Shown here piece by piece: positions 1-58,643 of a DNA stretch of 58,643 nt. The stretch's first letter is position 1. Each line of letters opens with the position of its first letter. The stretch is from Thalassococcus profundi (GTDB lineage: Bacteria; Pseudomonadota; Alphaproteobacteria; Rhodobacterales; Rhodobacteraceae), in contig NZ_QPMK01000011.1 of NCBI RefSeq assembly GCF_003344785.1, positions 1 to 58,643 on the forward strand. Reading direction: 5' to 3'. The notes under the pieces were generated by a model, which did no database searches, had not been told where the DNA came from, and saw only the letters and a program-made list of their open reading frames with translations. The translations under genes were made by a program, and so were the position numbers.

Positions 1-169
1 CGCGCCGCTTGGTTCGCGCCGGGCGCGGCAGGGCCGCCAGCGCATCGGCCTCGATCCGCGACAGCAGCGCGCCGTCCGGCTGCGCCGCGTCGCCGCACGC
101 CGCGGCAAAGAACGCCTCGAGCCCGTCCGGGCCCGGGGCACCATCGTCAAAGTCGCGCCTATCCGTCAT
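1..169 (-). CDS. Partial hypothetical protein, third gene of the ECF sigma operon
   Basis: Only about 56 N-terminal residues lie in the window; the gene runs off the left edge. The ATG at 169 overlaps the end of the sigma factor gene (stop 159-161) by 11 bases, which suggests translational coupling. The visible part is acidic then Ala-rich, with the stretch LEAFFAAA followed by LLSRIEADAL and a basic end. From memory, short membrane proteins with this kind of N-terminus often follow ECF sigma genes in Rhodobacterales and may control the sigma factor. No membrane segment is visible yet, so the role is inferred from position only. Confidence 0.6.
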   Translation of the reverse strand, partial: MTDRRDFDDGAPGPDGLEAFFAAACGDAAQPDGALLSRIEADALAALPRPARTKRR

Positions 170-740
170 CGCTCAACCCCAGCTCGGCGCGGCGATCCAG
201 CAGGATCGCTTCCAGCGCCCGTTTGCCCCGTGCGGTGAGACTCTCCACCGCACGCGGGCCAATGTCCATGATCCGGGCGATCTCAGGGTTGCCCAGACCT
301 TCGATGTGCCGCAGAACCACCGCCTGCCGCTGCCGCTCGGGCAGCTGCATCAGCGCCGCCTGCAACGCCTCGGCCCGCGCGCCGCGCTGCATCCGCGCCT
401 CGACCGGCTCGGCGCCGTCGGCGATCTCGGGCAGGTCGTCCAGCGCCGACCCGCGCCGCCGCCGCAGCCGGTCGGTGCAGAGATTGGCCGTCACCCGGTA
501 AAGCCAGGTCGAGACCCTGGCCTCGCCCCGCCGCCAGTCCGGTGCCATCCGCCAGAGCCGCAGCAGCGCCTCCTGCGTGACGTCCTCGGCCTCGGCCCGG
601 TCGCCCAGCAGCCGGACGGCGTGGGCCAGCACCCGCGGCGTCAGGCGCAGGGTCAGGGCGCGCGCCGCTTCGGCGTCGCCGCGGGCGTAACGCGCCAGCA
701 GGTCCTCGTCGTCGTGATCGCTCATGGCATCCAGCGGCAT
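159..740 (-). CDS. ECF-type RNA polymerase sigma factor
   Basis: A 193-residue sigma-70 family protein of ECF size that would direct RNA polymerase to a dedicated regulon. Region 2 is visible around residues 25-95, with EDVTQEALLRLWRM typical of the 2.2 helix and then WLYRVTANLCTDRLRRR. Region 4 lies around 130-180, with LPERQRQAVVLRHIEGL followed by a helix-turn-helix (NPEIARIMDIGPRAVESL). There is no region 1.1 or 3, as expected for ECF factors. The ATG at 740 has a GGAAAG about 8 bases upstream; an ATG at 725 is an alternative start. It lies between an EF-hand protein gene and a short downstream gene that it overlaps by 11 bases. The inducing signal cannot be read from the sequence. Confidence 0.9.
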   Translation of the reverse strand: MPLDAMSDHDDEDLLARYARGDAEAARALTLRLTPRVLAHAVRLLGDRAEAEDVTQEALLRLWRMAPDWRRGEARVSTWLYRVTANLCTDRLRRRRGSALDDLPEIADGAEPVEARMQRGARAEALQAALMQLPERQRQAVVLRHIEGLGNPEIARIMDIGPRAVESLTARGKRALEAILLDRRAELGLSDDG

Positions 741-820
741 GGTCCGTTCTTTCCGCGCCTAGCCCGCGCCGGGCCGTGGCGCAATGCCGGGCGAAACGTT
801 CCCGCCCGGCATTGCGGTCC

Positions 821-1303
821 TCAGTCGTCGCCCCGGTGCTTGCCGCGCCGTTCATGCATCCGCTCCGCGGCCGCGGCGAACTCGGCTTCGCTGATCTGAC
901 CGTCGTCATCGGCATCGAGCCGGTCGAAGATCCGCGCCGGGTCGCGGCGTCCCTGCATCTCCTCCAGGCTGAGCGTGCCATTGCCGTCGCTGTCGAGCCG
1001 CTCGACCATCGCCTCGGCCCGGGCCGTGCGGCGCGCCGCTTCGCGTGCCTCGCGCTGCGCCAGCAGTTCTGCCGCGTCGAGCTGGCCGTCGCCATTGGCA
1101 TCGGCGGCGGCGAACCGCGCTTCGCGCTGCGCGGCCATCTCTTCCGGGGTGATCTGGCCGTCGCCGTCGGCGTCCAGCGCCTCGAAGGCGATCGGCATGC
1201 GCTCGGGTCCGCCCCGCCCGCCGCGGTCGTGCGCGGCGGCGGCGATGGCCGTGACGCTCAGGGCCGAAACGAGGATCGCTGTGATGAAAGTGCCTTTTTT
1301 CAT
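821..1303 (-). CDS. Exported protein with four EF-hand motifs
   Basis: A 160-residue protein starting at the ATG at 1303. The first ~23 residues (MKKGTFITAILVSALSVTAI then AAAA) form a Sec signal peptide, so the mature protein is probably periplasmic. Four EF-hand loops follow: DADGDGQITPEE, DANGDGQLDAAE, DSDGNGTLSLEE and DADDDGQISEAE. Each has Asp at loop positions 1, 3 and 5 and Glu at 12, so calcium binding is likely. It sits 80 bases upstream of the ECF sigma gene on the same strand. A calcium- or envelope-linked input to the sigma factor is plausible but inferred. The in-frame sequence upstream of 1303 has shadow composition, so the longer start is not used. Confidence 0.88.
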   Translation of the reverse strand: MKKGTFITAILVSALSVTAIAAAAHDRGGRGGPERMPIAFEALDADGDGQITPEEMAAQREARFAAADANGDGQLDAAELLAQREAREAARRTARAEAMVERLDSDGNGTLSLEEMQGRRDPARIFDRLDADDDGQISEAEFAAAAERMHERRGKHRGDD

Positions 1304-1496
1304 GGTCTTTTCCCTTGCCATTCTGCCGGACCGGCGCCCGTGTTCCGCCCCGATCCCAAAGGCTCTAACGGGCGGCACCGCCGTTTCCGTCGCCAAAGCG
1401 CAAACTTTCTGCGTCACGGCCGCGTGATTTGCGACATCCGGACGCGGGGCGGATTGGCCCCTTCCCACGCGGGCCGCGGACCGCCATCTTGCAGCC

Positions 1497-1901
1497 ATGG
1501 AACACCATGCAGCGACTCAGAGTGCGGCGCCCGTCGAGGACCGCCCCACGTGGCCCGCAGTCTGGAAGGGCTGGCGGCGCAAATGCCCCAAATGCGGCAA
1601 TGGTCCGCTTTTGCACGGCTATCTCAAGGTGCGCGACACCTGCCCCGTGTGCCGCGAAGAGCTGCACCATCACCGCGCCGACGACGGTCCGGCATACCTG
1701 ACGATCCTGATCGTCGGGCACCTGATGGCGCCGCTGCTGCTGGTGGTGTTCGAGACCTTCCGGCCCGAGCCTCTTATCCTGTTCACCATCTTCGCGGTTG
1801 GCTGCACGGCGCTGTCGCTGTATCTGTTGCCGCGACTAAAAGGGGTGATCGTCGCGATCCAGTGGTCGCGCTACATGCACGGCTTCTCGGCGGTGGCGTG
1901 A
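1497..1901 (+). CDS. DUF983 family membrane protein
   Basis: A 134-residue protein with the DUF983 layout: an N-terminal zinc-ribbon-like section with two Cys pairs (CPKC and CPVC, about residues 33-58), then two hydrophobic segments (about 70-90 and 95-115), then a short basic tail. The Cys pairs could bind one metal ion. The biochemical role of DUF983 is not established. It ends 18 bases before a NUDIX gene on the same strand, so the two are probably co-transcribed. It is divergent from the EF-hand/sigma operon across about 190 bases. Confidence 0.85.
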   Translation: MEHHAATQSAAPVEDRPTWPAVWKGWRRKCPKCGNGPLLHGYLKVRDTCPVCREELHHHRADDGPAYLTILIVGHLMAPLLLVVFETFRPEPLILFTIFAVGCTALSLYLLPRLKGVIVAIQWSRYMHGFSAVA

Positions 1902-1919
1902 TCCTGCAAAGGGACGCGC

Positions 1920-2627
1920 ATGACCGCCACCAGCCCGATTGACAAGACCGCCATCCGCAACGCCGCGACCGTGATCGTGCTGCGCGACCGCTTTACCGCG
2001 CCGCGCATCCTGATGGGCCAGCGTGGCGCCGGGGCAGCCTTCATGCCCAGCAAGTTCGTCTTTCCCGGCGGCGCGGTCGATGCCGGCGACGCGGCGATAC
2101 CGCTGGCCGGATCGCTGCCACCGGTCTGCGCCGCAAGGCTGACCGAAGACGCCGATCCGCATATCGCCGCGGCGCTGGCCGCCGCCGCCATCCGCGAGCT
2201 GTGGGAGGAGACCGGCCAGCTGCTTGGCGTGCCGGGCACCTGGGGCGGCGAGATTCCGGCGGACTGGCAGACATTCGCTGCGACCGGTCACGTGCCGTCC
2301 GCCGCGGCGCTGCAATTCGTTTTCCGCGCCATCACCCCGCCGGGCCGCCCGCGCCGGTTCGACGCCCGGTTCTTCCTTCTGGATGCCGAGGCGCTGGCCT
2401 CCGACCCGGACGATTTTGGCGCCGCCTCGGACGAGCTGAGCCATCTGCAATGGGTGTCTCTCGAAGAGGTGCGGCGTCTCGACATGCCCTTCATCACCGA
2501 AGTGGTTCTGGCCGAGGTCAGTGCCCGCACCGCCGACCCCGAACCGCCGACCTCGGTGCCGTTCTTCCGCAACGACGACGAGGAAAGCCTGTTCCTGCGC
2601 CTGCGCGGGCATCCGATGACCGACTGA
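1920..2627 (+). CDS. NUDIX hydrolase
   Basis: A 235-residue NUDIX family protein that probably cleaves a nucleoside diphosphate linked to another group. The substrate is not predictable. The NUDIX box is split: GGAVDAGDA at about 50-58, an insertion of about 30 residues, then the catalytic RELWEETGQLLG at 92-103, which has the full REx2EE core. The insertion is typical of larger NUDIX proteins of the NUDT19/CoA-pyrophosphatase-like sort. The start ATG at 1920 follows the DUF983 stop by 18 bases, consistent with one transcript. Confidence 0.88.
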   Translation: MTATSPIDKTAIRNAATVIVLRDRFTAPRILMGQRGAGAAFMPSKFVFPGGAVDAGDAAIPLAGSLPPVCAARLTEDADPHIAAALAAAAIRELWEETGQLLGVPGTWGGEIPADWQTFAATGHVPSAAALQFVFRAITPPGRPRRFDARFFLLDAEALASDPDDFGAASDELSHLQWVSLEEVRRLDMPFITEVVLAEVSARTADPEPPTSVPFFRNDDEESLFLRLRGHPMTD

Positions 2628-2676
2628 GGCGGGACGCCTTCCGCACCCAGCGACCCTGACAGCGTCCGTGTGGCGG

Positions 2677-2850
2677 AACGGTGCCCGGCAGCCAGCGGGA
2701 GGCCGCGCCGACAGGTCCGCTCGGCACTTTATCCCGGCCACAACCGCAAGACCTGGCAGCGCTTCGCCAAGACCAGAAAAGCGGCAGCCCGGGGGGCTGG
2801 CTGCCGCTGCCCGGCGGCCGCAAGCGGCCTTGTTCCGGGCGGGACAGGTC
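2677..2850. repeat. Hairpin-rich intergenic repeat, copy A1
   Basis: First of two tandem copies. It contains the module GCACTTTAT (2724-2732), CGCCAAGACCAG (2765-2776), a 10-bp stem AGCGGCAGCC / GGCTGCCGCT (2780-2808), and a tight hairpin GGCCGC-AA-GCGGCC (2816-2829). The related copy A2 lies about 206 bases downstream, and a third related element is at 22308-22510. It lies between the NUDIX gene and the end of a convergent transporter gene, so the transcripts of both could fold here. Confidence 0.8.
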
Positions 2851-2882
2851 CGCACGGACGTACTTTGCCCCCTGGAACACCA

Positions 2883-3056
2883 AACGGTGCCCGACAGCCA
2901 GCGGGATGCCGCTCCGGCGGTCCTGCTCGGCACTTTGTCCCAGCCATCTCCGCAAGACCTGGCAGCGTAGCGCCGAGACCAACCATAGCGGCAGCCCGGA
3001 GGGCTGGCTGCCGCTGCCCGGCCGCCGCAAGCGGCCTTGGTCCGGGCGGGATAAGA
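2883..3056. repeat. Hairpin-rich intergenic repeat, copy A2
   Basis: Second tandem copy of the element at 2677-2850, offset by 206-207 bases. It keeps GCACTTTGT (2930-2938), the stem AGCGGCAGCC / GGCTGCCGCT (2987-3015) and a CCGCAAGCGG hairpin at the end. It differs from A1 at scattered positions but keeps the stems. It abuts the stop codon of the EamA gene at 3057, so it could act as that gene's 3' structure. Confidence 0.8.
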
Positions 3057-3959
3057 TCAGACGAAGGCGACCAGCATCAGCACCGACAGCGTGAGCAGGC
3101 CGATCCCGGCGAGTTCCCGGCGCGTGATCGTCTCGTGGAAAAAGAGCACGCTCGCCATCAGCGAAAAGATCAGTTCCACCTGCCCCAGCGCCTGCACGTA
3201 GGCGGCGGTCTGCAGGGTGAAGGCGGTGAACCAGCCGAGGCTGCCGGCCATCGACGCGAGTCCCAGCCAGATCGCCGTGCGCCGCGCCGCCCAGACCGCG
3301 CTCAGCTGTCCCGGTTCGCGCAGCCGCAGCCACAGCGCCATGGCCAGCGCCTGGCTGCTGGTCACGCAGACCAGCGTGACGCCCGACCGGATCAACGGAT
3401 CCGCCGCGTCGATCTGCAGCGAGGCGGCACGGTAGCCCACCGCGGAAATGGCGAAGAAGAACCCCGAGGCCAACCCCAGCGCCACCGCGCGGTTGCCCAT
3501 GCGCCGCAGCCAGCCGCCGGTGCCGCCGGGGCTGTCGGACAGCAGCACGACCCCTGCCAGGCCCACGGCGATGGCCGCCCAACCCGCCGCGCTCAGCGCC
3601 TCGCCCAGCACCACGAGGCCCACCAGCGCGGTCTGGATCACCTCGGTCTTCTTGAAGGTGATGCCGACCGCGAAATTGCGCTGCCGGAACAGCGCCACGA
3701 CGCAGAGCGTGGCCAGAACCTGCCCCAGCGCGCCGCTGAGCGCATAGCCCCAGAAGGTGCCGGTCAGCGCCGGAACCGGCGCGCCCTGCACCCAGAGATA
3801 CCCGCCGATCATCACCCAGGCCGCCGGCGCGGCATAGGCGAACCGTGCGAAGGTCGATCCGGTCGTGGTCAGACGGCCCATGCTCAGCACCTTGTGCAGC
3901 ATGAAACGCAGCGTCTGAAAGAAGGCGGCCGCGACGGTGGCGGCGATCCAGAGGTCCAT
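3057..3959 (-). CDS. EamA/DMT-family transporter
   Basis: A 300-residue inner membrane protein with about ten hydrophobic segments arranged as two EamA-type halves (about 1-140 and 150-300). The second half ends in VLFFHETITRRELAGIGLLTL, the usual end of an EamA repeat. Drug/metabolite transporters of this family export small metabolites, and the substrate cannot be told. The ATG at 3959 lies about 20-50 bases downstream of the fatty acid desaturase on the same strand, so it may be a second gene of that unit. Its 3' end runs into the tandem hairpin repeat. Confidence 0.85.
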   Translation of the reverse strand: MDLWIAATVAAAFFQTLRFMLHKVLSMGRLTTTGSTFARFAYAAPAAWVMIGGYLWVQGAPVPALTGTFWGYALSGALGQVLATLCVVALFRQRNFAVGITFKKTEVIQTALVGLVVLGEALSAAGWAAIAVGLAGVVLLSDSPGGTGGWLRRMGNRAVALGLASGFFFAISAVGYRAASLQIDAADPLIRSGVTLVCVTSSQALAMALWLRLREPGQLSAVWAARRTAIWLGLASMAGSLGWFTAFTLQTAAYVQALGQVELIFSLMASVLFFHETITRRELAGIGLLTLSVLMLVAFV

Positions 3960-3978
3960 GCCTCCTATTGGCGCAGCC

Positions 3979-4911
3979 TCAGGGCTTTGGCCAGAGCGGA
4001 TGCGCGACCGGATCCTTGGTTCTCAGCAGGTAGCGCCGGAAAATCTCGGCATAGGAGCGATAGCGATAGCCATTGTTACGGCTGAGGTAGCGGTCGCGGT
4101 TGCCGTCGTAGAGCGCCCAGAGCCGGAACCACGGCACCTTGGGGTGCATGTGATGCACCACGTGCAGGTTGTTGTTGAGAAACAGCAGCGCCAACGGCCC
4201 GCGATCCTCGATGATGACGGTGCGGCCACGGGCGCGCTGATGTGCCTGGTGTTCGAGGAAGGTCCGGATCTTCAGCAGCGCATGGGCGCCGTAGACGCTC
4301 AGCCCCCAGGCCCAGAGCGGCATCTGCGCCACCGCGACCATCCACCAGACCACCGGCACAAGTGCTGCAAGGTGCAGCGCCCAGCTCAGGACGACCCGGC
4401 GGTCGCCGCGCAGGATCAGTCGGGCGTCGCCCGCCCAGAACACCGCGTGGCCGATGAAGGGCCCGAGCAGCAGCCGCCCGGCCAGGCTGTTGTTGGCCTG
4501 CAAGAGCCGGCGGACCGGCGCGGGCAGCCGGTGCCAGACCGCCGGGTCGAGGTAGTTGCTTTCGGGATCGTCGTAGGGGTCGGTCAGGATCGCGTCCCGG
4601 TGATGCGCAAGATGCGTGTCGCGGAACCGCAGGTAGGGCACGGTGACCGACAGCGCCGGAAACACCAGCGCCGCGTTGAGCCTGCCCCAGCGCGACGGAT
4701 GGCCGTGCAGCGCCTCGTGACTGAGCGAGGCATGCAGCGCCGTGGTCGCGGCGACCAGCACCATGCCCAGCGGCAGCCAGGCCGCGGCGGCAGCGGTCGT
4801 GCCGAGCGCCCAGAGCCCGTAGCAGACGATCAGCAGCGCCAAGGTCGGCCATTCCGCATTGCGGAAGGCCGCTCGAAAGGCCGCATCTGTGTGAATACGC
4901 AAGCTGTGCAT
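3979..4911 (-). CDS. Membrane fatty acid desaturase
   Basis: A di-iron membrane desaturase of about 310 residues. The three histidine boxes of the family are visible: HEALHGH (near 65-71), HLAHH (near 100-104) and HVVHH (near 250-254). Paired hydrophobic segments lie between boxes 2 and 3. It would introduce a double bond into an acyl chain or related lipid at the membrane; the substrate is unknown. The start used is the ATG at 4911; an in-frame GTG at 4938 would add nine residues and no clear ribosome site favours either. It is divergent from an XRE-type regulator starting at 4987, so the short AT-rich gap should hold both promoters. Confidence 0.87.
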   Translation of the reverse strand: MHSLRIHTDAAFRAAFRNAEWPTLALLIVCYGLWALGTTAAAAAWLPLGMVLVAATTALHASLSHEALHGHPSRWGRLNAALVFPALSVTVPYLRFRDTHLAHHRDAILTDPYDDPESNYLDPAVWHRLPAPVRRLLQANNSLAGRLLLGPFIGHAVFWAGDARLILRGDRRVVLSWALHLAALVPVVWWMVAVAQMPLWAWGLSVYGAHALLKIRTFLEHQAHQRARGRTVIIEDRGPLALLFLNNNLHVVHHMHPKVPWFRLWALYDGNRDRYLSRNNGYRYRSYAEIFRRYLLRTKDPVAHPLWPKP

Positions 4912-4986
4912 GCGGACAGTGCTAAGGCGGGCTGGCACGGAGTGGAATTCGGGAAATAGTTACCAAAAGCCATCTAATGTGATAAA

Positions 4987-5862
4987 ATGAAACATATGCA
5001 AAAAGTAATCGACAAGCGCGCCCGCGCCGATCTGTTCCGCACCCGCCTTGCCCAGGCGATGCGCCGAAGAGGGCTGAGCCAGAGCGCGCTGGCCCGCAAC
5101 ACCCAGGTCGATCGCTCGACGATCTCTCAGATTTTGACGGGCGACGGCGCCCGGCTGCCCAATGCCCATGTGGTCGGACGCTGCGCCAGCGCGCTTGGGG
5201 TCTCGGCGGATTGGCTGCTGGGCCTTTCGGACAGGCCCGAAAGCGCCGCCGACATCCTTGCCAATTCCCTGTCCCTGACCGAAGCGCCGCGGGCCTTGGT
5301 CGACGAACAGATCTTCGCCTGGCACCGCGAGGCGGCGGGCTACAAGATCCGGCACGTTCCGGCGGGCCTGCCGGACATGCTCAAGACCGCCGAGATGCTG
5401 GAATGGGAGTACCGCCCGCACCTGGGCCGAACCACGGAGCAGGCGATCAACGCCTCGGCCGACCGCCTGGACTGGATGCGTCAGGCAAAGTCGGATTACG
5501 AAATCGCCCTGCCGCTTTACGAGCTGCAGAGCTTCGCCGCCGCGACGGGCTATTACGACGGCCTGCCGCTGGAGATACGGCGGGCGCAGATCGCGCATCT
5601 GCTGGCGCTGCACGAGGCGCTCTACCCGCGGCTGCGGCTGTCGCTCTTCGATGCGCGGCGGCTTTACTCGGCGCCGGTGACGGTCTTCGGCCCGCTGCTG
5701 GCGGTGCTCTACTTGGGGCGCAACTACCTGGCCTTCCGCGACACCGAACGGATCTCGGCCTTCACGCTGCACTTCGACCACCTCGTGCGCGAGGCCAGCG
5801 TCGCGGATCGGGCGATCCCCGCGCATCTCGAGGAACTGCAACACCGCTACATGCGGGGCTGA
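4987..5862 (+). CDS. XRE-family transcriptional regulator with large C-terminal domain
   Basis: A 291-residue regulator. Residues 14-80 form a Cro/CI-type helix-turn-helix (LSQSALARNTQVDRSTISQI, then LGVSADWLLGLSD). The remaining ~200 residues form a domain I do not recognise, probably ligand-binding or oligomerising. It starts with ATG at 4987, with a second ATG at 4996. It is transcribed away from the fatty acid desaturase with fewer than 80 bases between the starts, so it most likely controls that gene and itself. The intergenic DNA is unusually AT-rich for this window. It ends 15 bases before a block of CTCGAG palindromes. Confidence 0.85.
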   Translation: MKHMQKVIDKRARADLFRTRLAQAMRRRGLSQSALARNTQVDRSTISQILTGDGARLPNAHVVGRCASALGVSADWLLGLSDRPESAADILANSLSLTEAPRALVDEQIFAWHREAAGYKIRHVPAGLPDMLKTAEMLEWEYRPHLGRTTEQAINASADRLDWMRQAKSDYEIALPLYELQSFAAATGYYDGLPLEIRRAQIAHLLALHEALYPRLRLSLFDARRLYSAPVTVFGPLLAVLYLGRNYLAFRDTERISAFTLHFDHLVREASVADRAIPAHLEELQHRYMRG

Positions 5863-5877
5863 ACAGCGCAGCGCACC

Positions 5878-5990
5878 GTTTTCCTCGAGGAAAACTGGCC
5901 GGAACTCTCGAGATTTCCGATGTCCCGAACGCAACCGCCGCACCCCCGTTTTCCTCGAGGAAAACGGGCCGAAATTCTCGAGAATTTCGG
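5878..5990. repeat. Double pair of CTCGAG-centred palindromes, locus 1
   Basis: Four inverted repeats centred on CTCGAG lie in 113 bases. They are 5878-5895 (GTTTTCCTCGAGGAAAAC, perfect), 5900-5919 (one mismatch), 5945-5968 (24 bp, perfect) and 5969-5990 (22 bp, perfect). They alternate between a T-tract type with core TTTTCCTCGAGGAAAA and an A-tract type with core GAAATTCTCGAGAATTTC. The block sits between the convergent ends of the XRE regulator and an aldo/keto reductase. It is the mirror image of the block at 10487-10608. Bidirectional termination is possible. Confidence 0.9.
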
Positions 5991-6002
5991 AGACCCGCCG
6001 GA

Positions 6003-7043
6003 TCAGTAGGGCATCGGATGCGCCTTGTGCGCGGCATCGAGCGCCGAGATCAGCTCGTCGCTCAGCGTCACCTCGGCGGCGGGCAGCAGGTGATCGAGCT
6101 GCGCCAGCGTCGTCGCGCCGAAGATCGACGAGGCCACGAAGGGCCGCCGCGCCGACCACGCGAGCGCCATGTGCACCGGGTCGATCCCGAATTCCGCCGC
6201 GACCTTGTGATAGGCTGCCACCGCTTCGAAGGCGCGCGGCCCCTTGCGCCCGCCCAAGTCGCCGTTGAGCGCCATGCGCGAGCCTTCGGGCAAGGCACCG
6301 TCCTGGTACTTGCCCGTGAGCAGCCCCGCCGCCAGCGGCGAGAACGGCAGCAGGCTCACGTCCTCGTTGACCATCAGCTCCGCGAGGTCCGTATCGGCCA
6401 GTCGGCACATCAGCGAATATTCGTTCTGGATCGACGCGACCCGCGGCCCGCCCTTCTCTTCCGCGATGCGCAGCCACATGGCCGTCCCCCAGGCGCTTTC
6501 GTTCGACAGGCCGAAATGCCGGATCGTGCCGCGCTCGACCTCGCGCTGCAGCGCGCCCAGGCAGTCGTGCATGTGCCGCACCGTCTCCGCCCGGTCCTGC
6601 CCGGAGGGATCGAAGCTCCAGTTCTTGCGGAACATGTAGGATCCGCGGTTGGGCCAGTGGAACTGGTAGAGGTCGATGACATCGGTCTGCAGCCGCTTCA
6701 GCGAGGCCTCGATACAGCGCGGGATGCTGTCCGCCGATATGGGCTCGCCGCCGCGGGCGACGCTCCCTGCGCCGGAATGCTTGGTGGCGACGATCCATTC
6801 GTCCCGGCGGCCGGTGCGGGCGAACCACCGGCCCAGAATCTCTTCGGACAGGCCCACGGTTTCGGCGGTCATCGGATTGACCGGATACATCTCCGCGCAG
6901 TCGAGGAAGTTAATGCCTGCCTCCAGCGCGCGGTCCATCTGGGCATGCGCCTCGGCCTCATCGGTCTGGGTGCCGAAGGTCATGGTGCCAAGGCACAGTT
7001 CGGACACGGAAAGGCCGGTGCGGCCCAGCGGATTCATTTTCAT
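6003..7043 (-). CDS. Aldo/keto reductase (Tas-like)
   Basis: A 346-residue NADPH-dependent oxidoreductase with the TIM-barrel signature of the family. The start is MKMNPLGRTGLSVSELCLGT and the barrel motif is GINFLDCAEMYP. The catalytic tetrad is visible as Asp and Tyr in DCAEMY, Lys in ATKHSG and His in YQFHWPNRG. The extended loop with MTAETVGLSEEILG resembles E. coli Tas. The physiological substrate is unknown. The start at 7043 is chosen because the family motif begins there; ATG 7037 is possible. It lies 44 bases from modC on the same strand and may be read together with the mod genes, although no functional link is evident. Confidence 0.9.
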   Translation of the reverse strand: MKMNPLGRTGLSVSELCLGTMTFGTQTDEAEAHAQMDRALEAGINFLDCAEMYPVNPMTAETVGLSEEILGRWFARTGRRDEWIVATKHSGAGSVARGGEPISADSIPRCIEASLKRLQTDVIDLYQFHWPNRGSYMFRKNWSFDPSGQDRAETVRHMHDCLGALQREVERGTIRHFGLSNESAWGTAMWLRIAEEKGGPRVASIQNEYSLMCRLADTDLAELMVNEDVSLLPFSPLAAGLLTGKYQDGALPEGSRMALNGDLGGRKGPRAFEAVAAYHKVAAEFGIDPVHMALAWSARRPFVASSIFGATTLAQLDHLLPAAEVTLSDELISALDAAHKAHPMPY

Positions 7044-7087
7044 TCTTGCGGTCCCTCGTTGATTTCGGCGCAAACTAGGGGCTGCGG

Positions 7088-8185
7088 TCAGCTCTGCAAG
7101 CCAAGACCGATGTCCGTGGGCGCCACCGCCACGGATTTGAGCACCGCGAAACAGGTGCCGCCCGGGCGCAGACCCAGCGCATCGGCGCTGCGCCGGGTGA
7201 TCCGGGCCAGCAGCAGGTCGTCGCCCGCCTGCACCTGCACGATCACCCCCGGCCCGTCGCCCCGCCGCAGCGCCAGCACCGTCACCGGCAGGATGTTGAG
7301 CGCCGAGATGTTGCGCGGCCGTTCAGTCGCCAGCATCACGTCCTGCGCGAGGATACGCACCCGCAAGTCGGTGCCGACGGGCGCGTCGACCAGCGGCAGG
7401 CAGAGCACGCCGCCCGAGACCTGAAGATCGCTGACCCCGTCCTCGCCGTGCCGCAGCACCCGTGCCTGCAGCACCGCGCCCGCGTCGCGCAGGCCCATGA
7501 CCCGCACGAGTCCGGGATCGGCGAGCATCGCCTCGGCGGGCCCGGCCTGGGTGACGCGCCCGCCCTCCATCGCCACGACGTGTGTGGCCAGTCGCGCGAC
7601 CTCGGCCATGTTGTGGCTGACGTAGAGGATCGGCACGCCCGCCTCGCGCCGCAGCCGTTCGAGATAGGGCAGGATCTCGGCCTTGCGCGCGCCGTCGAGT
7701 GCCGCCAGCGGCTCGTCCATCAAGAGCATCACCGGGTCCGACAGCAGCGCCCGCCCGATAGCGACACGCTGCGCCTCGCCGCCCGACAGGGCCACGGGCT
7801 GGCGGTTCAGCAGCGACCCGAGCCCCAGCAGCGCCACGACGCGGTCGAATGCCGCGGCATCCGGTCCCAGCCGCTGCACCCGCCGCGCGTAGGTCAGGTT
7901 CTGGCGCACGGTCAGGTGCGGAAAAAGCCGCCCCTCCTGGAAGACATAGCCCAGACGGCGGCGGTGGACCGGCACCGACACGCCTGCGGCACTGTCAAAG
8001 AGCACCCGACCCGCGACCGCGATCCGGCCTGCGTCGGGCTGCATCAGCCCCGCCACCGCGTTGATCACCGAGGTCTTGCCCGATCCAGACCGGCCGAAGA
8101 GCACGGTCACCCCGTCCGGCGCCTCGAACGCCAGATCGAGGGCGAAATCGCCCAGCCGGTGGCGCAGGGACACGCTCAGGCTCAT
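7088..8185 (-). CDS. modC: Molybdate ABC transporter ATP-binding protein
   Basis: A 365-residue ATPase energising molybdate import. Residues 31-39 are the Walker A (GRSGSGKTS), followed by the Q-loop (FQEGRLFPHL), the signature LSGGEAQRVAIGRAL and Walker B LLMDEPLAALD. The C-terminal ~120 residues form MOBE-type oxyanion-binding segments (for example SALGLRPGGTCFAVLKSVAV), the feature that separates ModC from other importer ATPases. The ATG at 8185 overlaps the end of modB by 4 bases, so the two are coupled. Order is modA-modB-modC on the minus strand. No modE gene is seen nearby and I found no convincing ModE box upstream of modA. Confidence 0.95.
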   Translation of the reverse strand: MSLSVSLRHRLGDFALDLAFEAPDGVTVLFGRSGSGKTSVINAVAGLMQPDAGRIAVAGRVLFDSAAGVSVPVHRRRLGYVFQEGRLFPHLTVRQNLTYARRVQRLGPDAAAFDRVVALLGLGSLLNRQPVALSGGEAQRVAIGRALLSDPVMLLMDEPLAALDGARKAEILPYLERLRREAGVPILYVSHNMAEVARLATHVVAMEGGRVTQAGPAEAMLADPGLVRVMGLRDAGAVLQARVLRHGEDGVSDLQVSGGVLCLPLVDAPVGTDLRVRILAQDVMLATERPRNISALNILPVTVLALRRGDGPGVIVQVQAGDDLLLARITRRSADALGLRPGGTCFAVLKSVAVAPTDIGLGLQS

Positions 8186-8877
8186 CGGCCCGCGATCCGG
8201 CGCGCCACGCGCCGCGCCAGCCATTCGGACAGGGCCAGCGCCAGCATCGCCACCGCCACCGACACCAGCACCAGCCGCAGCGCGGTGTCCTCGCCGCCCG
8301 GCACCTGCAGAAAGGCGTAGATTGCCGAGGGCACGGTCTGGGTCTGGCCGGGGATATTCGAGACGAAGGTGATGGTGGCGCCAAATTCGCCCATCGCCTT
8401 GGCAAAGGCCAGCACCGCCCCGGCGATCACGCCGGGTGCTATCAGCGGCAGGGTGACGGTGGCGAAGACCCGCAGTTTCGACGCGCCGAGCGTGGCTGCC
8501 GCCGCTTCGAGCTTCGGGTCCACCGCCTCGATCGCCAGCCGCATGGCGCGGACCATCAGCGGAAAGGCCATGATCGCCGCCGCCAGCGCAGCGCCGGTCC
8601 AGCGGAAGGCGAGCACGATGCCGAACCACTCCTCCAGCAGCTGCCCCACCGGGCCGCGCCGCCCGAAGGTCAGAAGCAGCAGGTAGCCGGTGACGACGGG
8701 CGGCAGGATCAGCGGCAGATGCACCAGTCCGTTGAGCAGGCTGCGGCCCGGAAACCGTCCCCGCGCCAGCAGATAGGCGGTGCCAAGGCCAAAGGGCAGC
8801 GCGGCCAGCGTTGCCCAGAACGCGACCTTCAGGGACAGCGCCACCGCCCGCCAGGCGTCTGGTCCGAGAAACTCCAT
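8182..8877 (-). CDS. modB: Molybdate ABC transporter permease
   Basis: A 231-residue inner membrane permease with five to six hydrophobic segments. The cytoplasmic EAA-type loop that docks the ATPase is visible as TLGASKLRVFATVTLPLIAP. The length fits ModB. It ends overlapping modC by 4 bases and starts 15 bases after the modA stop, so the three genes form one operon. It forms the channel through which ModA-delivered molybdate passes. Confidence 0.95.
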   Translation of the reverse strand: MEFLGPDAWRAVALSLKVAFWATLAALPFGLGTAYLLARGRFPGRSLLNGLVHLPLILPPVVTGYLLLLTFGRRGPVGQLLEEWFGIVLAFRWTGAALAAAIMAFPLMVRAMRLAIEAVDPKLEAAAATLGASKLRVFATVTLPLIAPGVIAGAVLAFAKAMGEFGATITFVSNIPGQTQTVPSAIYAFLQVPGGEDTALRLVLVSVAVAMLALALSEWLARRVARRIAGR

Positions 8878-8892
8878 GTGGACGCTGTTATC

Positions 8893-9660
8893 CTACTCGG
8901 GCGGCGCGACAAAGCCATGATCGGCGAGGATCGCCCGCGCCTCCGCGCCGCCCAGCCAGTCGAGGAAGGCCAGCGCCGCCAGCGGCGCGACCGCTTCGCG
9001 GGTGACGGCACCGGGATAGAGGATCGGCGGATGGCTGTCGGCGGCGAAGGTGCCCAGCACATGCACCCGCGGCTCGGCCCGGGCGTCGGTGGCATAAACG
9101 ATGCCCAGCGGCGCCTCACCCAGCGCCACCAGCGCCAGCGCCGCGCGCACGTTGTCGGTCTGCGCCACGCGGGGCGCCAGCGCGTCCCAGGTGCCGCGCG
9201 CCTGCAGCGCCGCCTTTCCGTAGATCCCCGCCGGCACCGCCTCGACCAGCGCCATGGCCAGCCGCTCCGAGGGACCGAGCCGTGCCGCGATGTCGAAACC
9301 GGGGGCCAGCACCTCCGGCGTGTTCGGGCCCGCGCCATGGGCCACGAGCACCAGACTGTTGCCCATCAGCACCCGGCGCGTCCCGTCGCGCAGCAGGCCC
9401 TGACCGGCAAGCCAGTCCATCCAGTCGGTATTGGCCAGGATCACGACATCCGCAGGCGCCCCCGCCGCGATCTGCCGGGCCAGCGCGGAGCTGCCCGCGG
9501 GCGCGATGGTGACGCCGTGGCCGGTCCCGGCGGTCCAGGCCTCGGCCGCCTCGGACAGCGCATCGCCCAGCGACGCGGCGGCGAAGACGGTGATGTCGGC
9601 GGCACGGGCCGGCCCGCAGAGGACCGCAAGGGCAAGCAGAAGGCGAAGCAGTCCGGACAT
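8893..9660 (-). CDS. modA: Molybdate-binding periplasmic protein
   Basis: A 255-residue substrate-binding protein. The first ~20 residues (MSGLLRLLLALAVLCGPARA) form a signal peptide. The mature protein starts ADITVFAAASLGDALSE, the ModA motif whose Ser helps bind molybdate, and GSSALARQIAAGAPADV follows as in family members. It is the first gene of modABC. The start at 9660 is fixed by the signal peptide; in-frame sequence upstream has shadow composition. It is divergent from the imuA-like gene, with about 120 bases between them. Confidence 0.95.
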   Translation of the reverse strand: MSGLLRLLLALAVLCGPARAADITVFAAASLGDALSEAAEAWTAGTGHGVTIAPAGSSALARQIAAGAPADVVILANTDWMDWLAGQGLLRDGTRRVLMGNSLVLVAHGAGPNTPEVLAPGFDIAARLGPSERLAMALVEAVPAGIYGKAALQARGTWDALAPRVAQTDNVRAALALVALGEAPLGIVYATDARAEPRVHVLGTFAADSHPPILYPGAVTREAVAPLAALAFLDWLGGAEARAILADHGFVAPPE

Positions 9661-9749
9661 GGCGGGCCTTTCGGAAGGACTGAAGCTTTGGTGGCAAAGC
9701 GCGGCTGCCTCTGCAACCGGCCTTTGGTCGCAGAGCGGATTCCACTTGA

Positions 9750-9764
9750 GAACAAAACACGAAC
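9750..9764 (+). promoter_or_regulatory. LexA (SOS) box, GAAC-N7-GAAC
   Basis: The direct repeat GAAC AAAACAC GAAC matches exactly the LexA operator known for alphaproteobacteria (GTTC/GAAC half-sites 7 bases apart). It lies 17 bases before the imuA-like start codon, the right place for repression by LexA. It is about 90 bases upstream of modA on the other strand. Confidence 0.85.
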
Positions 9765-9780
9765 GCATATACTCGACTCC

Positions 9781-10413
9781 ATGTCACACGCCCTGCTCAG
9801 CCGCGCCCCGCATCGCCCCGCCCCGGCGCTGTCGCTTCTGCCCGACCTGTCCCTGCCGCTGGGCCGGGTGCACGAGCTCTGCGGCCGGGCGCGGCGCACG
9901 CTGGCGCTGATGATCGCCGCGCAAGCCGGGGCGCCGGTGATCTGGATCGCGCCCGCCTGGGGGGTGGATACGCTCAACCCCGACGGCATGCAGCCATACC
10001 TGGCGCCGCGGGACGTGGTCTTCGTGCGGCCCGAACGCGCGGGCGACATGCTCTGGTGCATGGAGGAGGCGCTGCGCGCGGGCACCGTGCCGGTGGTGGT
10101 GGCGGACCTCTCCGACCCGCCCGCGATGACGCCGGTGCGCCGCCTGCACCTCGCCGCCGAGACCGGCTGCGGCGCGGGTCTCTGCCGCCCCATCGGCCTG
10201 CTGCTGACGCCGGGCACCGGCGGCGCGCCGGGGATCGAGACGCGCCTTGGCCTGGAACCGGCGCACACGGCGGGGCAAAGCGCCTGGACGCTGGAGCGGC
10301 TGCGCGCCCGCATGGCGCCGCACAAACGCTGGCAGGTGGACGCCCCCCGGGACGGAAGCGGGCTGTGCCAGCTGCGCCCCGACACCCGGAGCACGCCAGC
10401 GCCTGTCGCCTGA
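9781..10413 (+). CDS. imuA: ImuA-like SOS mutagenesis protein
   Basis: A 210-residue RecA/ImuA-like protein. The visible pattern is LLPDLSLPLGRVHELCGRAR, then a hydrophobic strand with APVIWIAP, then a strand and helix with DMLWCMEEALRAGTVPVVVADL and RRLHLAAE. This resembles the degenerate RecA fold of ImuA, which partners ImuB and DnaE2 in error-prone repair in other bacteria. A perfect LexA box at 9750-9764 supports SOS control. No imuB or dnaE2 gene follows; the downstream DNA holds CTCGAG palindromes and an MFS gene. Identity rests on sequence pattern plus the operator. Confidence 0.72.
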   Translation: MSHALLSRAPHRPAPALSLLPDLSLPLGRVHELCGRARRTLALMIAAQAGAPVIWIAPAWGVDTLNPDGMQPYLAPRDVVFVRPERAGDMLWCMEEALRAGTVPVVVADLSDPPAMTPVRRLHLAAETGCGAGLCRPIGLLLTPGTGGAPGIETRLGLEPAHTAGQSAWTLERLRARMAPHKRWQVDAPRDGSGLCQLRPDTRSTPAPVA

Positions 10414-10486
10414 CCCGCGGGCAGCGCGCCGGACAGTTCCGGAACAGCAGAACCCGCCGACGCCGATCGCGACACCGCTCCCAGAC

Positions 10487-10608
10487 CCAAAAAATCTCGA
10501 GATTTTTTGGACCGTTTTTCTCGAGAAAAACGCGCCTTGCGCAAACCTTCGATCTGCAGCCCCCCGAAAATCTCGAGATTTTCGGACCGATTTTCTCGAG
10601 AAACTCGG
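10487..10608. repeat. Double pair of CTCGAG-centred palindromes, locus 2
   Basis: Four inverted repeats centred on CTCGAG. They are 10487-10510 (24 bp, perfect, with A6/T6 arms), 10513-10532 (20 bp, perfect), 10564-10585 (22 bp, perfect) and 10587-10608 (22 bp, one mismatch). The order is A-tract type, T-tract type, a spacer of 31 bases, A-tract type, T-tract type. That is the same plan as 5878-5990 read on the other strand. It lies between imuA and an MFS gene on the same strand, so it is not limited to convergent gene ends. Confidence 0.9.
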
Positions 10609-10697
10609 CGCGCCGCCCACGACCGCCCGGTGCAAACGCACCCGCAAAGGTCGCATCCCGTCTCGACAGGCCCCGCGGCCCGTGGCTTAACACCTCA

Positions 10698-11945
10698 ATG
10701 CGCCTGCCCCTGTCCTTCACCGCCCTCTTCCTGTCGGTCATCCTGCTGCAGATCAGCTCGGGCGGCGTCGGGCCGCTCGATGCCTTGTCGGGCTTCGCGC
10801 TCGATTTCTCCACCGCCGAAATCGGCATGCTGGGCTCGGCGCATTTCGTCGGCTTCTTCCTGGGCTGCTGGATCGCGCCGCGGCTGATGGGATCGGTGGG
10901 CCACGCCCGCGCCTTCGCCGCCTTCACCGCGCTCGGCACCATCGGCCTGCTGGGCCACATGGTCGTGCTCGACCCCTATGCCTGGGCGCTGATGCGGATC
11001 GGCACGGGCATCTGCGTCGCCGGCTGCTACACGGTGATCGAGGCCTGGATGCAGGCCGAGGTCACCAACGAGACCCGCGGCCGCGCGATGGCCAGCTACC
11101 GGGTGGCAGACATGGGCGCGTCGCTGCTGGCACAGCTGCTCATCGGCGTGCTCGAGCCTGCGCATTACCTCAGCTACAACCTGCTGGCGATCTTCTGCTG
11201 CGCCGCGCTGCTGCCGCTGGCGCTCACCACCTCGAGGCAGCCCGAGATCCCCGCCGCCCCGCGCCTGCGCCCGCGGCTGGCCGTCGACCGCTCGCCGCTC
11301 GCGGCCGCCGGGGTGGTGGTGGCGGCGCTGAGTTCGGCCAGCTTCCGCATGGTCGGGCCGGTCTACGGCCAGGGCGTCGGGCTGGCCGTGGACCAGATCG
11401 CCTGGTTCCTCGCCGCCTTCGTCGCCGGCGGCGCGCTGTCGCAATATCCCGTCGGCTGGCTGGCGGACCGCTTCGACCGGCGCGCGGTGCTGATCTGGCT
11501 GTCGCTCGCGGCCATCGTCAGCTGCGCCACCACCGCGACGCTCACCGGGCTCAGTACGCCCGGCATCATGCTGACCGCGGCGATCTTCGGGCTCACCACC
11601 TTTCCGATCTACTCGGTCGCCTGCGCCCATGCCCATGACTTCGCCGACAGCACCGAGCGGGTCGAGCTTTCGGCCGCACTGATGTTCTGGTACGCGGTCG
11701 GCGCCATCGCGGCGCCCTACGTCGCCTCGGTGCTGATGAACGCCTTCGGCCCGCCGGCGCTCTTCGCGCTCATCGGGCTGGGACACGCAGTCCTCGTGGT
11801 CTTCGGCCTGGTCCGCATGCGCGCGCGCCCTGCCGCCGCCCGCACCCGTTACGTCTATGCGCCGCGCACCAGTTTCGTCATCGGACGCCTGCTGGGCCGC
11901 AGCCGCGAAACCAAAAAGTCCGACGGGACGGACGCCCGGCGCTGA
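10698..11945 (+). CDS. MFS transporter (YcaD-like)
   Basis: A 415-residue inner membrane protein with about twelve hydrophobic segments. The signs of the family are GSAHFVGFFLGCWIAPRLMG, GTGICVAGCYTVIEAWMQ and the loop GWLADRFDRRAVL between segments 8 and 9. This resembles the YcaD/UMF2 type of major facilitator, whose substrates are mostly unknown. The ATG at 10698 is chosen because the first membrane helix begins a few residues later and the in-frame DNA upstream is palindromic repeat. metG follows on the same strand 75 bases after the stop. Confidence 0.88.
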   Translation: MRLPLSFTALFLSVILLQISSGGVGPLDALSGFALDFSTAEIGMLGSAHFVGFFLGCWIAPRLMGSVGHARAFAAFTALGTIGLLGHMVVLDPYAWALMRIGTGICVAGCYTVIEAWMQAEVTNETRGRAMASYRVADMGASLLAQLLIGVLEPAHYLSYNLLAIFCCAALLPLALTTSRQPEIPAAPRLRPRLAVDRSPLAAAGVVVAALSSASFRMVGPVYGQGVGLAVDQIAWFLAAFVAGGALSQYPVGWLADRFDRRAVLIWLSLAAIVSCATTATLTGLSTPGIMLTAAIFGLTTFPIYSVACAHAHDFADSTERVELSAALMFWYAVGAIAAPYVASVLMNAFGPPALFALIGLGHAVLVVFGLVRMRARPAAARTRYVYAPRTSFVIGRLLGRSRETKKSDGTDARR

Positions 11946-12020
11946 GACCTCCCAGGCACTGGCCACCGCGCGCACCATCCGCTATGCCATCGCAAACCCT
12001 GAACTTCCGGGACGACCGAC

Positions 12021-13763
12021 ATGGCACGCCACCTCATCACCTCCGCGATCCCCTACATCAACGGGATCAAGCACCTCGGCAACCTCGTGGGCAGCCAGCT
12101 GCCCGCCGACCTTTTCGCCCGCTACCAGCGCGCCCGCGGGCACGAGGTGCTGTTCCTCTGCGCCACCGACGAACATGGCACCCCGGCCGAGCTTGCCGCC
12201 AAGAAGGCCGGCCAGCCGGTGGCCGAATACTGCCGCGAAATGCATGCGGTGCAGGCGAAGATCGCCGAGGGCTTCCGCCTCAGCTTCGATCACTTCGGCC
12301 GCTCCTCCTCGCCGCAGAACCACCGGCTGACCCAGCATTTCGCCGCGCGCCTCGCCGACCGCGGCCTGATCCGCGAGGTGTCCGAAACGCAGATGTATTC
12401 GCCCACCGATGGGCGCTACCTGCCCGACCGCTATATCGAGGGCACCTGCCCCAACTGCGGCTTCGACAGCGCCCGCGGCGACCAGTGCGACAACTGCACC
12501 AAGCAACTGGACCCGGTGGACCTGATCAACCCGCATTCGACCATTTCCGGCGCCACGGATCTGGAAATGCGCGAGACCACGCACCTCTACCTGCGGCAGT
12601 CCGAGATGCGGCAGCAGCTGCAGGACTGGATCGACAGCAAGGCTGACTGGCCGGTGCTCACCACCTCGATTGCCAAGAAATGGCTCAACGACGGCGACGG
12701 GCTGCAGGACCGCGGGATCACCCGCGACCTCGACTGGGGCGTGCCGGTGAAACGCGGCGATCAGGACTGGCCCGGCATGGAGGGCAAGGTCTTCTACGTC
12801 TGGTTCGACGCGCCCATCGAATACATCGCCTGCGCCCAGGAATGGCAGGAGGCCGGCAAAGGCCCCGCGCCCGAACCGGGCGCAGATAAAGACAGTGTCT
12901 GGGAACGCTGGTGGCGCACCGACAAGGGCGCGGAGGATGTGACCTACACCCAGTTCATGGGCAAGGACAACGTGCCCTTCCACACCCTCAGCTTCCCGGT
13001 CACGATCCTCGGGAGCGGCGAGCCGTGGAAGCTCGTCGACTACATCAAGAGCTTCAACTACCTCAACTACGAGGGCGGGCAGTTCAGCACCTCGCGCGGG
13101 CGCGGCGTGTTCATGGACCAGGCGCTCGAGATCCTGCCGGCGGATTACTGGCGCTGGTGGCTGCTGAGCCATGCGCCGGAATCCTCGGATGCCGAATTCA
13201 CCTGGGAGAATTTCCAGACCTCGGTGAACAAGGACCTCGCCGACGTGCTGGGCAACTTCGCCAGCCGCGTGACCAAGTTCTGCCGGTCGAAATTCGGCGA
13301 AGCGGTGCCAGAAGGCGGTGCGGAGGGCGCCCGAGAAGCCCAGCTCATCGACGACATCGCGACGGGCCTTGCCGAATACGAACGCCAGATGGAGGCGATG
13401 GAGGTCCGCAAGTCCGCCGCCGCCCTGCGTGCGCTCTGGGTGCTGGGCAACGAATACCTGCAGGAAGTCGCCCCCTGGACCACCATCAAGACCGACCCCG
13501 AGACCGCCGCGATGCAGATCCGCCTTGGTCTGAACCTCATCCGCTTCTACGCGGTGATCTCGCAGCCCTTCATCCCCGATGCCTGCGCCGAGCTGCTGGC
13601 GGCGATGCAATCCGAAGGCGCCGACTGGCCGGACGCCGCCGCCGCCGCCCTGCACGCCCTGCCCGCCGGCCACGCCTTCACCGTGCCCGACGTGACCTTC
13701 CGCAAGATCACCGATGCAGAGCGCGAAGAGTGGCAAACGCGGTTTTCGGGCAGGCGGGACTGA
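12021..13763 (+). CDS. metG: Methionine--tRNA ligase
   Basis: A 580-residue class I aminoacyl-tRNA synthetase that charges tRNA-Met in the cytoplasm. The HIGH-type motif is HLGN in [15 protein letters not shown] near residue 19. The zinc knuckle [17 protein letters not shown] is intact, and the KMSKS loop is replaced by [10 protein letters not shown] as in the MetG1 group. A C-terminal helical anticodon domain follows ([16 protein letters not shown]). Length fits a MetG without the C-terminal tRNA-binding extension. It is the last clearly conserved chromosomal gene before the decayed island starting near 13.9 kb. Confidence 0.96.
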
Positions 13764-13825
13764 CGTCCAGTCGGTCCCGCCAAGCGGTCCGATCGGGGTC
13801 GGGCCGGGCACCGCCGGACGGCATT

Positions 13826-13905
13826 GAGGGGGCAGCCCCCTCTGCCCGGCCGTTATTTGCACTTTTGAAACGCAACGCGGCGCCTCCGTCTCTGAAGGCG
13901 CCGCG
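13826..13905. terminator. Two hairpins after metG
   Basis: A GAGGGGGC-A-GCCCCCTC hairpin (13826-13842) is followed by a 10-bp stem CGCGGCGCCT / AGGCGCCGCG (13876-13905). Neither has a clear U-tract on the plus strand, so intrinsic termination is possible but not certain. They mark the boundary between metG and the recombinase remnant. Confidence 0.5.
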
Positions 13906-13934
13906 CTCAGCAAGATAGTGGTCAGCCGATCAAC

Positions 13935-14860
13935 TCAGCAAGCGATTCTGGTGACCCGTTGAGCGATCGCCTCGGGGTCATCGTCGCGCGCGCTGCCGGG
14001 GACGAGGCTGCCGAGGTCCGTCTCGATCACGGCTGCGACGCCATGTTTCGCCGCTGTGTCCGGCGTCAGCAAGATCCGGTGGACCAGCATGCCGAGAAAG
14101 CCGCGGGCCTGTTCGACGAGATCGGGATCGCCGAGAAGCGTCTCCATCTGGTGGACGACATCGGCGTAGACCTGGGCGATATCCACTTGGACAGCGTCCC
14201 GCGCGACCAGACGAGCCTTGGCCCTCGCAAGGCGGTCTTCGATCTCGGTGATCTTTCCATCGAGCTCTTCGGTCCGCGCCTTGAAGAGGTGATATGGCGC
14301 GCCCTGCTCAATGGAGGACATGATCTCCGTCAGGCGCGAACGAGCGTCCGCCCGGGCCGCCTTCAGGCCGGCGATCTCGCTCTCGATGTCGCTTGAACCG
14401 AGCTTCTCGCGCTCGGCAGCGACCGCGCTTTCGAACCGCGCGATGAACTCCGGCGAGAGGAAGGCCTCGCGCAGACACCCGAAGACCCGAGCCTCGATGC
14501 GCTTCTGCGAGATCGGAACCGCGTCGCGGCAGACCCGCTTGATCGCCTCGCGACATTGGAAGCTGGTTCGGTTGTGCTTGACGTAGGGCGCGCCGCAGCA
14601 CCCGCATACGAGCAGTCCGGAAAAGAGGTGCTGGCTCCGCCGGGCTCCACCAGGGTTGGACGCGGCTGTGCGCTGGCTGCTCCGTTGATCCAGTTCTTCA
14701 TGAACGGCGTCCCAGAGAGTCTGCGGCACGATGCGCAGCTGAGGAATCTCCACCTCCACCTCGTCCTGCGGCGTCAGGATGGTGCGCTTGGTCCCGGTTT
14801 CCGGGTGATAGCTTCGGGTCGTCGCACAGACGCGTGCGCGGCCGATGTAGAGGCGGTTGG
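13935..14860 (-). pseudogene. C-terminal remnant of a large serine recombinase
   Basis: The minus-strand frame encodes the recombinase and zinc beta-ribbon parts of a large serine integrase. LYIGRARV and a TGTKR segment lie at about 14860-14800, then VPQTLWDAVHEEL, then the zinc ribbon HLFSGLLVCGCCGAPYV with later Cys residues, then a long coiled coil and a C-terminal tail. The N-terminal catalytic domain with its Ser nucleophile is missing. Upstream of about 14860 no recognisable continuation is found in any frame. It cannot recombine as it stands. It marks an old integration event between metG and the accessory genes. Confidence 0.8.
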
Positions 14861-15106
14861 CCCTGCCACCCTGGTTTGTGTTGCTCCGTTTGCTGGTGGG
14901 AGAGCGTCGAGAGGATGTCCCTTTCGACCCCGTCGGGAGGCCGGCGCTGGTAGGTTAGGCAAGACGCGATTCTTTCGTGCAACACAGATGCGACACGGTA
15001 GAGCGGCGGGGTTCGCGAGTCGTTCGTGGGAGACCGAAGCTGCCACCTTGGCCGATTGCTGCCATTTGGGATTGACCGCCGGCAGCTTATCCACGATCCC
15101 TCCAGT

Positions 15107-16561
15107 ATGCTCCCATTCTCGACCGAGTTCCCTCTAATCCCCAGCGACAACCGGGCTGCCTTCGCGGCGGAAGTAGTCGCCTGGATCCGCGGCATGCAGC
15201 ATCAGACCGTGCTTTCGAGTAAGTCTGAGGCTGAGCTCGACGGAGCCAATGTTCACCTCCGCTCGCATACCGGCGAAGAACTCCGCATGCGGGAGTTGCG
15301 GACCGGCGATGACTGGACAGCCATCGGTATTCGACATGATCTTCCTGATGATCTCGGACGTGTGTGGCGAACGGAGTGCGTCCTGAAACGTGGTGCCGCA
15401 GAAGGTGGACAGGATTTGGTTCGCCTTCGCACCCAATGCATAGCTACGACGCCGGGCGCACGTTTGGATACTCCCAGGAAGCCCTACCTGATCAAAGCGC
15501 TCTTGAAGAACGGCTGGGGAGCCAGGGACCATCCGTTCAACGTCACTGATCAACCTCTTTGGATCGAGAACAACGATACCGGCCTCGCATTAGCGAAATC
15601 CGTGGTTCTGGGCGAAGCCGCAAAATGGCTTCCGACAGTCTATGTGTCTGCGACTGGGGTATCTTCTTGGTTCATCAGCCAGCAGGAAATTGAGAAACTG
15701 GCCTACGACCTCGGCGGGGTTGCCCATGTGGTTGTAGAGCCTGATCGAGCATTCTCTTTTCATCTCCGCGACAAGACGGATGGACGCAACGCCTACGGGG
15801 GAACGGTTGGATTGTCCGTGCCCGGACAGGGTATCGTCAGGCAATATTACCTCGGATGGCAGATCGCGGACGGTAAAGAGCTGGCTGCCGCGATTGTGGC
15901 AGCGGCGGTTACCCTTCGGAGCCAGATGCCGGCGTTCGGTTGGGACTGGACCGAACTGCAAGAGCAGGCTCTTCGTGTTCAGCGCGAACGTGAGAAGGAT
16001 AGTCTGACCGAGGCAGAATGGAACCAGCTGCATCAGGAGCAGGTCGACAACCTTCAGGACAAGGTCCGCGAGCTGGAGCAACAGCTGGATGCAACTCCGG
16101 CTGTGAGCATTGGGACAGATGAGGCGGAGTTCTCAACCGCGAATCTCGTTCATCGGATCGGCCCGGAGGTTTACCGGGGAGAAATTTCGGACAGACTGCG
16201 TTTTGCTGCAAAGACGACTTTGTCTCCCGCTGATCAGATCGGGCTGGATCCGAGGTCTAAGGCTATTCTGCAACGCGTTGTCGACCGTCTACCCGCGTCA
16301 CCCGCGCTTGAGGAGCTTTCCCAGGATCTCAACAGAGCAACCAAAGACCCGAAGCGCGTTGCCAGTGAGCTAACCACCCTCCTTGCGCGGCATGGGTATT
16401 CGGAGAAGTCCGACAACAAGCACGTCCGACTTGAAGCGAAAAAGGGCGTCCAAGGCCTCGATTCAATCACGCTTCCGAAGACGCCGAGCGAGAATAGGGG
16501 CCTCAAGAATCTTCGGAAGCAGATTGAGCGCACACTCGGCATCACCAAGCTCGGCGATTGA
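15107..16561 (+). CDS. Unrecognised 484-residue protein with HicA-like C-terminal domain
   Basis: I do not recognise the whole protein. The start used is ATG 15107 (MLPFSTEFPLI); the frame is open upstream to 15026 with poor composition. Residues ~1-290 form an alpha/beta region with the stretches YVSATGVSSWFISQQEIEKL, LGGVAHVVVE and AYGGTVGLSVPG. Residues ~295-345 form a Gln/Glu-rich coiled coil. The last ~74 residues (411-484) resemble a HicA mRNA-interferase fold: a helix with LLARHGY, a strand with NKHVRLE (His439 where HicA has its catalytic His), ITLPKTPSE, then a last helix. GC content and codon use are lower than in neighbours, and it lies between two broken genes. A defence or toxin role is possible but inferred. 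Confidence 0.7.
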   Translation: MLPFSTEFPLIPSDNRAAFAAEVVAWIRGMQHQTVLSSKSEAELDGANVHLRSHTGEELRMRELRTGDDWTAIGIRHDLPDDLGRVWRTECVLKRGAAEGGQDLVRLRTQCIATTPGARLDTPRKPYLIKALLKNGWGARDHPFNVTDQPLWIENNDTGLALAKSVVLGEAAKWLPTVYVSATGVSSWFISQQEIEKLAYDLGGVAHVVVEPDRAFSFHLRDKTDGRNAYGGTVGLSVPGQGIVRQYYLGWQIADGKELAAAIVAAAVTLRSQMPAFGWDWTELQEQALRVQREREKDSLTEAEWNQLHQEQVDNLQDKVRELEQQLDATPAVSIGTDEAEFSTANLVHRIGPEVYRGEISDRLRFAAKTTLSPADQIGLDPRSKAILQRVVDRLPASPALEELSQDLNRATKDPKRVASELTTLLARHGYSEKSDNKHVRLEAKKGVQGLDSITLPKTPSENRGLKNLRKQIERTLGITKLGD

Positions 16562-16888
16562 GCGAGCCATACGCCGCCGCAGCAGCTGGAGCAGATAGCC
16601 GGCGCACGACAGAAGCATTGCGCGACGATCGTGGACTGTCTCAACGTCGCCGTGTGTAGGACCGCTCTCGTGCGGGCGAAACACCTGGCTGCTGCCGGCA
16701 GCGACCTTACTCGCGATCTGCGTGTTGAGGGGGTCGATCTCGTCGAGGACTTGCTGGCCATCTCCTCGACTTCGAGGACGAGGCAGGGGCGCGGCTTGGG
16801 CCTGTCCTCCGTGCTTGACCTTCCGTGCCGGGAAGGACCCCTGGCGACCGACGCGGCACGGGCCACTGCGGGAAGTCATCCTCACGGC
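16562..16888. other. Stretch without a supported gene (decayed island DNA)
   Basis: About 330 bases between the HicA-like gene and the HNH remnant. A minus-strand frame here reads through with a helical, Gln/Glu-bearing stretch (VLDEIDPLNTQIASKVAAG) that could be the tail of a lost gene, but it has no start, no recognisable domain and no ribosome site. I treat it as debris at the island edge. Confidence 0.5.
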
Positions 16889-17526
16889 CAACCGGCCGGA
16901 TATGCGCCGCCTGCACCTCTGGCCGGCCGCCGCCATTGCGCAGCATCAAGCCGGACATGGCGCAGCGGTAGCCATAGGCCTCCCGCACCTTCCGGCGGAA
17001 TGCGACCTCGCGGTAGGGCCTACGGGTGAGGCGCTCGAGCACCGGGCGCTCGAATGGCTCGGCACCCTCGCCGAATTCGGCCGGCTGCGGATCGTAGCGC
17101 GTAGCCTCGATCTGCTCCAGCTCCTGCGGCAGCCCGAAATCGACGATGCGGGCGAAGTCCGCCTCGGGCAGCCGCCGCACGGCAAGCTGCACCGCCTTTC
17201 TTCGGCGTCCCGTCCGGCTCGGTCAGCGCCGCTTCCATGGGGCGGCCTTCCACCAGCCGCGGCACTTCCCGGTCAAAGGGAAGGAAGGTCCCGGGCTCGA
17301 TCATGGCGAGGAACCGCCCCTCGGCACCGGGCTTCGGTATCACCCGCTCGATCTTCGCCACCGCGAAGTAGCCCCGAAGCCCTGCCTTGACCGGCTCGTA
17401 GTAGACGATCCAGTCACCCACGGCTTCCTCGATGGCCTTCAGGTAGGAGCGCGGGAAGTCATAGACGACGTCCGGCTCGTCCTCGTAGATCGAGTCGGCC
17501 TTGTGGAGGAGGACAAGCTTCACCAT
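16889..17526 (-). pseudogene. HNH endonuclease gene, frameshifted and 3'-truncated
   Basis: From ATG 17526 the minus strand encodes MVKLVLLHKADSIYEDEPD, then FPRSYLKAIEEAVGDWIVYY and RGYFAVAKIERV, a PUA/EVE-like N-terminal region common in stand-alone HNH endonucleases. At about 17192 the frame changes: one surplus G in AAAGGCGGTGCAG separates ...TPKKG from VQLAVRRLPEADF. The second frame holds the HNH core (YGYRCAMSG, then QAAHIRPV) and then ends abruptly near 16889, where unrelated sequence begins. The second His and Asn part of HNH is missing. One frameshift plus the loss of the end make this a pseudogene; the frameshift alone could be a sequencing error. Confidence 0.8.
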
Positions 17527-17791
17527 GCGCCCAGGAAAGCGGTAAAGCTCGGCGATGCAAGGATTTCTTGGGTGGCGCGTGCGCAGATCGCGCTATGCTC
17601 TTGACCCGGTGCCGACGCGCGCACCTCAAAGGTCCAGCACCGGCTTGGGTCGGTGCAAATAGCGGCCAAGCAGCGCCGCAGCCCCCCCCCGCGGTGTTTT
17701 CCGCCGCCAGACGCCCGGTGCGAGATGAAGACAGAGCTGCCCCGCCCGGTTTCATCCTGCCATTGAAAGCCGGAGACGTCTCGCGCCGCCG

Positions 17792-18652
17792 CTAGCGAAA
17801 CAACCGCCCGGCCGTGTCCGCGGTCGCGACGCGGCCATGGTCGATCCCGTGAAGCTCTTGCGCCAGTTCGCGCACCAGCGCGGTGCCCTCCAGTGCCCGT
17901 TTCGGAAAACCGTCCTCGCCGGCGGCACCGAGCCGCGCCGCCTCCACCGGGCCGGGGCCGGTCCAGGGCACATCCCGGCTGTAATGCCGTTGCCGCACCT
18001 GCCGGAAATAGGCGTGCGCCATCGGATCCTGCGATGGAAGGCCCAGGTCCGCCTCGATCGCGGCCAGGCCGGCGTCGAGCCCGGTTTCATCCATGTTGAG
18101 CGTGATGACCCGGTCGAACGCCATGTCCCAGACGGGGTGATACTGGGCACGCAGGTGCATGTTGACCTCGCTTGGCGTGACCAGCGGCCGCCCCGCCAGA
18201 TGCGCGCCGAATTCCTGTAGCGACGCCCCGGTCGCGCGCGTGTCGCGGCCCAGTTCGGTATCGAGCGCGGCACGGACCAGCCCGGTGCGCAGCGCGTGGC
18301 GAAAGACCGACACCAGCCGCCGCTCGGGCGCGCGGGTGATCCGGATCAGCGTATACCCCGCTCCGCCACTGTCCAGGAACCGCGTCGCCGCCGCGCGATA
18401 TGTCCGGCTGCGGTAATAGACCTTGCCGCGGAATTCATGCGGCCAGAGGTCGTAGTATTCCGCCGCCGTCATCAGACCTTCATGCGCCAGAAACCAGCAC
18501 AAAACATGGGTGCAGGCGGATTTCGGCGACCAGGAGAGCACCACCGGCGCGGTCGAAAAGACCAGCGGCCTGGGGTCGTCGAACATCGCACCGACGCCCC
18601 AGACTGCGGGGATCAGGCCGTCTCCGGCGCGGGCGCGGGGCTTGGGCGGCAT
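17792..18652 (-). CDS. Sulfotransferase-like protein
   Basis: A protein of about 286 residues. The region after the start holds LVFSTAPVVLSWSPKSACTH, and the SPKSACTH resembles the 5'-phosphosulfate-binding loop of sulfotransferases (PKSGTT-type). A later SVFRHAL with upstream RITRAPERR resembles the 3'-phosphate-binding segment. It would transfer sulfate from PAPS to an unknown acceptor. The start is taken as ATG 18652; ATG 18586 is also possible and would begin nearer the conserved core. There is no clear operon partner. A run of nine C (17682-17690) lies past its 3' end. Confidence 0.65.
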   Translation of the reverse strand: MPPKPRARAGDGLIPAVWGVGAMFDDPRPLVFSTAPVVLSWSPKSACTHVLCWFLAHEGLMTAAEYYDLWPHEFRGKVYYRSRTYRAAATRFLDSGGAGYTLIRITRAPERRLVSVFRHALRTGLVRAALDTELGRDTRATGASLQEFGAHLAGRPLVTPSEVNMHLRAQYHPVWDMAFDRVITLNMDETGLDAGLAAIEADLGLPSQDPMAHAYFRQVRQRHYSRDVPWTGPGPVEAARLGAAGEDGFPKRALEGTALVRELAQELHGIDHGRVATADTAGRLFR

Positions 18653-19038
18653 CGGCTTGGGCTCCTCAGGGGTCGCGGTCGCATCGTTCTCGGGACAGCG
18701 CCACGCGGTGTCAACCCAGGCCGCGCCACATGACCGAAACCCGGCCGACTCGAGCCCCGGCAACTTTTCCTCCAACCTGGCCAGGTCCGGACCACATCGC
18801 TCTGAACCACGCAAAGCTGTGCGACCGCCGCACCGTCGACCTGTTCGACAAGAATGAACGAAGACGAGCCTCCGGCGACCAGCAGTCGTATGTCTGCGCA
18901 CCTCGCACCATCCAGGGCGAGCCGACGCCACAAAAGCGCGCCGCCCGTAACTTCATCTTGCCGATAAACTCCCGCCGGAGGCTCCTGCCCTTGCCAGCGG
19001 CGGACCGTCCGGACAGATGCGCATCATGGATCACAGGC
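18653..19038. other. Stretch without a supported gene
   Basis: About 390 bases between the sulfotransferase-like start and the terminator of the FKBP gene. Both strands have open frames here, but none has a ribosome site or recognisable domain, and their compositions are similar. It probably holds the promoter of the sulfotransferase-like gene and possibly gene debris. Confidence 0.5.
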
Positions 19039-19072
19039 AAAAACGCCGGACCCCGAAGGGCCCGGCGTTTTT
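19039..19072. terminator. Rho-independent terminator
   Basis: Stem AAAAACGCCGG / CCGGCGTTTTT with a 12-base loop. T-tracts on both strands mean it could work in both directions. It lies 48 bases past the FKBP stop on the minus strand. Confidence 0.8.
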
Positions 19073-19119
19073 CAGTCAAACCGGCGTGGCCGCAGGCCAC
19101 TCCGCAGGATCACGCCCGA

Positions 19120-19548
19120 TCAGGCGATCTCGACCAGTTCGATGGCGAATGTCAGGTCCTTGCCGGCCAGCGGGTGGTTGGCGTCCAGCGTCACCTCGGC
19201 ATCGGTCACGTCGACCACGGTCACCGGCATCACCTGTCCGTTCGGCGTCTGCACCTGCAGCTGCGTGCCGGGATCGAGCGGGATGTCGGCGGGGATCTCG
19301 CCGCGCGGCACCGCCTGGCGCGCCTCGGGGTTGGGCTGCCCGTAAGCCTCGTCCGCGGGGACCGCCACGGTCTTCTTCTCGCCGACGCTCATGCCGGGCA
19401 TCGCCTTGTCGAGCCCGGGAATGATCTGGCCCGACCCGACCTGGAATTCCAGCGGATCGCGGCCCGCGCTCGAATCGAAGGTGCTGCCATCCTCGAGGGT
19501 GCCGGTGTAGTGAATACGTACGGTGTCGCCCGTTTTGACTTCGGTCAT
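19120..19548 (-). CDS. FKBP-type peptidyl-prolyl isomerase (SlyD-like)
   Basis: A 142-residue cytoplasmic prolyl isomerase and likely chaperone. The split FKBP domain is visible: VRIHYTGTLEDGSTFDSS, then GSGQIIPGLDKAMPGMSVGEKK, then the insert-in-flap domain with AYGQPNPEA and VTLDANHPLAGKDLTFAIEL at the end, a hallmark of the SlyD group. It lacks the Cys/His-rich metal-binding tail of E. coli SlyD. ATG 19551 lies one codon upstream of the start used. A bidirectional terminator follows at 19039-19072. Confidence 0.92.
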   Translation of the reverse strand: MTEVKTGDTVRIHYTGTLEDGSTFDSSAGRDPLEFQVGSGQIIPGLDKAMPGMSVGEKKTVAVPADEAYGQPNPEARQAVPRGEIPADIPLDPGTQLQVQTPNGQVMPVTVVDVTDAEVTLDANHPLAGKDLTFAIELVEIA

Positions 19549-19745
19549 CATGAATATCCAGTTCTTTTGGGAATGGGTTGCTTTGCGAGGCCGCGTCCTG
19601 CGCGGGTTCTCATGCTCTCCACGAGTCTATGCACGACCGCCGTGAAATGCAAATCGGCTCCCGGGCAAAGCCGTGACAGGGACCTATTCACCCTTTTCCC
19701 TCCGCCGCCTGCATGCAACTCTGCGCCAAACCGGAAAGGACGGAC

Positions 19746-20429
19746 ATGCCGATCACCACCTGCATCTTCGACGCCTACGGCACGCTTTTCGACGTGGCCG
19801 CCGCCGCGCGCGTGGCCGCAGCGGAGCCCGGGCGCGACGCGTTGGCGGCGCTTTGGCCCAAGCTGGCCGAGGACTGGCGCCTGAAGCAGTTGCAATACAC
19901 CTGGCTGCGCGCCATCACCCGCGAACACACCTCGTTCTGGGAGGTCACCAAGGACGGGCTGGACTGGGCGATGGAGCGTCACGGCTTGGACGGAGACATG
20001 GAGCTTCGCGAGCGGCTTCTGGCGCTTTACTGGGAGCTTGCGGCCTTTCCCGAGGTGCCGAAGATGCTGGCGACGCTCAAGGCGCACGGCAAGGCCTGCG
20101 CGATCCTGTCGAACGGTAATCCCGACATGCTCGATGGCGCGGTCGACAGCGCCGGCATCGGCATCTACCTCGATGCGGTGCTGTCGGTCGAGGACGTGGG
20201 CATCTTCAAACCGGATTCCCGTGTCTACGACCTCGTGGGCAAGCACTTCGGCTGCGACCGGACCGAGGTGCTCTTCGTCAGCTCGAACGGCTGGGACGCC
20301 GCCGGCGCCGCGGGCTACGGGTTCGAGACCGTCTGGGTCAACCGCGCGGGCGACCCGCTGGACCGCCTGCCCCACCGCCCGCAACACATCCTGTCCGACC
20401 TCACCGCCCTGCCGGAGCTCGTCACCTGA
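19746..20429 (+). CDS. Haloacid dehalogenase, type II (HAD superfamily)
   Basis: A 227-residue HAD hydrolase with the L-2-haloacid dehalogenase motifs: the nucleophile in FDAYGTLFD (Asp9), SNGNPDML, KPDSRVYDL and VSSNGWDAAGAAGYGF. The last motif is characteristic of the type II dehalogenase group, which releases halide from 2-haloalkanoates. Whether it dehalogenates or dephosphorylates here is not decided by sequence. A GGAAAGGA precedes the ATG at 19746. The stop overlaps the start of the next gene by one base, and a serine/threonine dehydratase follows, so three genes form one operon. Confidence 0.9.
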   Translation: MPITTCIFDAYGTLFDVAAAARVAAAEPGRDALAALWPKLAEDWRLKQLQYTWLRAITREHTSFWEVTKDGLDWAMERHGLDGDMELRERLLALYWELAAFPEVPKMLATLKAHGKACAILSNGNPDMLDGAVDSAGIGIYLDAVLSVEDVGIFKPDSRVYDLVGKHFGCDRTEVLFVSSNGWDAAGAAGYGFETVWVNRAGDPLDRLPHRPQHILSDLTALPELVT

Positions 20430-21247
20430 TGCCCCGTTTCACCACCTCCGATTCGGTCTCTTTGCACTACACCGACGAAGGCCAGGGCCTGCCGGTGCTC
20501 TGTCTCGCCGGTCTGACCCGCGACGGGCACGATTTCGACGACGTCGCCCCGCATCTGCGGGACGTGCGGCTCATCCGGCTGGATTACCGCGGCCGCGGGC
20601 AGTCGGACTGGGCCAACCATGAGACCTACACCATCCCTGTCGAGGGCCGCGACGCGCTGGAATTGCTCGATCACCTCGGACTCGACAGGGCCGCGGTGCT
20701 GGGCACCTCGCGCGGCGGGCTGATCGCCATGGTGCTGGCCGCCTCCGCCAAGGACCGGCTGCTGGGCGTGGCGCTCAACGACATCGGCCCCGAGATCGAT
20801 GACGCGGGCCTCGAGGTCATCAAGAACTACCTTGGCCGAACCCCGGTCTGGCACACGCATGCAGAGGCCGCGACCGCGCTCTCCGCGCAGCCTGCCTTCC
20901 CCGGCGTGCCACCGGAGCGCTGGCGGACCATCGCCGCGCGGCTTTTCCGCGAGACCGAAAAGGGGCTGGAGATCCCCTACGACCCGAAACTGCGTGACGC
21001 GGTGCTGGGGTCCGGCGCACAGCCCGCGGCGGACCTCTGGCCGCTTTTCGATGCGCTGGAGGGCCTGCCGCTCTGCGCCATCCGGGGGGCCAATTCCGAT
21101 CTGCTCAGCCTGCCCACCTTCGACAAGATGCAGCGCCGCCGTCCCGACATGATTGCCGCGGAGATCCCGGATCGCGGGCATATTCCCTTCCTCGACGAAA
21201 CCGGCGCTGTCGTCGCGCTCAACCGCTGGCTCGACGCGATGCGCTGA
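20429..21247 (+). CDS. Alpha/beta hydrolase
   Basis: A 272-residue alpha/beta-fold hydrolase. The nucleophile elbow is GTSRGG with Ser near residue 94. The oxyanion region is CLAGLTRDGHDF, and a C-terminal DRGHIPFLDE carries the His of the triad. It is a general esterase or lyase-type hydrolase with unknown substrate. The start overlaps the dehalogenase stop by one base (TGATG), and the dehydratase gene follows 27 bases later, so it is the middle gene of a three-gene operon. Confidence 0.9.
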   Translation: MPRFTTSDSVSLHYTDEGQGLPVLCLAGLTRDGHDFDDVAPHLRDVRLIRLDYRGRGQSDWANHETYTIPVEGRDALELLDHLGLDRAAVLGTSRGGLIAMVLAASAKDRLLGVALNDIGPEIDDAGLEVIKNYLGRTPVWHTHAEAATALSAQPAFPGVPPERWRTIAARLFRETEKGLEIPYDPKLRDAVLGSGAQPAADLWPLFDALEGLPLCAIRGANSDLLSLPTFDKMQRRRPDMIAAEIPDRGHIPFLDETGAVVALNRWLDAMR

Positions 21248-21274
21248 GCGCCCGCACCTGACCGGAGCACATCC

Positions 21275-22249
21275 ATGAACATCGACATGATCGACGCCGC
21301 GGCGGCCCGCCTGAAAGGCCACATCCGGCGCACGCCGCTGCTGAACTCGCCCTTCCTGGACGAGATCGCGGGCCGCCGGGTGCTGGTCAAGGCCGAGTGC
21401 CTGCAGGTGACCGGCAGCTTCAAGGGGCGCGGCGGCTGGTCGGCGGTCTCTGCGCTCGACCCGGACACCTGCGCCCACGGCGTCATCGCCTTTTCCTCGG
21501 GGAACCACGCGCAGGGCGTGGCCTTTGCCGCCCGCAGCTTCGGCGCACCGGCGGTGATCATCATGCCTTCCGACGCGCCGCGCGCCAAGATCGACGGCAC
21601 TCGTGCGCTGGGGGCCGAGGTGGTGCTTTACGACCGCGCGAACGAGGACCGCGACGCCATCGGCGCGCGGCTGGCCGACGAACGAGGTCTGACGCTGATC
21701 AAGCCCTTCGACGAACCGCAGGTCATCGCTGGGCAAGGCACCTGCGGGCTGGAGATCGCCGAACAGGCGGCGGAAATGGGAGTCGAACGCGGCGACATGC
21801 TGGTCTGCTGCGGCGGCGGCGGCTTCACCTCGGGCATTGCGCTGGCGCTCGAAGCCCGCGCGCCGGGCCTGCGCGTCCGCCCGGTGGAGCCCGAGCATTA
21901 CGACGACGTGGCCCGGTCGCTGGCCTCGGGCCGGATCGAGACGAACCGGCGCGCGCCGGGCGGCCTCTGCGATGCCATCGTGACGCCGCGCCCGGGCGAT
22001 CTGACCTTTCCGATCATGTCCCGGCTTTGCGGGCCGGGCCTCGTGGTCACCGAAGACGAGGCGCAGCGCGCCATGGCGCTGGCCTTCCGCTACCTGCGCG
22101 TGGTCGCCGAACCGGGCGGCGCGGTGGCGCTGGCGGCGGCGCTGTTCCATCCGGGCGAGGTCGAGGGCGAGGCGGTGATCGTCACGATCTCGGGCGGGAA
22201 CGTGGATGCGGGGCTGTTTGCGCAGACGTTGACACGATTTTCGGCGTAA
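21275..22249 (+). CDS. Threonine/serine dehydratase family protein
   Basis: A 324-residue fold-type II PLP enzyme. The PLP Lys is Lys50 in TGSFKGRGG, SSGNHAQGVA binds the substrate carboxylate, and the glycine-rich phosphate loop is CCGGGGFTSG. It would deaminate serine, threonine or a related beta-hydroxy amino acid. There is no C-terminal ACT domain, so it is of the catabolic or racemase-like kind. The exact substrate (for example threonine, serine or hydroxyaspartate) is undecided. It is the last gene of the three-gene operon; a hairpin-rich repeat follows. Confidence 0.9.
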   Translation: MNIDMIDAAAARLKGHIRRTPLLNSPFLDEIAGRRVLVKAECLQVTGSFKGRGGWSAVSALDPDTCAHGVIAFSSGNHAQGVAFAARSFGAPAVIIMPSDAPRAKIDGTRALGAEVVLYDRANEDRDAIGARLADERGLTLIKPFDEPQVIAGQGTCGLEIAEQAAEMGVERGDMLVCCGGGGFTSGIALALEARAPGLRVRPVEPEHYDDVARSLASGRIETNRRAPGGLCDAIVTPRPGDLTFPIMSRLCGPGLVVTEDEAQRAMALAFRYLRVVAEPGGAVALAAALFHPGEVEGEAVIVTISGGNVDAGLFAQTLTRFSA

Positions 22250-22307
22250 CAGTCGAAGCCGCCTGTCCAGCGCCGGCCCGCGGGGTGGCGCCTCTGCCCA
22301 CACCGCT

Positions 22308-22510
22308 TTGCACTTTATGTCCGCCAAACCCGAAAGCCGCCCCAGCTTTTCGCCAAGACCAGCCAAAGCGCCGCCCACCACGCCAAAGGCGTGCCAAGGA
22401 GAGCGGCGCACCTCTGGTGCGACGGGGCGGGTCATGCCAGAGGCATGCCTTCGGCATGACGCTGGCCCGGCGGCCGCAAGCGGCCTTGACTCCGGGCCCG
22501 GTGCCGCGCC
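22308..22510. repeat. Hairpin-rich intergenic repeat, expanded copy A3
   Basis: Shares with copy A1 the modules GCACTTTAT (22310) and CGCCAAGACCAG (22351) at the same 41-base spacing, and the terminal GGCCGC-AA-GCGGCC hairpin (22472-22485). Between the last two it carries 121 rather than 51 bases, filled with extra hairpins: CACGCC-AAA-GGCGTG (22379-22393), CGCACC-TCT-GGTGCG (22407-22421) and alternative ATGCC/GGCAT pairings (22431-22460). It lies between the convergent ends of the dehydratase and nadK genes. Confidence 0.8.
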
Positions 22511-22543
22511 GCATCCGGACTATCTGCACGGCAGCCTGCTGCG

Positions 22544-23305
22544 CTAGACGAACTGCTCCTGGATGAGCCGCTCCTCGAGTCCGTGGCCGGGGTCGAAGAG
22601 CACCCGGTGGGCGATGCTGGGCTCTGACCGGATGTCCACCCGGACCACGTCGCGGACCGACCGGGCGTCGGCCTCGGCCATGACCGGGCGCTTCTCGGCA
22701 TCCAGCACCTCGAACCGGACCTCGGCGGTCTTGGGCAAGAGCGCCCCGCGCCAGCGCCGGGGCCGGAACGCCGCCATCGCCGTCAGCGCCAGCACATCCG
22801 ACCCGATGGGCAGGATCGGGCCGTGCGCCGAATAGTTGTAGGCGGTCGACCCCGCAGGCGTCGCCACCAGCGCGCCGTCGCAGACCAGTTCCGACATGCG
22901 CAGCCGCCCGTCGACGCTGATCCGCAGCCGCGCCGCCTGCGGCCCCTGCCGCAGCAGCGACACCTCGTTGATGGCAAGCTCGTGGTGTTCGGCGCCGCTG
23001 GCCGTCACCGCATGCATCGAGAGCGGGTTGATCACCGCCTCTTCGGCCGCCTGCAAGCGGTCCACCAGCCCGTGATCGGAATATTCGTTCATCAGAAAGC
23101 CGACCGTGCCGCGGTTCATGCCGTAGACCGGCGCCGCGAACCCCTGCGTCCGGTGCAGCGTGTGCAGCATGAAACCGTCGCCGCCGAGGGCCACGATCAC
23201 GTCCGCGCCGTCCTCGGCATGATCGCCGTATTGCCGGATCAGCGATTCACGCGCGGCCTGTGCGATGGGCGCATGGCTCGCGGCGAAGGCAATTCGTAAA
23301 GTCAT
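22544..23305 (-). CDS. nadK: NAD kinase
   Basis: A 253-residue cytoplasmic kinase making NADP from NAD and ATP (or polyphosphate). The GGDG motif is in [16 protein letters not shown] near residue 42. The NAD-binding segment NEVSLLR and the family motif [20 protein letters not shown] are intact. The length fits the alphaproteobacterial short form. It is divergent from glyA across 166 bases, which hold both promoters. Its 3' end faces the hairpin repeat at 22308-22510. Confidence 0.95.
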
Positions 23306-23471
23306 CAGGCGATCCGGTTCCGGCTATCTGTTTCTGAAACAAGCACAAGTTTCCCGCAAGGGCCAGCAAAGCCGGAGTCTTAAGACTATTTCACGCTTTA
23401 CAGACCTTGATCGCTGCATACTTTCCTATAGGAAACCCGCAGAATTGATGCACCCAACAGGAGGCCACGCC

Positions 23472-24767
23472 ATGAACGCCCCGCACCGCGACACTGGTTT
23501 CTTCACCGACAGCCTTGCCAAGCGCGACCCCGAAATCAGCGCCGCCATCACCGGCGAACTGGGCCGTCAGCGCGACGAGATCGAGCTCATCGCCTCGGAA
23601 AACATCGTCTCTGCCGCCGTGATGGAAGCGCAGGGCAGCGTCATGACCAACAAGTATGCCGAGGGCTACCCGGGCCGCCGCTACTACGGCGGCTGCCAAT
23701 GGGTCGACAAGGCCGAGGAACTGGCCATCGACCGCGCCACCAAGCTCTTCGGCTGCGGCTTTGCCAACGTGCAGCCGAATTCTGGCAGCCAGGCCAACCA
23801 GGGCGTGTTCCAGGCGCTTCTGAAGCCCGGCGACACCATCCTCGGCATGAGCCTCGACGCCGGCGGTCACCTGACCCACGGTGCCGCGCCCAACCAGTCG
23901 GGCAAGTGGTTCAACGCCGTGCAATACGGCGTGAAGCGCGACACGTTGGATATTGACTATGATCAGCTGGCCGCGCTGGCCGCAGAGCACAAGCCGCAGA
24001 TGATTATCGCCGGCGGCTCGGCCATCCCGCGCACCATCGACTTCAAGAAGTTCCGCGAAATCGCCGACAGCTGCGGCGCCTACCTGCTGGCGGACGTGGC
24101 GCATTTCGCCGGTCTGATCGCGGCGGGCGAATATCCGAACCCCTTCCCGCATGTGCACGTGGCGACCACCACCACGCACAAGACCCTGCGCGGTCCGCGC
24201 GGCGGCATGATCCTCACCGACGACGAGGCGCTGGCGAAAAAGTTCAACTCCGCCATCTTCCCCGGCATTCAGGGCGGACCGCTGATGCACGTGATCGCCG
24301 CCAAGGCCGTGGCCTTCGGCGAAGCGCTCGACCCCTCGTTCAAGAGCTACATCAAGAACGTCATCACCAACGCACAGGCGCTGGCGGACGAACTGCACAA
24401 GGGCGGACTCGAGACCGTGACCCACGGCACCGACACCCACATCGTGCTGGTTGACCTGCGCCCCAAGGGTGTGAAGGGCAACGCCACCGACAAGGCCCTG
24501 GGCCGCGCGCACATCACCTGCAACAAGAACGGCGTCCCCTTCGACGAGGAAAAGCCGACCGTCACCAGCGGCATCCGGCTGGGGTCTTCGGCGGGCACCA
24601 CCCGCGGCTTCGGTGAGCCGGAGTTCCGCCAGATCGCCCGCTGGATCAACGAAGTCGTGGACGGTCTTGCCGCCAACGGCGAAGACGGCAACGGCGCGGT
24701 CGAAGAGAAAGTGCGCGGCGAAGTGGCCGAGCTTTGCGCGCGTTTCCCGCTCTACCCCAACCTCTGA
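23472..24767 (+). CDS. glyA: Serine hydroxymethyltransferase
   Basis: A 431-residue fold-type I PLP enzyme that interconverts serine and glycine with tetrahydrofolate, supplying one-carbon units. [19 protein letters not shown] is near the N-terminus, [12 protein letters not shown] follows, and the PLP Lys is Lys237 in [14 protein letters not shown]. The start ATG 23472 has AGGAGG eight bases upstream. A strong terminator follows at 24791-24821. I looked for a riboswitch in the 166-base leader and did not recognise one. Confidence 0.97.
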
Positions 24768-24790
24768 GGCGCACCGCGCTTTACAGACGC

Positions 24791-24821
24791 AAACGCCCCG
24801 CAGCAACGCGGGGCGTTTTTT
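24791..24821 (+). terminator. Rho-independent terminator of glyA
   Basis: Stem CGCCCCGC / GCGGGGCG (24794-24815) with a 6-base loop followed by TTTTTT. It lies 24 bases past the glyA stop. The convergent basic-protein operon ends just beyond it. Confidence 0.9.
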
Positions 24822-24833
24822 CGTGATGCGGGA

Positions 24834-25487
24834 TCAGGACCTGGCCTTTTTGGCCTTCTTGATCTTCTTCTTCGCCTTCTCGATCGCCTTCTCGGCCTTG
24901 GCAGCAGCCTTTCGGGCTTTTGCCTTGGCCTTTTCGGCAATGGTTTCGGCTTTCTTTACCGCCTTGTCGGCCTTCTTCTTTGCGGTGGCTGGCTTATCCT
25001 TCGCCGCGGTCTTTTTCTTGCTTGCCGTCTTGGCCGCTGCTGTGTCGGCGGACTTTGCAGCGCTTTTCGGCTTTGCGGGCTTTCCGGCCTTCTTGGGCTT
25101 GGCCGCTTTTGCCGACTTCGCAGGCGTGGCAGCTTTCGCAGTTTTGGAAGCTTTGGCCGGCTTGGCGTCCCTGTCGGTCTGCGTCGGCTTGGCGACTTTC
25201 GCGGGCAGTGCGTCTTTGCCGTTGACCGCGGGCGCTGACCGTTCCGGTTGCGGACCTGGCGTCACATCCGTTGCGGAAGCAGGCGCCGGTTGCGCGGATG
25301 GCGTGGCGGGTGTCTCCGCGGTCGCCGAGGTTGCCAGCTTCTGCGCACGCGCGGCGCCGATGCCGGGGATCTGTTGCAGGTCGTCTGCGCTGCGGGACGC
25401 GAGATCGGCGGCAGTTGCAATACCGTTCTTTCGCAGCAGCGTGGCAAGGGCCGGTCCGACGCCGGGCACCTCTTCGAGCGTTTTCAT
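24834..25487 (-). CDS. Helix-hairpin-helix protein with histone H1-like Lys/Ala tail
   Basis: A 217-residue protein in two parts. Residues 1-55 form a pair of helix-hairpin-helix motifs (EVPGVGPALATLL and QQIPGIGAARAQKL), a DNA-binding element seen in repair and recombination proteins. From about residue 95 to the end the sequence is almost only Lys and Ala with some Pro, with repeats such as AKPKKAGKPAKPK, like the tail of histone H1 and bacterial H1-like proteins. It is probably nucleoid-associated or DNA-compacting. The ATG 25487 has AGGAG eight bases upstream; in-frame sequence before it has shadow character. It is the last gene of a three-gene operon of basic proteins. Confidence 0.85.
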   Translation of the reverse strand: MKTLEEVPGVGPALATLLRKNGIATAADLASRSADDLQQIPGIGAARAQKLATSATAETPATPSAQPAPASATDVTPGPQPERSAPAVNGKDALPAKVAKPTQTDRDAKPAKASKTAKAATPAKSAKAAKPKKAGKPAKPKSAAKSADTAAAKTASKKKTAAKDKPATAKKKADKAVKKAETIAEKAKAKARKAAAKAEKAIEKAKKKIKKAKKARS

Positions 25488-25550
25488 CGTCTCACTCTCC
25501 TTGGTCTGAGCGGTTCGCGATGCCGAACATCGGCAACGCGGACCCATGCC

Positions 25551-25670
25551 TCAGGCGACTTTCCTGAGCGCCTTCTTGGCGGTTTTCAACTTGCTCTCGT
25601 GACGCTTGATCTTGGCCTTACGGCTTTTGACCTCGGCCTTGAGCGACTTGATCTTGGATTTCTTCGACAT
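25551..25670 (-). CDS. 39-residue lysine-rich protein
   Basis: A short gene with a good ribosome site (AAAGGAGACACCG before ATG 25670). The product begins MSKKSKIKSLKAEVKSRKAK and is about one third Lys, with Leu, Val and Ile spaced as in a helix (IKSLKAEV, SKLKTAKKAL). It should form one basic helix or a coiled coil that could bind nucleic acid. It lies 32 bases after an RHH-like gene and 63 bases before the HHH/H1-like gene on the same strand. No function is known to me. Confidence 0.7.
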   Translation of the reverse strand: MSKKSKIKSLKAEVKSRKAKIKRHESKLKTAKKALRKVA

Positions 25671-25702
25671 CGGTGTCTCCTTTGACATTCTGTGGCCCTG
25701 CG

Positions 25703-25882
25703 TCAGGACGCAACGTCATGCGCGGCCAGGAACTCGCGAATGAACCGTCGGATTTCGCGCGCGGCGCTGGTGTCGAGATCCTCGCACAACGCCACGAAGC
25801 GGTCCCTGTCGGAGCCGGCGATCCTGATGATCAGCTGGCTGTCCTTCAGGCCCTTTTTCTTGGGCTTCTTCTTGTCCGGCAC
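25703..25882 (-). CDS. 59-residue ribbon-helix-helix-like protein
   Basis: A short gene starting with GTG at 25882 (a stop codon lies just upstream in frame; GGAG is nine bases before the start). The product has a Lys-rich N-terminus (PDKKKPKKKGLKD), then a strand QLIIRIAG, then two helices (SDRDRFVALCEDLD and SAAREIRRFIREFLAAH). This is the Arc/CopG RHH pattern of a strand plus two helices. It could repress its own operon; a perfect 12-base palindrome lies about 50 bases upstream. It leads the operon with the Lys-rich and HHH/H1-like genes. Confidence 0.65.
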   Translation of the reverse strand: MPDKKKPKKKGLKDSQLIIRIAGSDRDRFVALCEDLDTSAAREIRRFIREFLAAHDVAS

Positions 25883-25929
25883 GGCTCAGATCTCCACGAA
25901 CGGGGCATCGCCTTTGCAATGCATATCGT

Positions 25930-25941
25930 ATGTATATACAT
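25930..25941. promoter_or_regulatory. Palindrome ATGTATATACAT, candidate operator
   Basis: A perfect 12-base inverted repeat in the AT-rich gap between the RHH-like gene (minus) and a cupin gene (plus). Its place and symmetry fit an operator for the neighbouring RHH protein, but this is inferred. Confidence 0.4.
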
Positions 25942-26031
25942 TTTTCGTCATTTGGCAATGGCGCGCCACCCCCCTTGGCAACGCACCGCCATTGGTGTTC
26001 CCTGCCCGAAAGCCGCAAAGGACCCGGACCC

Positions 26032-26430
26032 ATGCAGATCACCCGCAGCGCCGATCACGACAGCCGCTCTGGCAATTCCGACTATTTCACCGGCACCGTC
26101 ACGCTCGAACCGGTACCGACGCCGGATGCGCCCGCCCGCCTGAACGCCGCGCGGGTGACCTTTGGCCCCGGCGCGCGCACGTTCTGGCACACGCATCCGC
26201 TGGGTCAGACCCTGCTGGTCCTCTCCGGCACCTGCCTTGCCCAGACCGACGGCGGCGCGGTGATGCGGCTTGACCCGGGCGACACGGTATTCTTCGCGCC
26301 GGGTGAAAAGCACTGGCACGGGGCCGGTCCAGACGCGCCGATGACGCATCTCGCCATGCAGGAGGCGCAAGACGGCAGCGCCGCCGACTGGCTCGAGGAA
26401 GTCACCGACGCGCAATATGCCGGCAACTGA
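26032..26430 (+). CDS. Cupin domain protein
   Basis: A 132-residue single cupin. Metal ligands are visible in motif 1 (FWHTHPLGQTLLVLSG: two His and a later Gln/Gly pattern) and in motif 2 (DPGDTVFFAPGEKHWHGA, with His). Similar cupins bind iron, manganese or zinc and act as small oxygenases, isomerases or sensors. The role here is unknown. The start at ATG 26032 is the first that matches the family N-terminus (MQITRS). It is divergent from the basic-protein operon, with about 150 bases between the starts. Confidence 0.85.
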   Translation: MQITRSADHDSRSGNSDYFTGTVTLEPVPTPDAPARLNAARVTFGPGARTFWHTHPLGQTLLVLSGTCLAQTDGGAVMRLDPGDTVFFAPGEKHWHGAGPDAPMTHLAMQEAQDGSAADWLEEVTDAQYAGN

Positions 26431-26434
26431 AACG

Positions 26435-26463
26435 AAAAAGGGCCGCGCAGCGCGCAGCCCTTC
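26435..26463. terminator. Hairpin between convergent genes
   Basis: Stem AAGGGC / GCCCTT (26438-26462) with a GC-rich inner pairing, preceded by an A-run and followed by TTCC. It can serve the cupin gene and, on the other strand, the beta-helix gene. Confidence 0.6.
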
Positions 26464-26484
26464 CCCGCCGTCAAAGCCTGCGCC

Positions 26485-28770
26485 TCAGTCCATCCGCATC
26501 GTCACGTTCACGTCCCCGCGCATCGGCGCGGAAAACGTCAGGTGAATTTCGTCCTCTGCCGGACCGCGCCGGGTTTCCGTATGGGGATTGTCGTAGCGGC
26601 TGACGTTGGATTCGTTGCGCAACCGACCGCGCAGCGCCACCGCATCCACGTCGAGCGCGTAGCCGTTGAACGGCAAGCGGCCGTCGGTGGACACTTCCCA
26701 CACCTGTTCGGGCGTGTTCTGGGAATGCGCCACCACCAGCGGGTTCTCGGCCCCGAATTCGATGTTGTGGTAGGTGTTGCCGACGAAGGTGATCTTTTTC
26801 ATCCGTGCAAAGTCGAGTCCCGAGAACGAGGTGTCGACCCGCTCCACCCGGTTCATCGTCGTGCCGACGCAGCGGAAGGTGTTGCCCGAAACATTCAGGC
26901 CGTTGACGAACTGGCCGCTGCCATACGGCTTGACCACCACGAAGGAAAACCACGGCGCCACGTTTGATGACAGGAACACGTTGCCGGTGACCGACAGGCC
27001 GGCGAAACCGAAACCGCCGGAAAAATCCGGCTCGGGTTCGCGTTCGTTGGTCCATTCGATGAAGGCGTTGTCGATGTAGTTGCCGGTGATCGACGCGTTG
27101 CAGGCCCGCAGGCACAGCACGATCCCGGCGGACCGCAGCCCGTTGGAGGATTCGTCGCCCTGGAAGAAGTGGTTGTTGGCGATGGTCGTATGCGCCCCGC
27201 TGATGACGGCGAAATGGCGGAATTGCGAGGCCCGGCAGTTGCGGATCTTGACGTCGTTGGCATTCGAGTTGATCGCCACCGATACACGGTTCTGCGTCAG
27301 CGTCCCGCCTTCGTGGCTGATGAACTGGCAGTAATCCACAAGCATCCCCTGGCAACCGTCGCCGGGGCTGGAAATGCCGCGATGTCCGGGCCGGTTGAAG
27401 GTGCAATCGCGGATCTGCATGATCGTGCCCAGCGGCGCCAGCAGCACGCCGCTGGCCTCTTCCTGGCATTGAAACTCGATATCTTCGAGCACGAACTGGT
27501 CGAGCTTTTCGAAGCCGCTGAAGTCGAGGATGTATTTGAACCGCGTGAAGGTGTAGCTTTGCGTGCCGATCGCATCCGACAGCGGCTGCGAGAGCGTCAC
27601 CTCCTGTGCGGCCACGTTCACGTCGCGCACATAAATTTCGCGCCCGACACCGTTGCCTTCGACCAAAGCGCCCACCGGGATATTGGCGACATTGGTTACG
27701 TTGGTCAGGCGGAACCGGTTGTCGGCCGCATAGCGCGCCTGGCTTGTGACCACCGTGGGCGCCCAGTTGCCGGTGGATTCCGCCCGCAGCTGGCCGTTGC
27801 GGATGACCCGGCGCTGCGCATAGGCGGTGCGGTTGTTCACCGCTTGCTGAACGTCGATGGGAGCGGTGATCGACACCCGCCGGCCTGCGAGGTCGAGGCT
27901 TTCGTGATCGGCGTTGTTCATCAGCGATTGCACCGCCTTCCTGAACGCCATCTCCTCGTCGCCGCCGAAGGCGTCGATATAGGTGGGCAGCGAGAAATCC
28001 TTGGTCAGCGACAGGATGGCATGGTCGGGCATGGTGACCGAACCTTCGAACTCCACCCGGCTTTCCAGCGTCACCGAACTGGCCAGCCGGTAGGTGCCCG
28101 CCGACACCAGCACCCGGCGCCCGCGGGCATCCGCATCCGCCGCCTCGAAGGCCGCGGCATCGTTGGTGGTGCCGTCGCCCACGGCGCCGTAGTCGCGCAC
28201 GTCGACCACGTTCAGGATGTTGCGCAGGAACACCTCGGTCACGTCCTCGATGACGATGTCATCCACCCGGACGACGCCGCCGTTGGGACCGGTCAGGTCG
28301 AGCCCGAAATGGCCGTAGATCGGCTGCACGCCCCAGACCATATCGACCCCGGTCCGGTTGCCCGCACCGACGATCGCCGAGACTTCGACGACCTCGCCGT
28401 AATTCGTGATCGTCGCGGACGGCCCGACCTCGGTCACCCCGTTCACATGCCCGCCGCCTGCGGCCCCGGCCCAGCCGGCAATGCGCACCGAGGGCAGGTT
28501 GCCCGAGACCGCCTTGACCCGCGCCGTGATCCGCAGGTAGCAGCCCGGCAACAGCGGCGTTTCGCCCAAGTAGCGGATCTTCTGCACGGAGTCGGTCTTC
28601 AGCAGTTCGAGACAGCCGCCGAAATCCTGGTCCGCCGGGACGAAGGCCGCCGAGGCCACGTTCTGATAGGTGTCCGAGCCCGGCACGCCGTCGCCGCGCG
28701 CCCAGACACCCAGACCCGCCCCAAACTCTGGCGGCATCAGCACCACGCCATCGGTAATCGCCTTGTTCAT
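26485..28770 (-). CDS. Right-handed parallel beta-helix protein (pectate lyase superfamily)
   Basis: A 761-residue protein. DVRDYGAVGDGTTNDAAAFE, around residue 197, is the entry motif of the pectate-lyase/GH28-type beta-helix. The following ~450 residues carry short N/G-rich turns (ISGAHTTIANNHFF, ASITGNYIDNAF, LSVTGNVFLSS, LNVSGNTFRCVG) typical of the coils. It probably binds or cleaves polysaccharide. There is no signal peptide, and it follows a type I secretion operon on the same strand (122 bases after the HlyD-like gene), so export by that system is plausible. The start ATG 28770 is chosen because the upstream in-frame residues are Arg/Pro shadow. Confidence 0.82.
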   Translation of the reverse strand: MNKAITDGVVLMPPEFGAGLGVWARGDGVPGSDTYQNVASAAFVPADQDFGGCLELLKTDSVQKIRYLGETPLLPGCYLRITARVKAVSGNLPSVRIAGWAGAAGGGHVNGVTEVGPSATITNYGEVVEVSAIVGAGNRTGVDMVWGVQPIYGHFGLDLTGPNGGVVRVDDIVIEDVTEVFLRNILNVVDVRDYGAVGDGTTNDAAAFEAADADARGRRVLVSAGTYRLASSVTLESRVEFEGSVTMPDHAILSLTKDFSLPTYIDAFGGDEEMAFRKAVQSLMNNADHESLDLAGRRVSITAPIDVQQAVNNRTAYAQRRVIRNGQLRAESTGNWAPTVVTSQARYAADNRFRLTNVTNVANIPVGALVEGNGVGREIYVRDVNVAAQEVTLSQPLSDAIGTQSYTFTRFKYILDFSGFEKLDQFVLEDIEFQCQEEASGVLLAPLGTIMQIRDCTFNRPGHRGISSPGDGCQGMLVDYCQFISHEGGTLTQNRVSVAINSNANDVKIRNCRASQFRHFAVISGAHTTIANNHFFQGDESSNGLRSAGIVLCLRACNASITGNYIDNAFIEWTNEREPEPDFSGGFGFAGLSVTGNVFLSSNVAPWFSFVVVKPYGSGQFVNGLNVSGNTFRCVGTTMNRVERVDTSFSGLDFARMKKITFVGNTYHNIEFGAENPLVVAHSQNTPEQVWEVSTDGRLPFNGYALDVDAVALRGRLRNESNVSRYDNPHTETRRGPAEDEIHLTFSAPMRGDVNVTMRMD

Positions 28771-28891
28771 CGCTGTCCCTTTCCTCGCACCGCGGCCCGG
28801 AGGTGGCCGTTGCTTCGGCAAAGGGATTTAGGCGGCAAGGCTTAACACCGGCCAAGACCACCGTGACGGTGGCCGTTGCGCCGCGCATTGC

Positions 28892-30073
28892 TCAGGGTTC
28901 GCGCAGCGCCTCGCGAGACTTGTAAAGCGGCTTGAGCAGGTATTGCAGCACGGTCTTTTCGCCGGTGTGCAGCTCCACCTGCCCCAGCATGCCCGGCCGG
29001 ATCTCGATCTGCGCCTGCCGTTCCGTCAGCGACCCCATGTCGACCCGCAGCGTGACCTTGTAATGCGGATCCTCGTCCCGCGTGCGCTCGTCCTTGAAGG
29101 TGTCGGCCGAGATCACGTCGACCCGCGCCTTGAGCGTGCCGTAGATCGTGTAGTCATAAGCCGAGAGCTTTATCGTCGCCTCCTGCCCGGGGCGGATGCC
29201 CGCGATATCCTCGGGCGCGACCTTGGCCTCGACGAACAGCTCCTCGTCCAGCGGGATGATTTGCAGGATCTCCTCGCCCGGGCGCACGACGCCGCCGATG
29301 GTGGTGACCGACAGTGTGTTCACCACGCCGTGCATCGGGCTCAGCAGCGTGGTGCGGTTCAGCTGATCCATGCTCGCTCTGAGGTTTTGGCGCAACGTCG
29401 CCAGTTCGCGCAGCGTTTCGGAATAGTCCTGCGCGCGGCCCAGTTCGGCTTGGGTGACGATTTCGTCGTACTTGATCCGCGCATCCGCATGCGCCTTTCG
29501 CGCGCGGGTCACCTCGATCAACGCCACCACCTTCTTGTCCAGCAGATCCTCGAGCAGGCTCAGTTCCTTGGCCGCCTGATCCAGCACCCGACGCGCGCCG
29601 TCGCTGCGCTTGGAGAAATCCGCCTGCCGGGCCGCCAGCAGCGCGCGTTCCGACGCCACCATGTCCGGCGCCCGCTGCGCCAGGTCCGCGGGCACATCGA
29701 AGGCGGTCTGCCCCGCCAGTTCCGCTTCGAGGCGCAGCCGCCGCACCTCCAGCGTCGCGATCTGATCCTCGAGATCGTCCACCGAGGATTCGAACATCGT
29801 GCCATGCAGCCGCGCCAGCACGTCGCCGCGCAGCACCTCGTCACCTTCCTTGACCAGCAGTTCCGACAGGATGCCGCCTTCGAGGTTCTGGATGATCTGC
29901 GGCCGCGACGAGCTGATGATCTCGCCCTCGGCGCGCACGATCTCGTCGATCCAGGCGTTCGCCGCCCAGATGATGAAAAGCCAAACAGTCGCGGCGCAGA
30001 GCCAGATCATCAGCGAAGGCCCGCGCATCCGCTGCGCCATCTGGTCGCCAAAGGCCGTCGTCGGCGTCGCCAT
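28892..30073 (-). CDS. HlyD-family type I secretion adaptor
   Basis: A 393-residue periplasmic adaptor that links the ABC transporter to the outer membrane channel. It has one N-terminal membrane segment (about 20-42, LMIWLCAATVWLFIIWAANA), a lipoyl-like half motif (IIQNLEGGILSELLVKEGDEV), long coiled-coil helices (about 85-230), and a C-terminal beta-barrel section with TIKLSAYDYTIYGTL and QIEIRPGMLGQVEL. The start directly abuts the stop of the transporter gene (TAGATG), so the two are translationally linked. Confidence 0.95.
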   Translation of the reverse strand: MATPTTAFGDQMAQRMRGPSLMIWLCAATVWLFIIWAANAWIDEIVRAEGEIISSSRPQIIQNLEGGILSELLVKEGDEVLRGDVLARLHGTMFESSVDDLEDQIATLEVRRLRLEAELAGQTAFDVPADLAQRAPDMVASERALLAARQADFSKRSDGARRVLDQAAKELSLLEDLLDKKVVALIEVTRARKAHADARIKYDEIVTQAELGRAQDYSETLRELATLRQNLRASMDQLNRTTLLSPMHGVVNTLSVTTIGGVVRPGEEILQIIPLDEELFVEAKVAPEDIAGIRPGQEATIKLSAYDYTIYGTLKARVDVISADTFKDERTRDEDPHYKVTLRVDMGSLTERQAQIEIRPGMLGQVELHTGEKTVLQYLLKPLYKSREALREP

Positions 30074-32290
30074 CTAGCTGCCCCCCTGGCTAGCGGTGCG
30101 CAGGTGGTCCAGCACCTGGTCGCGCGGCCCGTCCACCGCCATCCGGCCATTGGCCAGGATCAGCGTGCGTTCCGCCAGCGCCAGGATCGGCACGCGATGC
30201 GTTGCGATCACTGCCGTACGGCCCTGCAGCCAGCCCTCGAGCCGCGAGATCAGCGTCCGCTCCAGCGTCTGGTCCAGCGCCGCGGTGGGTTCGTCCAGCA
30301 AGCAGACTCCCGGATCCTGCAGCCACAGCCGCGCCCAGCCGATGCTTTGCCTCTGCCCCACTGACAAGCCCTCGCCGCCGTCGCGGATCTCGAGGTCCAG
30401 CCCCTTGGCATGCGCCTTGATGTACTGCCCCAGCCCGGCGAAATCGAGCGCGGCATAGAGCCTGTCGTCGTCACGTTCCAGCAGGTTGAGGTTCAGGTTG
30501 TCGCGCAGCGTGCCGTGGAACAGACGCACCTCCTGGCCCAGGTAGCCGATCCCGCGGCGCAGGTCGCGCGGGTCGATCTGGCCCATTTCGGTGCCGTCGA
30601 TCAGCAGCTTGCCTTCGCCCGGCGCGTAAAGCCCCGACAGCAGCTTGAGCAGCGTCGACTTGCCCGACCCGTTGGCCCCCAGCACCGCGACGGTCTGACC
30701 CGCGTTCAGCGCCAGCTGCGCGATGTCCAGCACCGGTGCACCGTCGGGATCGTAGCGATAGCTCACGCCGCGTAACTCGTAGCGCCCGGCGATCTTGTCG
30801 CGGCGAAGGTAGGTGCGCGTCGTGCTGCGGTCCTGCGGCGCATCGGCGATGCCGTCGAGTCCGTCCAGCGCCGCCTTGACATTGCCCCAGCGCGCCATGA
30901 TGCCCGACAGCTGCGTCAGCGGCGCCAGCGTCCGCGAGGTGAGGATGCCCGTGGCGATGATCGACCCCACGGTGAATTGTCCGGCGAAGACCAGGTAAGT
31001 GCCGGTGATGACCGCCGCGACATAGGTCGCCTGCTGCACCCCCTGGCTCCAGAAGGTCAGCGCCGAGGACAGCCGCCGCTGTTCCGACGATTTCAGCGAT
31101 TGCACCGCCGTCAGTTCCGCCCAGATGCGGCGGAACCGGTCCTCTCCGCGCTGGGTCTTGATGGTGTCGAGCTCGACCACCGTTTCCTGCAAGAGCCGCG
31201 AGGACCGGGCACTGGCGCCCTGCATTTCCTGCGTGAGGCGGATCATCCGCCGTTGCATCAGGAACCCCGGCACCACCATCAGCACGCCGCCCAGCATCAG
31301 CACCCAGACCACGTTGCCCGCGATCGACCAGACCAGCAGAAGGAAGACGAAGATGAACGGGATGTCGGTCAGCGCGCCGACGGTCGAGGCGGTGAAGAAT
31401 TCCCGCACCGACCCGAACTCCCGCATCGACGAGAAAAGCTGTGCCGGCGACCGGCCCGCGAGGTCCGAGCGCATGCCCAGCAGCCGATCCATCAGCAGCC
31501 CCTGCACGCCCATCTCGATCTGCCGGCCCGCGCCGTCCAGAAGCTGCGCCCGCGCGGTCTTGAGGAACCCTTCCATCAGAAGCGCCATCGCTGCGCCCGC
31601 GGCCAGCACCCAGAGCGTCGCCTCGGACTGGTGCGGGATCACCCGGTCGTAGACCTGCAGCGAGAACAGCGCCACCGCCACGGCCAGCAGGTTCGCCACG
31701 AAGGACCCCAGCGCCACCTCTGCGATCTGGCGGCGGAAGGCGGCGAAGCGACCCCAGAACCAATGCGCCTCGCGGATGACCGATGCGTGAGTGTCCGCCA
31801 GATGCGCCATCGGCGCTTCGGCCTGCAAAAGAGTGCCGCTGAAATGCGGCAGGAACTCCGCCAGCGGGACCTCGGACTGGTGGTCGGTCTGGGTCGGGTC
31901 GTAGATCCGCAAGGCATCGCCCTGCCGGTCCAGCACCAGCACCGCCTGCCCGTTCGACATCAGCGCCAGCGCCGGCCAGCGCGCGGTCTCCAGCCGCCTC
32001 GGCGCGACCTGAGTCGCCTCGAGCCCGGCCGCGATCAGCCCGGCGCAGAGCGCGTCGGCGTCGTAACGGTCGTTTTCGCGGCGATGCAGGCTCAGTGCCT
32101 CCAGCACATCGGGAAGCCGCGGCTCGACCCCCAGCCGCCGCCCCAGCACCCGGATCAGTTCGGCGCGGTTGCGGGCGCGGTCGCTGTGCCTCGGGGCGCG
32201 CGCCGGCAGGTTGGCAGGTTGCGTGGGCACGGGCTTCAGCAGCGCCTTGCGCGCCCGGTCCGCCAGCCCCTGCACCGTAACCCCGGTCAC
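30074..32290 (-). CDS. Type I secretion ABC transporter (LapB/HlyB-like)
   Basis: A 738-residue fusion of an N-terminal degenerate C39-peptidase-like domain (about 45-165, with DALCAGLIAAGL and LIYDP-like strands but no catalytic Cys motif), a six-helix membrane domain (about 185-460) and an ATPase. Walker A is GANGSGKST (near 537), Walker B VCLLDEPTAALDQ. The signature reads LSVGQRQS, with Val where most transporters have Gly. It powers one-step export of a protein substrate, most likely the giant adhesin encoded upstream. It overlaps the TolC-like gene by 4 bases and abuts the HlyD gene. Confidence 0.94.
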   Translation of the reverse strand: MTGVTVQGLADRARKALLKPVPTQPANLPARAPRHSDRARNRAELIRVLGRRLGVEPRLPDVLEALSLHRRENDRYDADALCAGLIAAGLEATQVAPRRLETARWPALALMSNGQAVLVLDRQGDALRIYDPTQTDHQSEVPLAEFLPHFSGTLLQAEAPMAHLADTHASVIREAHWFWGRFAAFRRQIAEVALGSFVANLLAVAVALFSLQVYDRVIPHQSEATLWVLAAGAAMALLMEGFLKTARAQLLDGAGRQIEMGVQGLLMDRLLGMRSDLAGRSPAQLFSSMREFGSVREFFTASTVGALTDIPFIFVFLLLVWSIAGNVVWVLMLGGVLMVVPGFLMQRRMIRLTQEMQGASARSSRLLQETVVELDTIKTQRGEDRFRRIWAELTAVQSLKSSEQRRLSSALTFWSQGVQQATYVAAVITGTYLVFAGQFTVGSIIATGILTSRTLAPLTQLSGIMARWGNVKAALDGLDGIADAPQDRSTTRTYLRRDKIAGRYELRGVSYRYDPDGAPVLDIAQLALNAGQTVAVLGANGSGKSTLLKLLSGLYAPGEGKLLIDGTEMGQIDPRDLRRGIGYLGQEVRLFHGTLRDNLNLNLLERDDDRLYAALDFAGLGQYIKAHAKGLDLEIRDGGEGLSVGQRQSIGWARLWLQDPGVCLLDEPTAALDQTLERTLISRLEGWLQGRTAVIATHRVPILALAERTLILANGRMAVDGPRDQVLDHLRTASQGGS

Positions 32291-33594
32291 ATCAGCGCCC
32301 CCTCGGCCAGCACGCCGCGGATGCGCGCGATTTCAAGCTCGGCGCGGGCAGCGCGATAGGTCAGGCTCAGCTCGGTCTCGATGGCGCGCGCATAGGTTTC
32401 ATAGACGCCCACCACGTCCATCACCTGGCGCTGACCGCCATCGTACTGACGCTGAAACAGGTCGAGGTTGGTCTTGGCCTGATGCGTCAGCGCCCCGGCT
32501 TCCGCCGCCTGCCGTCGCAGCGCCTCCAACTGCCGGGCCTGCGATTGCAGCTTGCGCTCTTCGGCTTCGCGGGTCTCGGCCACGCGCCGCTTTGCGGTCT
32601 CGGTGCCGGCCTCGATCGCGTCCAGCGACGCGCCGGTGCCCAGGCCGAAGGGCTGCGCATCCATCTGCAGACCGTAGTTCGTGGGGCTGTTGCCGCCGCT
32701 CACGTTCGCCGAAAGGCCTGGCAGATGGCTCGCGCGCGCGATCCGCGCCTCGGCCAGCGCGCGGTCGCGCTCGGCCTGTGCCCGCAGCACCGCCAGCGGC
32801 TCGGGGCCATCGGGCGCCGCAGCCAGCCCGCCAAGCCCGCTCAGCCCGGTGAGCGGCGTGGCACTCATCGCCCCCAGCTCGGCCAGTGCCGTTTCGGTCT
32901 TTTCCCGCGCGGCGCTGCGCTTGGCGCGCAGGTCCGCGAGTTTCTGGCGCAACACGTTGAGATCGGACATGTCGGACACGCCGCCCTTCACGCGTTCGTT
33001 CATCACCCATTCGAACTGCGTCATGTCTTCGGCAGCCTGCGCGTATTGCCGCTCGGTGGCACGGCCCTCCTCGGCGGCGAGATACAGCGACAGCGCCTCG
33101 AAGACGCGGGTGTTGCCGTCTTCCGCCAAACCGACGGCCGCCAGCTCCACATCCGCCTTGGCAAGGTCGCGCTCCGCTTTCTTGCGACCGTTGTCAAAGA
33201 GAACCTGGTTGACCACCAGATCCGCCACCAGGTCGCCGAGAGAGGTCAGGGACACCCGCGGCCCGATGGTGGGCAGCCAGTTCCTCGATGCCGCCTCGGC
33301 CCGCAGGCGCGCGGCGCGCAGCTCGGCCTCGGCGACGCGCGCATCGGCGGCCAGCACCGATTGCGCCACCTGCGCATACGGGCTGCCCGGCGCCAGGACC
33401 GCGTGCCGGCTGCGCAATTCGGCGATGATCGGCGAGGTTTCCGCCCCGCGCGGCTTCTCCGCTGGGATCGCTGGCGTCGCGGTGGCATCGCCGCTCAGGA
33501 ACCGTGTGACCGGGCTCGTCAGCTCTGCACCGCATCCGGCCAGCAGCACCGTCGCCGCGATCAGACACTTTGCGTGCTGCGCTCCCTGTCCCAT
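32287..33594 (-). CDS. TolC-family outer membrane lipoprotein
   Basis: A 435-residue outer membrane efflux protein. The N-terminus is a lipoprotein signal (CLIAATVLLAGC, lipobox LAGC, Cys21 if the start is ATG 33594). Two repeats of long amphipathic helices follow, separated by short strand pairs (RVSLTSLGDLVADLVVNQVLFDNGRKK and NVSGGNSPTNYGLQMDAQPF), as in TolC/LapE. It forms the channel of the type I secretion system. It overlaps the transporter gene by 4 bases and lies 66 bases after the adhesin gene. In-frame ATG 33621 is less likely because the signal peptide starts later. Confidence 0.93.
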   Translation of the reverse strand: MGQGAQHAKCLIAATVLLAGCGAELTSPVTRFLSGDATATPAIPAEKPRGAETSPIIAELRSRHAVLAPGSPYAQVAQSVLAADARVAEAELRAARLRAEAASRNWLPTIGPRVSLTSLGDLVADLVVNQVLFDNGRKKAERDLAKADVELAAVGLAEDGNTRVFEALSLYLAAEEGRATERQYAQAAEDMTQFEWVMNERVKGGVSDMSDLNVLRQKLADLRAKRSAAREKTETALAELGAMSATPLTGLSGLGGLAAAPDGPEPLAVLRAQAERDRALAEARIARASHLPGLSANVSGGNSPTNYGLQMDAQPFGLGTGASLDAIEAGTETAKRRVAETREAEERKLQSQARQLEALRRQAAEAGALTHQAKTNLDLFQRQYDGGQRQVMDVVGVYETYARAIETELSLTYRAARAELEIARIRGVLAEGALM

Positions 33595-33660
33595 GATCCT
33601 GCCCCGCTGGCCTGTCTGCATTGTCCGGCCCGGAGCCAGAGGCTCCGGGCACGGCGGTCC

Positions 33661-36600
33661 TCAGATCACCACGTTGGTAATGTCGTCCTCGATCCGGACC
33701 GTGCCTTCGCCCAGGGAATAGATGTTGAAGCCCTGGCCCGTTTCGTCGGTCGTGGTTCCGGTCAGGGTGGCCCCGGTGATCGTCACCGTGTCGTCGCCGC
33801 CGCCGGTGACGGTGACCGTGTCGCTGTGCGACGACAGCGCCAGAAGCTGCGCCTCGGTGATCGTGAGCTCGCTGTCCTCGGCGAATTGCAGGTCGATCGT
33901 CTCGATCTGGAACTGGCCCAGCGTCGCGGCGCCGCTCATGTCGACCACCGACGTCGTGGTGTCGTCGACGACCAGGTAGGTGCCGGTGGTGTTGCCGGCA
34001 TCGTCCGTCGCCGTGATCACCAAGTGCGAGCCGTCCGGCACGTTCTGGGTAAAGCCAAGGCTGGTTTCGCCCAGCGCCGAAAGGTCGTAGCTGGCAAAGG
34101 ACACCGGATCGACCTGAACTCCGCCCGGCCCGTCCACGACGTGGCCCACGTCGACCGTATCGTCGGTCAGGGCGATGGAGATGCCGCGCAGACCGGTGTG
34201 ATCGCGGGTGTAGCTTTCCACGTTCACAGATACCGGCGGATCGGTGTCGACAGAGAGGCTTTCGGTGATCGCCCGGGTGTTGCCCGCGGCATCGGTCGCC
34301 TCGATCAGGATCGGCGCATCGCTGGTGCCCGCCGGGATCGACGCGGGCGGGATATCGACGCTCCAGTTGCCCATCGCATCCACGGCGGCCGCATGCACGA
34401 CACCGCCGATGGTCACGTCGACCTGGCTGCCCGCCTCGACGACGCCGGCCAGGGTCACGCCCTGCGCGGCCTCTGCGGCGTTGACGACGTTGTCCGCGGT
34501 GACCGGATCGTCGGACATGGCCAGGCGGTCCACGAGCGTATCGACACGGAACCCGGTGGTGGTGCTGGCGGTGTTTCCGGCCGCATCGGTGGTGGCCACG
34601 GCGACCAGCGCGTCGTACTGGCCCGCCGGGATTTCCGCGGCGGTGAAGCTGGCGGTCCAGTTGCCCGCCGCATCGACGCTGGCGGCGCGCGCGGTGCCCT
34701 CGAAGGTCACGGTGACGCTGCCGCCGGGTTCGGTGGTGCCGGTCAGGACAAGTCCGTCCGACGCCTCTGCGGCGTTGACGACGTCGTCGCCCTCGACCGC
34801 CGCTCCGCTGACGCCGAAATTCAGCACTTCGGTATCGACACGGACAGAGTCCGTCCGGGTCAGCGTGTTCCCCGCCGGATCGGTGATCGTGGCGGTGATC
34901 TGTGCTTCGTGTGTGCCCGGCGTGATCTCACCGGCGGCATAGGTGGCGCGCCAGATGCCGGTGCTGTCGGTGCGTACGGAATGGGTCACACCGTCCAAGG
35001 TCACTTCCACCATCTGTCCCGGCTCTGAGGTGCCGGTCAGCGTCACGCCGTCGGCGCGTTCGGCGGCGTTGATGATGTCGTCGCCCTCGACCGGATCGGG
35101 GCTGATGGTCAGCGTGCCGGCCTCGGTGTCGATGGCGACGCTCTGGGTCAGCACCTCGGTGTTGCCTGCCGCATCGGTGCTGCTGGCGGTCAGCGTCACG
35201 CTGCGCTCGCCGCTGGGCAATTCCGACGCGCCGAAGGTCACGCTCCAGCTGCCATCGGCGGCCACGGTCGCGGGCCGCGACACACCGTCGAGGGTCAGGG
35301 TCACGGTGCCGCCCGGTTCGGTCGTGCCGGTCAAGGTCAGCCCCTGCGCCGCCTCGGCCGCGTTGATCACGCCATCGGACCCGCCGGGGGTCGAGGTGAT
35401 GGCGAAGTTGCGCACCAGCGTGTCGATATCGACGCTACCGCTGGCCGTGCTGCTGTTGCCCGCAGCATCGGTGGCGGTGGCGGTGACGGGCACCGCCCGT
35501 TCGCCGGTCGGCACCTCGTTGGCAGAGAAGGTCGCGCTCCAGCTGCCGTCGGCGGCGACGGTCGCAGGCCGCGTCGCGCCGCCCATTTGCACCAAAACGG
35601 TGCTGCCGGGCTCTGCCTCGCCGGTGAGGGTCACGCCATCCGCACGTTCCGCTGCGTTGACGGTGCCGTCGCCTTCGACCGCCGCCGTGTCGATGGAGAC
35701 CGAGGTTTCGGTGTCGACGGCAAAGCTGTCGGTGGCGCTGCTGACGTTGCCGGCGGCGTCGGTTGCGGTGGCCGTGGCGGTGACGCTCTGCGTGCCCTGC
35801 GGGATCTCGTTGGCGCCGAAGGTGACGCTCCAGGCGCCGCTGGCGGCGACGGTGGCCGGGCGTGTGACCCCGCCGATGCTGACCTCGACGCTGGAGCCGG
35901 GTTCGGAAATACCCGTCAGGGTCACGCCATCGGCGCGTTCCGCCGCGTTGACGATATCGTCGCCCTCGACCGCGATGGCGTCGAAATCGACAAATCCCTC
36001 GGTATCGACGCGGAAGGTGCCGCTGGTGGTCGCCGAGTTCCCGGCCGCGGTCTCGGCGGTCACGGTGGCGGTGACATCGCGCGACCCCGCCGGTAGGTCG
36101 GCGGCGGCAACCGTTACGCTCCAGCTGCCGTCGCTCTGCGCCGTCGTGGTGTGTGTCGTGCCGGCCAGCTCGATTGCGACCGACGACCCCGCCTGCGCGG
36201 TGCCGGTGAGCGCGACGCCGCCATCGCGTTCCGCCGCGTTGACGGTGCCGTCGCCGCCGACGGAGGCGTGATCGAAGGTCACCGACGCGGTGGTGTCCAC
36301 CTGGACCGTGGCGCTTTCCGTATAGCTGTTCCCGGCAGCGTCCTGCGCCGTCATGGTGATCGTCGCGTCGTAGACGCCCGCGGCGATGCCGCCGGTCGGA
36401 ACCGTGACCGACCAGGTGCCCGCCTCGCTCGCCGTGGTGGTATAGTCCACGGATTGAAAGCTGACCGTCACCGAGGCCCCCGCTTCGGCCGAGCCGGTGA
36501 TCTCGACGCCCGCCGCGGCCTCTGCGGCGTTGATCACGCCGTCGCCCGCGGTGTTCGCGTCGATGCTGCCGCCGATCTCGGTATCGACCCGGAACGCCTG

Positions 36601-38400
36601 CGACACAGTGCTGGTGTTGCCCGCCGCATCCGTGGCCGTGACCACCACCTCGGTGGCATAGGTCCCGGTCGCCAGATCGCCCGGACCGAAGGTCACCGAC
36701 CAGTTGCCCGTGGCATCGACCGTCGCGTCGAGCGACGTGCCGCCGACGGTCACCACGACCGTCGATCCCGGCTGCGTCGTGCCGCTGAAATCGGTGCCGC
36801 CGGCGTGCTCCTCGGCGTTGACGATATCGTCGCCCTGGATGGCGTCACCCGACAGGGTCACCGTGCTGATCGTGTCGACCTCGACCTGCGACGTGGCCTG
36901 GCTGGTGTTGCCCGCCGCATCGACGGTGCTGGCGCTGATATCCGCCATGTATTCGCCGCCGGCGAAATCGCCCGACCCCACAGTAACCGTCCAGATGCCC
37001 TCTGCATCCGTGGTCACCTCGTGGGTGACGTCGCCGAAGACGACGGACACCACCGCGCCGGCATTGGACGTGCCGGTGATTTCGAAGCCGGCATCGGCAT
37101 CGGCACCGTTGATCAGGTTGTCGGCCCCGACCGGATCGATGGTCAGCGGATGCGGCACGGTGTCGATATCGACCGCGTCGGAAATCACGGTCTGGTTGCC
37201 AAAATCATCCGTGGCGATGATTTGGATCGCCTCGGAATACTCGCCTTCGGGGAGGACCGTGGAATCGAAGCTGATCGACCAGGCGCCGCCTTCCGAGACC
37301 ACCGCATCGTAGCTCGTCCCGTCGACGACGACGACGACTGTCGCCCCCGGCTCGACGGTTCCGGTGATCGTGGCGCCATCGCTGTGATCTTCGGCATTGA
37401 CGATGTCACCGGTGGACTGCGTACCGCTGTCCACGTCGCAATTCGGCGGCGTCGTGTCGATGGTGATGGTGGGACCAGTCAATTCCGTCTCGGTCCCGTC
37501 GGGATCGGTCACGAACACCTCGATCGGATAGGACCCGTCGACCGGGAAGCTCTCGTTCTCGAAGTCGATGCTCCAGCCGCCGTCCGGATCGACGATGCCA
37601 GACCCGGTTTCTTCGCCGATGGTCACGACCACTTCGGAGCCGGGCTCCCCCGTTCCGCCGACCGTAATGACAGGCTCATCCCCGCCACCGATGCTGACGT
37701 TGCCATCGGGTGTGACGATCTGCGGCACCGCCGGTCCACCGCCTCCACCGCCGGACCCGGTGCCGTCGCCGCCACCGCCGCCGTTGCCATTTTCGCCGCC
37801 GCTGCCGCCATCACCGGTCCCAACGCCATGGGTGTCGTCGTCGCCATTGCCACCGCCGCCACTGCCACCGCCGCCCGCGGCACCCAGCAAAGCCGCACCG
37901 GCCAGCGCGGCGCCTCCCGCAGCTCCCGCGGTCCCCAGCCCGCCAAGGCCCAGCAGCCCCGCCGCCAGCATGCTGACCTCTTCGTCCTCGGCAGGCGCCG
38001 CCTCGGCCAGCACCTCGGGCCGATCCATGAAGATCAGTTCGTCCGACGGGCTCCACTTGCCCCAGGCTTCGGTCGGGCCGTAGCCGGCATACAGCGTTCC
38101 GCCTTCCGCCGCTTCGAAGGTCACCTCGTTGAGCACGCCGTCGGCGCTGAGAAACAGCCTGTTCGCCGCCTCGCCGGCATCGGCGAAATACCCTTCGATC
38201 ACGATCACCCGGCCATCCGCCAGGGTGATCAGCAGATCATCGCCAGCCCGGTCGTATCCACGCAGATCGCTTTGCCGCAGGTTCAGGGAAATTTCTTCGC
38301 CGTTGCCCGCCGGGATCGTGGACCCCTGCTCTGCGCCGCCGACGGAACCGTAATGGGTTGCGCCCGCACGTGTACGGGCTACGAAATCAATCGCATTCAT
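33661..38400 (-). CDS. Giant repetitive adhesin (BapA/LapA-like)
   Basis: A 1579-residue surface adhesin. Residues 1-130 match the BapA-type N-terminal domain (LRQSDLRGYDRAGDDLLITL, then RVIVIEGYFADAG). Residues 145-175 are hydrophobic Ala/Gly/Leu and 176-222 a Gly-rich linker. About twelve Ig-like repeats of ~97 residues follow (about 225-1410), each ending in VDT or IDT and most opening with GDDIVNAAERADG-like text, then GTTEPGGSVTVT and GNWSVTF. The last ~170 residues lack repeats and end with a hydrophobic TNVVI, like a type I secretion signal. There is no Sec signal peptide and no RTX nonapeptides. It is the first gene of the secretion operon. Confidence 0.93.
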   Translation of the reverse strand: MNAIDFVARTRAGATHYGSVGGAEQGSTIPAGNGEEISLNLRQSDLRGYDRAGDDLLITLADGRVIVIEGYFADAGEAANRLFLSADGVLNEVTFEAAEGGTLYAGYGPTEAWGKWSPSDELIFMDRPEVLAEAAPAEDEEVSMLAAGLLGLGGLGTAGAAGGAALAGAALLGAAGGGGSGGGGNGDDDTHGVGTGDGGSGGENGNGGGGGDGTGSGGGGGGPAVPQIVTPDGNVSIGGGDEPVITVGGTGEPGSEVVVTIGEETGSGIVDPDGGWSIDFENESFPVDGSYPIEVFVTDPDGTETELTGPTITIDTTPPNCDVDSGTQSTGDIVNAEDHSDGATITGTVEPGATVVVVVDGTSYDAVVSEGGAWSISFDSTVLPEGEYSEAIQIIATDDFGNQTVISDAVDIDTVPHPLTIDPVGADNLINGADADAGFEITGTSNAGAVVSVVFGDVTHEVTTDAEGIWTVTVGSGDFAGGEYMADISASTVDAAGNTSQATSQVEVDTISTVTLSGDAIQGDDIVNAEEHAGGTDFSGTTQPGSTVVVTVGGTSLDATVDATGNWSVTFGPGDLATGTYATEVVVTATDAAGNTSTVSQAFRVDTEIGGSIDANTAGDGVINAAEAAAGVEITGSAEAGASVTVSFQSVDYTTTASEAGTWSVTVPTGGIAAGVYDATITMTAQDAAGNSYTESATVQVDTTASVTFDHASVGGDGTVNAAERDGGVALTGTAQAGSSVAIELAGTTHTTTAQSDGSWSVTVAAADLPAGSRDVTATVTAETAAGNSATTSGTFRVDTEGFVDFDAIAVEGDDIVNAAERADGVTLTGISEPGSSVEVSIGGVTRPATVAASGAWSVTFGANEIPQGTQSVTATATATDAAGNVSSATDSFAVDTETSVSIDTAAVEGDGTVNAAERADGVTLTGEAEPGSTVLVQMGGATRPATVAADGSWSATFSANEVPTGERAVPVTATATDAAGNSSTASGSVDIDTLVRNFAITSTPGGSDGVINAAEAAQGLTLTGTTEPGGTVTLTLDGVSRPATVAADGSWSVTFGASELPSGERSVTLTASSTDAAGNTEVLTQSVAIDTEAGTLTISPDPVEGDDIINAAERADGVTLTGTSEPGQMVEVTLDGVTHSVRTDSTGIWRATYAAGEITPGTHEAQITATITDPAGNTLTRTDSVRVDTEVLNFGVSGAAVEGDDVVNAAEASDGLVLTGTTEPGGSVTVTFEGTARAASVDAAGNWTASFTAAEIPAGQYDALVAVATTDAAGNTASTTTGFRVDTLVDRLAMSDDPVTADNVVNAAEAAQGVTLAGVVEAGSQVDVTIGGVVHAAAVDAMGNWSVDIPPASIPAGTSDAPILIEATDAAGNTRAITESLSVDTDPPVSVNVESYTRDHTGLRGISIALTDDTVDVGHVVDGPGGVQVDPVSFASYDLSALGETSLGFTQNVPDGSHLVITATDDAGNTTGTYLVVDDTTTSVVDMSGAATLGQFQIETIDLQFAEDSELTITEAQLLALSSHSDTVTVTGGGDDTVTITGATLTGTTTDETGQGFNIYSLGEGTVRIEDDITNVVI

Positions 38401-38842
38401 GATAACACCGCTCTACCTCGTGGCAGCATTTTCGCCGCCTTGTTAATTTGCCGCAGAAATACCGCAATCGATTGTCTTTCGCCAGAGATTTTAGGTAGAC
38501 GATCTGATTTTTTGCCCTAGGGGCGGTGCAAATATATCGCGTATCCGTCGCAGCCAGGCACAATTAGTTGATATTCTTTCAAGGACTTATGCCCACCCGC
38601 TTCGCAAGTCTTGCGCCCTCGGTCGCCGCCCGGACACGCGGCGGGCGGTTCCGGACTGACTCGGTCGCGCCCCAACGCTCCGCCGCTTTTGCCGGACAAG
38701 GGATTGCCGTTTTCGGCTCTTGCCACTTGACGCGCGCGCCCGAACCGGGTCCGGCTGGATGCACCTTTGGCGCGCGCGGCGGCTCCGCCCGCCAGAGGCA
38801 CACGTCAGCCGGGCGTGCCACCCGACGCAGGAGCAGATGCCG
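38401..38842. other. Intergenic region upstream of the adhesin
   Basis: A 442-base divergent region between the adhesin (minus) and an aldo/keto reductase (plus). The 180 bases next to the adhesin are markedly AT-rich for this window (TTGTTAATTTGCC, AGATTTTAGGTAG, CAAATATATCG), so a regulated promoter is likely there. The half next to the reductase is GC-rich. No gene, tRNA or known operator was recognised. Confidence 0.5.
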
Positions 38843-39733
38843 ATGGAGCGGATTTCCCTGACCCCCGATCTGAGCCTCAGCCGCATCGTCTACGGCCTGT
38901 GGCGGCTCGGCGACTCCGATGACACCGCCCCCGAGCGCGTGCGCGACAAGATCGCCGCCTGTCTCGACCAGGGCATCTCCAGCATGGATCTCGCGGATAT
39001 CTACGGCGGCTACACGACCGAAGGCGTGTTCGGCGATGCGCTGACCCCGGACCTGCGCGCGCGCATGGAGATCGTCACGAAATGCGACATCGTGGCCCCC
39101 GAGGGTCGGCATGCCGCGGCGCGGGTCAAACATTACGACACGTCCCGAGCGCATATCTTCGCCTCGGTCGATCACTCCCTGCGCGTGATGCGCTGCGAGG
39201 TGATCGACCTCCTGCTCCTGCACCGGCCCGATCCGCTGATGGACCCGCAGGAAACCGGCGCGGCGCTGGACGACCTCGTGACCGCGGGAAAGGTCCGCGC
39301 GGTCGGCGTGTCGAACTTCCGGCCCTGGGACTGGTCTCTGCTGCAATCGGCGATGACGACCCCGCTCTGCACCAACCAGATCGAGATTTCGTTGCTGGAA
39401 CTTTCGTCCCTGACCAACGGCGACCTGGCCTTCATGCAGGAACGTCGCATTCCGCCGATGGCCTGGTCGCCGCTGGGCGGCGGCGACCTTTTCTTCGACA
39501 CACGGCACGCGGCGCTGCGCCAGACGCTTGAACGCATCGGCGCGGACCAGGGGGTCGACGAAACGGCGGTGGCCATCGCCTGGCTCTTGGCCCATCCGGC
39601 CCGCATCCTACCTGTGCTCGGCACCAACAACCCGGACCGCATCGGACGTATCGGCGACGCCGCCAAGGTCAGCCTTGACCGGCAGGACTGGTTCGAGGTC
39701 TATAGCCACGCCCTCGGCCAAGAGGTCGACTGA
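38843..39733 (+). CDS. Aldo/keto reductase (YdhF-like)
   Basis: A 296-residue NADPH-dependent oxidoreductase with a TIM barrel. The tetrad is Asp and Tyr in MDLADIYGGY, Lys in VTKCDI and His in LLLHRPDP; SNFRPWDW and the Asn in CTNQIEISLLE complete the family pattern. It is closest in layout to E. coli YdhF. The substrate is unknown. Two ATGs lie six bases apart: 38843 has AGGAG nine bases upstream and is preferred over 38837, where the spacing is only three. Confidence 0.9.
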   Translation: MERISLTPDLSLSRIVYGLWRLGDSDDTAPERVRDKIAACLDQGISSMDLADIYGGYTTEGVFGDALTPDLRARMEIVTKCDIVAPEGRHAAARVKHYDTSRAHIFASVDHSLRVMRCEVIDLLLLHRPDPLMDPQETGAALDDLVTAGKVRAVGVSNFRPWDWSLLQSAMTTPLCTNQIEISLLELSSLTNGDLAFMQERRIPPMAWSPLGGGDLFFDTRHAALRQTLERIGADQGVDETAVAIAWLLAHPARILPVLGTNNPDRIGRIGDAAKVSLDRQDWFEVYSHALGQEVD

Positions 39734-39772
39734 TCGCCGGGGCGCCTTGTACCGCGACACGAAAGGTCATCC

Positions 39773-40279
39773 GTGACAGCACCCGAACAGCATTTCGACC
39801 CCGCATCCCATGACAGCCGCGCCTTCCGCGACGCGCTGGGGCGGTTCGGCACCGGCGTCACCGTTGTCACCTGCGCCACGCCCGACGGTCCGCTGGGCAT
39901 CACCGCCAACAGCTTTGCCAGCGTGTCGCTCGACCCGCCGCTGGTGCTCTGGGCGCCCGCCAAGGCGTCGTCGCGCTATCCGTTCTACTCCGCCGCCGAT
40001 CATTTCGCGATCCACGTAATGGGTGCGGAGCAATCGGCGCTCTGCACGGGGTTCGCGCGCAGCGGCGATGCCTTCGACCGCTTCGACTGGGAGGAAAGCG
40101 AAAGCGGCGTGCCCCTGCTGGGGGGCTGCCTCGCGCGGTTCGAATGCACCCGCACCGCCGAACACGATGCCGGAGACCACACGATCATCGTCGCCCGCGT
40201 CACCCGGGTCAGCACCCGCGCCGGCGAGCCACTGCTGTTCTTCGGCGGCAGCTACGGCGGCTTTGCCCCGACGGATTGA
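39773..40279 (+). CDS. Flavin reductase-like (FMN-binding split barrel) protein
   Basis: A 168-residue protein of the flavin reductase family. The signature GRFGTGVTVVTCATPDGPLG then GITANSFASVSLDPPLVLW is complete, and GDHTIIVARV with LLFFGGSYG ends the barrel. Such proteins reduce FMN or FAD with NAD(P)H, often for a two-component monooxygenase, but no oxygenase gene is nearby. It follows the aldo/keto reductase by 39 bases on the same strand, so the two may be co-transcribed. Confidence 0.9.
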   Translation: MTAPEQHFDPASHDSRAFRDALGRFGTGVTVVTCATPDGPLGITANSFASVSLDPPLVLWAPAKASSRYPFYSAADHFAIHVMGAEQSALCTGFARSGDAFDRFDWEESESGVPLLGGCLARFECTRTAEHDAGDHTIIVARVTRVSTRAGEPLLFFGGSYGGFAPTD

Positions 40280-40405
40280 GTCCCGCAGACGTCCGCACGG
40301 GCGGATAAGGGCGCGCCGCGGCAGCACCCCCTATACATCCGCGTCAAGACGGACTAGGGCAGCGCCTTGGCCGACCGACCGGCCGCGACACTTCTCAAGG
40401 CTGCC

Positions 40406-42514
40406 ATGATCCAGACCCTCGCCGACGCCCTGGCCGAAAAAGGCTACGATACGCTCACCCCGGTGCAGGAGGCGGTGACCGATCCCGCGCTTGCGGGCCG
40501 CGACATGCTGGTCTCGGCGCAGACCGGATCTGGCAAGACAGTGGGCTTCGGCCTCGCCATCGCCGACACGCTGCTGGACGGCGCAGAGCATATGGGTCCC
40601 GCCGCCGCCCCGCTGGCGCTGATCGTGGCCCCCACCCGCGAACTGGCCTTCCAGGTCATGCGCGAGATCACCTGGCTCTACGCCCGCACCGGGGCCGTCG
40701 TCGCCACCTGCGTCGGCGGCATGGACATGCGCGGCGAAAAGCGCAGCCTCGAACGCGGCGCGCATATCGTGGTGGGCACGCCGGGCCGCCTGCGCGACCA
40801 CATCCAGCGCGGATCTCTGGACCTCGGGTCCATCCGTGCCGTGGTGCTGGACGAGGCCGACGAGATGCTCGACCTCGGCTTTCGCGAAGACCTCGAATTC
40901 ATGCTCTCCGCCGCGCCCGAAGACCGGCGCACGCTGATGTTCTCGGCCACCGTTCCCAAGATGATCGCGACGCTGGCGCAGACCTACCAGACCGACGCCG
41001 CACGGGTGAACACCGCCACCGGCGCGTCGCAGCATGCCGACATCACCTACCAGGCGTTGAACGTCGCCCAGCACGACGTCGAACACGCGGTGATCAACCT
41101 GCTTCTGTTTCATGACGCGCAGAACGCCATCGTCTTCGCCAACACCCGCGCCATGGTCGCGCGGCTGACCGCCCGCCTGGCCAACCGCGGCTTTGCCGTG
41201 GTGTCGCTGTCCGGCGAGTTGTCGCAGTCCGAACGCACCCACGCGCTGCAAGCCATGCGCGACGGTCGCGCCCGCGTCTGCGTCGCGACCGACGTCGCCG
41301 CCCGCGGCATCGACCTGCCCAACCTCGATCTCGTGGTGCATGCGGAACTGCCCAGCAACTCCGAAACACTGCTGCACCGCTCGGGCCGGACAGGGCGCGC
41401 CGGGCGCAAGGGCCTGTCGGCGCTGATCGTGCCGCCCAAGGTCCGGTCTAAGGCCACGCGCCTGCTGAAATTCGCCAAGCTCACCGCCGACTGGACCGTG
41501 CCGCCCTCGGTCGACGACATCGCCCGGCGCGAGGAAGAGCGGCTCATGAACGATCCCGCCTGGACCGAAGCCCCGTCCGAGGCCGAAGCCGCCTTTGCCG
41601 CCAAGCTCACCGAGCGGTTCACGCCCGACCAGATCGCCGCCGCCTATCTGCGGCTCTACCAGTCCCGCCGCTCCGCGCCCGAGGACCTGTCGCCGCCTGA
41701 CGCGCGGGAAGCAAAGCCCGAGCGCAAACCACGCGACTTCGGCCCCTCGGTCTGGTTCCGCCTGTCGGTGGGCCGCAACGACCGGGCCGAGCCGCGCTGG
41801 CTGCTGCCACTGCTCTGCCGCGCGGGCAATATCGACAAGGACGCGCTTGGCGCGATCCGCATCCAGGACGACGAAAGTTTCGTCGAACTGTCGGCTGATG
41901 CGCTGGACCGCTTCACCACCGCCACCGCATCGGGCACGCTCGAGGACGGCATCACCCTGACCCGGCTCGACACCGCGCCCGATCTCGCCGCGCCGCCGCG
42001 CCGCGCGCCGAAAGGCGACACGCCCCGGCGCGAAGGGCCGAAACCACATCGCGGCAAACCGCGCCACCCCGACCACGGTCACGCAACGAAGCCTGCAGAT
42101 GCGGCACCTTCAAGCAAGCCCGCCAATGTCGCGCCCGCGCAGCCGACTCCGGTCGCCACAGAACCCAAACCCGCCGCAAAATCGGCACCGCGCAAATCCG
42201 GCGCTGCACATCCGGCGCCGAAGACCGAGGCGAAGTATTCCAAGCCCGGCAAGAAGCCCTTCGAAAAGTCCGGCAAGGCCCCGGGCGGTCCCGGCGGCAA
42301 GGGCAAACCGCCGTCGAAAGGCAAACCCTGGGACGCCAAGGGCAAACCCGGTGCCGCGAAATCTTCCGGGCCGAGAACCACGGCATCCGAAAAACCGAAA
42401 CCCAAGGCGTCCGACACCTCCAAACGCTTTACCCCGCCGGGCAGCAAAGCCGGCGGCGGTTCGAAACGCCCTTCCCGGCCGGGCGGCACCGAGGCGCCGC
42501 GTCGCAGGAAGTAA
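40406..42514 (+). CDS. DEAD-box RNA helicase with DbpA-type RNA-binding domain and basic tail
   Basis: A helicase of about 702 residues. It has the Q motif (YDTLTPVQEA), motif I AQTGSGKT, Ia PTRELAFQ, II VLDEADEMLD, III SATVPK, and V/VI ATDVAARGIDL and HRSGRTGRAGR. After the core, about residues 445-535, lies an RNA-binding domain of the DbpA type (FRLSVGRNDRAEPRWLLPLL). The last ~160 residues are Lys/Pro/Ala/Gly-rich and disordered, as in CsdA/DeaD-like proteins of this group. It probably acts in ribosome assembly or RNA turnover. The start ATG 40406 (AAGG upstream) is preferred to an in-frame TTG at 40367. Confidence 0.92.
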   Translation: MIQTLADALAEKGYDTLTPVQEAVTDPALAGRDMLVSAQTGSGKTVGFGLAIADTLLDGAEHMGPAAAPLALIVAPTRELAFQVMREITWLYARTGAVVATCVGGMDMRGEKRSLERGAHIVVGTPGRLRDHIQRGSLDLGSIRAVVLDEADEMLDLGFREDLEFMLSAAPEDRRTLMFSATVPKMIATLAQTYQTDAARVNTATGASQHADITYQALNVAQHDVEHAVINLLLFHDAQNAIVFANTRAMVARLTARLANRGFAVVSLSGELSQSERTHALQAMRDGRARVCVATDVAARGIDLPNLDLVVHAELPSNSETLLHRSGRTGRAGRKGLSALIVPPKVRSKATRLLKFAKLTADWTVPPSVDDIARREEERLMNDPAWTEAPSEAEAAFAAKLTERFTPDQIAAAYLRLYQSRRSAPEDLSPPDAREAKPERKPRDFGPSVWFRLSVGRNDRAEPRWLLPLLCRAGNIDKDALGAIRIQDDESFVELSADALDRFTTATASGTLEDGITLTRLDTAPDLAAPPRRAPKGDTPRREGPKPHRGKPRHPDHGHATKPADAAPSSKPANVAPAQPTPVATEPKPAAKSAPRKSGAAHPAPKTEAKYSKPGKKPFEKSGKAPGGPGGKGKPPSKGKPWDAKGKPGAAKSSGPRTTASEKPKPKASDTSKRFTPPGSKAGGGSKRPSRPGGTEAPRRRK

Positions 42515-42538
42515 GCGTTGCTGCAGCCTCGCTCCGGC

Positions 42539-43267
42539 TTACATCAACGGACGTGTCGGCAGCTCCGGGTTCTCGATCAGGGCCAGCTCTTCCAGCCGCG
42601 CAAGGTTCGGCACGGACAATTTGCCGTCCGACCATGTGGCCAACTGCCGTTCGCGGAGCTTCGCCAAGGTCTTGTTGGTGTGAACGAGCGACAGTCCAAG
42701 CGCATCCGCGAGGTCCTGCTGGCGATAGGGCAGCCGCACGAGGTCCCCCGCCGCGGGTGTGGTCGCCTTCAAACGGCGGAAAATGCGGGCCAAAGCCCAC
42801 GACATACGCTCCAGCGCGGACTTCTGGCCCACCGACGTAAGCGCCTCGCCCAGAAACCGTTCTTCCGTTGCGGCAAGCCAGGCCAGGTCAAAGCCGCGAT
42901 CCGGAATTGTCCGGAACAGGGACCACAGTTCCTTCCGGTCGAAAACGCAAAGTTTCATCGCGGTGGTCGCTTCGACGGAATGCGTCATCTCTTTCATGAC
43001 GCCAGCCTGCAAGCCAAGGAAATCTCCCGGAAAAACAAAGGAAATCACCTGTCGGCTGCCGTTTTCCAGAAGCTTGTAGCGCAGCCCCATGCCGCTGAGC
43101 GCCGTATAAAGCTGCGGCGCGTTCGACCCTTCCGACAAAAGTGGGGTGCCCGGCTCGACCTCCATCTCGCCGACCTTGAAACGCTGCATGAATTCCAGCG
43201 TCTCGGAACTCATCTTGTGAAAGAGATCGGACTTGCGCAGCGGACAATTTATACATTTGACGGACAT
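42539..43267 (-). CDS. Crp/Fnr-family transcriptional regulator
   Basis: A 242-residue regulator. The N-terminal cyclic-nucleotide-binding-like barrel spans about 10-130 (VEPGTPLLSEGS, then FVFPGDFLGLQAG). The C-terminal winged helix includes RQQDLADALGLSLVHTNKTLAKL. The N-terminus carries a CxxC pair (KCINCPLR, Cys5 and Cys8), but not the four Cys of classical FNR, so an oxygen-sensing iron-sulfur cluster of the FNR type is not supported. It is divergent from a pseudo-receiver gene at 43371, with an FNR-like palindrome between them. Confidence 0.9.
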   Translation of the reverse strand: MSVKCINCPLRKSDLFHKMSSETLEFMQRFKVGEMEVEPGTPLLSEGSNAPQLYTALSGMGLRYKLLENGSRQVISFVFPGDFLGLQAGVMKEMTHSVEATTAMKLCVFDRKELWSLFRTIPDRGFDLAWLAATEERFLGEALTSVGQKSALERMSWALARIFRRLKATTPAAGDLVRLPYRQQDLADALGLSLVHTNKTLAKLRERQLATWSDGKLSVPNLARLEELALIENPELPTRPLM

Positions 43268-43338
43268 AATACCCTCTTCCTATGTCCTAGTTTAATGCCT
43301 GCTGACGCAGTTCTGTTCCATATGAACCATGGCAACAG

Positions 43339-43352
43339 TTGAATCGATTCAG
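43339..43352. promoter_or_regulatory. FNR/CRP-like palindrome TTGAATCGATTCAG
   Basis: The half-sites TTGA and TCA are in the right phase for a Crp/Fnr-family box (TTGA-N6-TCAG), and the inner 12 bases TGAATCGATTCA are a perfect palindrome. It lies about 19 bases before the pseudo-receiver start and in the gap with a divergent Crp/Fnr gene. That makes self- or neighbour-regulation plausible. Confidence 0.5.
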
Positions 43353-43370
43353 ATACCGAAGGGAAATCAC

Positions 43371-43739
43371 ATGACGCACCGCCAGGGGCGGTCTTTCGCC
43401 GTCGTGTGCGCGGAGCCTTTCGTGGGCGAGGACGCCGCCGAAGCGATCGTCGCGGTTTATCCCGATGCGCAGGTCAAGCTGGTACAGTCCCTCGACGATG
43501 CCGCCGCTTACCTCGCCGAAAGCGAGGATGTCGGTGGGGCCGTCGTGATTTCTCCGCGCCAGGATATCAGCCGTTCGGGCCTTGCCCTGCAACTGGCGAC
43601 CTGGGATGCGCCGCTGTTCGTGATCACCAACAAACCGGACGTCCTGGGCGACATGCCCTGCCGTATTTGGCTCGCCAAGCAGCCCTTTACCAACGAAACC
43701 ATCGCGGAACTTCTCAGGTCCGGAGAGATGGGCGTCTGA
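43371..43739 (+). CDS. Degenerate receiver-like protein (pseudo-receiver)
   Basis: A 122-residue protein with the strand/helix rhythm of a response regulator receiver. Strand 1 is FAVVCAEP, with an acidic residue where the Asp pair normally is. Strand 3 is GAVVISPRQDISRSG, with Ser at the usual phospho-Asp site. Strand 4 is APLFVITNKPD, with the Thr of the switch. Strand 5 is IWLAKQPFTNETIAELL, with the conserved Lys then Pro. The phospho-acceptor Asp is missing, so it is probably not phosphorylated and may act by protein contact. There is no output domain. The ATG 43371 has AAGGGA seven bases upstream. Confidence 0.6.
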   Translation: MTHRQGRSFAVVCAEPFVGEDAAEAIVAVYPDAQVKLVQSLDDAAAYLAESEDVGGAVVISPRQDISRSGLALQLATWDAPLFVITNKPDVLGDMPCRIWLAKQPFTNETIAELLRSGEMGV

Positions 43740-43802
43740 TGGGACGTTCCAAGCAGGTGCGAAGCGCCGCATAGGATACCGCAACGCGCCTTGCCCCCTG
43801 CG

Positions 43803-44261
43803 TCAGGAGGCCTTGAGCAGCTTGGCGATGCCCGGCTGCTTGCGCGGTCTCTTGGCCAACCCCTTCAGCAATTCGGACAGGTCGGGTTCATCCACCTGCT
43901 TTGCCGCCGCTTTCGCGGAAAACCATTTGCGCCGCCGCTCGCCTCGCTCTTTCCAGGTCTTCAAAAGTTTTTCGACCATCATCGGATAGACCCGCACACG
44001 GCACGGCACGATCTGCCCGTCATCCATGATCTTGGGATAGCGGTAGGTTCCCAGCAGTTCATTCGAGATATAGCCCTTCGCGCCCGCTTCCTCGAGCGCT
44101 TCGATCTCGGCGGCGGCCCAGGGTTTGTAGCCGTCCATCGTCCATCCCTTGGGCATCACCCAACGGCCGGTGTCCCGCGACGTGATCAAAAGGATCTGCA
44201 GGTCGTCACGCTTGCTCCAGCGAATGGGCAAAGCTGCGATCTGTTCTCCGGTTTCAGGCAT
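43803..44261 (-). CDS. NUDIX hydrolase (DIPP-like), catalytic Arg replaced
   Basis: A 152-residue NUDIX protein. It begins MPETGEQIAALPIRW as in small diphosphoinositol-phosphatase-like NUDIX proteins. MPKGWTMDG is the usual entry to the box, followed by the helix AAAEIEALEEAGAKG. In the REx2EE core the Arg is Ile53, while Glu54, Glu57 and Glu58 are kept, so metal binding may persist. The tail is basic (KRPRKQPGIAKLLKAS). The start ATG 44261 is used because the preceding in-frame 25 residues do not fit the family. It is divergent from the tail sheath gene across about 450 bases. Confidence 0.82.
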   Translation of the reverse strand: MPETGEQIAALPIRWSKRDDLQILLITSRDTGRWVMPKGWTMDGYKPWAAAEIEALEEAGAKGYISNELLGTYRYPKIMDDGQIVPCRVRVYPMMVEKLLKTWKERGERRRKWFSAKAAAKQVDEPDLSELLKGLAKRPRKQPGIAKLLKAS

Positions 44262-44715
44262 TGCAGTCCATTTTTCTGTTATGTTCTTTCGACCTGCTGC
44301 GTCTGGATATGGTATAGCATCCGCAATAAAACGCAAGGAGCAGTAAATTTGTGGATAACTTTTAAACCCTAAATCGGGCTGGTTAGGACAATATGAATTT
44401 TTCCATCAACCTTCGTGCATCACCCAATACCGGATAAACGCCCCTGACGCGAAGATTGTTCCGGCGTTTCCTGGCATCACCTTGATCGGATGTGCGACCT
44501 GTGGAACAGTCTTGCAAGCCATGCCGCTCAAAATGAGGCAATATGCGGCGTGCTTTTTTCAACTCGCTGTTTTCGCTTTAACACGTTTTTGGATTTCACG
44601 CACAATTTCCCGGCGCAAACGGACGTCCGCCAGAGAGCTCAGGCGCAAGGCACACCGGACACGTCGACCTCTGCCCCACGTCCTGAGGAAAAGCTATTCA
44701 ATTATCGAGAGTCGC
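44262..44715. other. Intergenic region upstream of the tail sheath gene
   Basis: A 454-base divergent region. It is AT-rich compared with the window (TGGATAACTTTTAAACCCT, CAATATGAATTTTTCC) and should hold the promoters of the NUDIX and sheath genes. A plus-strand frame is open from 44482 into the sheath gene but is Arg-rich and without family similarity. No tRNA or small RNA was recognised. Confidence 0.5.
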
Positions 44716-46206
44716 ATGACCACATACAAAACGCCCGGCGTTTACATCGTTGAAAAGAATGCATTTCCGAATTCGGTCGTCGAGGTGCCAACGGCTGTGC
44801 CGGCCTTTCTGGGCTACACGGAACGCGCCGATCGCGACGGCTCGGACCTCACCGGGGTGCCGACGCGGATCAGCAACATGGCAGAGTTCAAGGCTGTTTT
44901 CGGCGGTCCGCCCCCGCGCCTGATCTTGCGGACGGTGCGCGCGGACAAGACCGCCGTCTATGCGTACCAAGGCCAGACCTTCTACCTGTTCGACGCGATG
45001 CGGATCTTCTTCGACAACGGAGGCGGCCCCTGCTGGATCGTGTCTGTCGGCTCGTATGAAACCGAGAGGCCCGGCAAGGACCAGTTCTCCGACGCGATCT
45101 GGTCGGCGCTCGCCGCTGAAGCGGAGCCGACCATGGTTGTCGTGCCCGACGCGGTGGCGCTGGGAAAACCCGACTGCACGGCCATCTCCGAACGGATGAT
45201 GCGCGAATGCGCCGCGCTGCAATCGCGCGTTGCGATCCTCGATATCTGGAACGGCGACGACCCCGACATCGCCAAGGTCATCTCCGGACCTGACGGGTTC
45301 CGCAACACCGTGGAGCTCGGCGATCAGCCCAGCTTTGGCATGGCTTATTATCCGTGGCTCAACACGACACTCACCGTGGCGGAAGAGGTGGATTTCACCA
45401 ACCTGAGCGACGACAGCCGCAAGACCCTGAAAACCGAGATCGACGCGGAACAGACCCACCTGGCCGAAGCCGCGAACATGGCAGCGGCGGAGCAGGACAT
45501 CCTCGACATCGTCGCGCGGCTGACCAAACCGCCGTCCGAAGATCACCCTGCGTCAGAGACCCATCAGGCGCTGATGGCGATCAGCCCGCATTACGTCCAA
45601 GCGATGCGGGGCGTGCTCAGGGCGATCAACGTGCTGCCGCCCAGCGGCGCCATGGCGGGGGTCATCGCCCGCATCGACAACACTGTCGGCGTGTTCAAGG
45701 CGCCGGCCAACACCGGTATCGCGTCGGTCGCCTCGCCCTGCGTGCCGATGTCCTCGGAACAGCAGCAGGATCTGAACATGCCGCTCGACGGCAAGGCGGT
45801 GAATGCCATCCGCACCTTCGAAGGGCGCGGCGTGCTAGTCTGGGGGGCACGTACGCTCGACGGCAATTCACAGGATTTCCGCTACATCAACGTGCGCCGC
45901 ACCCTGATCATGCTGGAACAGTCGATCTTCTACGCCGTGCAAGCCTATGTCTTTTCTCCCAACGACGCAGGCACCTGGCAGACCGTGCAGACCATGATCG
46001 CGAATTTTCTCGACGGCCAGTGGAAACAGGGCGCGCTGGCCGGTGCCACACCGGCAGACGCCTATGACGTGAGCGTAGGTCTCGGTTCGACCATGACCGC
46101 CAGCGACATCCTCGACGGATACATGCGCGTCACGGTGCGGGTCGCGATCAGCCGCCCGGCGGAATTCATCGTCATCACCTTTCAGCAGAAGATGCAGACA
46201 TCCTGA
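44716..46206 (+). CDS. Contractile tail sheath protein (phage / extracellular injection system type)
   Basis: A 496-residue sheath protein. The canonical entry YKTPGVYIVEKNAFPNSVVE then VPTAVPAFLGYTE is complete. FYLFDAMRIFFDNGGGPCWI, VVVPDAV and SFGMAYYPWL follow as in sheaths of contractile injection systems, and the C-terminal region GVLVWGARTL with FRYINVRRTLIMLEQSI matches the conserved assembly domain. A helical insert (about 220-260) adds length. Such proteins polymerise round a tube and contract to drive it out. No tube, baseplate, spike, ATPase or terminator gene is seen in the window. ATG 44716 follows GAGAG by four bases. Confidence 0.9.
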   Translation: MTTYKTPGVYIVEKNAFPNSVVEVPTAVPAFLGYTERADRDGSDLTGVPTRISNMAEFKAVFGGPPPRLILRTVRADKTAVYAYQGQTFYLFDAMRIFFDNGGGPCWIVSVGSYETERPGKDQFSDAIWSALAAEAEPTMVVVPDAVALGKPDCTAISERMMRECAALQSRVAILDIWNGDDPDIAKVISGPDGFRNTVELGDQPSFGMAYYPWLNTTLTVAEEVDFTNLSDDSRKTLKTEIDAEQTHLAEAANMAAAEQDILDIVARLTKPPSEDHPASETHQALMAISPHYVQAMRGVLRAINVLPPSGAMAGVIARIDNTVGVFKAPANTGIASVASPCVPMSSEQQQDLNMPLDGKAVNAIRTFEGRGVLVWGARTLDGNSQDFRYINVRRTLIMLEQSIFYAVQAYVFSPNDAGTWQTVQTMIANFLDGQWKQGALAGATPADAYDVSVGLGSTMTASDILDGYMRVTVRVAISRPAEFIVITFQQKMQTS

Positions 46207-46833
46207 GATGTGTGGCCGAAGAATATGGGCCATGGAAGCGACGAAAGCCCTGTCGGGCCGCGTCCGAAGGTCTGCTTCAACGTCGCACCGCACGTCGGGA
46301 CGCTTGTGACCTGGGCCGATCTGCGCAACGGTATCGCACGCGAACCGGCGCAATCGCGCGTTTCGTGATCCGCCGCCGAAAAAGGGCCGTCGCGCCATGA
46401 TCGAGTCAAAGTTGACCTTGCGGCCCCGCGCCAGCGAACCGCCCGGACGCACCCGGACGCTTGGCGGGATCGGGCACGTCACGGCAAACTTGTCGGCCTT
46501 GGGGTGCCCTGCGCGTGTTCGACCAAGCTGCCATGCCTCCGGCTCAGATCCCCAGCGCAAGCCAAACCTTGTTCGAAAGCGGGTCGTCGAAGATCGGCCC
46601 CGCCCCGGCGCGTTACCTCTTCCTGCCGCGGCACGCGCGACCGCTCACTGTTGCAGGGCACATCGCGTGTTTCGCCGCGACAGCGCCGGGCGCGAACGCC
46701 ACGCCGTCCGCAGTCGAGAGCCCCTGCAAACCGCTGCCCAAAGAAGACCAGACCGGCGCGACAGGGTCGTCGTTCCCCGCACGCGCGCCGGAGCCGTGCA
46801 AAGGCCCGCCGCGCCAACCGGCGGAGCCGACCG
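46207..46833. other. 627-base stretch between sheath and partner, coding status unclear
   Basis: Between the two tail-like genes lie several overlapping plus-strand frames with high third-position GC but no recognisable domain. One reads MPPAQIPSASQTLFESGSS from about 46533 and continues as Pro/Ala-rich text past the start of the next gene; another ends exactly in the ATGA of that gene. It may hold a small or frameshifted gene, a regulatory leader, or the remains of a lost tube gene. I cannot choose. Confidence 0.5.
46225..46368 (+). CDS. Possible 47-residue protein after the sheath gene
   Basis: A short plus-strand frame from ATG 46225 to TGA 46368. The text (MGHGSDESPVGPRPKVCFNV, then APHVGTLVTWADLRNGIARE) looks protein-like, with high third-position GC. 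No ribosome site is clear and no family is recognised. It starts 19 bases past the sheath stop. Low confidence; it might be the remains of a longer gene. Confidence 0.25.
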   Translation: MGHGSDESPVGPRPKVCFNVAPHVGTLVTWADLRNGIAREPAQSRVS

Positions 46834-47841
46834 ATGACCCGCAGCGTGCACTACAAACCCTTTCTGAGCCTCGCGCTGCGCCACGGCTACTACACCGGCG
46901 GGACCGCCCGCAGCCTCACCCTGGCCCCGACCGCGATCACGGCCAACGTGTTGTCGGGCCATCTGTGCCGCCTGCGCGCCACCCCCGGATTGGCCGAGAT
47001 CTGGTACGCCGAAGAGACCGGCATCGCCCCGGCGCTGGACTTGCCCGATGGCACGATCCTCGGCTTCACCCTGCCCAGCAGCGATCCGGACTTCTTCGTC
47101 GTGACGGAGCCCGTCTGGCCGGGCGAGTTGTCACCGGATGATTGCCTCTACCTCTCGAACAAGGGGCGCACCGCGGACGACCCGGTGTCCCTGCCCGCAA
47201 CGGGCGCAACGGTCTTGCCGGCGCGGCCGCGCGGCTTTCCGCGGCCCGAGGACGCTTCGGGCCGGCTGAGCCTTGTGCGCTGGTTCGACGACACCGCGGT
47301 CTGGCAGGAACCGCAAGGGCTGCCGCCCGCAGCCCCGATCAACCTGTCGGATGTGACGGCGGACGGGCGGTATCTGCTGATGGCGGACGACGCGGTGGTT
47401 CTGGACTTTTACCTGACCGCCCTCCCCGCCGCGCAAGTGCCCATTGCGCTGGAACTGGGATGGGCCCCGCCGCGCCACGCAGCGGATCTGCCACGGCGGG
47501 CCGAGATCGGGGTCGACGCACGACGCGGAACCTGGGTCTACCACGTCGCATCGTCGGACCCGTTGGAGGAGACGAAACCCCTCCGTATCGTCGACGCTGA
47601 AGGCAACAGCCCATTCGGCGAGGGTGTGGTCGAGAAAATCGGCGGATCGCCGGCTGTTACATTCCGCTCTCTGGCACCGCTGGATATTCGGGAAAGCTAC
47701 TCCGCCGAAGACCGGCTGATGCTGGAAATACACGAAGCCGGCACGCAGGCGCCCAAGACGATCCCGCTGCCGCTTGCCGGGCCGGGGAACATCGCCAAGC
47801 GACAGGACCGGTTTGATTTCGAAATGTACGTCACGCTCTGA
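46834..47841 (+). CDS. Unrecognised protein paired with the tail sheath
   Basis: A 335-residue protein I do not recognise. It begins [20 protein letters not shown], then a strand with [17 protein letters not shown] and a series of short strands ([33 protein letters not shown]), suggesting a mostly beta, multi-domain fold with no signal peptide or membrane segment. The C-terminus ([10 protein letters not shown]) is strand-like. It follows the sheath gene on the same strand, with GGAG nine bases before ATG 46834. Its place suggests a structural or targeting role with the sheath; this is inferred. Confidence 0.65.
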
Positions 47842-47978
47842 AAGCTGTCAGAACGCCGGTCTCATGGACACCGGATCAGATAGGTCGATATTCCCGAATC
47901 GTGCCTTGGCGCCGGAAAATCGCAGGGCGTGTGCCCCTGTCGGTCGCGCCGGTTCCCGCACGCGGGGACCGTTCCGCC

Positions 47979-48221
47979 TCAGCCCTTGGCTTCGAGCGCG
48001 TCGAGCCGCGCCTTGAGCGCTTCGTTCTCTTCGCGGGCCTTCTGGGCCATCGCCCGCACCGCGTCGAATTCCTCGCGCGTCACGAAATCGCGGTCTGCCA
48101 GCCAGCGGTCGATCATGGATTTCATCGCCGTCTCGGCTTCATCCTTGGCGCCCTGAGCCACGCCCATCGCGTTGGTCATCAGCTGGGACAGGTCATCGAA
48201 CACCTTGTTGCGCGTCTGCAT
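47979..48221 (-). CDS. ubiK: UbiK-like accessory factor (BMFP family)
   Basis: An 80-residue coiled-coil protein: [20 protein letters not shown], then a helix [20 protein letters not shown] and a heptad tail [16 protein letters not shown]. This is the BMFP/UbiK (DUF526) layout; UbiK assists ubiquinone biosynthesis under air and can bind membranes. The start ATG 48221 has GGAG six bases upstream and is preferred to ATG 48233. It is divergent from lgt across less than 100 bases. Confidence 0.85.
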
Positions 48222-48314
48222 GTCATTCTCCATCTTCGGTTGCCCTCTATATGGAGGCGCAGGGGCAAAGTCTCAAGGTTGACTTCTTTCGCGCGGCATA
48301 GTCTCAGATCGCGC

Positions 48315-49202
48315 ATGTATGCCGCGATCCCTTTCCCGCCCCTGTCACCCGAGCTTGTGTCCTTCACGGTTTTCGGGATCGAAATCGCGCTGCGCTGGTA
48401 CGCGCTGGCCTATATCGCCGGCATCCTGATCGGCTGGCAGCTGGCGGTGGCGACGGTCAAACGCCCGACGCTGTGGCCGCGCGACACGCCGCCGATGACG
48501 CCCGCGCAGGTCGAGGAGTTGCTGACCTGGGTCATCCTTGGCGTGATCCTCGGCGGCCGGCTGGGTTTCGTGCTGTTCTACCAGCCGGGCTACTATTTCG
48601 CCAATCCGGCCGAGATCCTGATGATCTGGCAGGGCGGCATGTCGTTCCACGGCGGGCTCATCGGCGTGGTGCTCGCGGCGCTGATCTTCGGCCTGCGCCA
48701 GGGCCTGCCGGTGGCGTCGATGGCTGACATGATGGCGCTGGCGACACCGCCAGGGCTGCTCTTGGGCCGCATCTCGAACTTCATCAACGCAGAGCTTTGG
48801 GGCCGCCCCACCGAGCTGCCCTGGGGCGTGATCTTTCCGGGGGCGGCGGCGCAGGACTGCGGCGCCGCGGTGACCGGCCTGTGCGCGCGCCATCCCTCGC
48901 AGCTTTACGAGGCGCTGCTCGAAGGGCTGATCCTCGGCGCGCTGCTGCTTTGGCTGGCGTTCCGCCGTGGTGCGCTGAAACGTCCCGGACTGATCGCCGG
49001 GCTGTTCTTCGCGGGTTACGGGCTTGCCCGGTTCCTGGTGGAATTCGTCCGCCAGCCGGATGCGCAGTTCATCTCCGAAGGCAATCCGCTGGGACTTGCC
49101 TGGCATGTGGGCGGCTGGGGCCTGACCATGGGTCAGATCCTGTCGCTGCCGATGCTGCTGGGCGGGCTCGCGGTCGTCCTCTGGACGCGCCGCCGCACAT
49201 GA
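48315..49202 (+). CDS. lgt: Prolipoprotein diacylglyceryl transferase
   Basis: A 295-residue inner membrane enzyme with seven hydrophobic segments. It transfers diacylglycerol from phosphatidylglycerol to the lipobox Cys of prolipoproteins, the first step of lipoprotein maturation. The signature is clear: [11 protein letters not shown], then [18 protein letters not shown] (containing the essential Arg and Asn), and [12 protein letters not shown]. It shares ATGA with the next gene, whose start lies inside the lgt stop, and heads a coupled three-gene operon with a methyltransferase and pgeF. Confidence 0.96.
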
Positions 49203-50263
49203 CCGCGCTGCGCGATATCATCGCCGCACAGATCGCCCGGACCGGCCCGCTCACCATCGCGGACTACATGACGCTTTGCCTGCTGCACCCAGAGCATGGT
49301 TATTACACCACCGGCAATCCGCTGGGCGCCGCAGGGGATTTCGTCACCGCGCCGGAAATCAGCCAGATGTTCGGCGAATTGCTTGGCCTCGGCCTCGCGC
49401 AAAGCTGGCTGGACCAGGGCGCGCCGACGGCCTTCGTGCTGGCCGAACTTGGCCCGGGCCGGGGCACGCTCATGGCCGACATCCTGCGCGCCACGGCAAA
49501 GGTGCCCGGGTTTCACGCCGCGGCACGGCTGCACCTCGTCGAAGTGGCGCCGAAACTGCGCGCCGAACAGGCCAGGGCGCTCGCCGCGCGTTCCCCGGCC
49601 TGGCACGACAGCGCCGACGCCCTGCCGGACGATTTGCCGCTGTTCCTCGTTGCGAATGAATTCTTCGATGCCCTGCCGATCCGCCAGTTCCTGAAGGACG
49701 ACACCGGCTGGCGCGAGCGGATGGTCGGGCTGGCAGAGGGTCAACTGGCCTTCGGCCTGACTCAGCCCAGCCGCATCGCCACGCTGGAGCCGCGATGGAA
49801 CGGCACCGCACAGGGCGACCTGGTCGAGACCTGCGGCGCCGGGGCCGCCATCGCCACCGCCATCGGCACCCGCATCGCGCGGAACGGCGGTTCGGCGCTG
49901 ATTGTCGACTACGGGCACTGGGCCAGTACCGGCGATACCTTCCAGGCGGTGCGGGCCCATGACAAGACCGACCCGCTGGCTTCGCCGGGCGCTGCCGACC
50001 TCACCGCGCATGTGGATTTTGCAGCGCTGGCCGGGGCGGTCCCCTGTGCTCACAGCCCCATGACCGCGCAGGGCGTATTCCTTGAACGGCTGGGAATCGC
50101 GCAGCGGGCGCAGGCGCTGGCAGCCGGCCTCGACGGCGAGCGGTTGAGCGCCCATGTAGCGGCACATCGCCGGTTGACCCACCCCGAAGAAATGGGGACG
50201 CTGTTCCAGATTCTCGGATTTTTCCCTCAGGGTGCGGCACCGCCGCCCGGACTGGACCCATGA
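49199..50263 (+). CDS. MidA/NDUFAF7-like SAM-dependent methyltransferase
   Basis: A 354-residue class I methyltransferase of the DUF185 family. The N-terminal part reads [20 protein letters not shown], then [20 protein letters not shown], a family signature, and the SAM-binding loop is [16 protein letters not shown] (about 81-96). [13 protein letters not shown] matches the next family motif. Mitochondrial relatives methylate an Arg of a complex I subunit; in bacteria the target is not settled. It overlaps lgt upstream and pgeF downstream by 4 bases each, which points to translational coupling. Confidence 0.93.
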
Positions 50264-51018
50264 CGCTCGAAATCATCACATCCGACGCACTCGCACCGAT
50301 GCGGCACGGGTTCTTCACCCGCAGGGGTGGCGCGTCCTCGGGAGTCTTCGCTGGGCTGAACTGCGGCACCGGCAGTTCCGACCAGCGCGAAATCGTGCAG
50401 ATCAACCGCGCCCGCGTCGCCGCGGCGATGGATGTCCCCGAAGAGGCGCTGGTCACGGTCCACCAGGTGCATTCGGCGGATGTCGTCACGGTGTCGGCGC
50501 CGCTCAACGGCAGCCGACCCAAGGCCGACGCACTGGTCACCGCGACCCCCGGCATCGCGTTGGCGGTGCTGACGGCCGATTGCCAGCCGGTGCTCTTTGC
50601 CGATCCGCAGGCGGGCGTCGTGGGTGCAGCGCATGCGGGCTGGCGCGGCGCGCTCGACGGCGTTCTGGACGCCACCGTGGCGGCGATGACCAACCTCGGC
50701 GCGCAGCCCGAAAACATCCGCGCGGTGATCGGCCCGTCGATCAGCCAGCGCGCCTACGAGGTCGGGCCGGAGTTCTTCGAGAGCTTTCTTGACGAGGACC
50801 CGCAGAACGGCCGGTTCTTCGCCGGTGGCGAAAACGACCGGATGCATTTCGACCTGCCGGGGTTCGGCCTCTACCGCCTGCGCCAAGCCGGGGTCGGCCT
50901 GGCGGAATGGACGCGGCACTGCACCTATTTCGATCCCGAAAGGTTCTATTCCTACCGCCGCGCTACCCACCAAAAAGAAGCGGACTATGGCCGTCTGATG
51001 TCGGTCATCCGCCTGTAA
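50260..51018 (+). CDS. pgeF: Peptidoglycan editing factor PgeF (multicopper-oxidase-like, DUF152)
   Basis: A 252-residue protein. HGFFTRRGGASSGVFAGLNC is the family entry. VHQVHSADVV, LTADCQPVLFAD and AAHAGWRGAL carry the His and Cys ligands of the metal site. In E. coli the protein removes wrong L-Ser from peptidoglycan precursors, and relatives act as purine nucleoside phosphorylases or laccase-like enzymes, so the substrate is open. It overlaps the methyltransferase gene by ATGA and ends 10 bases before a convergent phosphatase gene. Confidence 0.92.
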   Translation: MTLEIITSDALAPMRHGFFTRRGGASSGVFAGLNCGTGSSDQREIVQINRARVAAAMDVPEEALVTVHQVHSADVVTVSAPLNGSRPKADALVTATPGIALAVLTADCQPVLFADPQAGVVGAAHAGWRGALDGVLDATVAAMTNLGAQPENIRAVIGPSISQRAYEVGPEFFESFLDEDPQNGRFFAGGENDRMHFDLPGFGLYRLRQAGVGLAEWTRHCTYFDPERFYSYRRATHQKEADYGRLMSVIRL

Positions 51019-51027
51019 GGCCGCCGT

Positions 51028-51540
51028 TCAGTGCGCGTGGCGCAGGAAGACCGCCGCCCCGCGCCGCGCCGCCATGGCCCAGTCCATCTGGCCGTCGGTT
51101 TCCACCGCACAGGGCCGCACCCCGCGCAGCCGCGCCAGAGCCTCGTCCGGTGCCTCTCCGGCCTCGATCATCAGCCGCAACGCCACCATGCCGGACCGCC
51201 CGCAGCCGCCCCGGCAATGCACCAGCACCCGGCCGCCGCCCATGAGCGCCCGCACCGCCGAGTCGCGAACCGCGGGCCAGCGCTCTTCGAAATCCGCGTC
51301 GGGCGCGCCGAAATCCTCCAGCGGCAGATGCACCCAGCGCGTGCCCTTGTCGTGCAGATGCGCGCCGAGGTCCTGCGCCCCCACCGCCACCATCTCGGCC
51401 AGGGTGGTCAGCGACAGCACCATCGCGGGCGCCCAGCCGTGAATATGCTCGAGGTCCCCGGCATAGTCGCCGTCCGATCCGGGCAGCGGCGCGATGGCGA
51501 GGATACCGCCGCCGACAGGGACTGCGTGGATCACCGTCAT
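51028..51540 (-). CDS. Dual-specificity/tyrosine phosphatase-like protein
   Basis: A 170-residue phosphatase. The P-loop is HCRGGCGRSG at 108-117 (Cys109 nucleophile, Arg115), and a WVHLPLEDFGAPD at about 69-81 has an Asp where the general acid lies in cysteine phosphatases. It would dephosphorylate a protein Tyr/Ser/Thr or a small phosphate; the substrate is unknown. The 3' end meets pgeF with 10 bases between. Upstream, only 4 bases separate its start from the stop of a zinc peptidase gene on the same strand, so the two form an operon. Confidence 0.9.
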   Translation of the reverse strand: MTVIHAVPVGGGILAIAPLPGSDGDYAGDLEHIHGWAPAMVLSLTTLAEMVAVGAQDLGAHLHDKGTRWVHLPLEDFGAPDADFEERWPAVRDSAVRALMGGGRVLVHCRGGCGRSGMVALRLMIEAGEAPDEALARLRGVRPCAVETDGQMDWAMAARRGAAVFLRHAH

Positions 51541-51544
51541 CGGC

Positions 51545-52378
51545 TCAGAGCCTTTCCGCCCCGAAGGTATCGCAGGCCGCGACCTCGCCCTGTTTGTAGC
51601 CGCGCGCGAACCAGCGCGAGCGCTGTTCCGACGTGCCGTGGGTGAAGGTATGCGGCTGCGGCACCCGGCCCGCGCGCTTCTGCAGGTAGTCGTCGCCGAT
51701 CCGCCGCGCGGCGTTCAGCGCCTCGTCCAGATCGCCCGGCTCCAGCAGCCCGTCCACCGACCGCGCCCAGACGCCCGACAGGCAATCGGCCTGCAATTCC
51801 AGCCGCACGGTCAGGGCGTTGGCCTCGGTCTGGCTGGCGCGCTGGCGCAGGGTGTTGACCTCGCCCAGGATACCCAGCTCGTTCTGCACGTGATGCGCGA
51901 CCTCGTGCGCGATGACGTATGCCGCCGCGAAATCGCCCTTGGCGCCCAGCTGCTGGCTGAGCGTGGCGAAGAAATCGGTGTCGAGATAGGCCTTGGCATC
52001 CGCCGGGCAGTAGAACGGCCCGGTGGCGCCGCTGGCCCCGCCGCAAGGCGATTGCGTAACACCGGAATAAAGCACCATGGTCGGGGCCGAGTATTCGGCG
52101 CCCAACTGCTCCGCAAAGATGCGGTCCCAGACCCCTTCGGTCGTGCCCAGCACCCGCGCGCTGAAATCCGCCGCCTGCTGTTCGGCCTCGCTCAGATCGC
52201 GGGGAGCGGCGCTTTGCTGCGGCACCTGCTGCAGCAGCGGGGTCACGTCGATACCCGCAAAATAGCCGATCGCCAGCACGAGGATCAGGCCGACGCCGCC
52301 GATCCCGGCCTTGCCGCCCCCGCCGCTGCGCCGCCGGTCCTCGATGTTTCTGCTGCGCCGAACGCCTCTCAACCGCAT
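51545..52378 (-). CDS. Neutral zinc metallopeptidase (YpfJ / KPN_02809 family)
   Basis: A 277-residue membrane-anchored peptidase. The Arg-rich N-terminus is followed by one membrane segment (about 28-42, VGLILVLAIGYFAGI), then a periplasmic domain. The zinc site HEVAH is at 158-162, with a later ELQADCLSGVWA that supplies the third ligand Glu. FYCPADAKAYLDTDFF is the family's conserved stretch. The role is unknown; these proteins are thought to act at the envelope. ATG 52378 is used since the Arg-rich start is the family pattern. It is followed after 4 bases by the phosphatase gene. Confidence 0.9.
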   Translation of the reverse strand: MRLRGVRRSRNIEDRRRSGGGGKAGIGGVGLILVLAIGYFAGIDVTPLLQQVPQQSAAPRDLSEAEQQAADFSARVLGTTEGVWDRIFAEQLGAEYSAPTMVLYSGVTQSPCGGASGATGPFYCPADAKAYLDTDFFATLSQQLGAKGDFAAAYVIAHEVAHHVQNELGILGEVNTLRQRASQTEANALTVRLELQADCLSGVWARSVDGLLEPGDLDEALNAARRIGDDYLQKRAGRVPQPHTFTHGTSEQRSRWFARGYKQGEVAACDTFGAERL

Positions 52379-52470
52379 GCGATCCCTCCCCGGATCCGTT
52401 CCGCGGCGATGATACACGACGCACCCGCGGGGTTAAGCGAAAACTCCCTACCCCGCGAGACTTGCGCGGT

Positions 52471-54027
52471 TCAGGCGACCCTCTCGGGATGCGCCTCGGC
52501 CCAGTCTTCCATCAGCGCGCGCAACCCGTCGTCGGCGGTGGTGCGCATCGACCGGCGCGGCAGCAGCGCCCCGGCCGCGAGCGCCATGTCGAGACAGGCT
52601 TCGTAATCGCACGACGTCTCCGCGCGGGCCGGATTGTTGGCGGCCCCGTGCAGGATGGTATCGACCAGCCCGCCGCCGTAGCCGTTCACATGCGCAACGT
52701 CCGGGCCAAGGTCGAGAAAAAGCCGCAGCGCCTCCGGCAGCCCGGCCCAGCCCGCCATCTGCACCGGCGTCAACCCCTGCGCATCCGGCTGGTCGAAGGG
52801 CAGACCGAGCGCCAGCAGGTGGCGGACATGATCCAGACGGTCCGGCATCGGCACGATCTCGTGCAGGATATCGCGGTAGGCCTCGGGAATATGTGCCGGA
52901 TCGAGCGCGGAACCGGCGCTGTCCCGCCCCTCCGCAGCGGCCGCCAGAAGCGCCTCCTGCGGGGTCAACGCGACCGCCGCGACGCGCGCCTCGAGCCTCC
53001 GCGCCAGCGCCGCATGGCCGTGCACCCGCGCAAAGCCGTAGACCGACGCTCCGCGATACCGCCGCCCCGGATCGGCACCGTGTTTCAGCAACAGATCCAC
53101 CATCTCCGGGCTGCAGCGCCGGCGCGCCGCCTGGTGCAGCGGCGGGACCACCCAGGGCTGCTCGCCGCCGACCTCGCCCGCGTTGAAGTCGTCGGCACGG
53201 GCGCCGTGCGCCAGCAACATCTCCACCGCCGCGACATCGTCGAAATCCATGGCCCGCAGCAGCGCGTTTGTGCCGTGAGGCGTCGCCCCGGCCTCCAGCA
53301 ACATCCGCAGCCCCTCGTGATGACCGAGCTCGGTCGCGTGATAGAGCGACTCGCCGTCGTCGGGCGACGCGCCCTTGTCCAGGAGCCAGCGCCCCAACGC
53401 CATGTTGTCAGCATGGCCGATGGCCCCGTAAAGCGCCGACAGCCGGTGCGGATCGCCGGGATCGGGGGCGAAGCCGTCGTTCACATCGGCACCCGCGGCG
53501 ACCAGCGCCTCGGCCACGGCGAGCATCTCGGTCTCGAGGTCCGGCCGCGCCTTGATCCAGCGCGAGAACGCCAGGTGCAGGATCGGACGCTTGGTGCCCG
53601 CCACGTCCGTGGCCAGCTTCGGCTCCCGAGCGAGGGCCGCGCGCACCGCGTCGATGTCGTAAAGCGCGACCTGCAAACCGAAAAAGCCCTGCGGCAGATC
53701 AGGCATTCGCACAAGCAGCGCCTCCGCCACGGCGGCCTGCCCGAGCTGGAGAGCAAGCCCCAGCCTTTGCGCCGCCGCCGCACGGTCGAGGCCGTGCAGC
53801 TCTGCCGAAAGCTTCAGTTTCGGCCAGCTGGCAAAGCCGTGCTCGCGGGCGACGACGTGCAGGGCGTCGGCATGTCTGAGCCTTTGCGGATCGGCCTTCG
53901 GCAGCACCGTGCGCAGACGGTAGAGCGCGCCGGGCTCGCCGGCGCGGCTCGCGCGGCGCAATGTCTTGGCCTCTCGGCGCAGCCTGTCGGGGGTAAGATC
54001 GGGTTCGGGGGCCGTGATACGGGCCAT
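52471..54027 (-). CDS. Ankyrin repeat protein
   Basis: A 518-residue protein without signal peptide. The N-terminal 60 residues are helical (DRLRREAKTLRRASRAGEP), followed by a FASWPKLKL segment found in many bacterial ankyrin proteins. From about 110 to 440 there are ankyrin-like repeats: VAEALVAAGADVNDG, GRWLLDKGASPDDGESLYHA, LRMLLEAGATPHGTNALLRA, VEMLLAHGARADD, VDLLLKHGADPG and LTPVQMAGWAGLPEALRLFL. Such domains mediate protein contacts. The target is unknown and no operon partner is seen. Confidence 0.88.
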   Translation of the reverse strand: MARITAPEPDLTPDRLRREAKTLRRASRAGEPGALYRLRTVLPKADPQRLRHADALHVVAREHGFASWPKLKLSAELHGLDRAAAAQRLGLALQLGQAAVAEALLVRMPDLPQGFFGLQVALYDIDAVRAALAREPKLATDVAGTKRPILHLAFSRWIKARPDLETEMLAVAEALVAAGADVNDGFAPDPGDPHRLSALYGAIGHADNMALGRWLLDKGASPDDGESLYHATELGHHEGLRMLLEAGATPHGTNALLRAMDFDDVAAVEMLLAHGARADDFNAGEVGGEQPWVVPPLHQAARRRCSPEMVDLLLKHGADPGRRYRGASVYGFARVHGHAALARRLEARVAAVALTPQEALLAAAAEGRDSAGSALDPAHIPEAYRDILHEIVPMPDRLDHVRHLLALGLPFDQPDAQGLTPVQMAGWAGLPEALRLFLDLGPDVAHVNGYGGGLVDTILHGAANNPARAETSCDYEACLDMALAAGALLPRRSMRTTADDGLRALMEDWAEAHPERVA

Positions 54028-54259
54028 GGCAGGTTCCTCCTGGTGCCGCCCCGGGATCCGCCGTCAGGTGGGGCGCAGAAAAAACCGCATGTGATCGGTT
54101 CTCGTAAGCAGGTGCGCGACGCTTTCCGCGGATCGGGCGGCCCCCTGCAGGGCCGGTCCCAAGCCTAGCATCGGCGGCTCATCGGCGCAATCGCGGGATG
54201 GCGGGCGGGGCGACGCGCGCCCCGGCGCGCGAGCGGCCGCATGCCGTCCCGCGCCGACC

Positions 54260-55099
54260 TCAATGCGCCATGAACACCGGCACATCCGTCTGTTCGAGCA
54301 TGTTGCGCGTGGCACCGCCCAGGATCGCTTCGCGGAACCGCGAATGGCCGTAGGCGCCCATGACGATCATCTGCGCCGCCGTGTCGCCCGCGTGGCGCAA
54401 CAGCACGTCCGACACCCGGTTCCTGGTCTTGGCGAGGATGTCGATCTCGGCCTTCACGCCGTGGCGCGACAGATACTGCGCCAGCACGCCGCCCGGGTCG
54501 GACCGGTTCGGCCCCTGCCGCGGCGGATCGACCAGCACCACGTGCACCCGCTCGGCCCCGCGCAAGAGCGGCATCGCCGCGCGCACCGAACGCAGCGCCT
54601 CGGCGCCGCCGTTCCAGGCCACCAGCACCGATTTCGGCGCCACCATGGGCGTCGCGTCGTCGGGCACGACCATCACCGGCGTCAGCCCTTCGAACAGCGC
54701 GCCCTCGATCACCGGCTCGAGCTCGACGCCGTGATCCTTGCCATAGGGTTTCGGCAGCACCACGAGGTCCGAGAACCGCGCGCGCCCCGCCACCTGCTGA
54801 CCGATCTGCGCCAGGATCGCCACATCCTCCTCCACGCCCCAGCGCAGATCGGTCCGGCCCAGCCACTCGCGCGCATGGGCGGCCAGGGCCTCGGCCTCGT
54901 CCTGCGCGCGGGCCAGGGTTTCGCGCATCACCATCGCGTTCGCCCCACCGTAGTAATAGCCCTGCTGGGTCCGGTCCACGCCGAGGCAGAGCACGTCCAG
55001 ATGCGCGTCATGCGCCTGCGTCAGCTCGGCGGCATGTTCCATGGTCAGGTCGCCGAGTTTTTCGTCGCTGAGCACGGTCAGAATGGATTTGAAATGCAT
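54260..55099 (-). CDS. Universal stress protein, two-domain
   Basis: A 279-residue protein with two UspA domains in tandem. The first (1-~140) begins MHFKSILTVLSDEK and keeps only part of the nucleotide site (VVLPKPYGKDHG). The second ends in the ATP-binding loop GAYGHSRFREAILGGATR (about 248-265), with the G-2x-G-9x-G-(S/T) pattern. It probably binds ATP and acts under energy or oxygen stress. It is divergent from ccoN, and the region between holds two perfect FnrL boxes, so it is likely induced at low oxygen. Start ATG 55099 has GGGAGG upstream. Confidence 0.9.
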   Translation of the reverse strand: MHFKSILTVLSDEKLGDLTMEHAAELTQAHDAHLDVLCLGVDRTQQGYYYGGANAMVMRETLARAQDEAEALAAHAREWLGRTDLRWGVEEDVAILAQIGQQVAGRARFSDLVVLPKPYGKDHGVELEPVIEGALFEGLTPVMVVPDDATPMVAPKSVLVAWNGGAEALRSVRAAMPLLRGAERVHVVLVDPPRQGPNRSDPGGVLAQYLSRHGVKAEIDILAKTRNRVSDVLLRHAGDTAAQMIVMGAYGHSRFREAILGGATRNMLEQTDVPVFMAH

Positions 55100-55155
55100 G
55101 GATCCTCCCTTTCGGTGGTTATGGCCCACCTTGCGCCCGCCACAATGACCGGTCC

Positions 55156-55169
55156 TTGACATGGGTCAA
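55156..55169. promoter_or_regulatory. FnrL box, TTGAC-N4-GTCAA
   Basis: TTGACATGGGTCAA matches the FNR consensus TTGAY-N4-RTCAA in full. It lies 57 bases before the universal stress protein start (minus strand), so it probably serves that gene. Confidence 0.85.
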
Positions 55170-55213
55170 GCCACACGGCGTCCACGGAACACATCGCACA
55201 CAAACATCGCGGC

Positions 55214-55227
55214 TTGACCCAGATCAA
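55214..55227. promoter_or_regulatory. FnrL box, TTGAC-N4-ATCAA
   Basis: TTGACCCAGATCAA matches the FNR consensus in full. It lies about 90 bases before ccoN and should activate the cbb3 oxidase operon at low oxygen, as known for Rhodobacter. Confidence 0.88.
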
Positions 55228-55316
55228 AGATCGCCCGCCCCAAAGCCTGCATGACGGCCCGGACGAAAACCGTGTCGCGCCGACGTGCGCGGCGTGGAAC
55301 AGACGAGGGGACGCAC

Positions 55317-56927
55317 ATGCTGAATTACGTCAAACTGGTCGCGCTGGGGCTCATCACCCTCGTCGCGATGATCGCCGCGAACTACGCGCGCGATCTGTCT
55401 TACATGGTCCACGCCATGCTGATCATGGTGATCGCGGGCGCCATGTTCCTGTGGGTGCTGCGCAACACCGACGAGCCGGTCACACCCGATTCGGACCTGT
55501 CGGCAAGCTACATGGACGGGGTCATCCGCTACGGCGTGATCGCCACCGCCTTCTGGGGCATCGCCGGGTTCCTGGTGGGCACCTTCATCGCTTTCCAGCT
55601 GGCCTTTCCGGGGCTCAACTTCGACTGGTCCGAAGGCTATGCGAACTTCGGCCGCCTGCGGCCGCTGCACACCTCGGCGGTGATCTTCGCCTTCGGCGGC
55701 AACGCCCTGATCTGCACGTCCTTCTACGTGGTCCAGCGCACCTGCGCCGCCCGCCTCTGGGGCGGCAACCTCGCGTGGTTCGTGTTCTGGGGCTACCAGC
55801 TCTTCATCGTGCTGGCCGCCACCGGCTACCTGCTGGGTGCGACGCAGTCCAAGGAATACGCAGAGCCGGAATGGTACGTCGACATCTGGCTGACGCTGGT
55901 CTGGGTCGCCTACCTCGCGGTCTTTCTCGGCACGATCATCAAGCGCAAGGAACCGCATATCTACGTCGCCAACTGGTTCTTCCTGTCGTTCATCGTCACC
56001 GTGGCGATGCTGCACATCGTCAACAACCTGAGCCTTCCGGTCTCGATCTGGGGCAGCCAGTCGGTTCAGGTCTTCGCGGGCGTGCAGGATGCGATGGTGC
56101 AGTGGTGGTACGGCCACAACGCCGTGGGCTTCTTCCTGACCGCGGGCTTCCTCGGGATGATGTACTACTTCGTGCCCAAGCAGGCCGACCGCCCGATCTT
56201 CAGCTACAAGCTGTCGATCATCCACTTCTGGGCGCTGATCTTCCTCTACATCTGGGCCGGTCCGCACCACCTGCATTACACCGCCCTGCCAGACTGGGCC
56301 TCGACCCTCGGCATGGTGTTCTCGATCGTGCTCTGGATGCCCTCCTGGGGCGGCATGATCAACGGCCTGATGACCCTGCAGGGCGCCTGGGACAAGCTGC
56401 GCACCGACCCGGTGCTGCGGATGCTGGTGATTTCTCTGGGCTTCTACGGCATGTCGACCTTCGAAGGACCGATGATGTCGATCCGTGCGGTGAACTCGCT
56501 GTCGCATTACACCGACTGGACCATCGGGCACGTGCATTCCGGCGCGCTTGGCTGGAACGGCATGATCACCTTCGGCGCGCTCTACTTCCTCGTGCCGCGT
56601 CTCTGGCACCGCGAGCGGCTCTACAGCCTCGGGCTTGTCAGCTGGCACTTCTGGCTCGCGACCATCGGCATCGTGCTCTACGCCGCGTCGATGTGGGTCA
56701 CCGGCATCATGGAAGGCCTGATGTGGCGCGAAGTCGACGCCAACGGCTTCCTCGTGAACAGCTTTGCCGACACCGTCAGCGCCAAGTTCCCGATGTATGT
56801 CGTCCGCGGCCTGGGCGGGGTCCTGTACCTCACGGGCGCGCTCATCATGTGCTACAATCTCTGGATGACTGCCACCCGGTCGCCTGCCAAGGCAGGTGCC
56901 GGCGCCGCAGCCGTCCCGGCCGAATAA
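55317..56927 (+). CDS. ccoN: cbb3-type cytochrome c oxidase subunit I
   Basis: A 536-residue catalytic subunit with about twelve membrane segments. It binds heme b and the heme b3-CuB centre where oxygen is reduced. [15 protein letters not shown] gives one heme ligand His. [12 protein letters not shown] and [12 protein letters not shown] supply copper and heme ligands, and [16 protein letters not shown] holds the pair of heme His. Start ATG 55317 has GAGGGG upstream. It leads ccoNOQP and is preceded by an FnrL box. The ccoO gene starts 12 bases after the stop. Confidence 0.97.
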
Positions 56928-56939
56928 GGAGGGGCGACC

Positions 56940-57779
56940 ATGGCTGACAAAACGCCGAACAACCCGAAAATCACCGATCCAGACAAGGATCCGCACGTCA
57001 CCACGCTCAAGGACATGCCGGGCGCCATTCCCAACGAGCTGCCGCATCACACGTCGTTCTTCGACAAGCACAAGTTCATCGAAACCAACGCCACGCTGCT
57101 GTTGATCCTGAGCTTCCTTGTCGTGACCATCGGCGGGCTGGTGCAGATCGTGCCGCTTTTCTACCTCGAAGGCACGATCGAAGAGGTCGAGGGCATGCGC
57201 CCCTACACCCCGCTCGAGCTCACGGGCCGCGACATCTATGTCCGCGAAGGCTGCTATGTCTGCCACAGCCAGATGATCCGCCCGATGCGCGACGAGGTCG
57301 AACGCTACGGTCACTACAGCCTCGCGGCTGAATCGATGTACGATCACCCGTTCCAATGGGGATCGAAGCGCACCGGTCCGGACCTTGCCCGCGTCGGCGG
57401 ACGCTACTCGGACGCCTGGCACCTCGACCACCTGCGCGATCCGCAGTCGGTGGTGCCGGAGTCGGTCATGCCCAAATACGACTACCTCGAACGGACCCTG
57501 ATCCGCGGCGAACATGTCGACGAGCTCATGGCCACCCACCGCATGGTCGGCGTGCCCTACACCGACGAGATGATCGAGAACGCCCGCGCCGACTTCCGCG
57601 CCCAGGCCGATCCCGAGGGCGACTATGACGGGCTGATCGAACGCTACGGCGAGACGGCGGTGGTGTCGAACTTCGACGGCGCGCCCGGCGTCACCGAAGC
57701 GGATGCGCTGATCGCCTACCTGCAGATGCTCGGCACGCTGGTCGATTTCTCGACCTTCACGCCCGATGCAAGCCGCTGA
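56940..57779 (+). CDS. ccoO: cbb3-type cytochrome c oxidase subunit II
   Basis: A 279-residue membrane-anchored monoheme cytochrome c. One membrane segment lies at about 48-70. The heme motif is CYVCH (Cys105, Cys108, His109) in [19 protein letters not shown], and a Met ligand is likely in SVMPKYDYL. It passes electrons from CcoP to CcoN. The ribosome site AGGAGG precedes the ATG. The stop is 12 bases before ccoQ. Confidence 0.96.
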
Positions 57780-57791
57780 GGAGATACGACG

Positions 57792-57977
57792 ATGGAAACC
57801 TATTCCTTCCTGCGCGAACTGGCCGACAGCTGGGTCCTGCTGATCCTGTTCCTGTTCTTCGCGGCGGTGATCGCCTTCGCCTTCCGGCCGGGCAGCCGAT
57901 CCATCCACCGCGAAACGGCGAACATCCCGTTCCGCAATGACGACAGACCTGCCGCCGACAAGGAGGGCGCGCGATGA
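57792..57977 (+). CDS. ccoQ: cbb3-type oxidase small subunit
   Basis: A 61-residue protein with one membrane segment (about 13-32, SWVLLILFLFFAAVIAFAF) and a polar tail. The length and place between ccoO and ccoP fit CcoQ, which stabilises the oxidase and, in Rhodobacter, relays redox signals to PrrB. It overlaps ccoP by ATGA, so the two are coupled. Confidence 0.93.
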   Translation: METYSFLRELADSWVLLILFLFFAAVIAFAFRPGSRSIHRETANIPFRNDDRPAADKEGAR

Positions 57978-58643
57978 GCACCGACAAAGATGACCTGGAC
58001 TACGAAACCACCGGCCACGAATGGGATGGGATCCTGGAATACAACAAGCCCCTTCCGCGCTGGTGGCTCTGGACCTTCTACCTGACCATCGTCTGGGGCG
58101 TGCTCTATTCCATCGCCTATCCGGCCTGGCCGGGCATCCGCGACGCGACGCCGGGGCTCCTGGGCTTTTCCACCCGCGCCAACGTTGCCGAGGCGATTGC
58201 CGAGAATGAAGAGGCCAACGCCGCGATCAACGCCCGCCTGGTCGAGGCCGAGCTGACGGCGATCCCGGAAAATCCGGAGCTTCTGCAATACGCGACGTCG
58301 GCAGGCGCGGCGGTGTTCCGCACCTGGTGCGCGCAGTGCCACGGCTCGGGCGCGGCGGGCGTGCAGGCGGCGGGCTATCCCAACCTGCTGGACGATGCCT
58401 GGCTCTGGGGCGGTGATCTCGAGGCGATCCACCAGACCATCGCCCACGGCATCCGCAACGAGACCGATCCCGATGCGCGCTGGTCGCAGATGCCGGCCTT
58501 TGGCGACATCCTCGGCGACAAGGAAATCGCCGCCACCGCCAACTACGTGATGTCCCTGTCGGGGGAGCCTCAGGACGCCTCGCTCGTGGCCGCCGGAGAG
58601 GAGCATTTCCTCAACAACTGCGCCGCCTGCCATGGCGAGAATG
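57974..58643 (+). CDS. ccoP: cbb3-type cytochrome c oxidase subunit III (partial)
   Basis: The first ~223 residues are in the window; the 3' end runs off the right edge. One membrane segment (about 27-50, PRWWLWTFYLTIVWGVLYSI) is followed by the first heme c domain (CAQCH in RTWCAQCHGSG). The second heme motif (CAACH) lies at the window edge. It takes electrons from soluble cytochrome c or a membrane donor and hands them to CcoO. It starts inside the ccoQ stop (ATGA). Confidence 0.95.
   Translation, partial: MSTDKDDLDYETTGHEWDGILEYNKPLPRWWLWTFYLTIVWGVLYSIAYPAWPGIRDATPGLLGFSTRANVAEAIAENEEANAAINARLVEAELTAIPENPELLQYATSAGAAVFRTWCAQCHGSGAAGVQAAGYPNLLDDAWLWGGDLEAIHQTIAHGIRNETDPDARWSQMPAFGDILGDKEIAATANYVMSLSGEPQDASLVAAGEEHFLNNCAACHGEN

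Follow-up and report, generated by a model that had tools for sequence, protein, structure and literature searches.

An intact eCIS sheath gene and a Cis16B cap-adaptor gene in Thalassococcus profundi, most likely left over from an injection-system cluster

Sheath and cap-adaptor genes at the locus

The window analysed here, a stretch of 58,643 bp from the draft genome of Thalassococcus profundi, carries two genes of an extracellular contractile injection system (eCIS) on the forward strand. They lie between a NUDIX gene (PF00293) upstream and ubiK (BMFP, PF04380) and lgt (PF01790) downstream, the same neighbours that were named in a preliminary description of this DNA. The features assigned at the locus are, by position:

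44578-44606, + strand: sigma-70-like match upstream of the sheath gene, a consensus match only (9/12)
44716-46206, + strand: intact sheath gene of an eCIS, of Cis2 type and 496 aa, from ORF, Pfam, PDB matches and conservation
46207-46833, no strand: gap of 627 bp in the place of about 16-18 kb of related complete clusters, with the stub in the next line as its only recognised relic
46218-46285, + strand: probable, drifted remnant of the 5' part of the first tube gene, 68 bp, from a DNA profile and from pairwise and motif tests
46834-47841, + strand: intact Cis16B cap-adaptor gene, 335 aa, from profile, fold and gene order in relatives
47979-48233, - strand: ubiK, whose 3' end is the start of DNA similarity with genus mates and the right edge of the variable region

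The sheath frame starts with MTTYKTPGVYIVEKNAFPNSVVE and has no internal stops. In a Pfam search its C-terminal domain (PF17482) scored 40.2 bits, above the cut-off of 26.9, and its middle subtilisin-like domain (PF04984) 26.3 bits, below the cut-off of 31.4. The best solved relative is 9r9h_T (E 1.3e-135; query residues 3-496 aligned to target residues 3-519), which we assigned to SalCIS (PDB 9r9h, 9r9n) by inference, from a sheath sequence common to 9r9h, 9r9i, 9r9n and 9rce; the sheaths of AlgoCIS (PDB 7adz; 3e-95) and of the Anabaena CIS (All3325/All3326; PDB 7b5h, 7b5i; 1.7e-87) came next in the PDB sequence search. The conserved N-terminal arm is present, as seen in the alignment and in a match with a solved eCIS-type sheath that spans nearly the whole protein. 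Phage sheath families in PHROGs matched as well (phrog_17610, 2.1e-46; phrog_23, 1.8e-40), and the closest sheaths among same-family genomes are those of G035 (58% identical) and G072 (57%). Judged by its sequence relatives, the protein is a sheath of the eCIS type, and the earlier description of it as full-length is borne out by the intact frame, the PF17482 score and the extent of the match to 9r9h_T.

We scored conservation against reference sheaths, a set that left out the distant G101 and G133 as well as L102, whose cluster is split over several frames: the window sheath deviates at 1/88 of the 99%-conserved columns (G035, 1; G072, 2) and at 5/149 of the 95%-conserved columns (G035, 5; G072, 4), the medians for 83 other sheaths being 0 and 1, respectively. 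The codon-position G+C of the gene is that of a working gene. The window sheath is thus not visibly decaying and appears conserved like its intact kin. The high deviation of the G119 sheath (12/100) is due to a truncated N terminus.

The second gene follows on the same strand, as had been reported, and its frame of 335 aa is likewise free of internal stops. As a single sequence the protein had no match in Pfam, PHROGs or NCBIfam and nothing meaningful in PDB, and a single-sequence search of 295 family genomes gave matches in three (the source genome G000, G035 and G072), all sheath-bearing. A profile of five sequences (the partner and four same-family relatives) found SalCis16b (1.3e-8) and Anabaena All3326 (4.9e-5), with the AlgoCIS adaptor only at 1.7. 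Iteration starting at this alignment produced a 55-sequence Cis16B alignment of the partner and 54 of 66 relatives, a size that is no independent count because the loci were fetched by their sheath gene; the resulting profile matched SalCis16b over its whole chain (2e-50), the AlgoCIS cap adaptor (1.7e-16) and All3326 (1.3e-15). In other eCIS clusters, most of the relatives found iteratively sit directly before the sheath gene.

An AlphaFold2 model of the partner based on the 55-sequence alignment had a mean pLDDT of 71.5, with residues 1-60 and about 231-335 mostly at ~90 or higher and residues of about 116-200 below 50; a single-sequence model (pLDDT 35) was useless. A fold search with the former model returned only 7b5i_AB (Anabaena, 1.4e-9) and 7adz_1A (AlgoCIS, 1.2e-6) at E <= 0.001, with TM-scores of 0.40-0.51; the middle of the model is poor. 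We identify the partner as Cis16B, the cap adaptor linking the distal end of the sheath with the cap, a role that the window protein would have by analogy. The preliminary description had placed it in an unknown family and had proposed structure prediction: for single-sequence searches of Pfam, PHROGs and NCBIfam this placement stands, and with relatives included, and with the predicted fold matching cap proteins of Anabaena and AlgoCIS, it no longer does. A formerly unnamed partner, missed by such single-sequence searches, thereby becomes a named part. In AlgoCIS, the cap adaptor Alg16B is reported to contact the most distal sheath layer and to terminate and stabilise the sheath end (PMC8894135). 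The earlier description as an isolated sheath pair is right, and by this analogy its two proteins belong together.

SalCIS is represented by solved particle structures, AlgoCIS is a complete particle, and the Anabaena CIS is reported to be complete and thylakoid-anchored. In contrast, the window has only two eCIS genes, those for tube, cap and baseplate being missing, and its Cis16B is longer than that of AlgoCIS (335 vs 284 aa) and includes the low-confidence middle part.

Complete clusters in relatives and the 627-bp gap

In three related complete clusters (G035, G072 and G455, the last a Roseobacter genome whose locus is L045), which contain some of the sheaths closest to the window's, the sheath is the first gene and Cis16B the last, about 16-18 kb apart (18.5 kb in G035, 15.7 kb in G072 and about 16.5 kb in G455). 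HMM searches gave the order sheath, tube, tube, LysM, spike, PAAR, gp25, baseplate J, Cis16A (Pvc16_N) and Cis16B for G035 and G072, and Pvc16_N and Cis16B are the last two recognised parts in all three clusters. Pfam identified two tubes, CIS_tube (at the LysM position), a Phage_base_V spike, PAAR, gp25, Baseplate_J and an AAA ATPase in the middle of the G072 cluster, where one 835-aa protein had no Pfam match. The window has the same two end genes as these clusters, but where they have kept their middle genes it has 627 bp. The preliminary description had named failure of the pair to recur in relatives as evidence against it; relatives do carry both genes, though within complete systems.

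Across 85 eCIS loci, which contain at least one duplicate (G098 and L049 are the same record), a tube gene lies directly behind the sheath (within 3 kb) in 81 of the 84 loci whose downstream sequence reaches 1.5 kb or more, and Cis16B lies directly before the sheath in 53 of the 81 with at least 1.5 kb upstream (strict overlap cut). Cis16B stands beside a Pvc16_N cap gene in G035, G072, G101, G130 and G455. The window copy has no such neighbour, and HMMs detected no Pvc16_N in the window or in the genome; we propose that it was lost with the middle of the cluster.

Window-wide searches with HMMs built for this analysis (tube, cap, LysM, spike, PAAR, gp25, baseplate J) found no open frame of >=60 aa at E <= 1e-3, in keeping with the earlier statement that no tube, baseplate or spike gene is in view, and reading the ORF lists by eye revealed no integrase, capsid or holin. 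Genome-wide, G000 had no match to the PF06841 tube, a search that was positive in G035, G072 and G101 and in 31/295 family genomes overall, and none to the Pvc16_N cap, for which 3/3 complete relatives were positive. PF04984 and the Cis16B profile each matched once in G000, at the window's own sheath and Cis16B. The sole PF04965 match, a gp25-like protein on contig C17, adjoins Hcp and VipB and is therefore assigned to a type VI system rather than to an eCIS. PF04965 matches are also found in G299 (two) and G300 (one). A complete cluster close by, which the preliminary description had named as evidence against an isolated pair, is absent from the window and was found nowhere else, and the genome search for a tube that it had suggested detected none. 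PF06841 is lacking in 8/37 sheath-bearing family genomes (G000, G099, G073, G075, G086, G106, G255 and G291). The sheath matches of G075, G086, G106, G255 and G291 are weak, at 1.7e-7 or weaker.

A DNA profile of tube-gene starts from seven relatives, run over both strands of the 58.6-kb window, matched 46218-46285 at E 7.9e-4, with the next match at E 1.4. When this profile was slid over 216 window segments, the place behind the sheath scored highest (163 vs 116 for the best elsewhere). In pairwise tests of the 120 bp behind the sheath, the score was reached by 0 of 300 shuffles against each of L045, L046 and G098, and by 1, 12 and 12 of 300 against G072, G035 and L047, respectively. The protein-level match is weak (E 4.7), with a higher score in 2/500 shuffles; 5/10 tube motif residues are kept, which 3/2000 shuffles did as well, and the same motif retains 9-10 of its 10 residues in seven of eight distinct sheath-first relatives and none in L048. 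The segment has no Pfam or PHROG match. Taken together, these comparisons make 46218-46285 a probable, drifted stub of the first tube gene. For the rest of the gap, tblastn gave at best 23.1 bits, inside the range of 20 shuffles (21.9-29.6), ten comparisons of gap segments with the whole G035 and G072 clusters gave scores reached by 1-25 of 25 shuffles each, and a DNA test of little power directly upstream of Cis16B found nothing.

Five of ten motif residues are changed in the stub vs 5/149 columns in the sheath (Fisher p 7e-5, for different genes and one short stretch). Since the stub drifted and the sheath did not, time may have passed without drift of the sheath, and the contrast, drawn from ten residues of another gene, is only a hint that the sheath was retained once the tube had gone.

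Genomic site and lone sheaths in other genomes

In the genus mates G067, G295 and G296, DNA similarity to the window extends from the 3' end of ubiK (47979-47989) through lgt to a laccase-like gene and does not reach upstream of that edge, where the genes differ by eye from those of the window and those of G296 differ from those of G067 and G295; in G297 a contig ends inside lgt. Two of five genus genomes have a sheath match, namely G000 and G297, the latter with one partial match to a different sheath that has a tube behind it. Because G067, G295 and G296 have no sheath match and G297 only this partial one, this lineage probably acquired its eCIS cluster by transfer, at a variable site.

Beyond the window, we found lone eCIS sheaths in G099 (same family), L051 (an Owenweeksia MAG), L058 (Massilia terrae) and L113 (Janthinobacterium). 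The latter three came from the 80 loci of a genome-contig scan, in which lone means that no other eCIS HMM match lies within about 10 kb on either side, and the same searches as for G000 found no tube, Pvc16_N or Cis16B in their genomes. G099 has no PF06841 tube and no match to the Cis16B profile. Of the five lone sheaths now known, the one in the window alone is accompanied by Cis16B. Changes in the 99%-conserved columns indicate drift in G099 (11/88) and L058 (6/88) and no drift in L051 (0/88) and L113 (1/88). Our search of the open-access literature (titles and abstract openings) found no report of lone eCIS sheaths.

A tree of 34 of the 91 sheaths, in which some family rows are stop-to-stop frames, requires five separate changes for the five lone sheaths, of which well-supported branches force at least three. 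The only neighbour shared among the five by eye is ubiK-lgt, which adjoins the sheath in both the window and G099. Common ancestry of these two lone sheaths was considered and rejected: the G099 sheath groups on a long branch with G130, G146, G001 and G119, apart from the window's, which makes two separate events more likely. An eCIS-type sheath lies away from lgt (on another contig or >180 kb off) in G001, G035, G072, G098, G101, G119, G130, G133, G146 and G246.

Origin of the pair

With both genes identified, their order known from three relatives and no tube or cap gene detectable in the genome, we consider it likely that an eCIS gene cluster lost its middle, that the pair is what remains of it, and that the pair has no injection role any more. 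Both parts and the kind of system are already known, the system is incomplete, and the pair is most likely a leftover rather than a new device. The ancestral order would most likely have been sheath, two tubes, LysM protein, spike, PAAR, gp25, baseplate, ATPase, Cis16A/Pvc16_N and Cis16B. One or more deletions, beginning inside the first tube gene, would have removed everything between the first and last genes, and such a loss explains why the survivors correspond to the first and last genes of the three complete clusters. We infer this deletion and its timing, and likewise the inability of the pair to inject. If it is expressed, the sheath could at most give a tubeless contracted polysheath with the adaptor bound to its end. 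The tube stub makes the loss of the middle firmer, but its drift next to a sheath that has not drifted tips the balance slightly towards a kept sheath.

Three other origins fit the data far less well. An assembly artefact, in which an intact cluster had its middle left out or misjoined, might be suspected from a draft of 94 contigs and from a 627-bp joint that for the most part resembles no sequence compared, but we regard it as very improbable: the genome is 100% complete by a completeness estimate, none of the contigs carries tube or cap genes, the pair sits inside one contig, and the tube stub is drifted, not cleanly cut. There is similarly little chance that the pair belongs to a system with other components elsewhere in the genome, the satellite of the preliminary description. 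The Hcp, VipB and gp25-like genes on contig C17 could be read in its favour, but they are type VI genes, and the failure to detect a PF06841 tube or a Pvc16_N cap in the whole genome speaks against it. As for an origin in a contractile phage instead of an eCIS, the two PHROG sheath families do match the sheath, yet its nearest relatives are eCIS sheaths, and the partner lacks a PHROG match while matching three CIS cap proteins; this origin is extremely unlikely.

A pair of the same origin could instead have been kept for a new role, either as an intracellular tubeless contractile or capped sheath or as a decoy interfering with contractile systems, whether incoming or the cell's own, among which the genome has a type VI system. 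Both frames are intact, the sheath is as constrained as that of intact kin beside a drifted tube stub, and the two survivors would be direct structural partners, going by the AlgoCIS report (PMC8894135). Lone sheaths also occur in the G099, L051, L058 and L113 genomes, where no tube was detected, and those of L051 and L113 look constrained. Against such a role, Cis16B accompanies just one of the five lone sheaths, the survivors are just the outermost pair in the ancestral arrangement, the lone sheaths are scattered over five positions of the tree without shared neighbours except ubiK-lgt (window and G099), two of the five are drifting (G099, L058), and most genus mates lack the gene. On balance we consider a kept role unlikely. 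The repurposed element or decoy of the preliminary description finds only indirect support in the normal conservation of the sheath and in the recurrence of lone sheaths, but loss of the middle explains the pair. As a separate observation, plain decay sits poorly with an undecayed sheath next to a drifted stub and with four other lone eCIS sheaths.

That lone eCIS sheaths form a recurrent, selectively kept class, serving bacteria whose tube and baseplate are gone as a tubeless contractile or decoy protein and here joined by a cap adaptor, is in our view distinctly doubtful; should strains show selection on lone sheaths, a tubeless use of the contractile sheath would become testable. Intact lone eCIS sheaths in genomes with no detected tube mean that a sheath match alone does not prove an injection system. 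Leaving loss of the middle as our preferred account of the window pair, lone sheaths may be one outcome of cluster breakdown, with counts that are biased towards them because our search started from the sheath. Possible lone tubes were seen in G219 and G244, which have PF06841 and no sheath match, with no other eCIS HMM match in 20 kb.

Lone sheath genes in the family

A second lone eCIS sheath gene within the window's family was found in genome G099 (L144:10303-11838, 511 aa). As in the window, ubiK-lgt adjoins this gene; its product is carried on a long branch of the sheath tree, and no match was found among three further genomes of the G099 genus. Genome G073 of the same family holds a short lone sheath (L145:9206-10318, 371 aa) that exceeds the cut-off for both sheath domains, PF04984 and PF17482, and is flanked by genes that we named by eye as an ABC transporter ATPase on one side and TRAP-type transporter genes on the other. 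The tube search of the G073 genome, which covered the PF06841 family only, gave no matches.

Other lone components

Lone eCIS sheath genes outside the family were observed at approximately 9950-11490 in each of three loci, from a Bacteroidota MAG (Owenweeksia, L051) and two Oxalobacteraceae (Massilia terrae, L058; Janthinobacterium, L113). Read by eye, their flanks consist of unrelated genes, and a tube search detected none in these three genomes. Two tube genes of the family also appear to stand apart:

L171:9256-9990, PF06841 tube gene, genome G219
L172:9635-10096, PF06841 tube gene, genome G244

A sheath search found no match in either genome, and eCIS HMMs run over 20 kb at each locus recovered nothing besides the PF06841 tube; these genes are possibly lone tubes.

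The ubiK edge and other features of the genome

DNA similarity to three genus mates ends at window position 47979, the left edge of the ubiK-lgt-laccase block, and the gene content upstream is unlike theirs, as if this edge were a site of frequent DNA exchange. A second lgt-like gene lies on another contig of the genome (C15:58871-59740), with 63% identity to the window lgt. Elsewhere, the window encodes a repeat protein:

within 28892-38400, - strand, Big-domain repeat protein of 1579 aa whose N terminus resembles that of BapA

Adjoining it on the same strand are genes for an ABC exporter and HlyD, and the region is likely a type I-secreted adhesin unit. Type VI secretion genes (VipB, Hcp and a gp25/TssE-like gene) are located around position 24660 of contig C17 (L137) in the genome to which the window belongs.
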